This document shows, piece after piece, positions 1 to 46,543 of a stretch of DNA of 46,543 nt (position 1 is the first letter of the stretch; each line of letters begins with the position of its first letter). Source of the stretch: Paracoccaceae bacterium (GTDB taxonomy: Bacteria; Pseudomonadota; Alphaproteobacteria; Rhodobacterales; Rhodobacteraceae); NCBI GenBank assembly GCA_007128135.1, contig SKYA01000027.1, positions 1 through 46,543 of the forward strand, written 5' to 3'. The notes under the pieces are model-generated. The model was given only the letters and a program-made list of their open reading frames with translations. It made no database searches and had not been told where the DNA came from. A program made the translations under genes and the position numbers.

Positions 1-24
1 GAGGATATTTGGGGCAAGGATGAA
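1..24 (-). repeat. Intergenic repeat, partial copy at window edge
   Basis: Read on the minus strand these bases give TTCATCCTTGCCCCAAATAT followed by CCTC. This nearly matches positions 8475-8495 (TTCATCCTTGCCCAAATATC, then C), with one extra C here. The rest of the element, including any hairpin arm, would lie before position 1. I recall this motif as a common intergenic element in Rhodobacterales, but I could not count copies beyond the two seen here. Confidence 0.55.
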
Positions 25-79
25 GAACACGAGGCAGACCCGCGGATAATCACGCGCCCCTAAATCTTGTGGCACGGAC

Positions 80-2555
<2,476 letters not shown>

Positions 2556-2586
2556 GCCATGCGAGGTGTGGAATACACGCCCGGTC

Positions 2587-2606
2587 TGGCAGGGTCTGCC
2601 ATTTCT
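2587..2606 (+). terminator. Possible weak terminator after gyrB
   Basis: TGGCAG-GGT-CTGCCA forms a perfect 6-bp stem with a 3-nt loop (2587-2601), followed directly by TTTCT. It lies 31 nt after the gyrB stop. The T tract is short, so read-through into the ABC operon is possible. Confidence 0.35.
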
Positions 2607-2728
2607 GCTTACGCAGGATGCAGCCTGTTGGGGCAACATACATTTCTCTTGCCCGATTGCAGAAAATCCCTGACACTCTCAGCATCCGCCTTCCACGCGG
2701 GTCAATAACATATGCCCAGGGAGGGTGC

Positions 2729-3733
2729 ATGCCGGGAAGCGGCCAGGCGGTCTTGCAGGTGCAGGACCTCAAGACAGTATTCGCGACTCGGGCCGGGGAC
2801 ATTCACGCGGTCAATTCCGTGAGCTTCGCCTTGCAGCCCGGTGAACTCCTTGGCGTTGTTGGCGAGTCCGGTTCCGGCAAATCCGTCACCATGATGTCGC
2901 TGATCGGCCTTCTGCCTTCGCCTCCGGCAGAGGTGCGGGCCGGAACCGTGCAATTCGGCGGGAATGACCTGCTGAAACTGGACAAGAAGGCGTTGCAGGC
3001 ATTGCGCGGGCGCGACATCGGGTTTGTCTTTCAGGACCCGATGACCTCGCTGAATCCGGTCTTTTCGGTGGGGTTCCAGATCATGGAGCCCTTGCGGAAG
3101 CATATGGGCATGGACAGGGCCAAGGCGAGAAGACGCGCGATGGAACTGTTGCAGCTTGTCGGCATCCCCGATGCCGAGCGGCGTCTGCGCGACTTTCCGC
3201 ACCAGTTTTCCGGGGGTATGCGCCAGAGGGTGATGATCGCGATTGCCCTGGCCTGCGACCCGAAGGTGCTCATCGCGGACGAGCCGACCACGGCGCTTGA
3301 CGTTACCATTCAGGCGCAGATCCTCGAACTGGTCAAGGATCTGCGCCAGAAGCTTGGCATGGCCATCATCTGGATCACCCATGATCTGGGCGTGATTGCA
3401 GGCATCGCTGACCGCGTGATGGTCATGTATGGCGGACAGGTGGTCGAATACGGCCCGGTACGCGAGGTGTTTGCCAACCCGGCGCACCCCTATACGCGCG
3501 CGCTCATGACGACAGTTCCATCGGTGCGCGGTGAAAGGGCCGCGAAGCTGAACGTGATCGAGGGCCAGCCGCCGATGCTGTCGCAACACCCGACGGCCTG
3601 CCCTTTCCGGGCGCGCTGCTCGCATGCCTTCGACCGCTGCGCGCGCGAGAACCCGCAGCGCTACCCGGTGGCCGAGGGCCATGATGCGGCCTGTTTCTGG
3701 GACCACAGGACCGGAGCACCCCGTCATGACTGA
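2729..3733 (+). CDS. Dipeptide/oligopeptide ABC transporter ATPase, DppD/OppD type
   Basis: One of two ATPases energising a peptide importer at the inner face of the cytoplasmic membrane. About 334 residues from the chosen ATG, which is preceded by an AGGGAGG ribosome-binding site; the frame stays open further upstream (to 2618) but without comparable support. Walker A is GESGSGKSV, the ABC signature is FSGGMRQRV, and Walker B is [13 protein letters not shown]. The C-terminus carries the Cys-containing oligopeptide/dipeptide transporter extension ([14 protein letters not shown]). The first gene of an operon that continues with a second ATPase, binding protein and two permeases. It overlaps the next gene by 8 nt (ATGACTGA), which suggests translational coupling. 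The exact substrate is not readable from the sequence. Confidence 0.93.
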
Positions 3734-4763
3734 GCCGCGAAAACTGGTCGAGGTGCGTGACCTCAAGATGTATTTCCCGATCAACACAGGGATTCTGCGG
3801 CGCCACACTGGCGATGTGAAGGCCGTCGATGGTGTGAGTTTCGACATTTTCGAGGGCGAGACTCTGGGTATCGTGGGCGAGTCGGGTTGCGGCAAATCCA
3901 CCTGCGGGCGCGCTGTTCTGCGGCTGTATGACATCACCAGCGGGAGCATCAGGATCGACGGGGTCGAGATCGGCAACAAGAGCCAGCATGCCCTGCGCAA
4001 GATGCGCCCCACCATGCAGATGGTGTTCCAGGACCCGCAAGCCTGCCTCAACCCGCGCATGACCGTCGCAGGCATCATCGGCGAACCGCTTGACGAGCAC
4101 ACCAACTGGTCCAAGGCGAGGAAACTCGAGCGAATCTATGAGCTGATGGATGCGGTGGGGTTGAACCGCTCTTTCGCCAATCGCTACCCGCACGCCTTTT
4201 CCGGCGGCCAGCGCCAGCGCATCGGAATTGCGCGCGCACTGGCGCTCAACCCGAAATTCATCATCTGCGACGAGCCCATAGCGGCGCTCGATGTGTCCAT
4301 TCAGGCGCAGGTCGTCAACCTGCTGGAGGAATTGCAGGACGAGTTAGGCCTGACCTACATGTTCATCAGCCATGACCTGTCGATGGTGCGCCATATCGCG
4401 GACCGTGTTGCCGTCATGTATCTGGGCAAGATCATCGAACTCGCCCCGCGCGATGCGCTCTACAGTGCGCCGCTCCACCCGTACACCGAAGCCCTTCTCT
4501 CGGCCGTGCCGGATCCTGACCCCTCGATCGAGGAACAGGTCGAGCGGATCATCCTGAAAGGGGATGTGCCCTCGCCGTCGAACCCGCCCAGGGGCTGCAA
4601 TTTCAGCACCCGCTGCCCGAAAGTGATGGATATCTGCCGCGAGATCGACCCGGAGTTTCGCGAACTGGAACCGGGCCATTTCGTGGCCTGCCACCTGCAT
4701 AACGATGCCGGACCAACCGGCGCCCCGAGGCCAGAGCTTACCCAACAAGGAGAAGACGCATGA
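3726..4763 (+). CDS. Dipeptide/oligopeptide ABC transporter ATPase, DppF/OppF type
   Basis: Second ATPase of the peptide importer, about 345 residues, paired with the DppD-type protein before it. Walker A is GESGCGKST, the signature is [15 protein letters not shown], and Walker B is [14 protein letters not shown]. The Cys-rich C-terminal extension ([14 protein letters not shown]) is typical of the family. The start at 3726 lies inside the stop region of the preceding gene (ATGACTGA), and the reading begins [14 protein letters not shown], as expected for a DppF. Its stop overlaps the next gene's start by ATGA, so the first three genes of the operon are tightly coupled. Confidence 0.93.
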
Positions 4764-6472
4764 CTACAAGAATTGCCCTGCTGGGCACTGCCGCAGCCAT
4801 CGTGCTGGCGCCTGCTGCGGCGCTCGCCGAACGTGAGCGCGGCTCGTCCGGCCACCTCAACATGATCTACTGGCAGGCCGTCTCGACGATGAATGTCTAT
4901 CTGTCGGGTGGTACCAAGGAAATGAACGCGGCCTCGATCGTGCTGGAGCCGCTGGCGCGCTTTGACAACAATGGCGAATTGACACCCTGGCTGGTGGACG
5001 AGATTCCGACTTTGGATAATGGCGGTGTTGCAGAAGACCTCAAGTCCATAACCTGGCGTCTGACCGAAGGCTTGCTCTGGTCGGACGGCACACCAGTCAC
5101 TTCGGCAGATGTTGTCTTCAGCTACGAGTACTGTACGCATCCAGAGGGCGGATGCGCCTATCGTGACCGTTTTGCCGGGATCGAAAGGGTGGAAGCTGTC
5201 GATGACCTGACAGTGACCGTACATTTCGAGGATGTGACCCCGAACCCCTATCTGCCTTTCGTCGGTGCAGGCTCGGTGATCATCCAGCAAGCGCAGTTTC
5301 AGGATTGCATGGGCGCGCGCGCGCCTGAATGCACCAATCAGAATTTCGCGCCTATCGGTACTGGCCCTTATGTGGTGACGAATTTCCGGCCCAATGACGT
5401 GGTCGAATTCGCGGCGAACGAGAATTACCGCGTACCGACCCAGCCCTATTTCGCGACCATCACCTGGGCGGGCGGCGGTGACGCGACCGGCGCAGCGCGC
5501 GCCGTGTTCCAGACTGGCGAGATGGACTATGCCTGGAACCTCCAGCTTGCGCCCGAAGTGATCGCGCAGATGGAAGCAGGTGGTCGGGGCACGCTGCTGG
5601 TGGATTTCGGCCCGCTGATGGAGCGGATCGAATTGAACTTCACCGACCCGTCGTCTGATCTGCCCGAGGGTGAGCGCGCGACCCGCGCGCATCCGCACCC
5701 GATCCTGTCGGATATTCGCGTGCGCGAGGCGCTCAGCCGCGCGATCGACCGCGAGTTGCTGACCGAGATCGGCTTTGGTCCGATGGGTCGCGCGACCTGC
5801 AACTTTATCGTCGCGCCTCCTGCTGTCGCCTCGACCAACAATGACGACTGCCTCGTGCAGGACATCGCGCGCGCAAATGAATTGCTGGACGAGGCCGGCT
5901 GGGAGCGTGGGTCTGATGGCATCCGCGTGAAGGATGGTCGTCGTCTTGAGTTGCTCTACCAGACCTCGACCAATGCCGTGCGTCAGGACTTCCAGGCACT
6001 GGTGCAACAGTGGTGGCGCGAAATCGGTGTCGAAACCCGTCTGCGCAATATCGACGCGGGCGTGTTCTTCGGATCGGATCCGGGCAGCCCTGACACCTAT
6101 CTGAAATTCTACGCCGATGTTCAGATGTATGCCTCGCTGTTCGAAGGCACCGACCCGACCCCGCACCTCGAGCAGCGCCGCTGCGGCCGCGAGCCGCAGC
6201 CTTCGACCCAGTGGCAGGGCCAGAACATCAACCGCTACTGCAACCCCGAGTATGACGCGCTCTGGGCCGAACTGAACCGGGAACCCGATCCCGAGCGCCG
6301 CAACGAGCTGGTCATCGCGCTTAACGACATGTTCGTGCAGGATTACGCGCATCTGCCGCTGGTTGCCCGTGGCCGTGTCTCGGCCGCCGCGAATACGGTT
6401 GGCGGCATCGTCCTGAACGTCTGGGATTCCGAACACTGGAACCAGGCGGAATGGTATCGCATCGAGGAGTGA
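4760..6472 (+). CDS. Peptide ABC transporter substrate-binding protein (SBP family 5)
   Basis: Periplasmic binding protein of the peptide importer, 570 residues. The first roughly 24 residues form a Sec signal peptide ([20 protein letters not shown] then ALA before ERERG). Family 5 features include the early [11 protein letters not shown] region with [20 protein letters not shown] and the interlobe [14 protein letters not shown]. It contains several cysteines, some probably in disulfides. It lies in third place in the operon, after the ATPases instead of first. It overlaps the preceding stop by ATGA and is followed by a strong stem-loop before the permease genes, an arrangement that can leave more binding-protein message than permease message. 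The ligand could be peptides, or acylated amino acids given the downstream amidohydrolase; this is inference. Confidence 0.93.
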
Positions 6473-6487
6473 TCTGCGGCTGATCCT

Positions 6488-6515
6488 GGCCTGTCCCGTT
6501 GATGCGGGGCAGGCC
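6488..6515 (+). promoter_or_regulatory. Stem-loop between binding-protein and permease genes
   Basis: GGCCTGTCCCG (6488-6498) pairs over all 11 positions, with one G-U, with CGGGGCAGGCC (6505-6515) around a TTGATG loop. It begins 16 nt after the binding-protein stop and ends 25 nt before the permease start. No T tract follows, so it is more likely an RNA-stabilising or partial-termination element than a full terminator. Confidence 0.6.
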
Positions 6516-6540
6516 GTATCTTGGTTCCGAGGTTATCCGT

Positions 6541-7548
6541 ATGCTCTCCTACACGTTGCGTCGCCTGGCTTTTGCCGTTCCGACCGTGCTCGTCATCAGC
6601 CTGATCGTGTTCCTGATGCTGGACATGGCCCCCGGTGACCCGACCGCCAGCCTGCCCCTGACCATCCCGCTGGAGGTGCGCGAACAGATCCGTATCTCGC
6701 TCGGGCTGGGAGAGCCGGTGATGGTGCGCTATTTCAAGTGGCTCTACATGATGTGCATCACCGAACCGCTGCACATCCTGCAGGGCATGACCGGCTGGAA
6801 CATCGCCCCAGAAGGCCCGCGCATCCTGTCCTGGCAGACCCGTTCGCCGGTGGGCGACATCCTGATCCAGCGCGTTCCGCAAACGCTGTGGGTCGTGGGC
6901 ATGGGCTATCTTTTCGGCATCCTGATCGCCCTGCCCATCGGTGTGATCTCGGCCTACCGCCAGTACAGCTGGTTCGATCAGGTCGGCACATTCGTGTCGA
7001 TGGTAGGCTTTTCCGTGCCGACCTTCTTCACCGGGATCGTGTTCATCCTGATCTTCGCGGTCTGGCTGGGCTGGTTTCCCTCCATGTACGATACCACACA
7101 TGTGGTGACAAACTGGGATAGCTTCCTCTTTCAGGTCAAGCAGATCGCCATGCCCGTCGCGGTTCTGGCCCTCTACAATGCCAGCCAGATCAGCCGCTTC
7201 ATGCGCGCCTCGATGCTCGACAATCTCAATCAGGACTATGTGCGCACCGCCCGGGCCAAGGGTCTTGGCGAAAAGACTGTTGTGCTCGTGCATGTGCTGC
7301 GCAACTCCATGATCCCGGTTGTCACGGTCATCGCCATCGGCATCCCGACCGTGTTCACCGGCGCAATCATCACCGAACAGATCTTCCGTGTGAACGGGCT
7401 GGGCGATGCGCTGATCCGCGCGATCTATGTCAGCGACTGGCCAATGGTCCAGACCATCACCTTCATCTTCGCCATCCTGATCGTGCTGTTCAACCTCATT
7501 GCCGATGTGCTCTACGGCATCCTTGATCCGAGGATCCGCTATGACTGA
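6541..7548 (+). CDS. Peptide ABC transporter permease, DppB type
   Basis: First membrane subunit of the peptide importer, about 335 residues. Start chosen at the ATG giving MLSYTLRRLAFAVPTVLVIS, the usual DppB beginning with its first membrane segment; an upstream in-frame start at 6499 would sit in the stem-loop region. Multiple hydrophobic segments are visible, and the ATPase-coupling loop is DYVRTARAKGLGEKTVVLVH. The family's BPD_transp_1 fold occupies the C-terminal two thirds. It overlaps the next permease by 8 nt through the same ATGACTGA sequence found at the DppD/DppF junction. Confidence 0.93.
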   Translation: MLSYTLRRLAFAVPTVLVISLIVFLMLDMAPGDPTASLPLTIPLEVREQIRISLGLGEPVMVRYFKWLYMMCITEPLHILQGMTGWNIAPEGPRILSWQTRSPVGDILIQRVPQTLWVVGMGYLFGILIALPIGVISAYRQYSWFDQVGTFVSMVGFSVPTFFTGIVFILIFAVWLGWFPSMYDTTHVVTNWDSFLFQVKQIAMPVAVLALYNASQISRFMRASMLDNLNQDYVRTARAKGLGEKTVVLVHVLRNSMIPVVTVIAIGIPTVFTGAIITEQIFRVNGLGDALIRAIYVSDWPMVQTITFIFAILIVLFNLIADVLYGILDPRIRYD

Positions 7549-8464
7549 TGCCGCCAAGCCCTTTTCGCCCGACGAGGCATTTCGTCCCCCGCGCAACCAG
7601 TGGTGGGATGTCTGGGACCAGTTCAAGACCCATCGCGGCGCGCTGGCCGGGCTGGCCGTGTTCGTCGCAATCGTGCTTTTCGTGCTCGTCGGCCCGCTGA
7701 TCTGGCAGGTGGACCCTGGCCAGATCAATATCCGCGAACGCAACCAGGGGGCCAGCTGGACCTACCCGCTGGGCACCGACCAGCTGGGCCGCGACCTGCT
7801 TGCGCGGCTGATGTATGGTGGCCGCGTCTCCGTCGCCGTAGGGCTGACCGCCATGTTGCTCGGGCTGGTCATCGGTACATTGCTCGGGGTGCTGGCTGGC
7901 TATTTCAGGTTGCTCGACAGCCCGCTGATGCGACTGACCGACCTCTTTCTTGCCCTGCCGCTGCTGCCGCTCCTGCTTATTCTCGTCACACTGTTTCGTG
8001 ACACGCTCGCCAAGACCTTCGGCGAGTCGATCGGCGTGTTCCTGCTGATCTGCTTTGCCATCGCCATCACAAGCTGGATGCAGACCGCACGCATCGTGCG
8101 CGGCGACGTTCTGGCGCTGAAAGAACGCGAATTCGTGCTGGCGGCGCGCTCCATCGGCACGCCATCGACACGGATCAACACCCGCCATATCCTGCCCAAT
8201 GTGCTGTCACCGATCATGGTTTCGGCCACGCTCGGAATCGCGAGCGCCATCATTACCGAATCCGCGCTTTCCTTCCTCGGCCTGGGTTTCCCGCCCGATT
8301 TCCCGACATGGGGGCGCATCCTCTATGACGGGCGCGACTGGATCGAGCAATACCCGGCGCGGGTGATCTGGCCCGGCGTGATGATCTCGCTTACGGTGCT
8401 CAGCGTGAACTATATCGGCGACGGGCTGCGCGATGCACTCGATCCACGCATTCGCGGACGCTGA
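7541..8464 (+). CDS. Peptide ABC transporter permease, DppC type
   Basis: Second membrane subunit of the peptide importer, about 307 residues. The N-terminus (FRPPRNQWWDVWDQFKTHRG) is the typical cytoplasmic segment leading to the first helix. The DppC hallmark GTDQLGRDLLARLMYGGRVS follows the first periplasmic loop. The coupling loop is EFVLAARSIGTPSTRINTRH, and the C-terminus ends DGLRDALDPRIRGR as expected. The start at 7541 gives an 8-nt overlap with DppB; the longer frame to 7499 runs through the DppB coding end and is not needed. Confidence 0.93.
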   Translation: MTDAAKPFSPDEAFRPPRNQWWDVWDQFKTHRGALAGLAVFVAIVLFVLVGPLIWQVDPGQINIRERNQGASWTYPLGTDQLGRDLLARLMYGGRVSVAVGLTAMLLGLVIGTLLGVLAGYFRLLDSPLMRLTDLFLALPLLPLLLILVTLFRDTLAKTFGESIGVFLLICFAIAITSWMQTARIVRGDVLALKEREFVLAARSIGTPSTRINTRHILPNVLSPIMVSATLGIASAIITESALSFLGLGFPPDFPTWGRILYDGRDWIEQYPARVIWPGVMISLTVLSVNYIGDGLRDALDPRIRGR

Positions 8465-8474
8465 CCCCTGCCCT

Positions 8475-8520
8475 TTCATCCTTGCCCAAATATCCCGGGG
8501 GTGTGGGGGCAGCGCCCCCA
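8475..8520 (+). repeat. Intergenic repeat with GC hairpin
   Basis: The element TTCATCCTTGCCCAAATATC is followed by CCGGGGGTG and a perfect hairpin TGGGGGC-AGC-GCCCCCA (8504-8520, 7-bp stem). It lies in the 74-nt gap between the DppC gene and the amidohydrolase. Its left part recurs in inverse orientation at 1-24. No T tract follows the hairpin, so strong termination is not expected, but it may attenuate transcription into the last gene. Confidence 0.6.
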
Positions 8521-8538
8521 CCTCCTGCCGAAAGGCAC

Positions 8539-9687
8539 ATGGCACCCATGAACCTTGACACCGACCCCAGCCTGGTTGCCCTGCGCCACCGCCTGCACGC
8601 CGCTCCCGAACTCTCCGGTGCCGAGGCGGGGACCGCGCGCCTGCTGCGGGAGATGCTGCAAGCCACGGACCCGGACCAGATCATCGAAGGGCTTGGCGGG
8701 CACGGGCTGGCGCTGGTCTATGACAGCGACATGTCCGGTCCGGGCGTGATGTTCCGCGCCGAACTGGATGCGCTGCCCATCGCCGAGCGGGGCCACGTTC
8801 CGCATGCCTCTACCCTTCCTGGCATCGCGCATCTGTGCGGGCATGACGGGCATATGGCCATCCTTGCCGGCCTGGCGCGACATCTGGGGCGTGATCGCCC
8901 TGCACGGGGCCGGGTGATCCTGCTGTTCCAGCCCGCCGAGGAGACAGGCGCGGGCGCGCGCGCGGTTCTGGCCGACCCTCGGTTTGACTCGCTGCGCCCT
9001 GACTGGGCCTTTGCTCTGCACAACATGCCCGGGCTTGGGCTGGGGCAGATCGCCGTCGCGGCAGGGCCGGCAAGTTGCGCCTCTGTCGGGTTGCACCTGC
9101 GCTGGCAGGGGCGCGAGGCCCATGCGTCCAGCCCCGAGACCGGCCTCTCGCCTGCGCACGCGGTCGCGTCACTCATGGCCGCACTTGCGCCTTTTTCCAC
9201 CCCCGGTCCCGTGACCGACGGCTTCCGCCTTGCCACGCTCTGCCATCTGTCGATGGGTGCGCGCGCCTTCGGCATCGCGCCTGCAAGCGCCGAGGCAATG
9301 GTGACGCTGCGCGCGATCAGCGATGCCGGACTGGAGCGATTCGAGCGCGATATCGCCACGCTCGCAGAGCATCAGGCAGGCGCGCTTGCGTTGCAGATCA
9401 GCCGTCACGACCATTTCAACGCATCCATAAACGATCCTCATGCCAGCCGGATCGTGGCACGTGCCGCTGATGCGCTCGGCCTTGTGAAGGGTTGTTTTGC
9501 CCTGCCAATGCGGGCGTCCGAGGATTTTGGTGCCTTCAGCGCCGTCACCCGAACAGCCCTGTTCTTCATTGGCGCGGGCGAGGGGCATCCTGCGCTGCAT
9601 GACCCGGAATACGACTTTCCGGATGCGCTGATCGCGCCCGCCCAAGCCCTGTTCACCCGCATCCTGAGCGAAGTGATGGCACATTAG
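8539..9687 (+). CDS. M20-family amidohydrolase (N-acyl-amino acid/hippurate hydrolase type)
   Basis: Metal-dependent hydrolase that removes acyl groups from amino acids or related amides in the cytoplasm. About 382 residues from ATG 8539 (or 8548), giving MAPMNLDTDPSLVALRHRLH. M20D hallmarks are HAAPELSGAE near the N-terminus, the metal ligands in CGHDGHMAIL, the catalytic and ligand acidic pair in QPAEETGAGA, LHNMPG, and the late SEDFGAFS. The dimerisation domain is present (about residues 180-290). It follows the peptide importer on the same strand, separated by a GC hairpin repeat, which suggests that imported acylated amino acids or short peptides are its substrates. The exact substrate cannot be assigned. 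Confidence 0.9.
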   Translation: MAPMNLDTDPSLVALRHRLHAAPELSGAEAGTARLLREMLQATDPDQIIEGLGGHGLALVYDSDMSGPGVMFRAELDALPIAERGHVPHASTLPGIAHLCGHDGHMAILAGLARHLGRDRPARGRVILLFQPAEETGAGARAVLADPRFDSLRPDWAFALHNMPGLGLGQIAVAAGPASCASVGLHLRWQGREAHASSPETGLSPAHAVASLMAALAPFSTPGPVTDGFRLATLCHLSMGARAFGIAPASAEAMVTLRAISDAGLERFERDIATLAEHQAGALALQISRHDHFNASINDPHASRIVARAADALGLVKGCFALPMRASEDFGAFSAVTRTALFFIGAGEGHPALHDPEYDFPDALIAPAQALFTRILSEVMAH

Positions 9688-9791
9688 GCCCTGTCCTTCA
9701 TGCGCAGCCAGACAAAAGGCGTGCTCTTGTGCTTTCAAGTGCGCGGGAGGCGCAAGTCGGGTTGCCGCTGTTGCGCGCCCTGCCCAAGGAC
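9688..9791. other. Convergent intergenic gap without recognised signal
   Basis: The amidohydrolase (plus) and the HlyD-type gene (minus) end toward each other 104 nt apart. I find no convincing T-tailed hairpin for either direction. Confidence 0.4.
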
Positions 9792-11099
9792 TCAGCTCTC
9801 GCGCAGGGCGCGGCTGAAATAGCTTGTCAGCGGGCGGGTCAGGTAGCGCCAGGGGCTCTGTGTGACGGTCTGCAGAAAGACCTCGACCGGCATGCCGGGC
9901 AGCAGTACCTGCGCGGGCAGGTGCGCAAGGCTTTCATCCAGAAAGGCCAGTTCCACACGGTAGAACCGCGTGCCATCCCTGGTGTCGGTGAAGGTATCTG
10001 CCGAGACATGGATGACCTCGGCCATGAGTTGCGGCATATCGCGCATGTCGAGTGCGGGCAGATAGAGCGTGGCCGACTGGCCCGGGGCGACCTGGTCGAT
10101 ATCGGCGGGCGCGATCCTTGCGGCAATGATCGGCGGCCGGTCCCGTGGCACGATATGCAGCGCTGGTTCTGCCGCGCGCAGGACTGCAAGCGGGGTCGTG
10201 AACTGCAATCCATGTACGATCCCGGCAACGGGCGCGCGAAGCTCAAGCCGTGCGATCCGCGTGCTCAGGGCGCGGTGGCGTTCGGCCAGTTCCAGTTCCT
10301 GCGCGGTAGTCTCGCGCAGTTCAAGCTGGGCCTCTTCCTGCCGCTGCGCCGAAAGCGAGAGGATCTGCTGGCCGATCTCGGCATGGCGCTCGGCCGCAAC
10401 CGCCCTCTCGGCCAGAAGCGCACCATGATTGCCCTCCAGCCGGGCGGCCTCGCGATCCAGCGCCAGTACCAGCGCGGCTTGTGTCAGTCCGCGCTCCAGC
10501 AGGCTGCGCTGGGCCGCGCGCTCTTCGGCCAACAGAGAAAGCTGGCGTTCCAGTGCCGCAAGCTGTGCGGATATGCCGTTCTTCTGCGCATCGATCTGGA
10601 CCTGGCGCTGTTCCAACTGTGCGATCAGTCTGGCCGTGGTTTCGCGCCGCGCCGCAAGCAGCCGGACCTGTGCGGCCATCTGCGCGCGGATCTGCGCGCC
10701 CGGATCGTGCCGGGTTGCGGCGGCCATCAGCATGTCCTCGAAAACGGGTTGTGCCGCGCCATCGCGCTCGGCTTCCAGCCTCGCCCGGCGGGCGAGGAGT
10801 TCGAAAAGCCGTGTTTCGACGATTGCAAGTTCCGACCGAAGCTGCGTCCCGTCCAGGCGCATCAGTACACTGCCTGCGCTGACCGCATCCCCCTCGGCCA
10901 CGAGGATTGCCTCGACAACGCCGCCATCCGGATGCTGAACGACCTGGTGCTGCTGCGCGACTTCCAGCGCGCCGGTGGCGATCACGGCACCCGCAATTCG
11001 CGCCAGCGCTACCCAGGACCCGAAGCCCAGCACCAGCAGCCCAATCGCCACAACCGCCAGCAGCAGATGGTTGCGTGCGCTGAACGCAGCGTCCCTCAT
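9792..11099 (-). CDS. Type I secretion membrane fusion protein, HlyD family
   Basis: Periplasmic adaptor that bridges an inner-membrane ABC exporter and an outer-membrane TolC-like channel. 435 residues. A single N-terminal membrane anchor (HLLLAVVAIGLLVLGFG, about residues 10-30) is followed by the first half of the lipoyl/barrel domain (VVQHPDGGVVEAILVAEGDA). A long alpha-helical hairpin rich in Ala, Glu, Arg and Gln spans roughly residues 100-260. The second half (LRAPVAGIVHGLQ) and a beta-barrel end with QVLLPGMPVEVFLQT follow. Its start overlaps the stop of the ABC exporter by ATGA, so the two are one operon. No TolC homologue lies beside it. Confidence 0.93.
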   Translation of the reverse strand: MRDAAFSARNHLLLAVVAIGLLVLGFGSWVALARIAGAVIATGALEVAQQHQVVQHPDGGVVEAILVAEGDAVSAGSVLMRLDGTQLRSELAIVETRLFELLARRARLEAERDGAAQPVFEDMLMAAATRHDPGAQIRAQMAAQVRLLAARRETTARLIAQLEQRQVQIDAQKNGISAQLAALERQLSLLAEERAAQRSLLERGLTQAALVLALDREAARLEGNHGALLAERAVAAERHAEIGQQILSLSAQRQEEAQLELRETTAQELELAERHRALSTRIARLELRAPVAGIVHGLQFTTPLAVLRAAEPALHIVPRDRPPIIAARIAPADIDQVAPGQSATLYLPALDMRDMPQLMAEVIHVSADTFTDTRDGTRFYRVELAFLDESLAHLPAQVLLPGMPVEVFLQTVTQSPWRYLTRPLTSYFSRALRES

Positions 11100-12940
11100 C
11101 GGCGCATCTCGGGCTGGCGATTATCCCAAGGGAAGCGGATCAGCGCCGGGTGGGTGATCTGCTCGCCGTCGGAGGGCGGAGGGTGATGGACGCGCAGGAT
11201 GTCGCCACTGTTGCGCGCGACCTTGCGCAGCACCTGCTCGACAGGGCCAAGAGCCGTGATGCGCCCGACGTCAAGCTTCATCAGCAGGTCGCATTCGGCA
11301 ATGGCAGAGGGCCGATGCGCCATGATCAGGACGCTTGCCCCGCGCGCCTTTGCCGCGCGTATCGCTGCATTCAGCGCGCGCGAACCCTCATCGTCGAGAC
11401 TTGCGTTGGGCTCGTCCAGGATAAGCAATGCAGGGGACCCGTAGAATGCGCGCGCAAGTCCTATGCGTTGAACCTGCCCACCCGAGAGCCCGCCGCCCTC
11501 GGGACCGATCAGGGTGTCATATGCATCCGGAAGTGTCAGGATCAGTTCATGCGCACCCGCGGCCATCGTGGCCGCGAGTACCGCGCTGTCCTGCGCGTCC
11601 GGATCGAAACGCGCGATATTGTCGCGCAACGAGCCGCAGAACAGGCCGACCCGCTGCGGCAGATAGCCGATGGCGCGACCCAGTTGCTCTGGCGGGTACT
11701 GGTCGAGCCGTGCGCCGTCCAGCCTGATCTCGCCCCGCGTGGCCGACCAGACCCCGACCAGCGCCTTTGCCAGCGAGGATTTTCCCGCACCAGAGGGGCC
11801 GATCACGCCCAGCGCCTGCCCCGGCTCGAGAGTGAAGCCGACATCGCTCAGGACCAGACCATCGCCGGGTGAACTGACAGGCAGGCGCAGGCCCAGTCCT
11901 TTCACACTCAGCCGCCCTTGGGGCCCGGGAAGGGCCATGCGCTGGGGCCGGGGCGGGGCCGCGGCCAGCACCTGGCGGATGCGCTGCCATGCGGCGCGCG
12001 CGGCCTGAACCTGCGTCCAACCGCCGATGATCTGGTCCAGCGGCCCGAGTGCGCGGCCGAGTATGATCGAGGCCGCGATCATGGCGCCGGGGGACAAGGC
12101 GTCGCGCAGGACCAGCAAGGCCCCCGCTGCCAGCATCGCCGATTGCAGAAACAGACGCAGCGCGCGCGCAGTCGCGCCGAAGCGGCCGATTCCGTCGCTT
12201 GCGTCAAGCGCGGCAGCCAGCGCAGCGCGGCGCTGGTCGCGCCAGCGCGCGAGTGCAGCATCCTCCATGCCCAGCGCGCGCAACTGCAGGGCGTCCTGCG
12301 CGATCTGCTGTCCCGTCTGCTCGGCGCATTGCACCCGCATCTGTCCTGTCGTGATCCTCGCGCGATTGCCCATATTGTTTGCCATGCCCAGCCCTGCCAG
12401 AGCCAGTGCCGAGAGCAGCGCCAGCAGACCAAGCCAGGGATGCAGCAGGGCGATCACGCCGATGAACAGCGGCACCCATGGAAAATCGAATACGGCGAGT
12501 GCGACGGGTGACCCGGCCAGCCCCTGCAGCAGTGACAGATCCTGCGACGTGCGTGCGGTCGCCGCGCAGCACTGCGGGGACGCGCGCAGCGCGGCTTTGA
12601 AAACAGGCCGGTCCAGCCGGTCCTGAACCTGCGCCCCCAGCCGGGCTGCGATCCGGGCGCGGGCATGATCCAGCAGACCGAAGATGAGGTAGAGAAAGGC
12701 CACAATCGCGAAAAGCGCCAGCAGCGTGGCCTCGGACCGGCTGGAGAGCACGCGGTCATAGACCTGCAACATGAAGACCGGGCCGGTAAGCATAAGAAGA
12801 TTGGTGAACACGCTGATTGCCGCCACGCTCCACAGCATCCCGCGCATGGGGGGAGTCAGCAGGCCGGGCGCTGCCTGATGACCGGACAGGCCCACCGGCC
12901 AGGCGGCCCCTGTTGCTGTTGCCTGATAGCGCTTTGTCAT
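11096..12940 (-). CDS. Type I secretion ABC permease/ATPase (PrtD-like)
   Basis: Fused membrane and ATPase subunit of a type I secretion system, about 614 residues from ATG 12940 (an ATG at 12976 would add 12 residues). The N-terminal half is the exporter membrane domain, with segments near LWSVAAISVFTNLLMLTGPV and LFIGVIALLHPWLGLLALLS. The C-terminal ATPase has Walker A GPSGAGKSS, signature LSGGQVQRIGLARAF and Walker B LLILDEPNASLDDEG. The PNASLDDEG form fits the PrtD/HasD-like branch. There is no obvious N-terminal C39 peptidase domain, so cargo would be recognised by a C-terminal signal and not by leader cleavage. No RTX-repeat cargo was found in this window. Confidence 0.92.
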   Translation of the reverse strand: MTKRYQATATGAAWPVGLSGHQAAPGLLTPPMRGMLWSVAAISVFTNLLMLTGPVFMLQVYDRVLSSRSEATLLALFAIVAFLYLIFGLLDHARARIAARLGAQVQDRLDRPVFKAALRASPQCCAATARTSQDLSLLQGLAGSPVALAVFDFPWVPLFIGVIALLHPWLGLLALLSALALAGLGMANNMGNRARITTGQMRVQCAEQTGQQIAQDALQLRALGMEDAALARWRDQRRAALAAALDASDGIGRFGATARALRLFLQSAMLAAGALLVLRDALSPGAMIAASIILGRALGPLDQIIGGWTQVQAARAAWQRIRQVLAAAPPRPQRMALPGPQGRLSVKGLGLRLPVSSPGDGLVLSDVGFTLEPGQALGVIGPSGAGKSSLAKALVGVWSATRGEIRLDGARLDQYPPEQLGRAIGYLPQRVGLFCGSLRDNIARFDPDAQDSAVLAATMAAGAHELILTLPDAYDTLIGPEGGGLSGGQVQRIGLARAFYGSPALLILDEPNASLDDEGSRALNAAIRAAKARGASVLIMAHRPSAIAECDLLMKLDVGRITALGPVEQVLRKVARNSGDILRVHHPPPSDGEQITHPALIRFPWDNRQPEMRR

Positions 12941-14002
12941 GCCTGTGCCTCGGATCAGCGTGCCAGGCAGCGGCAAGAGCCACCGCAGGCGCGGTCATTT
13001 CCCAGCATCATGCCCGCGCTGTCTTTATGTGGCGTTAATGCCTTCGCATTATCCTCTTTCCGGGGTGGCGCGCAGGAATTCGCCCACGATGCCGGATCCG
13101 ACCCGCAGCGCCCTCGCCATGAACCGGTGAACCGACACGGCGGAAAAAGCTGCGGCCAGAGCCCGAGCACTCCGGGCCTGCGCCTGCCCCGCCGGACAGG
13201 AGCCGCATCGCCTTCCGCATCCTCCTACAGTTGATCGATACTGGCCTTGATGCCGAGGGCGTTATGGTGGGCGCCTCCCTGGGTCAGCGGTTCCCTTCCC
13301 CAAAATTCCGACTCTCGGGTGAGGGGAACAACCAGATACCGGGCTGGCCGGGGCGCGATTCGGTCCATCGCAGGCCAGAAGGCGCCTGATCGGGTAGCAG
13401 GGCATGACAGTATTCTCGAAGCTGCGGGCCATGACGTGTCGTTGGGCGGGAAGGGTGATGAGCGGTGCGGACAGGTGTATCTTCATGGCCGGTGACCAGA
13501 GCGCGCTGAGACTTGAGCCCACCTTTTCCGGCAGTGATCGGCCGAAACCCCATCAGGACCTAAGGTGCCGGGGAATAAGCGCAGCGCAACTCGTCTTCGT
13601 CGATACCATCCGCGCCTGATCCGACGCTGTCGCCACATTCGGCGCGGACGAAACACGTATTCTTGCCGTCGTCCCGGGACCGGCGGACAAGACATCTTCT
13701 GACCGGGATCCGTGCCGGGTGTTCTGCGCGATCAATCCTGCCTCGGCGGCCCGGGTGCAACCCCGATCGGCAGCGATTTGCCGTGGCACGACCATGCGGC
13801 AGGATCCAGCCGCGCGGAAAAGGACATCATGAGCGGCAAGGGTGCCCTCTCGGGGGCAGGCGCCAGGATCGGGTCACGGCGCCATTGCCCCCCTCGCGCC
13901 TCCCTGCCGCACTCGGCCCGCGCCACATGATTTGCGTTTGGAATGGCCATCTGCCGCAGCCCCGAACCACCCGTCAGGGCACCGGCTTCCTTGCAGGGGA
14001 GC
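12941..14002. other. About 1 kb with no convincing gene
   Basis: Between the type I exporter and the P-loop protein gene lie 1062 nt in which every frame is broken into short pieces. None reads as a protein I recognise, and none combines a good ribosome-binding site with plausible composition. A broken inverted repeat pairs 13290-13295 (GTTCCC) with 13324-13329 (GGGAAC), with partial pairing inward. One plus-strand fragment reads LVFVDT near 13590-13610, loosely like a transposase catalytic strand, but its context does not support that. The promoter of the exporter operon must lie near 12950-13060; I cannot place it. Decayed mobile DNA or a lost gene is possible but not shown. Confidence 0.5.
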
Positions 14003-15133
14003 TTAAGGCAGAATCCGGGGCGCATGGACGCTGTCGAAGGCGAAACGGCTGACGTTCCCGGCACACGGGCCCGACCCGCGCAAGACATCAAGTATCTCTG
14101 CACAGATCTCCCAGACGGAACGATCGGCGCGCAGAACCTTCGCGGGGTAGTCCGGACGCGCCACTCGCGCGTTGCGTCGAAGGGCGGCCGCATGACCCGC
14201 CGTGCCCGGCCGATGCGCCGGTGATCCGCGTCGGGCAAGGCGCCGGGCGATCACTTCGGTCGGGGCCGTCAGGTGGAAGACATGCCTTGCGCGGCCTGCA
14301 AAGGGTGCAACTGTCTGCCCGAACCCTCCGATCACGAAAACGGCCCGATGGGATGCGCCCGCCGCCGCGCAGGCTGCCTCGAACCGGGCCACGGGCCAGA
14401 CCCAGGCAGTCCGGGCCTCTGCCTCGGGGCGGCCGCGGGTCAGGTCATGGCGCAGCACGGACCAGTGTTCTCCCATGCTGAAGGCCGCGATCTCGGTATC
14501 CGCATCAATGATCTGGACGCCCATCGCTTGCAGGAAATGCCCGAGCGTTGTCTTGCCGGTTCCGTTATTGCCGGTGACCATGTAGAGCCCGGGTGCTGGC
14601 CTGGGCACGCCGACCCCGGCCCGCAGAAGTTCCAGCGCCGGGGGTGGAAAGCCCAGGCGCAGCGATGCGGCGCACCGGTCCATCAGGTCGGTCACGGCAG
14701 GATCATCACCTGTCTGGCGATGGCAGGCGATGGCGCGCAACACCGGATAGACCCCGGCTGCACCTTGCAGACGGACCAGACGGGCCCAAAGCCCTGCGGC
14801 CAGCGCATACTCCTTTGCCAGCATGGCAAGCTCTGCCATTGCGTGCAGGATATCCACCCGATCGGGCCAGAGGGAACACGCCTGCGACAGGAGGGCAATC
14901 CCCCGCGCATGTTCGTGACACTGGCGATGCAGTGCCGCGAGATCCAGCGCCGTGTCCAGGTCCGGCGCTGCGTGATGCAGCGCTTCAAGATAGACGCGCG
15001 CCGCACGCACATCCCCGCGCTGCTGGCGTTTGCGCGCAGCCCTGCGCAACTGCGCGGGGGCCAGCCCTGCGGCATGTTGCCTGTGCCAGTTCAGATCACG
15101 CAGGGGTGCGGGGGTCAGGAAAGGCGAAGTCAT
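14003..15133 (-). CDS. Helical-repeat protein with C-terminal P-loop kinase-like domain
   Basis: About 376 residues, function not known. Residues 1-150 are Ala- and Arg-rich helices in TPR-like repeats (for example QRGDVRAARVYLEALHHAAP and YALAAGLWARLVRLQGAAG). From about residue 185 a P-loop nucleotide-binding domain begins: Walker A VTGNNGTGKTTLG, then VQIIDADTEI as in small-molecule and nucleotide kinases, and later VIARRLARRGS, which resembles a lid region. The start was chosen at the ATG giving MTSPFLTPAPLRDLN; a TTG at 15196 is possible. It is divergent from a sulfotransferase gene, so a role in preparing or sensing substrate for glycan modification is conceivable, but this is inference from position. 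Confidence 0.7.
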   Translation of the reverse strand: MTSPFLTPAPLRDLNWHRQHAAGLAPAQLRRAARKRQQRGDVRAARVYLEALHHAAPDLDTALDLAALHRQCHEHARGIALLSQACSLWPDRVDILHAMAELAMLAKEYALAAGLWARLVRLQGAAGVYPVLRAIACHRQTGDDPAVTDLMDRCAASLRLGFPPPALELLRAGVGVPRPAPGLYMVTGNNGTGKTTLGHFLQAMGVQIIDADTEIAAFSMGEHWSVLRHDLTRGRPEAEARTAWVWPVARFEAACAAAGASHRAVFVIGGFGQTVAPFAGRARHVFHLTAPTEVIARRLARRGSPAHRPGTAGHAAALRRNARVARPDYPAKVLRADRSVWEICAEILDVLRGSGPCAGNVSRFAFDSVHAPRILP

Positions 15134-15337
15134 CCCTCTCCTCGCTCTCGGGGGCGCTTCCACATCGGATGACGATAGCGGCCAGACCTTACCCAATGGC
15201 TAACGCCGCTCGCCCTGATCATCGAAAGCCATTGTTAAGCTTTCTGGCGGAATGATGCAGGTGAGTCGGGTCTCGGGCATCTGTCCTGCAAGGTGATTCC
15301 GGCCCTGATCTGCGGCGCAACCTGAAAGGAGGGCAGC

Positions 15338-16027
15338 ATGACCGGTTTCCGGCACCCGTCAGAGGGATATGTCTTCGTGGTGACCTATGGGAGGTCGGGC
15401 TCGACACTGGTTCAGAACCTTCTGAACGCCTTGCCCGGGTGCCTGATCCGGGGCGAGAACAACAATGCCCTGTTCCCCCTCTACAAGAGTTGGCGCGCCC
15501 TGGTTCGCAGCCCTGACATCTGCCGGATGCGGCAGGCGCGCGAGGTGTCTGACCCTTCGCATCCCTGGTTCGGTGCCGAAGCGATCGATACCGACAGCTA
15601 TGCGCGCAGCCTCTGCGCGGGCTTTGCCAGCCAGGTGCTGCGCCCGCCGCCGCAGGTGCGGCTGTGCGGATTCAAGGAAATCCGGACAATCTCGCCCGAG
15701 GCCGATTTCATGGAGTATCTCGCTTTTCTGAACGCATATTTCCCCCGGCCACGATTCATCTTCAACACCCGCAACCATGACGATGTGGTGAAATCTTCCT
15801 GGTGGCGCCAGCATGAACCGGCAGAGGTCCGCCAGATGATGCGCTCGGCCGAAGCTGTCTTCGATACGTTCGCAGCCGCGCATCCCGACCGCAGCATCCG
15901 GTTGCATTACGATGATTATGTGAGGAATCACAGGCAGTTCGAGCCGCTCTTCGAGCTTCTGGGCCACCGCCCGCCGCCCGAACGGATGCATGCCGTGCTC
16001 AGCACCCGGCTCACGCATGCGACCTGA
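15338..16027 (+). CDS. Sulfotransferase-like protein
   Basis: 229 residues. The N-terminal strand-loop VVTYGRSGSTLVQNLLNALP matches the 5'-phosphosulfate-binding loop of PAPS-dependent sulfotransferases. RFIFNTRNHDDVVKSSWW matches the 3'-phosphate-binding segment (normally R..RDP..V.S; here the RDP is RNH). It would transfer sulfate from PAPS to a carbohydrate or lipid acceptor. A strong ribosome-binding site AAAGGAGGG lies just before the ATG. No signal peptide or membrane segment is seen, so it acts in the cytoplasm or at the inner membrane face. It is followed, 111 nt on, by the large glycosyltransferase on the same strand, which suggests sulfation of the glycan made by that enzyme. Confidence 0.8.
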   Translation: MTGFRHPSEGYVFVVTYGRSGSTLVQNLLNALPGCLIRGENNNALFPLYKSWRALVRSPDICRMRQAREVSDPSHPWFGAEAIDTDSYARSLCAGFASQVLRPPPQVRLCGFKEIRTISPEADFMEYLAFLNAYFPRPRFIFNTRNHDDVVKSSWWRQHEPAEVRQMMRSAEAVFDTFAAAHPDRSIRLHYDDYVRNHRQFEPLFELLGHRPPPERMHAVLSTRLTHAT

Positions 16028-16138
16028 GCCACCCCGCCCCGCATGAGTGCCCGAAACACCGGCCCGAGGTCCCGACAAATGCAGAACGCAGCCAGCCGAC
16101 CAGTTCACAACACAGGCCCCCTGGTGCCGGGAGCAGAA

Positions 16139-19100
16139 ATGATCCTGTGTCACGAGATCGACCTTCGGACGCAGGCATTCGTCAATATCGATTTCGTGAT
16201 GGCGGATCAGACAGGCATTCCCCTGCATCTGTCTCTGCGGCGGGATGCCGGATTGCTGGTTCTCAATCAGCTGGGCCCGAAGAAGTGGTGTCGCGAGATC
16301 GTGCTCAAGGCCGGACTGAGATGCGCCCTGCATGATCTGCAGCTTGAATTCTCGCGCGATCTTCTGGGCCGGCTGGCAGTGACCCTCTGGCTGGACAGTG
16401 ACAGGCTCGGACGGATCGACGCCTATCCGCGCGCGGACCCTGCGGGTCCGCGTGGGCTGCGCCGCGGATTTCCCGCCCTTGGGCGGATTGCAGGTGTCAC
16501 ATGGCCGGAAGGATTGCGCAGCATGCGGATTCTCTGGCCGGGAACCGCTGCAACTCCGGTCCTGACCAACCGGCTGGAACTTGTCTGGAACACGGCAGAT
16601 CAGGAGGCTGAGCTGGACCTGCACCTGAATGAGGCACCGCTTGATTTCCTGCCGCTGCCCGGTGCCGGACCCGAGGCCGCGCGTTCCCTTCGCACGGCGT
16701 TGTTGCCAGGTCGAATCTGGCGCGATGCCATGGCGGGACAGGCGCGCCTCACGGCGCGCTCAGGTGGTCGTGCCGTGGAAATCTCGGTTGATATCCCCAT
16801 GCTTCTGGACCGGATTTCAAGCCCGGAGGCCTTCTGGCAGATTCGCAACGACCCGATCATCCGGCTGCACATGCTGGAGCATGTGCATCACGCCGACCTC
16901 TGGGAGCAGGTGTCCGACCCGGTGCGCGATCTTCTCGGGGCAACCGCCAGGCGGCTCGGCAGCAAGGTCCTGTCGCTGCCCAAACACCCTGTCCGCCCCG
17001 GCGCCGAAACCCCAGACCCAGCCCCAGCCCCAGCCCGGAAGTCCCCCGCAGATACCTGCGATGCGTTCCATGCAGGAATTGCCCGTGATCGTCATGCCGA
17101 CCCGATATGGCTGCTCGACACTCTGATTCGGCAGAATGCCCTCAAACCCGGAGAGGTGAGGCATCTCGCGCTGATGCTCAGCGAATGGTTCTGCCTGCAT
17201 GGCGATCCGCTTGACCTGGCGCAACTTGCAGCACGACACGGGGTTGGCACATGGCAGGAAGACGCGACCCCCTGGGGCTCCGTCGCCGGGCTGCCGATGC
17301 TGTGGGGGCAGGGCAACTGGTCCGCCATCGAGGCCGTATTGCGCAACTACCCCCGTCAGGCCACCCACTGGCTGGTGACTCCGGCGCTGGGCTGGGTCGG
17401 AACTGCCCTGGCAGAGAAGCGACCTGATCTCGACGGGCGCTACCTGCCCGAGGCCCGGCAGATCAGCCTGATGACGGCCCTGCTGGAACTCATCGCCGAA
17501 CTGTCCTCTTCCTATTGGGCCCAGACTCCGTGCACGCGGCTGATGTCGGGCGTTCTGGATATTCTGGACGGCCTGCTTCTGCTGCCGGACTGGTGCGCGG
17601 ACTGGTATCTGGAACTCAGCCTGCGTGCCTATGGGCTGCGCCCGGAATTCTGGGAGCAGATCTGCACGCGTCCGGCACTTGCGGAACACCCCCTGCTGGC
17701 CCAGACCGGGCATGCCTTCGATGCCTTGCAGACCGCGCTCGCATCCGGGAAGGGGGCAGTCCTGTGGGAGGCCGCCCGTCCCTTCCTGCAGCGCAGATGT
17801 GCCGGGCACGAGATGCTGCGCCGCATGGTCCTGTCGCCGCATGCGACCTCCAGAGCCTTTGCCCGGCGCCCCGACCTGGCCAGCCTGTCCCCGGTCCTGA
17901 CGCGGCAGGAGATCGAGGAGACCGCACTGCGCTGGCTCGCCTTTCCGCGCAGCCAGGAAGCGCGCGATGTTATCGAACTGCGACCGGGTGAACCGGTTCA
18001 CATCGCTGCCTGCAACGGATTGCGCAACGCGGCGGCAGACATCGCGCGCACGGCATTTTCCCGGGCCATGGCCAGCCTCGGAGAGCGGGTCCATCATTGT
18101 CTCGCTCTGCGCCAATGCATTGCATCCCTGCCCGAGCAAGATGTTCGCGGTCTGACGCGTATGGCGCGCGCCCTGAGCACGGAAGACGCAGGATTCGTCG
18201 GAATCGCGGCCCTGCTTGCCCTCGCCGAGGCTGCATCGCGCCATGACGCGACAGCGCTGGCACAGGGCTGGTGCGCGGCACTGCGCGAGCAGATGGAGCG
18301 AATCGGCAGTGACAGGCTTGTCCTCGCGCAGGCCCCGGCGCTGGCGCTGGAGCGGTTCGCCGCGCTCTGCCGGGACAGCGAACTGAGGTCGAAACTTGCT
18401 CCCTGGCTGCGGCCTGCGCGTGACAGGCCGATCAACGAAGACCCGATCGCCGCACAGATTCGCGCGGCGGCGAATCCATTTGCCGATACGCTGGTTGCGC
18501 TGATTTCCTGCCATGGCAATCTCGACACGCGCGCGCGCGACTGTCGTGCCGCCTGGGGGGACGCGCTGGCACGGCTGGGCATACCGCTGATCACGGTTGT
18601 CGGGCGTCGGGCCGATCTGCCGACGGCAGGCCGCGAGAGCTTTGACGGCACGCTTCTGCAACTCGATGCGCCCGACAGTTATGAAGGATTGCCGCAGAAA
18701 TCGCTGGCACTGGCCCGATGGGTGCTGGAGCGGACAGGCTTCTCGCGCGTGCTCAAGATAGACGATGACTGCCTGCTCGATGCTGCTGCCTATTTCAGTG
18801 ACCCGACCTGCCTGACCCGGCCGTATTACGGCCGCCCGCTGCATCGCGCTCCGGGCACGATGGATCGCGCCTGGCACATGGCGCGCGCGCAATCGCAGCG
18901 TGGGCGGCTGGAACTCGACAAATCTCCCGAACCTTCGATTTATGCAGATGGCAGCACCGCCTATATGCTCTCGCGACCCGCGCTTGCTTCGCTGGCGCGG
19001 GCGCGAACGAGCCCGCGTGGGAGGGCACTGGAGCAGGTCTCCTTCATGGAAGACAAGCTTGTCGGGGATCTTCTCAGCCTTGAGGGGATCGCGGTCTCGG

Positions 19101-20383
19101 GTCAGAATTACGATGTGGCCGTGCTTCGCAAACCGGCAGGAGGGCTTGATCCGCTATCGCTATACGAAAACAGTTTTCAGCCCTTCGCCGGCGCTCCGGT
19201 CAAGCTGGCGCATCTGGACACCGGCGGCGGGGTGATGGACAGGGCACGCGAGGCGCTTGGCAGTCCCTGGCCGACCCAGATGAAAATATGGCCCGGCATG
19301 GTGCCCGCACAGACTGGCTGGGCCAAGAACGCGCTTGATCTGGTCAGCCCCCCCGACCGCCTGGAGCAGGCGCGCGCGGCCGAAGTCGCTGTCGTGGCTG
19401 TCATGCGCAACGAATGTTTCATGCTCGATCACTTCCTCGAGCATTATCGCGGCCTTGGTGTGGGGGCATTCCTGATCGTGGATAATGGCTCGGATGACGG
19501 CACGCTCGAGCATCTTGTTGCGCAGAAGGATGTCTCGGTATTCTCGACCGACACGCCCTACAGCCAGTCAACCTACGGGGTGCAATGGCAGGAGGCACTC
19601 GTCGCACAGTTCCGCACCGGACGCTGGTCCCTGCTGGCTGACGCGGATGAACTGGCGTTCTGGTGCTTGCCTGATGGCAATGGGCGTGTGCCGGGGAATC
19701 TGCCGCAACTGCTGGCCGGGAGCGATTTCGCCGGAGTGCAGGCCGTGCGGATGCTGATGCTCGACCTCTACCCCAAGGGGCGTCTGTCCGAGGCACAGTT
19801 CGTTCGCGCACCTTTCCTTGAAGCCGATCATGTCGATCACACCCCGCTCTGCCGGGACTGGCAGGGGCGTGGCCCATGGTCCAATGCCGATACGGTGACC
19901 AGTGCCCTGCGGCATCGGCTGATGAATGATCGCGGCACACCGGCGCGAGCCAACCTGTTCGTCGCGCAGAAATATGCGCTGCTGAAATACCATCCCCTCA
20001 TGCGGCTGTCGGCGGGTTTGCATTACATCACCGGTGCGCGGGTCGCGACGCGCGAACTTGCGTTCGGGCATTTCAAGTATCATGCGGCATTTCTCGCCAA
20101 GGCCGAGGACGAGGTCGCGCGCGGCCAGCATTTCAACAATGCCGAGGAATATCGCGCTTATCTCGGACTGCGGGCCGAGGCGCGCGAGACGCTCTACGAC
20201 CCGGCCCGTTCGGTGCCTCTGTCCCTGTGCCCCACCGTGCAGGCCCTGTGCCGGTCTCAGAGCGCCTCGAAACCGAAATCCGCCGGGATGCGGTCACGCC
20301 CCTCGAGGACGAGATCGGCCATGATCTGGGCCAATGCCGGGGCCATTGCAAAGCCGATCTTGAATCCGCCATTGAACACATAA
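16139..20383 (+). CDS. Giant glycosyltransferase with galectin-like N-terminal domain
   Basis: About 1414 residues from ATG 16139, which has GGGAG 5 nt upstream; in-frame ATGs at 16043 and 16079 have weaker sites. Residues 1-105 resemble a galectin fold: HLSLR, then N 9 residues after the Arg, W 7 later and E 3 later (WCRE). A Pro/Ala linker (about 295-305) precedes a long helical part (305-780). A first transferase-like module carries LISCHGN and KIDDDC, with a DXD-type motif at 875-877. A second module (from about 1085) begins VVAVMRNECFMLDHFLEHYR, with VDNGSDDGT and LLADADELAFW at 1166-1176, as in family 2-type (Glyco_tranf_2_4) enzymes. Cytoplasmic; acceptor unknown. The last 42 codons are antisense to the end of the next gene. 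A second start choice does not change the domain reading. Confidence 0.82.
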   Translation: MILCHEIDLRTQAFVNIDFVMADQTGIPLHLSLRRDAGLLVLNQLGPKKWCREIVLKAGLRCALHDLQLEFSRDLLGRLAVTLWLDSDRLGRIDAYPRADPAGPRGLRRGFPALGRIAGVTWPEGLRSMRILWPGTAATPVLTNRLELVWNTADQEAELDLHLNEAPLDFLPLPGAGPEAARSLRTALLPGRIWRDAMAGQARLTARSGGRAVEISVDIPMLLDRISSPEAFWQIRNDPIIRLHMLEHVHHADLWEQVSDPVRDLLGATARRLGSKVLSLPKHPVRPGAETPDPAPAPARKSPADTCDAFHAGIARDRHADPIWLLDTLIRQNALKPGEVRHLALMLSEWFCLHGDPLDLAQLAARHGVGTWQEDATPWGSVAGLPMLWGQGNWSAIEAVLRNYPRQATHWLVTPALGWVGTALAEKRPDLDGRYLPEARQISLMTALLELIAELSSSYWAQTPCTRLMSGVLDILDGLLLLPDWCADWYLELSLRAYGLRPEFWEQICTRPALAEHPLLAQTGHAFDALQTALASGKGAVLWEAARPFLQRRCAGHEMLRRMVLSPHATSRAFARRPDLASLSPVLTRQEIEETALRWLAFPRSQEARDVIELRPGEPVHIAACNGLRNAAADIARTAFSRAMASLGERVHHCLALRQCIASLPEQDVRGLTRMARALSTEDAGFVGIAALLALAEAASRHDATALAQGWCAALREQMERIGSDRLVLAQAPALALERFAALCRDSELRSKLAPWLRPARDRPINEDPIAAQIRAAANPFADTLVALISCHGNLDTRARDCRAAWGDALARLGIPLITVVGRRADLPTAGRESFDGTLLQLDAPDSYEGLPQKSLALARWVLERTGFSRVLKIDDDCLLDAAAYFSDPTCLTRPYYGRPLHRAPGTMDRAWHMARAQSQRGRLELDKSPEPSIYADGSTAYMLSRPALASLARARTSPRGRALEQVSFMEDKLVGDLLSLEGIAVSGQNYDVAVLRKPAGGLDPLSLYENSFQPFAGAPVKLAHLDTGGGVMDRAREALGSPWPTQMKIWPGMVPAQTGWAKNALDLVSPPDRLEQARAAEVAVVAVMRNECFMLDHFLEHYRGLGVGAFLIVDNGSDDGTLEHLVAQKDVSVFSTDTPYSQSTYGVQWQEALVAQFRTGRWSLLADADELAFWCLPDGNGRVPGNLPQLLAGSDFAGVQAVRMLMLDLYPKGRLSEAQFVRAPFLEADHVDHTPLCRDWQGRGPWSNADTVTSALRHRLMNDRGTPARANLFVAQKYALLKYHPLMRLSAGLHYITGARVATRELAFGHFKYHAAFLAKAEDEVARGQHFNNAEEYRAYLGLRAEARETLYDPARSVPLSLCPTVQALCRSQSASKPKSAGMRSRPSRTRSAMIWANAGAIAKPILNPPLNT

Positions 20384-21294
20384 TGGCGTGGTCGCCCCGG
20401 CCACGCCCCCATGAGCGGGGCGCGGCTTGATGCGCGCGGGCGCACCCCGGCCCATCGCTCGATGACAGGTGCCCCTGCCAGCGCCGGGCATATCTCGATG
20501 GCGCGCGAAAGCAGTGCATCGCATTGCGCGTCAACCTTGTCGGGGCTGTCGAAGGCGCGCTCACTGGTCGAGCCGATGGCGACAGTGCCATCACCATGCG
20601 GCACGATATGCAGCCCGTCCGCAAAAAGCTGCGGTGCCTGCGGCGCGCTGTGGCGCAACAGCAGCGACTGGCCCTTGACACCGCTGCCGATCTTGCGGCC
20701 CAGCGCATCGGACAGCGCCTCGAGCCCTTCATACCCCGTCGCCCAGACAATGCGGCCCGAGGGCTCGCCCGCGCCCAGCACCAGACGACCGCCAAGAACC
20801 GCCAATGCCCCGGCCAGCGCCTGTCCCGCCTGCCTCGGGTGGAGTCGCGCGCTGAGCGTGTCATGGATTACCCAACCTGAGGGAGCCCTTATCCGCAGCC
20901 CCGGCGCGTCGGTGACGGGAACCACCCGCCATTCTGCATGACCCTGCCAGAGCGTTCGGGCCTGCTCGGCCCGTGCGCGCGCAAGATCCAGCCCGCCCCC
21001 GGTCACCGGCTGCACCCGGCCCAGCCGCGCATGGCCCGGGTCGATCCCCGAAAGTGCGGCGATCCGCGCCCAGTATTCCCCGGACATGCGCAGGGCCTCG
21101 AACTGGAACGCCTTCTTGGCGTTCCAGTTCCCGGGCACATGAGGCGCCAGTGCGCCGACAAGCCCACCACTCGACCCTGCACCTGGTCTGCGTTTCTCGA
21201 TCACCTGGACTTGCGCGCCGCGCTCGCGGCAGGCCACCGCCAGCGTCAGGCCGAAAACACCCGCGCCCATGATCGTGACATCCGGCATTGTCAT
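20257..21294 (-). CDS. FAD-dependent oxidoreductase (DAO family), MnmC C-terminal-half like
   Basis: About 345 residues. The dinucleotide-binding motif is at the very start (VTIMGAGVFGLTLAVACRE then VIEKR). A DAO-family segment GAGSSGGLVGALAPHVPGNW follows, with a late GERWAGVRPR-like stretch (ERWAGVRPRASSRAPLMG) and the C-terminal FAD-contact region YVFNGGFKIGFAMAP. The arrangement fits the FAD domain of bifunctional MnmC, which demodifies cmnm5s2U34 in tRNA to nm5s2U34. It lies divergent to mnmD, whose protein methylates nm5s2U34, with only 52 nt between the two starts. Start chosen at 21294 or 21288 (MTMPDVTI). A glycine-oxidase-like (ThiO) role is the main alternative. Its 3' end overlaps the glycosyltransferase gene by 127 nt on the opposite strand. 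Confidence 0.78.
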   Translation of the reverse strand: MTMPDVTIMGAGVFGLTLAVACRERGAQVQVIEKRRPGAGSSGGLVGALAPHVPGNWNAKKAFQFEALRMSGEYWARIAALSGIDPGHARLGRVQPVTGGGLDLARARAEQARTLWQGHAEWRVVPVTDAPGLRIRAPSGWVIHDTLSARLHPRQAGQALAGALAVLGGRLVLGAGEPSGRIVWATGYEGLEALSDALGRKIGSGVKGQSLLLRHSAPQAPQLFADGLHIVPHGDGTVAIGSTSERAFDSPDKVDAQCDALLSRAIEICPALAGAPVIERWAGVRPRASSRAPLMGAWPGRPRHYVFNGGFKIGFAMAPALAQIMADLVLEGRDRIPADFGFEAL

Positions 21295-21346
21295 TTTCCG
21301 CGCGCCTCTGCATGAGTGGTCTGCCAGACACATAAGGCAGACCGGC

Positions 21347-22000
21347 ATGCACGACCAGCACGCGATTCTGGACTGGAGGGACGGGCAGACGCCTGTCTCG
21401 ACACGCTTCGACGATCCGTATTTCTCGCTGGAGAACGGGCTCGACGAGGCGCGCCATGTCTTCCTGCAGGGTAATGGCCTGCCTGCCCGGGCGCGTCCGG
21501 GTTTTCACATTGCCGAACTGGGCTTTGGCACCGGGCTGAACCTGCTGGTCACACATGGGGCCCTGCGCGAGCAGCGCGGCCCGGTCCGCTACACCAGTTT
21601 CGAGGCATTTCCCATGGCGCGCGATGACGTGGCGCGCGCCTTGCGGGCCTTTCCGTCACTGGATGCGACACCGATGCTCGACATGTGGGGGGCCGGACGC
21701 TTTGCGCTCGGCCCGCTGCAGGTCGAGATCATCCAGGGCGATGCGCGCGAGACGCTGCCAAAATGGCCCGGTCGTGCCGACGCGTGGTATCTGGACGGGT
21801 TCGCCCCGGCGAAGAATCCGGAACTCTGGACCGATGCCCTGATGGCAGAGGTTGCGCGGCACACTGCCCCCGGTGGCAGTTTTGCAACCTATACCGCCGC
21901 CGGGCACGTCCGGCGCGCGCTCGCGCGTGCGGGGTTCGAGGTCATGCGCGCCCCCGGTTTCGGACGCAAGCGCCATATGAGCCTCGGGTCTCTGGGATGA
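21347..22000 (+). CDS. mnmD: tRNA 5-methylaminomethyl-2-thiouridine34 methyltransferase MnmD
   Basis: SAM-dependent methyltransferase that converts nm5s2U to mnm5s2U at the wobble base of tRNAs. About 217 residues. The N-terminus reads ILDWRDGQTPVSTRFDDPYF, the standard opening of the DUF752/MnmD family, followed by FLQGNGLPARA. The SAM loop is AELGFGTGLNLL, and the family signature WYLDGFAPAKNPELWT is present. The longer frame upstream (from 21269) is not needed because the ATG at 21347 gives the family N-terminus. It is a stand-alone methyltransferase, not the MnmC fusion. Its stop overlaps the next start by ATGA. Confidence 0.92.
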   Translation: MHDQHAILDWRDGQTPVSTRFDDPYFSLENGLDEARHVFLQGNGLPARARPGFHIAELGFGTGLNLLVTHGALREQRGPVRYTSFEAFPMARDDVARALRAFPSLDATPMLDMWGAGRFALGPLQVEIIQGDARETLPKWPGRADAWYLDGFAPAKNPELWTDALMAEVARHTAPGGSFATYTAAGHVRRALARAGFEVMRAPGFGRKRHMSLGSLG

Positions 22001-22866
22001 GCCCGCAGAACAACATGCTGGGCATCTGGCTAATGACGGCAACGGCCTTTGTCTTTGCCATGCAGGACGGGCTCTCGCGGCATCTGGCCGGCGAATACAA
22101 TGTCTTCATGATCATCATGATCCGCTACTGGTTCTTTGCCAGTTTCGTTGTCGTCGTGGCCGCACGCAAGGCAGGCGGCCTGCGCGCCGCGGTGGCCACA
22201 AGGCAACCGCGACTCCAGATCTTCCGCGGCGTGCTGCTGGCGGTCGAGGTCTGTGTCATGGTCACGGGGTTTGTCATCCTGGGCCTGGTCGAGAGCCACG
22301 CCGTCTTTGCGGTCTATCCCCTCCTTATCGCGGCCCTTTCCGGCCCGGTTCTGGGAGAGAAGGTCGGCTGGCGGCGCTGGATGGCGATCGGGATCGGCTT
22401 TGTCGGGGTTCTGATCATCCTGCAACCCGGTTTCGGCGTGTTCCAGCCCGCAGCGCTCATTCCGCTCCTGTCGGCCTTCATGTTCGCGCTCTACGGGTTG
22501 CTCACGCGATATGTGGCGCGCGCAGACAGCGCCGCGGTCAGCTTCTTCTGGACCGGTGTTTCTGGGGCCGTGGCGATGACACTGATCGGCATCTGGTTCT
22601 GGGAGCCGATGGCACAGGGCGACTGGCTCTGGATGTCACTGCTCTGCGCGACCTCTGCCTTCAGCCACTTCCTGCTGATCCGCGCCTATGAGGTGGCCGA
22701 GGCGAGCGCGGTCCAGCCCTTTGCCTATCTGCAACTGCCCTTCGCCACAGCGCTGGGTGTCCTTGTGTTTTCCGAGGCGATCCGCGCCAATGTCATTCTG
22801 GGTGCGGCGGTCGTTGTCGGAGCGGGGCTGTTCACGCTCTGGCGCGCACGGGTCGTGAAAGGATAG
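21997..22866 (+). CDS. DMT-superfamily permease (EamA domains)
   Basis: Inner-membrane transporter of about 289 residues with roughly ten hydrophobic segments in two EamA repeats. It begins MSPQNNMLGIWLMTATAFVF, with the first repeat ending near LGLVESHAVFAVYPLLIAAL and LGEKVGWRRWMAIGIGFVGV. The second repeat ends with PFAYLQLPFATALGVLVFSE. The start overlaps the mnmD stop by ATGA; an open frame running upstream to 21685 is an extension through mnmD in another frame. Members export or import small metabolites; no substrate is deducible. Confidence 0.88.
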   Translation: MSPQNNMLGIWLMTATAFVFAMQDGLSRHLAGEYNVFMIIMIRYWFFASFVVVVAARKAGGLRAAVATRQPRLQIFRGVLLAVEVCVMVTGFVILGLVESHAVFAVYPLLIAALSGPVLGEKVGWRRWMAIGIGFVGVLIILQPGFGVFQPAALIPLLSAFMFALYGLLTRYVARADSAAVSFFWTGVSGAVAMTLIGIWFWEPMAQGDWLWMSLLCATSAFSHFLLIRAYEVAEASAVQPFAYLQLPFATALGVLVFSEAIRANVILGAAVVVGAGLFTLWRARVVKG

Positions 22867-22969
22867 GCGTGCGGCGTCCGCGCTGCCCGCTTGCCAGCCA
22901 GCCTGCGCGCGCCATCTTGTCGGTCGGGCTCTCAGTTCTCAGGCGTTCAGGCGTTCAGGCGGGGAAAGC

Positions 22970-24082
22970 ATGGTCAACGCACCGATAATTCCGACAGGTC
23001 AGGCATTCGATCTGCTCCTGGCAGGTTGGCAGGCACAGGCAGAGGGCGGGCTCTGCGCAAGCTGGATGCTGCATGGCCGCCCCGGTATTGGCAAGACAGA
23101 GATCGTCCAGGCGCTGGCCGAGCGGATCGGTGCGCGCCTTCATGACCTGCGCCTGACGACAATCGAGCCTCAGGACCTGCGTGGGCTGCCCTTCTTCGAC
23201 ATGGAGACCCGGCGCACGATCTGGTTCCGCCCCGAGGACCTGCCGGACGACCCCGCCACGCCCTCGGTGCTGTTTCTGGACGAATTGACCGCCGCCCCGC
23301 CGCAGCTGCAACCCACGGTCTACGGCCTGTTGCAGGAACGCCGGGTGGGCCTGCACCGGCTGCCGCCCAGCTGTTTCGTGGTCGCCGCGGGCAACATGGT
23401 CGAGGATGGTGCCATCGCCTATGAGATGGGCACTGCGCTCTCGGACCGGCTGATCCATCTGCGACTTGCCGCAAGCGCCGACGACTGGCTCAGGAATTAT
23501 GCCCTGCCGCAAGGGCTGGATCCTGCCGTGATCGCCTTCATTCGCACGCGGCCGGAGTGCCTGGACACTACCGAAGAGGCCGTGCGCCGCGGCGAGATGA
23601 TCGCCTGCACGCCGCGTTCGTGGGCGCGGGTGTCGCAAATCATGTCGGCCCTGTCCGATCGGCGCCTGCGCAACCTTGCCATCGCAGGCGTGCTGGGCGA
23701 GGCCGTGGCCGCCGAGTTTCGCCTGATTGCCGAAGAGATTGCGGCAACAGTCCAGATCGAGGCGCTTCTGGAGGCCCGCGCAGCGCATCGGCTTAGCCTC
23801 TACCCGGCATCGCTGCACGGGATGACGGCCCTGGTCTTTGCCCTGGTCACGCGCGCCGGGCCCGAGACCCTGCCAGCGATCATTGACATCATGGCCGAAC
23901 TGCGTGACCTGGGCGCGCGCCGCGGCGCGCCTTTTGCCTCCATGCCGCTGGCGGAACTGGGCACGCACGGCTTCGAGCTGCTGCTTGCCAGGGCGCTGGA
24001 GCGGGGCTGGCAGGAGGCATTCCTGACCTCCCCCGCCTATGCCGCCTATGCGGCCGAACGAGAGGCCGCCGGGCTTGGCTGA
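22970..24082 (+). CDS. MoxR-type AAA ATPase
   Basis: 370-residue AAA+ ATPase acting as a cytoplasmic remodelling factor with a VWA-domain partner. Walker A is GRPGIGKTEI (about residue 42), Walker B with its Glu is VLFLDELTAAPP, and sensor 1 is VVAAGN. The sequence after it, ALSDRLIHLRL, fits the MoxR arginine-finger region. Residues 230-360 form the C-terminal helical lid and tail. The next gene encodes a protein with a VWA fold and overlaps it, the usual MoxR/VWA pairing in which the ATPase drives assembly or metal loading of a target. The target is not identifiable here. Confidence 0.88.
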   Translation: MVNAPIIPTGQAFDLLLAGWQAQAEGGLCASWMLHGRPGIGKTEIVQALAERIGARLHDLRLTTIEPQDLRGLPFFDMETRRTIWFRPEDLPDDPATPSVLFLDELTAAPPQLQPTVYGLLQERRVGLHRLPPSCFVVAAGNMVEDGAIAYEMGTALSDRLIHLRLAASADDWLRNYALPQGLDPAVIAFIRTRPECLDTTEEAVRRGEMIACTPRSWARVSQIMSALSDRRLRNLAIAGVLGEAVAAEFRLIAEEIAATVQIEALLEARAAHRLSLYPASLHGMTALVFALVTRAGPETLPAIIDIMAELRDLGARRGAPFASMPLAELGTHGFELLLARALERGWQEAFLTSPAYAAYAAEREAAGLG

Positions 24083-25340
24083 GCCGCGGCACTCCACCCG
24101 CGCGAGTCCCGCGCTGCAGGCGCTGACCGAATGCGACCCGGCGCTGGCAACGCTGGCACTCTGGTGCCGGCACCGCGACGCCGAGACCACCGCGCCTGCA
24201 GAGACCCGGGGCAGTGAAATCCGCTATGGTCCGGGTTTCGCCGTGCTGCCCCTGCACCAGAAGATAGGGGTGGCGGGGCATCACATCCTGCATGTGGCGT
24301 TGCAGCATTCCAGCCGGATGCAGGCCATGTCCGAAAGGCTGGGGGCCGATTTCGCGCCGGATCTTTGGCAGATGGGCAGCGATGCGATTGTCAACGAGGT
24401 GATCCTGTGTGCAGGCCACGCCCTGCCACGGCCCGCGCTGACGCTTTCGCGACTGCTTCTGGCACTGGGGCAGGAGGCGGCGCCCGAAGCCGCGCTCTCG
24501 GCCTGGGATGTCGAGCGGCTCTATCACCAGTTGCAGCGCAGCGAAGGCAGTGGCGGGCGGTCGGGCAGGGCAGGTGTCGCGCGCCAGTATGCGCAGGAAC
24601 AGGGCCTCGTCCCGGACCTTGTACCCGAAAGTGGTGACGAGGCGCAGGCAGGCAACCCCGAAGGTTTCGACACGGGTGACTGGCAGGCGCATATGGCGCG
24701 TGCCATGGCCGCGGGCCGGGCCGCCGGTCTGGGACTGGGCGCTCTGGGCGCGGCATTGGGCGACCTGCCCAGGCCGCGCGTGCCATGGGAGATCATCCTG
24801 CGCCGCCTGCTGTTGCAGGCTACGCTGCCCCGCCCCACGGCCAGCCCCGCGCGCCCTTCGGCGCGCTGGCTGGCGCAGGCCGGCGCAGCGCTCGAGGCCC
24901 GTGTTCCCCTGCCGCCATGGCAGCCGCGCCATACTGCGCCCCTCGCGCAGCCGCGTCTTGTGGTGGGGCTGGATTGTTCCGGCTCCGTAACGCCTGTCAT
25001 GTCGCGTCTGTTCCTGGCCGAGATTGCCGGGCTGGCGCGACGGATGCGTGCGGAGGTGCGTCTTCTGGTCTTTGACGAGTCCATCCGCAGCGAGATGACG
25101 CTTGCCCCCGAGCGTGCCCGCGCGGTGCTGTCCACGCTCGCACTGCCAGAGGGCGGCGGGACGGATTTTCGCCCCGTGCTGGCGCGCGCGGCAGACCTGG
25201 CCCCGTCGGCGCTGATCGTGCTCAGTGACCTGGATGGCCCTTTTGGCCCGGCGCCGCGTGGGTTCCGGACCATCTGGGCCAGCCCTGCACATGACCCTGC
25301 GCGCCCGCCTTTCGGTCACGTCCTGTCACTGGCGCGCTGA
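24075..25340 (+). CDS. VWA/DUF2201-type metallopeptidase-like protein
   Basis: About 421 residues if started at TTG 24075 (GAGG site 9-12 nt upstream, 8-nt overlap with the ATPase stop); an ATG at 24039 in the same frame is the alternative. The N-terminal half resembles the DUF2201 putative metallopeptidase domain, but the expected HExxH reads HHILH at 24279-24293, so the catalytic Glu position is His. A low-complexity linker follows (EGSGGRSGRAGVARQYAQEQ). The C-terminal VWA-like domain has the MIDAS motif GLDCSGSV, GGGTDF and LIVLSDLDGP. Coupled to the MoxR-type ATPase, it probably binds its target through the MIDAS site. Peptidase activity is doubtful. Confidence 0.8.
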   Translation: MAEPRHSTRASPALQALTECDPALATLALWCRHRDAETTAPAETRGSEIRYGPGFAVLPLHQKIGVAGHHILHVALQHSSRMQAMSERLGADFAPDLWQMGSDAIVNEVILCAGHALPRPALTLSRLLLALGQEAAPEAALSAWDVERLYHQLQRSEGSGGRSGRAGVARQYAQEQGLVPDLVPESGDEAQAGNPEGFDTGDWQAHMARAMAAGRAAGLGLGALGAALGDLPRPRVPWEIILRRLLLQATLPRPTASPARPSARWLAQAGAALEARVPLPPWQPRHTAPLAQPRLVVGLDCSGSVTPVMSRLFLAEIAGLARRMRAEVRLLVFDESIRSEMTLAPERARAVLSTLALPEGGGTDFRPVLARAADLAPSALIVLSDLDGPFGPAPRGFRTIWASPAHDPARPPFGHVLSLAR

Positions 25341-26033
25341 ACGCTCGGCCAGCAATGCGGCCATGCGTGCATGGGCCGAAACCCTTGCGGGTTCAAGCGT
25401 CAGGTCATGCACCTCTATCCGCCGCGCCAGCCCGATATGCTGCAAGGCGCGTTCGGTAAGGGGCGCGGCAAACAATTCGGCGCGCAGCATCGCGCGCTCG
25501 GTCGGATCGAGTGCCAGCAGTTGAGGCCCGTCATCCGACTGGACCGAGACCAGGCTCAGCGGCGGCACGCGCAACAGGTCGGACTGCTCGATCACAAGGT
25601 GCAGCTTTCCCGAAGTCAGCCCACGCCGAGCCGCGATCCGGCCCAGCAGGCTGCGCGCGCGGGCGCGCAGCGTGTCGAGCCCGGCCTCGGCCTCGACATC
25701 CGAGGCCAGCGCCCGGCACCGTTCGGGGTTGGCACGCAGCAAGCGCGACTCGACCAGATAGATCACGATCAGCATCGGGATCGGGGCTTGCGCGATTGCC
25801 ACGGCATAGTCACGCCAGACCAGCGCGGCCACGACAAAGGGCAGAAGTGTCAGCGTATAGCGCAGCACTTCGCGCTCGAAGATCACGCGCAGCCAGAGCC
25901 GCCAGCCCCCGCCCCGGGGCCAGAGCGTGACCAGCCGCAGGAACTTGCGCGGCACCCACCGGATTTTCAGCGCCTCGGGATTGAGGACAGTGTCTGGGCT
26001 GAGGATGAACATGGCGCAGGATGTGGCGCGCAT
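25326..26033 (-). CDS. Conserved hypothetical membrane protein
   Basis: About 235 residues from ATG 26033 (or 26012). I do not recognise a named family. A hydrophobic stretch (YTLTLLPFVVAALVWRDY and APIPMLIVIYLVESRLL) gives two membrane segments near residues 50-95. The rest is soluble and Arg/Ala rich, with ALDPTERAMLRAELF and GLARRIEVHDLTLEPARVSA. It starts 26 nt after the lolA stop on the same strand and is probably co-transcribed with it. Its 3' end overlaps the end of the VWA gene by 15 nt on the opposite strand. A cell-envelope role is a guess from position. Confidence 0.7.
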   Translation of the reverse strand: MRATSCAMFILSPDTVLNPEALKIRWVPRKFLRLVTLWPRGGGWRLWLRVIFEREVLRYTLTLLPFVVAALVWRDYAVAIAQAPIPMLIVIYLVESRLLRANPERCRALASDVEAEAGLDTLRARARSLLGRIAARRGLTSGKLHLVIEQSDLLRVPPLSLVSVQSDDGPQLLALDPTERAMLRAELFAAPLTERALQHIGLARRIEVHDLTLEPARVSAHARMAALLAERSARQ

Positions 26034-26059
26034 TGCCCGTACATCAAGCACGGCAGGCG

Positions 26060-26665
26060 TCAGCGACGGCGCGCGTCCGTTTCGGCGGTAATGTTGAACA
26101 GGCGCGCCGACAGATCGCCACCGAAACGCATGTTGCCCAGAATCACCGTGGTCTCGGCGCCGGTGTCGTCGCGGATCACCCATTGGCGCAATTCGGTCGG
26201 ATTGGCGGAAAAGACCAGCCGGATCGAGCCGTATTGCGGGTTCTCCGGGTCCTGCGCGATCACGGTCGTGGTGGTTTCGTCATGGGTGTGACCCACCACC
26301 ATGCGCCGGTTGGCGAAATCGACATTCTGCTCGAGAATCAGGTTCAGGGGGGTCTGGCGCAGCGGATACTGGTTCGGCCCCATGTTCGAGCGGCCGTCAA
26401 AGATGGCCACCTGCCCGCCCCCCGCCATGACAAGCGACTGTTCGGGCGGGTCATATTCGAACCGCACCCTGCCGGGGCGGCGAATGAAGATGCGCCCGGT
26501 CGAAAGTGTGCCATCCGGGTTGATCTGGGTGAACTCGCCCTCTGCGGTGGAAAAGCTGTTGAAGTAGCGCGAGACCTCGGACAGCGGGATGGCCTGCGCA
26601 ATACCGGGACGCGCCAGGACAATGGCGGGAAGCGACAACAGTAGGGAACGACGGGTCATGCTCAT
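26060..26665 (-). CDS. lolA: Outer-membrane lipoprotein carrier protein, LolA family
   Basis: Periplasmic chaperone that carries lipoproteins from LolCDE to the outer membrane. About 201 residues, with a signal peptide MSMTRRSLLLSLPAIVLARP cut near AQA before IPLSEV. Family features are YFNSFSTAEGEFTQINPDG, GRIFIRRPGRVRFEYDPPEQ and LNLILEQNVDF. The twin Arg in MTRR could suggest Tat export, but the motif lacks the consensus. Start at 26665 or 26659; neither has a strong ribosome-binding site. In other Rhodobacterales lolA often lies near ftsK; here the upstream neighbour is a sugar ABC ATPase gene, a possible rearrangement point. Confidence 0.88.
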   Translation of the reverse strand: MSMTRRSLLLSLPAIVLARPGIAQAIPLSEVSRYFNSFSTAEGEFTQINPDGTLSTGRIFIRRPGRVRFEYDPPEQSLVMAGGGQVAIFDGRSNMGPNQYPLRQTPLNLILEQNVDFANRRMVVGHTHDETTTTVIAQDPENPQYGSIRLVFSANPTELRQWVIRDDTGAETTVILGNMRFGGDLSARLFNITAETDARRR

Positions 26666-26778
26666 GCGCTGTAAATACCGCATTTTCCGGGCCGCGAAAG
26701 ACCCCATCCGCTCACGCGGGCAACACAAGGCAGAGAGTTGCCGATGAGTTTGCGCCGCCGCCATTTCGATGCAGCCCC

Positions 26779-27831
26779 TCAGCGCAATCTGTGACCGGTT
26801 GCCTTGTCGAACAGGAACATCGCCCCAGGGTCGAGTCGGAGCGCGATCCCGGCCCCGGAGGGTTCGACATGGCTGCCCTTGGTTTCGATCACCAGTTTCG
26901 GTTGGTTGGCCCGCGCGCAGTGGATGAAGGACACCCCGCCCAGCGCCTCGGTCATCTCGACGCGGTGGCTGTCGCCGGACGTGATGTGCAGGTCCTGCGG
27001 GCGCACGCCCAGAACCAGATCCTGCACATGGCCAGGCACGGAGCAGGGGATGACATCCGCGAACAGTGCAGGGGCGATGATGCCGCCCTCGGCGGGGCGG
27101 GCAGATACAAGGTTCATGGCGGGCGAGCCGATGAACCCTGCCACGAAGAGGTTGTCGGGGTCGCGATAGAGGTCGAGCGGTGCGCCAACCTGTTCGACCT
27201 TGCCACCACGCAGGACGACGATCTTGTCCGCGAGCGTCATTGCCTCGACCTGGTCGTGGGTCACATAGATCATGGTCGCCCCGATCTCGCGGTGCAGGCG
27301 CGCAATCTCGACCCGCATCTCGACCCGCAACTCGGCATCGAGATTCGAGAGCGGTTCGTCGAACAGGAATACCTCTGGCCCGCGCACGATGGCACGACCG
27401 ATGGCCACGCGTTGGCGCTGGCCGCCGGAAAGTGCCTTGGGCTTGCGGTTCAGATACTCTTCCAGTCGCAGGATGTCGGCGGCCTTCGCCACTTTTTCGC
27501 GAATTTCGGCCCTGGGATGGCCGTTCATCTTCAGCCCGAAGCCCATGTTCTCGGCCACTGACATATGCGGATAAAGCGCATAGGTCTGAAACACCATCGC
27601 AACACCGCGCTGGGCGGGATCAAGCCGCGTGACATCGCGCGTGCCAATGCGGATTTCTCCGCTCGTGGTCTCTTCCAGGCCCGCAATCATGCGCAGCAAG
27701 GTGGATTTGCCGCAGCCTGAAGGGCCGACAAAGACGCAGAACTCGCCAGGCTCGATCTCCAGATCCACCCCATGGATCACCTGCGTCGCACCGTATTTCT
27801 TGATCACGTTCTTCAGGGTAACGCCGGACAT
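26779..27831 (-). CDS. Carbohydrate ABC transporter ATPase, UgpC/MalK type
   Basis: ATPase of the CUT1 sugar importer whose other subunits are on the opposite strand from 28760. 350 residues. Walker A is GPSGCGKSTLLRMIAGLE, the signature is LSGGQRQRVAIGRAI and Walker B is VFLFDEPLSNLDAELR. The C-terminal third is the TOBE regulatory domain (VLGVRPQDLHI, MFLFDKATGHRL). The gene starts 3 nt after the IclR stop, so the regulator and ATPase form one minus-strand operon divergent from the other transporter genes. Energises galactoside uptake, by context. Confidence 0.92.
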   Translation of the reverse strand: MSGVTLKNVIKKYGATQVIHGVDLEIEPGEFCVFVGPSGCGKSTLLRMIAGLEETTSGEIRIGTRDVTRLDPAQRGVAMVFQTYALYPHMSVAENMGFGLKMNGHPRAEIREKVAKAADILRLEEYLNRKPKALSGGQRQRVAIGRAIVRGPEVFLFDEPLSNLDAELRVEMRVEIARLHREIGATMIYVTHDQVEAMTLADKIVVLRGGKVEQVGAPLDLYRDPDNLFVAGFIGSPAMNLVSARPAEGGIIAPALFADVIPCSVPGHVQDLVLGVRPQDLHITSGDSHRVEMTEALGGVSFIHCARANQPKLVIETKGSHVEPSGAGIALRLDPGAMFLFDKATGHRLR

Positions 27832-27834
27832 GCC

Positions 27835-28644
27835 TCAGGCCCTCTTGCGCAAAGATGGCGCGCTTTCCTCGGGAAAGCGCCAGGTTTCGGTTTCCTGCGC
27901 GATGGTCTGCGCAATCTCGCGGATGGTCGGGACAAGGGTCGCGAGGGTGGACAGATCCGTGCGTGCCGTGGTCGAGGTCACGGACAGCGCGCCCAGCACG
28001 CCGCCATTCGATGACAGGATCGGCAGCGCCACGCAGATGATGCCGGGTTCGTGTTCCTCGTCATCAAAGGCATATCCGCGGGCGCGGATATGCGCCAACT
28101 CGCGTTCCAGGGCGTCGCGCGTGGTCAGGGTCTTGTCGGTAAAGCGGTGCCAGCTTTGCTGCGCGAGTATGGCCGGCAGCAGCCCCTCGGACGAATAGGC
28201 CAGCATGGCCTTGCCCACCCCGGTGCAATAGGCGGGGCCGACCTTGCCAGCCTGTGAATACATCCGCACCGGGTCGCGGGCATTGCGCTTGTCGACATAA
28301 AGCACCTGCCCGTTGTCAAGCTGCGCGAGATGCACAGTCTCGCCCACTTCGGCGGACAGTCGGTCCAGATGCGGCCGGGCTATAGGCGCAAGAGAGCTTT
28401 GCTGCCAGGCGACGTGTGCAAGACGTACCAGCCTGATCCCGAGCGTGTAGAGCCCGCGATCCGGGTCAAAGGCCAGCATCCGCTGGCTGACCAGAGTCTG
28501 CAGAAGCCGATAGAGTGTGGCCTTGGGGTAGGGGCTGTCTGCCAGCAGATCGGAAAACCGGACCGGCCGCGCATGCGCAGCGACAAGATCCAGCACTTCC
28601 AGCGCCTTGGCGACAGTGCCATCTGCGGCAGAACCTGCGGCCAT
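27835..28644 (-). CDS. IclR-family transcriptional regulator
   Basis: About 269 residues. N-terminal winged helix (VAKALEVLDLVAAHARPVRF and YPKATLYRLLQTLVSQRM, residues 10-65) followed by the IclR effector domain (ETVHLAQLDNGQVLYVDKRN, AYCTGVGKAMLAY, ARGYAFDDEEHEPGIICVAL). Start at 28644 puts the HTH at its usual distance; upstream in-frame codons lack support. It lies between the transporter ATPase and the divergent galactoside operon, so it most likely controls both by binding the AT-rich divergent promoter. The effector may be galactose, galactonate or KDGal; this is inference. Confidence 0.9.
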   Translation of the reverse strand: MAAGSAADGTVAKALEVLDLVAAHARPVRFSDLLADSPYPKATLYRLLQTLVSQRMLAFDPDRGLYTLGIRLVRLAHVAWQQSSLAPIARPHLDRLSAEVGETVHLAQLDNGQVLYVDKRNARDPVRMYSQAGKVGPAYCTGVGKAMLAYSSEGLLPAILAQQSWHRFTDKTLTTRDALERELAHIRARGYAFDDEEHEPGIICVALPILSSNGGVLGALSVTSTTARTDLSTLATLVPTIREIAQTIAQETETWRFPEESAPSLRKRA

Positions 28645-28676
28645 CCTCCCCCCCGACTGTGATCGCAAACAAATCC

Positions 28677-28706
28677 TTGACAAAGCGTAACGAGTCGCGC
28701 CATCTT
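28677..28706 (+). promoter_or_regulatory. Putative promoter of galactoside operon
   Basis: A consensus -35 TTGACA (28677-28682) is followed after 18 bp by CATCTT (28701-28706), a weak -10. The next 30 bases are unusually AT-rich (28705-28737), with TTTTT at 28705-28709 and AAAAA at 28718-28722 in partial inverted symmetry. This is a plausible IclR-binding site just downstream of the promoter. Confidence 0.4.
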
Positions 28707-28759
28707 TTTCAATATGTAAAAATTATTCTCAAATAGTGAAACCTGCAAGGGAGGAAATC

Positions 28760-30007
28760 ATGCGGTTCACACTCAAGAGCGCGGCTGCCGCGCTGGCCTT
28801 GACCACGGCGCTTGCCGTGCCTGCCAGCGCCGAACTGACCGGCACGCTGCGCATCTTCTTCAACGACCAGAACCCTGCGCCGAAAGAAGCGATGGAAGGC
28901 ATGGTCGAGCGATTCCAGGCGATGCACCCCGATCTGAACATCGAGCTGACGCTGATCGACCGCGAAGCAAACAAGACCCAGATCCGCAACTATCTGACCG
29001 CCAACGCGCCCGACGTGAACGGCTGGTATGCGGGCAACCGGATGCGGCCCTATGTGAATGCGGGCCTGTTCGAGGATGTGTCCGACCTGTGGGACGGCCC
29101 GATGGGCGCAGAACTCGCCTCAACCCGCCCGGCATTGACGCTTGACGGCAAGCAGTGGGGGGTGCCCTACAGCTATTACCAGTGGGGCATCTATTACCGG
29201 CAGGACATCTTCGAGGAACTGGGCCTGTCCGTGCCCGCGACATGGGAAGAGGAAAAGGCCAATTGTCAGGTCATCCTCGATTCGGGACGCAAATGTTACA
29301 CGATCGGCACGCGCTTTCTGTGGACCGCAGGCGGCTGGTTCGACTATCTGAACCTGCGCACGCATGGCTATGATTTCCACATGGCGCTAACTGCAGGCGA
29401 GGTGGAATGGACCGATGACCGCGTGCGCGAAACCTTCGCCAATTGGCGCGAGTTGCTGGACATGGGCGCCTTCATCGACGACCACACCGCCTATACATGG
29501 CAGGAAGCCCAGCCCTTTCTGGTCAATGGCGAGGCAGCGGCCTATCTGATGGGCAACTTCCTTGTGGCGCCGCTGCGCGAGGCCGGTCTGACCGATGACC
29601 AGCTTGGCTTCTACCAGTTCCCCGAGATCACGCCGGGTATCCCGATGGCAGAGGACGCGCCCACCGACACGCTGCACATTCCGGCTCAGGCCCGGAACAA
29701 GGAAGCCGCCCGCGCCTTCCTGCAGTATGTCGCCAGTGCGGAAAACCAGACCATCGTGAACGAGGTTCTGGGGCAGCTTCCGATCAACCGCAACGCTTCG
29801 GTGGCCGATGACAAGTTCATTCAGGCCGGCTTCGAGATGCTGTCGAACGCTACCGGCGGGATCGCGCAGTTCTTCGATCGCGACACCGATGCCGAGATGG
29901 CCTCGGCGGGCATGGAAGGCTTTCAGGAATTCATGGTGATGCCTGACAATCTGGATGCCATCCTGACCCGGCTCGAGCGTGTGCGCCAGCGCATCATCGC
30001 CCAGTAA
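28760..30007 (+). CDS. Carbohydrate ABC transporter substrate-binding protein
   Basis: Periplasmic sugar-binding protein of a CUT1 importer, about 415 residues. Signal peptide MRFTLKSAAAALALTTALAV, with a likely cut after PASA before ELTGTL. SBP family 1 features include MVERFQAMHPDLNIELTLID, GVPYSYYQWGIYYRQDIF and LVNGEAAAYLMGNFLV. The site GGAGG six nt before the ATG is strong. The aromatic-rich hinge (YSYYQWGIYY) fits a sugar-binding face. It heads the operon that encodes two permeases, an alpha- and a beta-galactosidase, so galactosides are the probable ligands. Confidence 0.92.
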   Translation: MRFTLKSAAAALALTTALAVPASAELTGTLRIFFNDQNPAPKEAMEGMVERFQAMHPDLNIELTLIDREANKTQIRNYLTANAPDVNGWYAGNRMRPYVNAGLFEDVSDLWDGPMGAELASTRPALTLDGKQWGVPYSYYQWGIYYRQDIFEELGLSVPATWEEEKANCQVILDSGRKCYTIGTRFLWTAGGWFDYLNLRTHGYDFHMALTAGEVEWTDDRVRETFANWRELLDMGAFIDDHTAYTWQEAQPFLVNGEAAAYLMGNFLVAPLREAGLTDDQLGFYQFPEITPGIPMAEDAPTDTLHIPAQARNKEAARAFLQYVASAENQTIVNEVLGQLPINRNASVADDKFIQAGFEMLSNATGGIAQFFDRDTDAEMASAGMEGFQEFMVMPDNLDAILTRLERVRQRIIAQ

Positions 30008-30026
30008 GCAAGGGGTTCCTCCCGGT

Positions 30027-30056
30027 CGTGGGGTGGTCTTTCGGGGCCGCCCCATG
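30027..30056 (+). promoter_or_regulatory. Stem-loop between sugar-binding-protein and permease genes
   Basis: CGTGGGGTGGTC (30027-30038) pairs along its whole 12 nt with GGCCGCCCCATG (30045-30056), with three G-U pairs and a 6-nt loop. It lies 20 nt after the binding-protein stop and 25 nt before the permease start. No T tract follows. It probably stabilises the upstream message or causes partial termination. Confidence 0.6.
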
Positions 30057-30081
30057 ATCCTCAGACCAACAGGCAAAGGCG

Positions 30082-30993
30082 ATGTCCGCAATCCCCGACG
30101 CTGATCAAAGAAGCTGGTGGCGCCGCAACCAGATGCGCGCCGCGCCCTGGCTTTTCCTGGCCCCCGGCATTGCCTTTTTCGCGGTCTATGTGATCCTGCC
30201 GATCTTCCAGAGCTTCCAGATCAGCTTCTACCGCTGGGACGGCCTGGGAGAGGCGCGCTATATCGGGTTGGTCAATTACCGCGAATTGCTTGACGATCCG
30301 GCCTTCTACACCTCGCTGCGCAACAATGTGAAATGGCTGCTGCTGTATCTTCTGGCCATTCCGGGCGGCTTGTTCATCGCGCTGTTCCTCAACCAGCAGG
30401 TGCGCGGCATCCGGCTCTACAAGTCGCTGTTCTTCTTTCCCTTTGTCATCAGCCAGGTCGTGGTCGGCCTGGTCTTCGCGTGGTTCTACAACCCGGCCAT
30501 CGGTCTGTTCAATCCTCTGATCGGGCTGTTCGGCCTCAGCCCGATGAACGTGCTGGGCAATCCCAATACCGTGACCTACGGTATCATTGCCGCAGGACTC
30601 TGGCCGCAGGTGGCCTATTGCATGATCCTCTATCTGACAGGGCTGAATGCCGTCGATCCCGAACAGGTCGAGGCCGCACGTCTGGATGGCGCGAAAGGAT
30701 GGCGGATGCTATGGTATGTGATCCTTCCGCAGTTGCGTCCCGCCACGTTCATCGCAGTGGTTGTCACCGTCATCGGGGCCTTGCGCAGTTTCGACATGAT
30801 CTCGGTCATGACCAATGGCGGGCCATTCGGCTCCAGCCGCGTGCTGGCCTATTACATGTTCGAGGTCTCGCTGTCCGAATACGGCTTCCGCATGGGCTAT
30901 GGCGCGGCGATTGCCGTGGTGCTGTTCCTGATCATGATGGTCTACATCGCATTCTTCCTGTGGCGCATGTGGCGCGAGGAACGAGGCGCATGA
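30082..30993 (+). CDS. Sugar ABC transporter permease, UgpA/MalF type
   Basis: First permease of the CUT1 importer, 303 residues with about six membrane segments (first APWLFLAPGIAFFAVYVILP). The coupling (EAA) loop is EAARLDGAKGWRMLWYVILP. The early IGLVNYRELLDDPAFYTSLR is the usual CUT1 N-terminal signature. The C-terminus overlaps the small MmcQ-like gene by ATGA. It follows the binding-protein gene after a stem-loop. Confidence 0.92.
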   Translation: MSAIPDADQRSWWRRNQMRAAPWLFLAPGIAFFAVYVILPIFQSFQISFYRWDGLGEARYIGLVNYRELLDDPAFYTSLRNNVKWLLLYLLAIPGGLFIALFLNQQVRGIRLYKSLFFFPFVISQVVVGLVFAWFYNPAIGLFNPLIGLFGLSPMNVLGNPNTVTYGIIAAGLWPQVAYCMILYLTGLNAVDPEQVEAARLDGAKGWRMLWYVILPQLRPATFIAVVVTVIGALRSFDMISVMTNGGPFGSSRVLAYYMFEVSLSEYGFRMGYGAAIAVVLFLIMMVYIAFFLWRMWREERGA

Positions 30994-31343
30994 TGGGCTG
31001 GCGCGAGGATGTGAACGCAATCTGCGCAACCCTGCCCGGGGCCGAGTGCTCGGACCCGTGGGGCGGCGGGCATCAGTGCTGGAAAGTGGGCGGGAAGATG
31101 TTCGCCATACTGGGCATGGACTCCGGTCTGTCCGTCAAATGCCTCGATATCGAAACCGCCGGGATGCTGCGCGAGACGACGGGTGCCACGCGCGCGCCCT
31201 ATATGCACCGATCCTGGGTAATGCTGCCCGAGGGGACCGCGCTGGACGAGACAGAACACCGTATCCGCGTCTCTTACGGGCTGATCCGCTCCGGCCTGAC
31301 GAAAAAGCTGCAAGCCAGCCTGCCGGAATGGGAGGGACGCTGA
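30990..31343 (+). CDS. MmcQ/YjbR-family small protein embedded in the operon
   Basis: 117 residues, MMGWREDVNAICATLPGAEC then DPWGGGHQCWKVGGKMFAIL. This reads as the MmcQ/YjbR family (CyaY-like fold, DUF419): the early LPG, WKVGGKMFA, LSVKCLDIE and the late SWVMLPEG and HRIRVSYGLI are typical. The biochemical role of the family is not established. Start overlaps the first permease stop by ATGA, and the stop is 1 nt before the second permease start, so it is translated in the middle of the transporter operon. Placement between two permeases is unusual. Confidence 0.82.
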   Translation: MMGWREDVNAICATLPGAECSDPWGGGHQCWKVGGKMFAILGMDSGLSVKCLDIETAGMLRETTGATRAPYMHRSWVMLPEGTALDETEHRIRVSYGLIRSGLTKKLQASLPEWEGR

Positions 31344-31344
31344 G

Positions 31345-32193
31345 ATGTTTCCCACTCCTGTCGAGCGCCGCTCTGCCGCTGTCCAGAACACTTACAAGGC
31401 CCTTCTGCCGGTGGCGCTGATCCTGTGGCTGCTGCCGCTTCTGATGGTCGCGCTTTTTTCCATCAAGCCCGACAGCGACTTTACGCAAGGCAATCTCTGG
31501 GGCCTGCCCTCGTCCTTTGCGGGCTTTGAGAATTACACCCGGGTCTTCACCGACAGCGCCATGCCGCGCTATCTGCTGAACTCGGTCTTCATCACGATAC
31601 CCACAGTCATCGGGGCGGTGGCGCTGTCCTGCATGACGGGCTTTGCGCTGGGTGTCTATCGGTTCCGGGGCAATATATGGATCTTCTTCATGTTCGTGGC
31701 GGGCAATTTCGTGCCCTTCCAGATCCTGATGGTGCCGGTGCGCGACCTGACGCTGAACCTCGGGCTGTATGACACGCGCCTTGGGCTGGTGCTGTTCCAT
31801 ATCGCCTTTCAGACGGGGTTCTGCACGCTCTTCATGCGCAATTTCATCCGCGCGCTTCCGCGCGAACTGATCGAGGCTGCGCGCGTCGAGGGCGTGTCGG
31901 AAATCCGCATTTTCTGGTATGTCGTTCTGCCGCTGATGCGCCCTGCGATCGCAGCACTCTCGGTACTGATCTTCACCTTCATCTGGAACGACTATTTCTG
32001 GGCGATCGTGCTGACCCAGGGGGTGGACACCCAACCCGTGACCGCAGGCATCACTGCCTTCAACAGCCAGTTCCGCGCCGCCTACCACATGATGAGCGCG
32101 GGCAGCATCATCGCCGCCCTGCCCCCCGTGATGATGTTCTTCCTGATGCAGAAGCATTTCATCGCGGGACTGACCCTCGGAGCCGTCAAATGA
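31345..32193 (+). CDS. Sugar ABC transporter permease, UgpE/MalG type
   Basis: Second permease of the CUT1 importer, 282 residues, about six membrane segments (first ALLPVALILWLLPLLMVALF). The coupling loop is EAARVEGVSEIRIFWYVVLP. The family-typical LWGLPSSFAGFENYTRVF and the C-terminal IAALPPVMMFFLMQKHFIAG are present. It begins 1 nt after the MmcQ-like stop. It completes the set of binding protein, two permeases and a divergently encoded ATPase. Confidence 0.92.
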   Translation: MFPTPVERRSAAVQNTYKALLPVALILWLLPLLMVALFSIKPDSDFTQGNLWGLPSSFAGFENYTRVFTDSAMPRYLLNSVFITIPTVIGAVALSCMTGFALGVYRFRGNIWIFFMFVAGNFVPFQILMVPVRDLTLNLGLYDTRLGLVLFHIAFQTGFCTLFMRNFIRALPRELIEAARVEGVSEIRIFWYVVLPLMRPAIAALSVLIFTFIWNDYFWAIVLTQGVDTQPVTAGITAFNSQFRAAYHMMSAGSIIAALPPVMMFFLMQKHFIAGLTLGAVK

Positions 32194-32215
32194 CATCGAC
32201 CCAAAGGGGCGTCAC

Positions 32216-33568
32216 ATGAAAAAGATTGCCTTCATCGGGGCAGGATCGACCGTATTCATGAAAAACCTGATCGGGGACGCGTTGCTGCGCCCAGCGCTGT
32301 CAGGCGCACATATCGCGCTGATGGATATTGACAGCGCGCGGCTTGAAGAGTCCGCGCTGGTGGCGCGCAAACTGGTGTCCTCGCTCGGCGCGGGGGCGAA
32401 AGTCTCTGCCACCACCGACCGGCGCGCGGCCCTCAATGGCGCTGATTTCGTCATCGTCGCCTTCCAGATCGGCGGCTACAGGCCCTGCACGGTCACGGAT
32501 TTCGAAGTCCCCAAAGCCTACGGGTTGCGCCAGACGATTGCAGACACACTGGGCGTAGGCGGCATCATGCGCGGTCTGCGCACGGTGCCGCATCTGTGGG
32601 CCCTGGCCGAAGACATGCGCACGCTCTGCCCCGATGCGCTGTTGATGAACTACGTCAACCCGATGGCGATCAACACATGGGCGCTGACGGCGCGCTTTCC
32701 CGACATAAGGCAGGTGGGCCTGTGCCATTCCGTCCAGGGAACGGCCTTCGAACTGGCCCGTGACCTTGGTCTTGACGTGGCCGATCTGCGTTACCGCGCG
32801 GCGGGCATCAACCACATGGCCTTCTACCTCTCGCTGGAAGCGCGCGACGGCAGCGGCTGGCGCGACCTCTATCCCGCCCTGCGCGAAGGCTACCGCACAG
32901 GCCGCATCCCGCTCGAGAGCCACTGGAATCCGCGCTGCCCCAACCTGGTGCGCTACGAGGTGATGGAGCATTTCGGCTTTTTCGTCACCGAATCCTCCGA
33001 GCATTTCGCCGAGTATGTGCCCTGGTTCATCAAGTCCCACCGCCCCGACCTGATCGAGCGTTTCCGCATCCCGCTGGATGAATACCCCAAGCGCTGCGAG
33101 GAACAGATTTCCGTCTGGAGCGCGCAAGCACAGGCACTCGGAGCCGCCGAGCGCATCGAGCACTCCCCCTCGAACGAATATGCCGCGACGATCATGGACT
33201 CCATTGTCACCGGAACACCTTCGGTCATCTATGGCAATGTCGCCAATTGCGGCCTGATTCCGCAACTGCCCGCCGGGGCTGCGGTAGAGGTCCCGATACT
33301 GGTTGATGCGAATGGCCTGCAACCCACCGTTGTCGATGACCTGCCGCCGCATCTTGTGGCGCTTATGCGAACCAATCTCAATGTGCAGGAGTTGACAGTT
33401 CAGGCCCTGCTCACGGAAAGTCGGGACCAGATCTACCACGCTGCCATGCTCGACCCTCATACGGGCGCCGAGCTTGACCTGCGCCAGATCCGCGCGCTTG
33501 TGGATGATCTGCTGGTGGCACATGGCAACTGGCTGCCCGACTGGTGCCATAACAGAAAGGCCGCCTGA
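32216..33568 (+). CDS. melA: Alpha-galactosidase, GH4 family (MelA type)
   Basis: NAD- and Mn-dependent cytoplasmic hydrolase of alpha-galactosides such as melibiose, by a redox-elimination mechanism. 450 residues, collinear with enterobacterial MelA as I recall it. The NAD loop is IAFIGAGSTVFMKNLIGDAL. The Mn ligands expected for GH4 are Cys170 (LCHSVQG) and His200 (INHMAFYL). Further MelA segments are IADTLGVGGIMRGLRTVPHL, VTESSEHFAEYVPWFIK and VYHAAMLDPHTGA in the form IYHAAMLDPHTGA. The close match to the MelA subgroup, not to AglA or LplD, supports alpha-galactoside specificity. It follows the permease by 22 nt. Confidence 0.93.
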   Translation: MKKIAFIGAGSTVFMKNLIGDALLRPALSGAHIALMDIDSARLEESALVARKLVSSLGAGAKVSATTDRRAALNGADFVIVAFQIGGYRPCTVTDFEVPKAYGLRQTIADTLGVGGIMRGLRTVPHLWALAEDMRTLCPDALLMNYVNPMAINTWALTARFPDIRQVGLCHSVQGTAFELARDLGLDVADLRYRAAGINHMAFYLSLEARDGSGWRDLYPALREGYRTGRIPLESHWNPRCPNLVRYEVMEHFGFFVTESSEHFAEYVPWFIKSHRPDLIERFRIPLDEYPKRCEEQISVWSAQAQALGAAERIEHSPSNEYAATIMDSIVTGTPSVIYGNVANCGLIPQLPAGAAVEVPILVDANGLQPTVVDDLPPHLVALMRTNLNVQELTVQALLTESRDQIYHAAMLDPHTGAELDLRQIRALVDDLLVAHGNWLPDWCHNRKAA

Positions 33569-33791
33569 CCCGCATCCTGCCTGCACGACCCAAATCGTCC
33601 TTCCCGTCCCGGAGCTGCCGCATGATCCCGAACCCTCCCGACCTGCAAGGCGCTACGGTCCCGAGCCCCTCATGCAGGTCCATGACAGTCGATGCGTGTG
33701 ACCCGCCGCTCTGCAATTTGCCTACCTGCGGCACCAGCCGCCCGGTCACCGGGCTGGCGCGGGCGATCAATGGCGACGTGGTGGTGACGGG
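33569..33791 (+). other. Gap holding a possible 57-codon ORF before dgoK
   Basis: The 223 nt between melA and dgoK contain ATG 33622, with GGAG 7 nt before it, opening a 57-residue frame that ends at 33795 inside an ATGA overlap with dgoK. The peptide (MIPNPPDLQGATVPSPSCRS onward, with DPPLCNLPTCGTSRPVTG) has four cysteines and no family I recognise. It may be a coupling ORF, a remnant of a lost gene, or chance. Confidence 0.3.
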
Positions 33792-34703
33792 ATGAGCAGG
33801 GCGGACTGGATCGCGGTTGACTGGGGCACCTCGCACCTGCGGGTCTGGCAGTTGTCGGGGGATCAGGTCTTCCGGCAGGCGCAGTCGGACCAGGGCATGG
33901 GCGTGCTGGCGCGCGCCGGGTTCGAGCCCGCGCTGCTGGCGCTGGTGCAGGACTGGTTGCCTGAAGGGCAGGTCACGCCTGTGCTCGCCTGCGGCATGGT
34001 CGGCAGCCGCCAGGGCTGGGCCGAGGCGCAATACCGCGCTGTACCCTGCACCCCGCTGGGCGATGCACTGGCGCCCGCGCCCGCGCGCGACCTGCGGCTG
34101 GATGTGCATATCGTCCCCGGGTTGAAGCAGCCCCGACCCGCTGATGTGATGCGTGGCGAGGAGACGCAGGTAGCAGGTTTCCTCAAGCGTCACCCGGGCT
34201 GGGACGGCGTGATCTGCCTGCCCGGCACCCACAGCAAATGGGTCCATGTCAGTGCCGGCGAGGTGGTCAGTTTCCAGACCTTCCTGACCGGCGAGATGTT
34301 CGCGCTTCTGTCGGAACAGTCGGTCCTGCGCCATTCCCTCGGCGGCTGGGACGCGGCAGGCTTTGCCGATGGCGCGGCGCAAGGCATGGAGCGTCCCGAA
34401 CGGCTGATGGCGCGGCTGTTCACCATCCGGGCTGAAAGCCTTCTGGACGGGCTGGATGCGGGGGTGGCCCGAGGGCGGCTCTCGGGGCTTATGATCGGGG
34501 CGGAGCTGGCAGCTGCAAAACCCTACTGGCTGGGCCAGCGCGTGGCGCTGATCGGATCCGAAGCCGTGGCGCAGGCCTATGCCACGGCCTTGCAGGCGCT
34601 GTCGGTACCGGTCACCTTGCATGATGTCACCGAGATGACCCTCGCCGGTCTCTGCGCTGCGCGAGCCTTGCTGCCAAAAACGGAGCAGCCATGCGTGAAC
34701 TGA
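33792..34703 (+). CDS. dgoK: 2-dehydro-3-deoxygalactonokinase
   Basis: Phosphorylates 2-keto-3-deoxy-D-galactonate to the 6-phosphate in the De Ley-Doudoroff pathway. 303 residues. The kinase fold opens with [16 protein letters not shown] (phosphate-binding) and continues [31 protein letters not shown] and LPGTHSKWV, which are all DgoK family segments. The C-terminal part includes [15 protein letters not shown] and [15 protein letters not shown]. The end overlaps the dgoA start by 13 nt. Together with the next gene it defines the galactonate branch. Confidence 0.93.
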
Positions 34704-35290
34704 TTGCCATCCTGCGCGGGATTACCCCGCCCGAGGCCTGCGCGGTCGCGGCTGCGCTGATCGACGCCGGGATCACCAGGATCGAGGTGCCGCTGAACTC
34801 GCCCGACCCGCTCGACAGTATCGCTGCGATGGTGTCGGCACATGGTGCAAGGGCGCAGATCGGCGCGGGCACAGTGCTGGAGGTCGGGCAGGTCGCGCAG
34901 GTCGCGGCAACAGGCGCAGGGTTGATTGTCTCGCCCGACTGTAACCCGCAGGTGATTGCGGCTACACGCGCGGCAGGGCTGGACAGCTATCCCGGCATCT
35001 TCACCCCGACCGAGGCCTTCACGGCGTTGCGCGCAGGGGCCAGCGGCCTGAAGCTCTTTCCGGCCTCTCTGATCGGCGCGGACGGGTTGAAGGCGATGCG
35101 GGCGGTGTTGCCGCCGGATTGCGCGGTCTATGCCGTAGGCGGTGTGGGCGCTGCGGATTTCGCCGAATGGCGCAAGGCGGGGGCCACCGGATTCGGCCTT
35201 GGCTCGGCGCTCTATGCTCCGGGCATGACCGCCGCCGAAGTCGGCGGCCGCGGCCGCGACTCGGTCGCAGCATGGGATGCCTGCCAATGA
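34691..35290 (+). CDS. dgoA: 2-dehydro-3-deoxy-6-phosphogalactonate aldolase
   Basis: Class I aldolase that splits KDPGal to pyruvate and glyceraldehyde 3-phosphate. 199 residues, a single TIM barrel of the KDPG/KDPGal aldolase family. The catalytic Glu is in [10 protein letters not shown] (Glu32) and the Schiff-base Lys is in GLKLFPAS (Lys121). The motif VPLNSP, with no Arg/Phe of the KDPG-specific form, and the partner dgoK favour the galactonate enzyme. The start lies in the last codons of dgoK. The stop overlaps the lactonase start by ATGA. Confidence 0.93.
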
Positions 35291-36123
35291 CACCGATCAG
35301 CGACATCCGCTGCGAACTGGGCGAAGGCGGCTTCTGGCACCCCGAGCGGGGGAAGTTCTTCTGGTTCGACATCACCGGGTGCAAGCTGCATTCGCTGGCG
35401 CAGAGTTGGTCCCTTGACGAAATGGCCTCGGCCATGGGCTGGGTGACAAGCGACCTCGTGCTGATCGCCACCGAAACGCGGCTTGCGCTTTTCGACCTTG
35501 CAAGCGGCACTGCGCGCACGCTCTGCGCGCTCGAGGCCGACAATGCGGCCACCCGCTCGAATGACGGGCGCGCCGACCCGCAGGGCGGTTTCTGGATCGG
35601 GACCATGGGCAAGCGCGCGCAGAAGGGTGCAGGCGCCATCTGGCGCTGGTACCGGGGCGAGTTGCGCTGCCTTTATCCGGGCATCACCATACCGAATGCC
35701 ATCTGCTTTGCACCCGATGGAGGCTCTGCCTGTTTCACCGACACGCCGACGCGCCGACTGATGCGCGTCGCGCTCGATGCCCATGGCTGGCCCGCAGGCC
35801 CCCCGGAATGCTGGCTGGACCTGACGGCTGAGGGGCTGAACCCGGATGGTGCGGTCTTCGACGCAGAAGGGGTGCTCTGGGTCGCGCAGTGGGGGGCGGG
35901 GCGCGTGGCGGCTCATGCCCCTGATGGGCGGTTCCTGCGCGCGGTCGGGTTTCCTGCGCTGCACGTCTCATGCCCGGCCTTTGGTGGTGCGGGGTTGCGG
36001 GATCTCTTCTGCACCTCCGCGCGCGAGGGCCGCCAGAACCCGCATGATCTGGATGGCGCAACCTTCTGCGTCGCCGGGGTCGGCCAGGGGCGTGCCGAGC
36101 ACCGGGTTGTTGTGGAGGCATGA
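35287..36123 (+). CDS. SMP-30/gluconolactonase-family sugar lactonase
   Basis: Six-bladed propeller lactonase of about 278 residues; hydrolyses an aldonolactone, here most likely galactono-lactone to galactonate. The metal ligands of the SMP-30 family are visible as Glu in [10 protein letters not shown], Asn in ITIPNAICF and Asp in [14 protein letters not shown]. Other family segments are [18 protein letters not shown] and [15 protein letters not shown]. Start fixed by the ATGA overlap with dgoA; the frame upstream is a shadow. It lies between dgoA and the beta-galactosidase and supplies the lactonase step of the oxidative pathway. Confidence 0.9.
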
Positions 36124-38027
36124 TGCAACGTACGCTGGGGGTCTGCTACTACCCCGAACACTGGCCGGAAGACATCTGGCCCGAGGATGCCCGCCGCATG
36201 CAGGAGACCGGACTTGCCTGGGTGCGGATTGGCGAGTTCGCCTGGTCACGGCTGGAGCCTGTGCCGGGGCGGCTGGAATTCGACTGGCTGGACCGCGCCA
36301 TCAAGGTGTTGGGCAGCGCGGGGCTGAAGGTGGTTCTGGGCACGCCCACGGCCACACCACCGCGCTGGATGATCGACCGCCATCCCGACATGCTGGCTGT
36401 GGATGCCGCAGGCCGCCCCCGCAAGTTCGGCTCGCGCAGGCATTACTGCTTCAGCCATCGCGGATATCTGGACGAATGCAGGCGCATCGTTACCCTGCTG
36501 GCCGAACGCTATGGCCGCAACCCCCATGTCGCGGCATGGCAGACCGACAACGAATATGGCTGCCATGACACGATCCTGAGCTATTCGGACGCGGCGCGCG
36601 GCGCGTTTCGCGACTGGCTGGCGCAGAAATACCAGAGCCCTGATGCGCTCAACCGTGCCTGGGGCAATGTGTTCTGGTCAATGGATTATGGCAGCTTCGA
36701 CGAGATCGACCTGCCCAATATGACCGTCACCGAACCCAACCCGGCGCATGTGATGGCGTTCCGCCGCTTTGCCAGCGATCAGGTGGTGGCATTCAATCGC
36801 GCGCAGGTTGAGATCATCCGCCGCTACAGCCGCGCGCCCGTGGCGCATAACTACATGGGCCGGATCACCGGGTTCGACCATTACAAGGTCGGGGCGGATC
36901 TGGATATCGCAAGCTGGGACAGCTATCCGCTGGGCTTCCTGTCGGACCGGCTGGAAGCGGATGCCGCGCACAAGGCTGCCTTCCTGCGCCAGGGAGATCC
37001 GGATTTCCAGGCCTTCCATCATGATCTCTATCGCACGGTCGGACGCGGGCGCTGGTGGGTGATGGAACAGCAGCCCGGACCGGTGAACTGGGCCCCATGG
37101 AACCCCGCGCCCCTGCCCGGAATGGTGCGGCTCTGGACATGGGAAGCCTTTGCCCACGGGGCCGAGGCCGTGTGCTATTTCCGCTGGCGTCAGGCACCCT
37201 TCGGGCAGGAACAGATGCATGCCGGGTTGCTGCGCCCCGACAGCGTGCCCGCACCCGGTCTGGCCGAGGCGGCCGAGGTGGCGCGCGAACTGGCCGCGGC
37301 ATCGGATGTGGCAACCAGCAAGGGCGATGTCGCGCTGATCTTCGACTACGAGAGCGCATGGGCCTGGGATACACAGCCGCAAGGCGCCGATTTCGACTAT
37401 TTCCGGCTGGTCTTCGCGTGGTATCGGGCACTGCGGCATCTGGGGCTGAACATCGACATCCTGCCGCCGGACGCGTCAGATCTTTCGGACTGGAAACTGG
37501 TCCTCGCGCCCGGGTTGTTCACCCTCTCGCCGAGGTTGCGCCAGGCACTTGAGACTTGTCCTGGCACGGTCATGTTCGGCCCGCGCGCGAATTCCAGGAC
37601 GACCGATTTCGCCATCCCGCCATGCCTGCCTCCTGATCTGCCGGGGATTGACGCAAGGGTGTTGCGGGTGGAAAGCCTGCCGCCCGAGGCGAGTGTGGAA
37701 CTGGAAGGGACCGGTCGATTCCTGCACTGGGCCGAAGACCTCGAAACCGGGGCCCCTGTCATCCTGCGCCGCAGGGATGGCCTGCCCGGCATGGCAGGGG
37801 ATGACCGCATCACCTATCTGGCCGGATGGCCCGATGACTCCACCCTGCGGGAACTTCTGCGCGGGCTCTGCGCCGCGCAAGGGATCGAGACACTGCACCT
37901 GCCTGCGGCGCTGCGCAAGCGTGATGCCGCAGGCCTGCGCTTCTGGTTCAATCATGGTGCCGAACCGCTGGACTGGAACGGCCAGACAATCCCTGCAGCA
38001 GGTGTCATCTGGCAGTCGGCTGACTGA
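36120..38027 (+). CDS. Beta-galactosidase, GH42 family
   Basis: Cytoplasmic retaining beta-galactosidase, 635 residues. The TIM barrel begins LGVCYYPEHWPEDIWPEDAR. The acid/base Glu145 is in WQTDNEYGCH and the nucleophile Glu316 in WWVMEQQPGPVNW, at positions close to those expected for GH42. The trimerisation domain (from about 390: VALIFDYESAWAWDTQPQGA) and a C-terminal beta domain follow. A Cys cluster found in some thermophilic members is not obvious. No signal peptide, so substrates are imported first. The start ATGATG overlaps the lactonase stop; no terminator is seen before the convergent kinase gene 17 nt away. Confidence 0.93.
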   Translation: MMQRTLGVCYYPEHWPEDIWPEDARRMQETGLAWVRIGEFAWSRLEPVPGRLEFDWLDRAIKVLGSAGLKVVLGTPTATPPRWMIDRHPDMLAVDAAGRPRKFGSRRHYCFSHRGYLDECRRIVTLLAERYGRNPHVAAWQTDNEYGCHDTILSYSDAARGAFRDWLAQKYQSPDALNRAWGNVFWSMDYGSFDEIDLPNMTVTEPNPAHVMAFRRFASDQVVAFNRAQVEIIRRYSRAPVAHNYMGRITGFDHYKVGADLDIASWDSYPLGFLSDRLEADAAHKAAFLRQGDPDFQAFHHDLYRTVGRGRWWVMEQQPGPVNWAPWNPAPLPGMVRLWTWEAFAHGAEAVCYFRWRQAPFGQEQMHAGLLRPDSVPAPGLAEAAEVARELAAASDVATSKGDVALIFDYESAWAWDTQPQGADFDYFRLVFAWYRALRHLGLNIDILPPDASDLSDWKLVLAPGLFTLSPRLRQALETCPGTVMFGPRANSRTTDFAIPPCLPPDLPGIDARVLRVESLPPEASVELEGTGRFLHWAEDLETGAPVILRRRDGLPGMAGDDRITYLAGWPDDSTLRELLRGLCAAQGIETLHLPAALRKRDAAGLRFWFNHGAEPLDWNGQTIPAAGVIWQSAD

Positions 38028-38044
38028 GCGGCACCCGGCGCGTG

Positions 38045-41000
38045 TCAGGATTTCGTTGCGCCGGGGCTGAACCGCGTGATCGCGTCCAGAAGTGCCGTCC
38101 GCTGGATGGGTTTCATCAGGAAGATATCATCAGGACGCAGGCCATTTCCGTTGATGGCGGCCTCGTTCGCATAGCCCGACATGAAGATGATCACCAGATC
38201 GGGCTTTAGTTCCCTGAGCGCACGGGCAAGCAGTGGCCCCTGAAGCGTGCCGGGCATCACCACATCCGTCAGCAGGATTTCAGGGGGCGGCTGTATCTGC
38301 TGGTAGAGCGCCAGCGCACTGTCGCCGGACCCGGCCTGGACTACCTCCAGGCCGAACTCCTCAAGCATCCGTGCAACGACTGCCCGGACCTTGGGCTCGT
38401 CCTCTACAAGCAGCACGCGCAGTTGCCCGGGCGACGGGTCACGCCATGGCAGGGCGGCGGCGCGCGTCGTGGTTCCGGCATCGGCGGGTGCCGCAGGCAG
38501 CAGGATCTTTATCGTGGTGCCGATATCGGGCTCACTGTAGATGCGCAGCGCCCCGCCCGACTGGCGAACGAAGCCGTCAACCATCGACAGGCCAAGCCCG
38601 GAGCCAAGCTGCGGCCCCTTTGTGGAAAAGAAGGGCTCGACCACCCGGGCTACTATCTCGCGCGGGATGCCATGCCCCGTGTCGGTGACGGCCAGCATGA
38701 TGTAGCGACCGGGCGCGATGACCTCGCCGCGCTCGAGCCCATAGTCCTCGTTGACGCGCAGGTTGCAGGTCTCGATGGTCAGGGTGCCGCCGCTTGGCAT
38801 CGCGTCGCGGGCGTTGATGACAAGGTTGAGCAGCGCGCTCTCCAGGAATGCCGGATCGACCCGCGTCATCCACAGACCTGCCTGAAGACTGGTCTGCACG
38901 CTGATCGTTGCGGGCAGGACCCGCCCGATCAGCTGCCCCATGCCGGTAACGAGGTCATTGGCATTCACCGCTTCGGGCTCGAGCCGCGAACGTCGTGCAA
39001 AGCTCAGCAGCCGCCGGGTCAGTTCCGCGCCGCGCTGCGCGGCAGCGACAATCTCATCTGCCAGGTCATGCACGGAAGCCTCCTTCGAGAGGGCCGCCAT
39101 CAGTTCAGCATTGCCCATTATGACAGCCAGGAGATTGTTGAAGTCATGTGCAATGCCGCCAGATATGCGCCCTATGGCTTCCATCTTCTGGGCCGCATGA
39201 AGCTTTTCTTCCAGCATGCGCTGTTCGGTCTGGTCTGCAATGGCACCGATCACGAGCACTGCCTTGCCCTTTTCGTCGCGCAAGGCGACCGCGCGCTCGG
39301 CGACATGCGCCCAGCTTCCATCCGCACGACGCATGCGGAATTCCGCGACAAAAAGGTTCTGGCGGCCTGCAAGGAATTCCCGGAAGCGTTCCGTCAGGCT
39401 GATCCGGTCATCTGGATGCACTGTCTGTTGCCAGGGCGACGGCTCAGGATATTCGCCGCTCCAGTCATATCCGAAATGCGTCCTGAAACCGCTGTCGAAG
39501 GACACCAAGCCCCGCACAATGTCGAATTCGAACATCGCATCCGCCGAGACCTCGAACATCGCTCGCAATTTCTTCTGGTCCTGAACAACTGCGGTGACAT
39601 CGGTAATCAGCGAGACCCAGTCGCCGCTTTCCGTCTGGTTGAAACGCACGTTGTAAAGCCGCCCGTCTGCCTGCGTGATATCCGTATTGACCGGGCGCCT
39701 TCCTTGCGATCCTTGCGAATATGTGGCCTTCTCGGGCGATAACAGAAGCTTGCGCGAGGCCATTGCGGCCAGCAGCGAGTCGCGTTGAACACCCGGACGG
39801 ATCAGGTCCGCTATGCCGGTGTTCAACTCGACGAAGCGGCGGTTGTGTAACACCAGCCGCTGCGACTCGTCATAAAGGGCAAATCCGCTGTCCAGCGCCT
39901 CAACCGCTTCGCGCAGGCGCGCCGTCGCCCGGCGCCCCTCGGTCACGTCATCCAGCGACCCGATGATTACGGTCGCGCGCCCCTCCGCATCGCGCAGCGC
40001 GGCTACCTTTTCGGTCACGATGGCCCAGCTGCCATCACCGCGGCGGAAACGATATTCACAGACGAAACGCGGAAGAGTGCTGTCAACGAATTCCAGAAAG
40101 TCGTCCCTGACACGGTCCAGGTCATCGGGATGTACAAAAGCCTTCCAGGGCGAGGGAAAGCCGTGTTCGCCGACCCAGTCATGGCCAAAACAGGTCCGGA
40201 AGCCCTGATTATAGACGATACGTCCCTCGTCGTGAAAATACTCGTAGTTCGCATCCGACGCGATTTCCGACATTGCCAGCAACTGGTCCTGCTTTTGCAG
40301 CAGACTCGTCACGTCGCTCAGAAAGGCAAGGATGCTTTCGGCCTTGCCATTCTTGTCCAGCACGCAGATCGAGCGATTCAGGATATGCACGAGGCGCCCG
40401 TCCCTGTGGCGCGTCCGAAACGACAACTCGAGCGGTGTGGTCCAGGCATCGCCTGCGTTCAGACGCTGAAAGGCTGCCTCATGGGCGGCACGGTCATCCG
40501 GGTGCAGCATGTCCATGACTGTCCCGGGGTCTTTCGGCATCTCCTCGGGCGCATGGCCGAATTGCGCCTGAACTTCCCCGCTCCAGGTAATGAGACCGGT
40601 CGCGATGTCCAGTTCTGCCACCACCTGCCCTGACAAGTCCGCCAGCGCCCGGAGCCGTTCATGGCTGATGCGCAGTTCTTCCTGACTCTGCAGGACGGTT
40701 GAGACATCCGTCAGCACGACGACAACGCCCGCTGTCTGCCCGTCTGCGTCCAGAAGTCTCAGCGATCGGTCCAGAAACGGTGCATAAGTGCCATCCGCGC
40801 GGCGCAGGCGATAGCTGAGTTCCTGCGGCGTCTGTCGTTCCCGGCCAGAACTCAGATCATCAATGGAGTCTCGCAACCTGGGGCGGTCGTCGGGGTGAAC
40901 CATCGCGAGATAGTCTTCGACGCGCACCGGCATGGCATCGTGCGCATGGCCGAGGCGTTCTTCGGTCGCGCCGCTGAATCGCAACTGGTCCTTATGCGGG

Positions 41001-41800
41001 TCGTAGTCGATCACCACCCGGCCGCTTGCCTTTGCCAAAAGGTCACGACGCATGCGTTCCTGGTGCCAGTCCGAAATATCGGTCACGGTCGAATGAACGG
41101 CAAGGATACTCCCGGAAGGATCGCGCTCGACCAGGAAACGCTCGCGCACCATGGCGTAGGTGCCATCACCGCGTCGCAGCCGGAACTCCATCTCGCCTTG
41201 ACCATGTGTCTGCTCGATCAGCCTGTAATAGCCATGATAGGCGAGGTCGCGGTCTTCGGGGTGGATATGGTCGACATAGCGAGTAGGCACGACATGGGTG
41301 CCGCTCAGACCGATCCCGAAGACCCGCTGCAGGCCATCATCGAACCGGACCGTATTGGTGCGGCGGCAGTTCGTGAAACGGGCCTCACGGCTGAGCTCGG
41401 CAAAGACCGCCTGTTCATGTCTTCGCGCGGATTGCGCGCTGACATCGCGCAGCAGCACCATTACCGCGCCCGGGCCGCTGCCCTGGGCCTGCGCTAGACT
41501 GATGGCGGCCTCGAGTTCGGCCTGGCACGCATCGCCACGGACAAGCCGCAACGACACAAGCACCTCCTCCGGACCCGCCTGTGCCAATGCGCGCGCTATG
41601 GTCTCGCGGTCCTGCGGCACGACAAGATCGAGATCGCCGGCCCAGCTGTCCGCAAGCCTTTGCGGCGCATGCCCAAGGAGGGCAACTGCCGTTTCGCTGC
41701 ACCATGCCGCGCCACTCGTGCGATCCAGCCAGAGGATGACCGCTTGCGCCATATTCGCGATTCGGTCCATGGTCGTGCTGTCCAGAGACATGCTCTGCAT
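38045..41800 (-). CDS. Multi-PAS hybrid histidine kinase with receiver domain
   Basis: 1251-residue soluble sensor kinase. About seven PAS units fill residues 13-865; several end in PAC-like RRGDGTYAMVRERF, RRADGTYAPFLDRSL and RRGDGSWAIVTEKVA, and one (about 640-745) is of the PAS_7 type with SGFALYDESQRLVLHNRRFV. The dimerisation/phosphoacceptor domain has His885 in GIAHDFNNLLAV. The ATPase domain shows NLVINARDAM, DTGHGIP and GSGLGLSMVDG. A C-terminal receiver has phospho-acceptor Asp1179 in LLTDVVMPG and MSGYANE. No membrane segment or signal peptide is seen, so it senses a cytoplasmic signal such as redox, oxygen or light, which cannot be told apart here. Start at 41800 (or 41791). Confidence 0.9.
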   Translation of the reverse strand: MQSMSLDSTTMDRIANMAQAVILWLDRTSGAAWCSETAVALLGHAPQRLADSWAGDLDLVVPQDRETIARALAQAGPEEVLVSLRLVRGDACQAELEAAISLAQAQGSGPGAVMVLLRDVSAQSARRHEQAVFAELSREARFTNCRRTNTVRFDDGLQRVFGIGLSGTHVVPTRYVDHIHPEDRDLAYHGYYRLIEQTHGQGEMEFRLRRGDGTYAMVRERFLVERDPSGSILAVHSTVTDISDWHQERMRRDLLAKASGRVVIDYDPHKDQLRFSGATEERLGHAHDAMPVRVEDYLAMVHPDDRPRLRDSIDDLSSGRERQTPQELSYRLRRADGTYAPFLDRSLRLLDADGQTAGVVVVLTDVSTVLQSQEELRISHERLRALADLSGQVVAELDIATGLITWSGEVQAQFGHAPEEMPKDPGTVMDMLHPDDRAAHEAAFQRLNAGDAWTTPLELSFRTRHRDGRLVHILNRSICVLDKNGKAESILAFLSDVTSLLQKQDQLLAMSEIASDANYEYFHDEGRIVYNQGFRTCFGHDWVGEHGFPSPWKAFVHPDDLDRVRDDFLEFVDSTLPRFVCEYRFRRGDGSWAIVTEKVAALRDAEGRATVIIGSLDDVTEGRRATARLREAVEALDSGFALYDESQRLVLHNRRFVELNTGIADLIRPGVQRDSLLAAMASRKLLLSPEKATYSQGSQGRRPVNTDITQADGRLYNVRFNQTESGDWVSLITDVTAVVQDQKKLRAMFEVSADAMFEFDIVRGLVSFDSGFRTHFGYDWSGEYPEPSPWQQTVHPDDRISLTERFREFLAGRQNLFVAEFRMRRADGSWAHVAERAVALRDEKGKAVLVIGAIADQTEQRMLEEKLHAAQKMEAIGRISGGIAHDFNNLLAVIMGNAELMAALSKEASVHDLADEIVAAAQRGAELTRRLLSFARRSRLEPEAVNANDLVTGMGQLIGRVLPATISVQTSLQAGLWMTRVDPAFLESALLNLVINARDAMPSGGTLTIETCNLRVNEDYGLERGEVIAPGRYIMLAVTDTGHGIPREIVARVVEPFFSTKGPQLGSGLGLSMVDGFVRQSGGALRIYSEPDIGTTIKILLPAAPADAGTTTRAAALPWRDPSPGQLRVLLVEDEPKVRAVVARMLEEFGLEVVQAGSGDSALALYQQIQPPPEILLTDVVMPGTLQGPLLARALRELKPDLVIIFMSGYANEAAINGNGLRPDDIFLMKPIQRTALLDAITRFSPGATKS

Positions 41801-41967
41801 CGGATCCTCGGAAAAACCGGAGATGAACGAATGGTAAGATCAGGCCGTGGGTTTGACCCGAGTCTAGCCCAATGGCGCCCGTCCCGGCAATGTCCGATTG
41901 CTGCCCGCGGCCCGGCCGCGCCCGACCCGAACCCCGTTCTTGCAACCGCTTGGCCCGGGCGGGATAT

Positions 41968-41980
41968 TTGCTGGTAGCAA
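41968..41980 (+). promoter_or_regulatory. Palindrome upstream of MarR gene, candidate operator
   Basis: TTGCTGGTAGCAA is a 5-bp inverted repeat with a 3-nt centre, preceded by ATAT. It lies 64 nt before the MarR ATG and four bases before a candidate -35. A near-identical palindrome occurs at 42887-42899. MarR proteins typically bind such symmetric sites. Confidence 0.55.
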
Positions 41981-41984
41981 GGGC

Positions 41985-42014
41985 TTGCCACTTGCGACCT
42001 GCCTGCCCTAATGT
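41985..42014 (+). promoter_or_regulatory. Putative promoter of MarR gene
   Basis: TTGCCA (41985-41990) and TAATGT (42009-42014) are separated by 18 bp. The palindrome at 41968-41980 lies directly upstream. The ATG is at 42045, about 23 nt after the expected start of transcription. Confidence 0.45.
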
Positions 42015-42044
42015 TCAGACGGGTCAGGTCAGGAACGAGGGGAC

Positions 42045-42470
42045 ATGTGCGAGAGTGACCGCATCAATCTCGCGACAGCCCTGCTCATCGAACGTCTGGT
42101 GCGCGAGGCCTATGCGGATCGGGCTCCCGGCGCGATCACCCCGTTGCAATGGGCGATCCTGCGGGCCATCAGCCGTGCCTCTGGCGAGGGGTGCACGCAG
42201 GGCTGGATAGCGCGCTTCGTCGGCGTGACCGCGGCCCCGGTGAACCGCGCGCTAAAGGCGCTGGAGCGCCATGATGCCGTCACCCTGCAGCGCGATGCGT
42301 CTGACGGGCGGCAGGTCATCGTGGGATTGACCCGCTTTGGACAGGCCCTGTTGAAAAAGGACCCGATCCTGACAATCAGCAAGCGCCTGGCGCGCATCGA
42401 ACCGGACAAAAGGGTTGAGTTCCGGCACGTGTTGGAGCAGCTTTTCGGAACCTCTGCTGCGATCGAGTAG
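42045..42470 (+). CDS. MarR-family transcriptional regulator
   Basis: 141-residue dimeric winged-helix regulator. The central fold has ITPLQWAILRAISRASGEGC, the recognition helix region WIARFVGVTAAPVNRALKAL, and the wing VTLQRDASDGRQVIVGLTRF. The family length fits. Conserved DGR of the wing is present. It lies divergent from the multi-PAS kinase and is followed 4 nt on by a receiver protein, probably in the same transcript. Palindromes before this gene and before the 78-residue gene suggest autoregulation plus control of that gene. Effector unknown. Confidence 0.9.
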   Translation: MCESDRINLATALLIERLVREAYADRAPGAITPLQWAILRAISRASGEGCTQGWIARFVGVTAAPVNRALKALERHDAVTLQRDASDGRQVIVGLTRFGQALLKKDPILTISKRLARIEPDKRVEFRHVLEQLFGTSAAIE

Positions 42471-42474
42471 TGAT

Positions 42475-42843
42475 TTGAAAAAGATATTGATCGTTGACGA
42501 TGACAGCGCCATCCGGCGCGTGCTTGCCCAGATACTCGAGGCGAACGGGTATTTCGTGGCCACCGCCGCGAGCCGGCAAGACGCGCGCGCGCTTCTGGAA
42601 CAGGATAAGGATTTCGCGCTGTTCATTCTCGATTTCTGGATCGGAAGCGATACCGGGCTGGACGTGATGAACGACCTTCAGCGGCTCCGGCCTTTGACAC
42701 CGGTTCTGTTCCTGTCCGGTGGCAGCGAGGATGTCGCGCTTGAGACCTCGACCGCACTTGGCGAGATGCGGGGCGCTTGCGCGTTTCTCTACAAACCCGT
42801 CCCGTCTGCAATCCTGCTCGACGCGGTGAAGCGACACATATGA
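42475..42843 (+). CDS. Stand-alone response regulator receiver protein
   Basis: 122-residue CheY-like protein with no output domain, started at TTG 42475 (read as Met), giving KKILIVDDDSAIRRVLAQIL. Phospho-acceptor Asp53 is in LFILDFWIGSD; the acidic pocket is Asp8/Asp9. The conserved Ser is in LFLSGGSE and the Lys in LYKPVPS. The longer frame upstream overlaps the MarR gene and has no family support. It lies downstream of the MarR gene and near the hybrid kinase, so it may receive phosphate from that kinase, but this is inference. Confidence 0.85.
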   Translation: MKKILIVDDDSAIRRVLAQILEANGYFVATAASRQDARALLEQDKDFALFILDFWIGSDTGLDVMNDLQRLRPLTPVLFLSGGSEDVALETSTALGEMRGACAFLYKPVPSAILLDAVKRHI

Positions 42844-42875
42844 TCCGAAGCGCGAACCTTGCGCTGCACCGCAGC

Positions 42876-42905
42876 TTGCGATATATTTGCTACTAGCAAT
42901 TTATT
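42876..42905 (+). promoter_or_regulatory. Promoter with embedded palindrome before small gene
   Basis: TTGCGA (42876-42881) and TTTATT (42900-42905) are separated by 18 bp. The palindrome TTGCTACTAGCAA occupies 42887-42899, inside the spacer. A repressor bound there would block the promoter. The same core occurs at 41968-41980. Confidence 0.5.
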
Positions 42906-42942
42906 CTGGCGCTGGCAGGCGGGAACCGATGGGAGTGGCGCA

Positions 42943-43179
42943 ATGAATACCCATGATGCCTTGCAGGAGGTTTCGCAGGAGCTGAAACTCATGGCGCATT
43001 ACCTGCAGCTCGTTGCAAATACTGATGATCCGGGCGCCGAGACCGCGCGCATGACGTCGCGCCAGCTTGTCGAACTACACCGTCAGATCGAATGGCGCAT
43101 GGCGGCAAACCAACCTGATGCGCCCGCCATTCCGGTCGATATCCGCTACAACACCGCGTTTGGCATCGCAAACGGCTGA
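42943..43179 (+). CDS. Small hypothetical protein, 78 residues
   Basis: Small soluble protein, MNTHDALQEVSQELKLMAHY onward, mostly helical in its first 55 residues, then a Pro-rich tail (NQPDAPAIPVDIRYNTAFGI). No family recognised. GGGAG lies 8 nt before the ATG, and a promoter with an embedded palindrome lies 35-65 nt upstream, so it is probably a real, regulated gene. The upstream frame to 42859 lies across that promoter and is not needed. It ends 39 nt before the convergent extensin-like gene. Confidence 0.65.
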   Translation: MNTHDALQEVSQELKLMAHYLQLVANTDDPGAETARMTSRQLVELHRQIEWRMAANQPDAPAIPVDIRYNTAFGIANG

Positions 43180-43218
43180 CCGCCCGCGCAGGGGTGTCGC
43201 GCTGTGCGACCGTATCGC

Positions 43219-43926
43219 TCAGCGGCAATAGGGCCCGCCCCGGTGGCGGGCCGTGTCATAATGGAAATGGTCCTCGTGCAACCCGTCCGATCCGGGGCCG
43301 AGAGTGGTGCCGAACGTTCCGCAGGCCGCGCGGTGCATCTGGCGCAGCGCCCTTGAATGGGTCGAATTGTGCCAGTCCTGCAGGACATTCATCTCCTGCC
43401 CGTTCGCCAGTTCGATGGCGCTGATGTCGATGGCCCGGCCGCGCCCGTGCTCGGAAACCCGGGCACCTGACTGGTGGTTGCGCGGACGGCAGGCATAATG
43501 GGCGGCCACGCGCAGGCCCGCTGCGCCGCCCCCGGCCCGTCCGACCGCCGGTCTGACGCCCTTGCGCACCCATCTGTGCAGCGCCGCAGCCGTTTCGCAG
43601 TCCATGATCGCAGGCTGCGACAGGCGCAGCCCGTCCACATGCGTCACCCGTACAGGCTGCGCCAACCCGCATCCCTCAACCTCGGAGGTGATGGGCGGGA
43701 TGCGCTGCCCCTCTATGCCGCGGATACCGCACAGCCTGCCCGTACCGCGCGCGCCCGACATGCCTCTGCCCAGGGAGGTCATGCGCCCGATCAGACGACT
43801 TCCCTGATGCTGTACCCCGTCGATGATGGGCAGGCCGCGCCCCTGTCCGCCCTTGCGGCTGTCGCCACCGGAACAGGCGGCAACCGCGACGAGACAGAAC
43901 AGGGTCAGACCGAGTGCGGCGCGCAT
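43219..43926 (-). CDS. Extensin-like lipoprotein (DUF/extensin C-terminal family)
   Basis: 235 residues. The N-terminus has a signal peptide with a lipobox (LTLFCLVAVAAC, Cys18), so it is probably lipid-anchored and facing the periplasm. The extensin-like C-terminal domain includes the early GCGLAQPVRV and VDGLRLSQPAIMDCETAAAL, then HYACRPRNHQSGARVSEHG and RAIDISAIELANG. It ends with GSDGLHEDHFHYDTARHRGG, whose DGLHEDHFHYD fits a metal-binding site of peptidoglycan-active folds. Bacterial members have no proven plant-extensin role; peptidoglycan processing is plausible. It lies 9 nt after the tyrA stop on the same strand. Confidence 0.85.
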   Translation of the reverse strand: MRAALGLTLFCLVAVAACSGGDSRKGGQGRGLPIIDGVQHQGSRLIGRMTSLGRGMSGARGTGRLCGIRGIEGQRIPPITSEVEGCGLAQPVRVTHVDGLRLSQPAIMDCETAAALHRWVRKGVRPAVGRAGGGAAGLRVAAHYACRPRNHQSGARVSEHGRGRAIDISAIELANGQEMNVLQDWHNSTHSRALRQMHRAACGTFGTTLGPGSDGLHEDHFHYDTARHRGGPYCR

Positions 43927-43935
43927 GCGCGTCTC

Positions 43936-44850
43936 CTATGTCTTGATCCGTCCGAAATCCGGGGCGTCCGTATCCTGCCCGGCCTCGATGATGCCGCGTC
44001 TGATGGCGCGGGTCCGGGTGAAATAGGCGTGCAGATGCGCGCCATCACCACGCCTGATGGCACGTTGGAGGGCAAAGAGTTCCTCGGTGAAGCGGCCCAG
44101 GATCTCGAGCGTCGCTTCTCGGTTGGTCAGGAACACATCGCGCCACATCGTCGGGTCCGAGGCCGCAATGCGGGTAAAGTCGCGAAAGCCCGCTGCGGAA
44201 TACTTGATCACCTCGCTGTCGGTCACGCGGCGCAGGTCATCGGCCACGCCGACCATGGTATAGGCAATCAGATGCGGAGTGTGGCTGGTCACGGCCAGAA
44301 CCAGATCGTGATGCGGCGCGTCCATCAGATCGACATTCGCGCCCATGCCCTTCCATAGGCGCGTCAGACGGTCGAGCGCCAGCGGGTCATGCCCTTCGGG
44401 AGGAGTCAGGATGCACCAGCGGTTGCGGAACAACTCGGCAAAGCCGGACCGGGGCCCCGAATGCTCTGTCCCGGCCAGCGGGTGGCCGGGAATGAACTGC
44501 ACATGCGCTGGCAGATGCGGCGCCACGGCAGCGATCACAGCCTGCTTGACCGATCCGACATCGGTGACCGTCGCTCCTTCGGCCAGATGCGGGGCAATTT
44601 CGCGCGCGATATCCTCCATCGCGCCGACCGGAACGCAAAGCACGACCAGATCAGCCCCCTGCACTGCTTCGGCGGCCGTGTCGCAGACAGTATCAACCAG
44701 ACCCAGTTCGCGGGCGACGGCGCGGGTCTCGGACGAGCGGGCAGTGCCGGTCATCTCGCTGGCCAGCCCGGCGCGGCGGATGGCATGGGTCATCGAGGAC
44801 GCGATCAACCCCAGCCCGATGAAGGCCACGCGGGCGTAGAGCGCACTCAT
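43936..44850 (-). CDS. tyrA: Prephenate/arogenate dehydrogenase family protein
   Basis: NAD(P)-dependent oxidative decarboxylation of prephenate (or arogenate) toward tyrosine. About 304 residues. The Rossmann loop is [19 protein letters not shown]. Family segments are [39 protein letters not shown] and [18 protein letters not shown]. No ACT or chorismate mutase domain is attached. The start overlaps the hisC stop by ATGA. With HisC, which in this group can also transaminate prephenate or 4-hydroxyphenylpyruvate, it forms a short tyrosine/histidine biosynthesis operon. Confidence 0.93.
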
Positions 44851-45935
44851 CGCTGCCGCTCCATGAAGGCGGCAATGACATGTGCGACCCGGCGGCAGGC
44901 AGCCTCGTCGCCGACGGTGATTCGCAGGCATTCCGGCAGGCCATAGCTGCCCACCTGCCGCACGATCAGGCCATCGGCCAGCAGCGCAGAATTGCAGCCC
45001 TCGGCCTGGGCAGTGTCGCGGAAACGGGCCAGCACGAAATTCGCGTGGCTGTCATCCGTGGCCACGCCCAGTTCATTCAGCCGTCCGCTCAGCCAGCTGC
45101 GCCAGCGCGCATTCTCGGTCAGGCTGCGGCTGACATGGGCAGCGTCGGACAAGGCTGCCTCGGCCACTGCAAGCTGGGTATTCGACAGGTTGAAGGGCCC
45201 GCGCACGCGGTTCAGGACATCAATCACATGCTGCGGGCCATAACCCCAGCCGATGCGCAGCCCCCCCAGACCGTAGAGCTTGGAGAACGTGCGCGTCATG
45301 ACCACGTTTTCGCGGGTATCGACCAGCGCCGCCCCGCCATCATAGCCCTCTGCATATTCGGCATAGGCCCCGTCCAGCACCAGCAGTGCCTGAGCGGGCA
45401 GACCCTTGGCCAGGCGAGTGATCTCGGACAACGGGATCATCGTTCCCGTGGGGTTGTTGGGGTTGGCGATGAAGACAAGCCGCGTGCGCCGGGTTGCGCA
45501 GGCCAGAATTGCATCGACATCGGTAGTGCGTTCGCGCTCGGGCGCGACCACTGGCGTCGCTCCTGCCGCAAGCGCCGAGATACGATACATCAGGAAACCG
45601 TGCTGGCTGTAGAGCACCTCGTCCCCCGGCCCGGCATAGGCCTGGCACAGAAAGCTGATGATCTCGTCCGACCCTGCACCGCAGATGATCCGGCCTGCAT
45701 CCAGTCCGAACTGAGTGCCAAGCGCCAAGCGCAGACCGGCATGGTCGGTCGCGGGATAGCGATGCAGGTCATGCCCGGCGCGCATATAGGCCGTCCGCGC
45801 CACATCGCCCGCCCCGAAGGGGTTTTCGTTCGACGAGAGTTTCACCACGTCATCGCGCCCGGCAATGCCGGACGATCCGCCCTTGTAGAGCGCAATCTCC
45901 ATGATGCCGGGTTGCGGGCGAATGCGCGTGCTCAT
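44847..45935 (-). CDS. hisC: Histidinol-phosphate aminotransferase
   Basis: PLP-dependent class I/II aminotransferase converting imidazole acetol phosphate to histidinol phosphate. About 362 residues from ATG 45935 (AGGGA 7-9 nt before it). Family segments are [45 protein letters not shown] and the PLP lysine in [26 protein letters not shown]-like substrate contacts are present as [13 protein letters not shown]. It overlaps tyrA by ATGA. The upstream codons to 45956 add 7 residues without support. A short hairpin lies in its leader. Confidence 0.93.
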
Positions 45936-45954
45936 GCCGGGGTCCCTGTAAAAC

Positions 45955-45968
45955 ACTGCTCGCGCAGT
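45955..45968 (-). promoter_or_regulatory. Short hairpin in hisC leader
   Basis: ACTGC-(4 nt)-GCAGT, followed on the minus strand by GTTTTA, about 20 nt before the hisC start. It may be a weak terminator or attenuator. On the plus strand it is followed by CTTT. No leader peptide rich in His or Tyr was found. Confidence 0.3.
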
Positions 45969-46057
45969 CTTTACCGTCAGCGCCGCCGCGAGGCCAGCAT
46001 TCCCGCCCAGTTTTTTTCCGTGCGGGCTTGCAAGTTGCCTTTGTGCCGCGCGCGGAC

Positions 46058-46543
46058 CTATTGCGGGGGATCGGGCCCGGCTTCGTCCAGCCTGCCCAGT
46101 TGCCCCGCGCGGGGATAGGTGCCTGTCTCGGTGCGCGTATGCGTGGCAAGCACCGGACGGTTGTCCGAAACATTGGCCTTGTCCTCGCGCATCACGATGT
46201 AAATCCCGCTCAGGATGATAACCGCCGCACCGACAATGGTGAACAGATCCACCCCTTCGCCAAAGAACAGCGCACCAAAGATCACTGCCCAGAGGATCTG
46301 CGAATACTGCATCGGCGCGATCTGAAAGGCAGGGGTCCGCTTGTAGGCCGCGATCACCGACAGGCTGGCGATCAGCGCAAGCGCGGCCATCAGGGCAAGT
46401 GCTGCGAAATCGGCCAGCGGCATCGGCTGATAGACAAAGGGCAGCAGCGCTCCCATCAGCAGCAGGTTCGCCATCATCGGATAGAGAAGCAGGACCACAT
46501 TGCGCTCCTCCGCGCCGATCTTGCGCACGATGATCGATGCGAA
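46058..46543 (-). CDS. DMT-superfamily permease (EamA), partial at window edge
   Basis: C-terminal part of a drug/metabolite permease; the frame is open to the last base of the window (reading [10 protein letters not shown] upstream of the ATG at 46528), so the start lies outside. Four to five hydrophobic segments are seen ([76 protein letters not shown]), matching the second EamA repeat. A hydrophilic tail of about 45 residues follows. Substrate unknown. Confidence 0.85.

Follow-up and report, generated by a model that had tools for sequence, protein, structure and literature searches.

A galectin-type domain at the N-terminus of a bacterial multi-domain glycosyltransferase

Galectins are described, in extracts of PMC13084444, as lectins of animals and fungi. 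The locus considered here lies in a contig of a Paracoccaceae bacterium (SKYA01000027.1), within a window of 46,543 nucleotides that is the whole stretch of DNA analysed, and it raises the question of whether a bacterial glycosyltransferase carries such a lectin and what the lectin would do there. Fold, homology, pocket conservation, domain order and gene neighbourhood were computed. The N-terminal domain of the glycosyltransferase, approximately 130 residues of a protein of 1414 or 1446, is a galectin-type domain, as originally predicted, with the profile match (E 1.2e-19) and the predicted fold in agreement. It is probably the carbohydrate-binding module of a cytoplasmic multi-domain enzyme, keeping a beta-galactoside, or a close sugar, of the nascent chain in place for the transferases joined to it, and its product is likely to be a glycan that is displayed on the surface or secreted. 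The features of the gene are as follows.

16043..20383, forward strand: galectin-glycosyltransferase open reading frame, 1446 residues from ATG 16043 (ORF list, full-length homologues)
16139..16534, forward strand: galectin-type jelly-roll domain (66-row profile, PF00337 in relatives, AF2, Foldseek)
16226..16240, forward strand: HLSLR, the His and Arg of the galectin HxNxR with Ser at the Asn position (sequence)
16259..16267, forward strand: V-x-N, the second-strand contacts Val and Asn (sequence conservation)
16286..16297, forward strand: W-C-R-E, the stacking Trp and the Glu of the galectin WGxE motif (sequence conservation)
16562..16792, forward strand: small beta-rich domain behind the galectin domain (AF2 model residues 150-226)
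16793..18469, forward strand: helical solenoid-like region leading from the galectin side to the transferases (AF2 model residues 227-785)
18482..19255, forward strand: GT31-like GT-A domain with DDD and ED motifs (PF01762, profile, Foldseek, conservation)
19406..19654, forward strand: core of the GT2-type domain with DAD motif (PF13704, E 5.2e-20)

HLSLR begins at residue 62 of the 1446-residue frame. From the sequence, ATG 16139 is the likelier start, having GGGAG directly upstream and giving the 1414-residue protein of the original prediction; no GGGAG-like stretch is evident upstream of ATG 16043. In the family, in which the frames are mostly about 1330-2060 residues long, the order is galectin domain, small beta domain, helical solenoid, GT31-like domain and GT2-type domain, with some 650 residues separating the galectin and GT31-like domains in the AF2 model of the window protein. 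Of 72 frames, 50 have the start of the galectin domain before residue 150, five between 150 and 500 and 17 beyond 500, and in 15 of these last a GT2-like motif, chosen by eye, precedes it. The small beta-rich domain has no Pfam match and no family; the solenoid-like region, which includes one low-confidence loop in the AF2 model, likewise has no Pfam match. No 19-residue stretch of the window protein exceeds 1.48 on the Kyte-Doolittle scale, so that none is hydrophobic enough for a membrane segment, and we infer that the protein is cytoplasmic.

The ligand-contact set of galectins comprises eight residues (His, Asn, Arg, Val, Asn, Trp, Glu and Arg), six of which are kept in the window domain, the first Asn being replaced by Ser and the last Arg being absent. 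The codons proposed for the contacts (His at 16226, Asn at 16265, Trp at 16286 and Glu at 16295) proved to be exact, and both deviations that had been pointed out are correct: a Ser stands where HFNPR has its middle Asn, and the Arg two residues after the Glu is lacking. A sixth match had been overlooked, a Val two residues before the Asn, which corresponds to Val59 of galectin-1. With exact spacing the five-residue motif occurs once in the 93,082 six-frame positions of the window, 9.6e-5 occurrences being expected in the window protein. A looser galectin-like spacing was found in 8 of 2000 shuffles of the same protein, so that the motif alone would be suggestive but not proof.

Conservation across the family gives stronger support than this chance arithmetic. 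Of 73 domains (the window and 72 relatives), 70 retain the complete set of His, Arg, Asn, Trp and Glu; the exceptions are L081, in which the Arg and the Glu are substituted, L043, in which the His is, and L029, which is truncated. Within HLSLR the His and the Arg are each found in 71 and the Ser in 69 of the 73 rows, while the Asn and the Trp are present in all 73 domains and the Glu in 72. In the 69 domains fitted by the pattern the spacing from Arg to Asn is always 9 and from Asn to Trp 7-9. Conservation of 90% or more is reached at nine of the 130 domain positions in the 51-row alignment, and contacts known from galectin-1 account for seven of the nine (His, the Ser for Asn, Arg, Val, Asn, Trp and Glu), an overlap with a hypergeometric chance of 2.7e-9. 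All 51 rows have the Arg, Asn, Trp and Glu, and the Val reaches 90%. Such an overlap points to selection on the pocket and not on the fold alone. The last Arg is present in 11 of the 73 domains and Gly follows the Trp in 15; given this loss and this variability, lactose may be bound weakly or not in the classical way, and with the last Arg lost in most domains the fine sugar specificity may differ from that of classical galectins. The Ser of HxSxR is also seen in a solved galectin, that of Toxascaris leonina (4hl0), which has HISVR in the PDB alignment.

Taken alone, the window domain gives no Pfam match at E<=5 and no NCBIfam match, and a search of the genome it comes from with PF00337 gave no match up to E 10, so that assignment to the galectins needs a family profile or a structure. 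Searched against 177,635 PDB sequences with phmmer, the window sequence gave three matches up to E 10, all of them galectins, the best at E 0.025. Profiles gave stronger matches: one of seven rows (the window and six relatives, the divergent L019 being omitted) matched PDB galectins at E 6.2e-12 and one of 66 rows (the window and 65 of the 72 relatives, L026, L028, L029, L036, L075, L077 and L091 being omitted by eye) at E 1.2e-19, although the two alignments have at least five records in common and are not independent. Of the 162 (seven-row) and 200 (66-row) matches with E-values up to 10, the best 60 in each case consist of galectins, galectin fusions and galectin-type proteins entered under other names, namely 2wsu (a fiber protein) and eosinophil lysophospholipase. 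In the seven-row alignment five rows match PF00337 at E<=10 (best 1.9e-8), and in a seven-row alignment of full-length sequences three pass it at E<=0.001; stray matches to PF13737 and PF06439, in one row each (E 0.12 and 0.32, scan to E 10), were set aside. The comparison with PF00337 that had been proposed as a check is borne out by the relatives, 53 of the 66 rows matching at E<=0.01, though not by the window row itself, and no other family matches any of the 66 rows at that level.

The AF2 model of the domain (mean pLDDT 95.6, pTM 0.88) has the galectin jelly-roll that had been put forward. In Foldseek it has 855 PDB matches up to E 10, and every one of the best 50 is a galectin or a galectin-related lectin, the highest TM-score being that for human galectin-7 (0.71 by query, 0.75 by target), the galectin matches having 12-18% identity; CGL3 with chitotriose is among the matches listed. 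The contacts are found on three consecutive strands of the model, as in galectins: His38, Ser40 and Arg42 in 35-42, Val49 and Asn51 in 47-53, and Trp58 and Glu61 in 58-65. From the fold match it follows that the contact residues would cluster on one face of the modelled domain. A longer model of 1061 residues (pLDDT 89.5, pTM 0.78), built on the window and 50 of 73 long relatives, places the galectin domain, the small beta domain, the helical solenoid and the GT-A domain in succession. Its best 50 Foldseek matches are galectin-type lectins, three GT31 enzymes (B3GalT5 first, then B3GalT6 and C1GalT1) and one ciliary protein (7som_F, E 1.1e-3, probability 0.87), which was taken as a chance match of the solenoid.

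Both of the predicted transferase modules were recovered, as the GT31-like domain and PF13704. PF01762 (Galactosyl_T, GT31) scores 22.7 bits on the window protein, just below the cut-off of 23, and matches all seven rows of the full-length alignment at E<=0.001 (best 1.5e-10); the profile of the GT31-like domain matches human B3GalT6 at E 1.7e-8. PF13704 is likewise found in seven of seven rows. The GT31-like motifs DDD and ED (D, D, D, E, D), which we take to be catalytic, as the metal-binding DxD and the acidic ED, are invariant in 74 of 74 sequences (the window and 73 relatives longer than 1300 residues), as are the D, D and E of the GT2 DAD-E motif. Membership of GT31 is thus indicated both by the PF01762 profile in the relatives and by a GT-A fold with DxD and ED motifs. 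The GT31 family includes donors other than galactose, and it is by resemblance that the domain would be expected to add galactose.

Searches found 97 relatives, nearly all from Rhodobacteraceae, the best 80 of which were analysed. The galectin domain is present at E<1e-5 in 72 of the 80 loci; of the other eight, six begin at a contig edge, and L099 and L102 have no recognisable domain. These two, among 74 loci with an intact N-terminus, keep both transferases, so the galectin domain is not strictly required. At L096 the domain is a separate open reading frame, and at L029 it is cut by the contig end. Outside Rhodobacteraceae the domain is found in Methylobacterium (L094), where PF00337 scores 27.3 bits, and in Bordetella petrii (L095), where its 18.4 bits fall short of the 22.1-bit cut-off, while the relative from Sulfurisoma (L102) is without it. 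Two plasmid-borne relatives carry the domain. Among the plasmid relatives listed, RefSeq uses the plain names glycosyltransferase and glycosyltransferase family 2 protein, and in none is a galectin domain mentioned.

In 394 genomes of the family a search with the single sequence matched 11, including its own, of which seven others were kept and three dropped as chance; L010 (internal stops), L011 (by eye a penicillin-binding protein) and L012 (a 102-residue frame) were discarded as chance or unrelated matches, as was L002 (36%, one internal stop). The 66-row profile matches 16 of the 394, its own included, and gives no match in G179, the one other genome listed for the same genus. PF00337 exceeds its curated cut-off in 10 of the 394, nine of these matches being in open frames of 1363-2015 residues and one in a frame of 554, and in a single one of 398 genomes sampled across the phylum, itself from this family. 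None of 14 well-known control genomes matches PF00337 at E<=0.001; at E 10 seven do, none over the cut-off. A class-wide profile search of 385 genomes matched two, its own and one at E 0.009 with three stops, which was discounted. From the PF00337 counts and the few relatives outside the family, the domain is rare, patchy and centred on Rhodobacteraceae. Viral contigs gave three matches, each to about 45 query residues of the GT31 stretch, and so lend no support to a phage origin.

The neighbours in the window bear on the likely product.

15338..16027, forward strand: sulfotransferase gene (PF13469, E 8.5e-14)
11096..12976, reverse strand: type I secretion-like ABC exporter (PF00664 and PF00005)
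9792..11099, reverse strand: HlyD-type membrane fusion protein adjoining the exporter (PF13437, E 1.8e-9)

The sulfotransferase gene ends 15 bases before ATG 16043 and 111 before ATG 16139, and the two genes presumably form one operon. Downstream lie genes for an FAD-oxidoreductase and a methyltransferase, which look to us like MnmC/MnmD. No capsule exporter was recognised among the window frames examined (138-30004). Neighbours were clustered from frames filtered by codon position, as GC-rich DNA gives shadow frames, and their counts among 81 loci (the 80 and the window) are lower bounds, with flanks of at most 6 kb and some contigs cut. The labels GT4, GT2, sulfotransferase b, c and d and KpsE-like were assigned by eye, the KpsE-like one having no Pfam match, whereas for Glf, KpsT-like, KpsM-like and RTX a single example of each was compared with Pfam. 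On this basis the window-type sulfotransferase lies near at least 23 of the 81 loci, the window included, and any sulfotransferase-like cluster near at least 51; a GT4-like gene is near at least 32, a separate GT2-like gene near at least 29 (mostly just upstream), UDP-galactopyranose mutase (Glf) near at least 16, capsule-type exporter parts near at least 18, an RTX protein or type I ABC exporter near at least 30, and the window's own type I ABC exporter cluster near at least 11, again with the window included. On plasmid pS3B of Thalassococcus sp. S3 the gene is accompanied by gmd, GDP-fucose synthase, glf and ABC/sugar transporter genes, and on a plasmid of Tropicibacter oceani by the rhamnose genes rfbABCD, a sulfotransferase and an ABC exporter, the ABC exporters on these plasmids being of polysaccharide type. 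A Sulfitobacter rfbABCD plasmid has been linked to biofilm functions (extract of PMC13386836).

Would the domain bind a galactoside, another sugar or no sugar at all? A true galectin fold with a different ligand, such as an N-acetylhexosamine, uronic or sulfated sugar, in the way that CGL3, a fungal galectin-related lectin, takes chitooligosaccharides, seems unlikely. It would account for Ser in place of the Asn of HxNxR in 69 of 73 domains and for a last Arg in just 11, and both the chitotriose complex of CGL3 among the Foldseek matches listed and the sulfotransferase-like genes near at least 51 of 81 loci would fit it. Against it, the Trp, Asn, Arg, His and Glu are retained, the Toxascaris leonina galectin has the same Ser, the GT31-like domain is closest to beta-1,3-galactosyltransferases among the solved structures listed, and UDP-galactopyranose mutase is encoded near at least 16 of the 81 loci.

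That the fold has a purely structural or protein-protein docking role, with no sugar binding, is improbable. Two canonical contacts are changed, two homologues have both transferases without the domain, and some animal galectin relatives do not bind lactose, yet the pocket holds the most conserved positions, the Arg, Asn, Trp and Glu being the same in all 51 rows, which would not be expected of a scaffold. Hardly to be entertained is a convergent or chance resemblance, in which some other beta-sandwich happened to carry a galectin-like motif: the window sequence alone does fall below the Pfam threshold, but the profiles reach E 6.2e-12 and 1.2e-19 with the best 60 of 162 and of 200 matches galectin-type, PF00337 is found in 53 of 66 rows, and the best 50 of 855 fold matches are all galectin-type.

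In the galactoside-holding reading, which we prefer, the galectin domain would grip a galactose-containing chain in the cytoplasm and keep it near the GT31-like domain. That domain, whose closest solved structures are beta-1,3-galactosyltransferases, would add one sugar and the GT2-type domain another, with the helical solenoid spacing the galectin domain from the transferases. Products of neighbouring genes would then sulfate and export the product, probably a surface or secreted glycan and often a sulfated one, either by a capsule-type ABC system or with the glycan carried by a secreted protein. For the cytoplasmic place, sugar binding, ligand, reaction order and product fate, this is what we infer from the computed results.

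In the land-plant GALT proteins the order is likewise galectin, then GT31. GALT1-GALT6 have PF00337 and PF01762 in one chain (extracts of PMC4687291 and PMC8667403), so the galectin-transferase fusion is less unprecedented than the original prediction suggested in calling it unusual. According to the extracts, these enzymes make beta-1,3-galactose or hydroxyproline-galactose linkages, and the role of their galectin domain was unknown as of 2021, holding of galactose being offered as an idea (PMC8667403, PMC4687291, PMC5225481). They are predicted to be type II Golgi membrane proteins (extract of PMC4687291), eight Hyp-GALTs having 338-741 residues (extract of PMC8667403), and a eukaryote survey, as excerpted, found PF00337 and GT31 in one gene only in land plants (PMC5225481). 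The same two families are thus also joined in the bacterial proteins, but the bacterial frames are mostly larger, with about 650 residues between the domains and an added GT2-type domain, and the window protein lacks the membrane segment of the plant type. By analogy it would share the same logic, and it is not filed as a plant-type GALT.

The galectins of animals, nematodes and fungi occur as free-standing lectins or as domains in tandem. The bacterial domain resembles those of galectin-7, Toxascaris leonina and CGL3 in the jelly-roll and the His-Arg-Val-Asn-Trp-Glu set, and galectin-7 in the Arg-to-Asn spacing of 9, but differs in being a transferase module, in having Ser for the middle Asn and in lacking the last Arg. 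In the polypeptide GalNAc-transferases a ricin-type lectin domain grips a sugar that the acceptor already carries and so steers the transferase; this is an analogy of working only, both the lectin fold and the transferase being unrelated to those of the bacterial protein. Bacterial multi-domain GT2 capsule glycosyltransferases are encoded in polysaccharide loci and contain PF13704, and the present family resembles them in both respects and in the GT2-like motif ahead of the galectin domain in 15 of 17 proteins. No bacterial galectin-glycosyltransferase is named among the matches listed in the open PMC literature; Pfam or InterPro may already list bacterial PF00337 matches automatically.

The domain is also found on other architectures. 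The 66-row profile detects proteins of about 700 residues (E 2.5e-7, 2.0e-5 and 9.5e-4 in genome searches), and L120 and L121 each have a galectin-like N-terminus (HITFR...LNS...WGEE and HFVLR...LNS...WGDE, respectively) on a PF00535 GT2 domain, PF00337 matching L120 at E 0.0047 and L121 not at all up to E 1. A homologue 78% identical to L120 on a Paroceanicella plasmid has glf as its neighbour and a pyruvyl transferase gene a short distance away. In L019 a galectin domain and a GT31-like stretch are contained in 717 residues with no Pfam match. In these proteins the domain matches are weaker (between E 2.4e-10 and 5.3e-7 when three sequences were searched) but the His-Arg-Asn-Trp-Glu order is kept, which suggests that the galectin domain may be a reusable module. 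There may then be at least three architectures in Rhodobacteraceae (galectin-solenoid-GT31-GT2, galectin-GT2 of about 700 residues and a short galectin-GT31) in which galectins, beyond their part as lectins of eukaryotes, would be a module of bacterial glycan assembly, reading the chain of their own transferase. The occurrence of galectin-GT31 in both bacteria and land plants, by independent fusion or by transfer, would point to a general product-holding mechanism; this wider proposal is one we advance tentatively, as a fair possibility short of a probable one.

With a soluble bacterial version, purified protein and simple genetics would suffice to ask what a galectin does when joined to a galactosyltransferase, namely whether it holds the acceptor, measures the chain or sets processivity. 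Such a protein would also open a way into the surface glycans of Rhodobacteraceae, and the bacterial galectin domain may be a root, or a recipient, in the evolution of the galectins.

The small beta domain and the helical region between the galectin and transferase domains of the window protein have no Pfam family.

16562-18469, small beta domain and helical region of about 560 residues

A few residues here do not vary across 51 rows: W202, H256, F512, R606, P611 and G696 (numbering of alignment A5).

The galectin domain is possibly decayed in one homologue and encoded apart from the transferase part in another (positions within each locus).

5482-9585, (+), Falsirhodobacter deserti homologue (L099)
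5983-6609 and 6818-9931, (+), two ORFs of Falsigemmobacter intermedius (L096)

The Falsirhodobacter protein retains both the GT31 and GT2 parts. The galectin contact motif is absent from its N-terminus, which is possibly a decayed galectin domain (E 0.13 with the profile of the 66-row alignment A4). In Falsigemmobacter the transferase part and the galectin domain lie on distinct ORFs, reflecting either a split gene or a frameshift.

Galectin-like domains also occur in shorter proteins (positions within each locus).

502-2613, (-), galectin-like and GT2 protein (L120)
557-2743, (-), galectin-like and GT2 protein (L121)
6001-8016, (+), galectin-like and GT2 protein (L122)
206-2356, (-), 717-residue protein on a 3.9 kb contig (L019)

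The first three, of about 670-730 residues, form a distinct family in which a galectin-like N-terminus, with the motif HITFR...NS...WGEE in L120, precedes an ordinary GT2 domain; at one plasmid locus such a gene is adjoined by glf, encoding UDP-galactopyranose mutase. The L019 protein, for which a Pfam search gave no match, combines a galectin-like domain with a GT31-like DDDC stretch.

A type I secretion pair lies in the neighbourhood of the window gene.

9792-12976, (-), HlyD-type protein and ABC exporter

Of the 81 loci of the family, 11 have a similar exporter nearby and 19 have RTX-repeat proteins in their surroundings. Two relatives are plasmid-borne.

NZ_CP022305.1, plasmid carrying L123
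NZ_CP124619.1, plasmid carrying L124

These plasmids, of 50-63 kb, also carry an ABC exporter and GDP-fucose or rhamnose genes, a gene content reminiscent of roseobacter biofilm plasmids.
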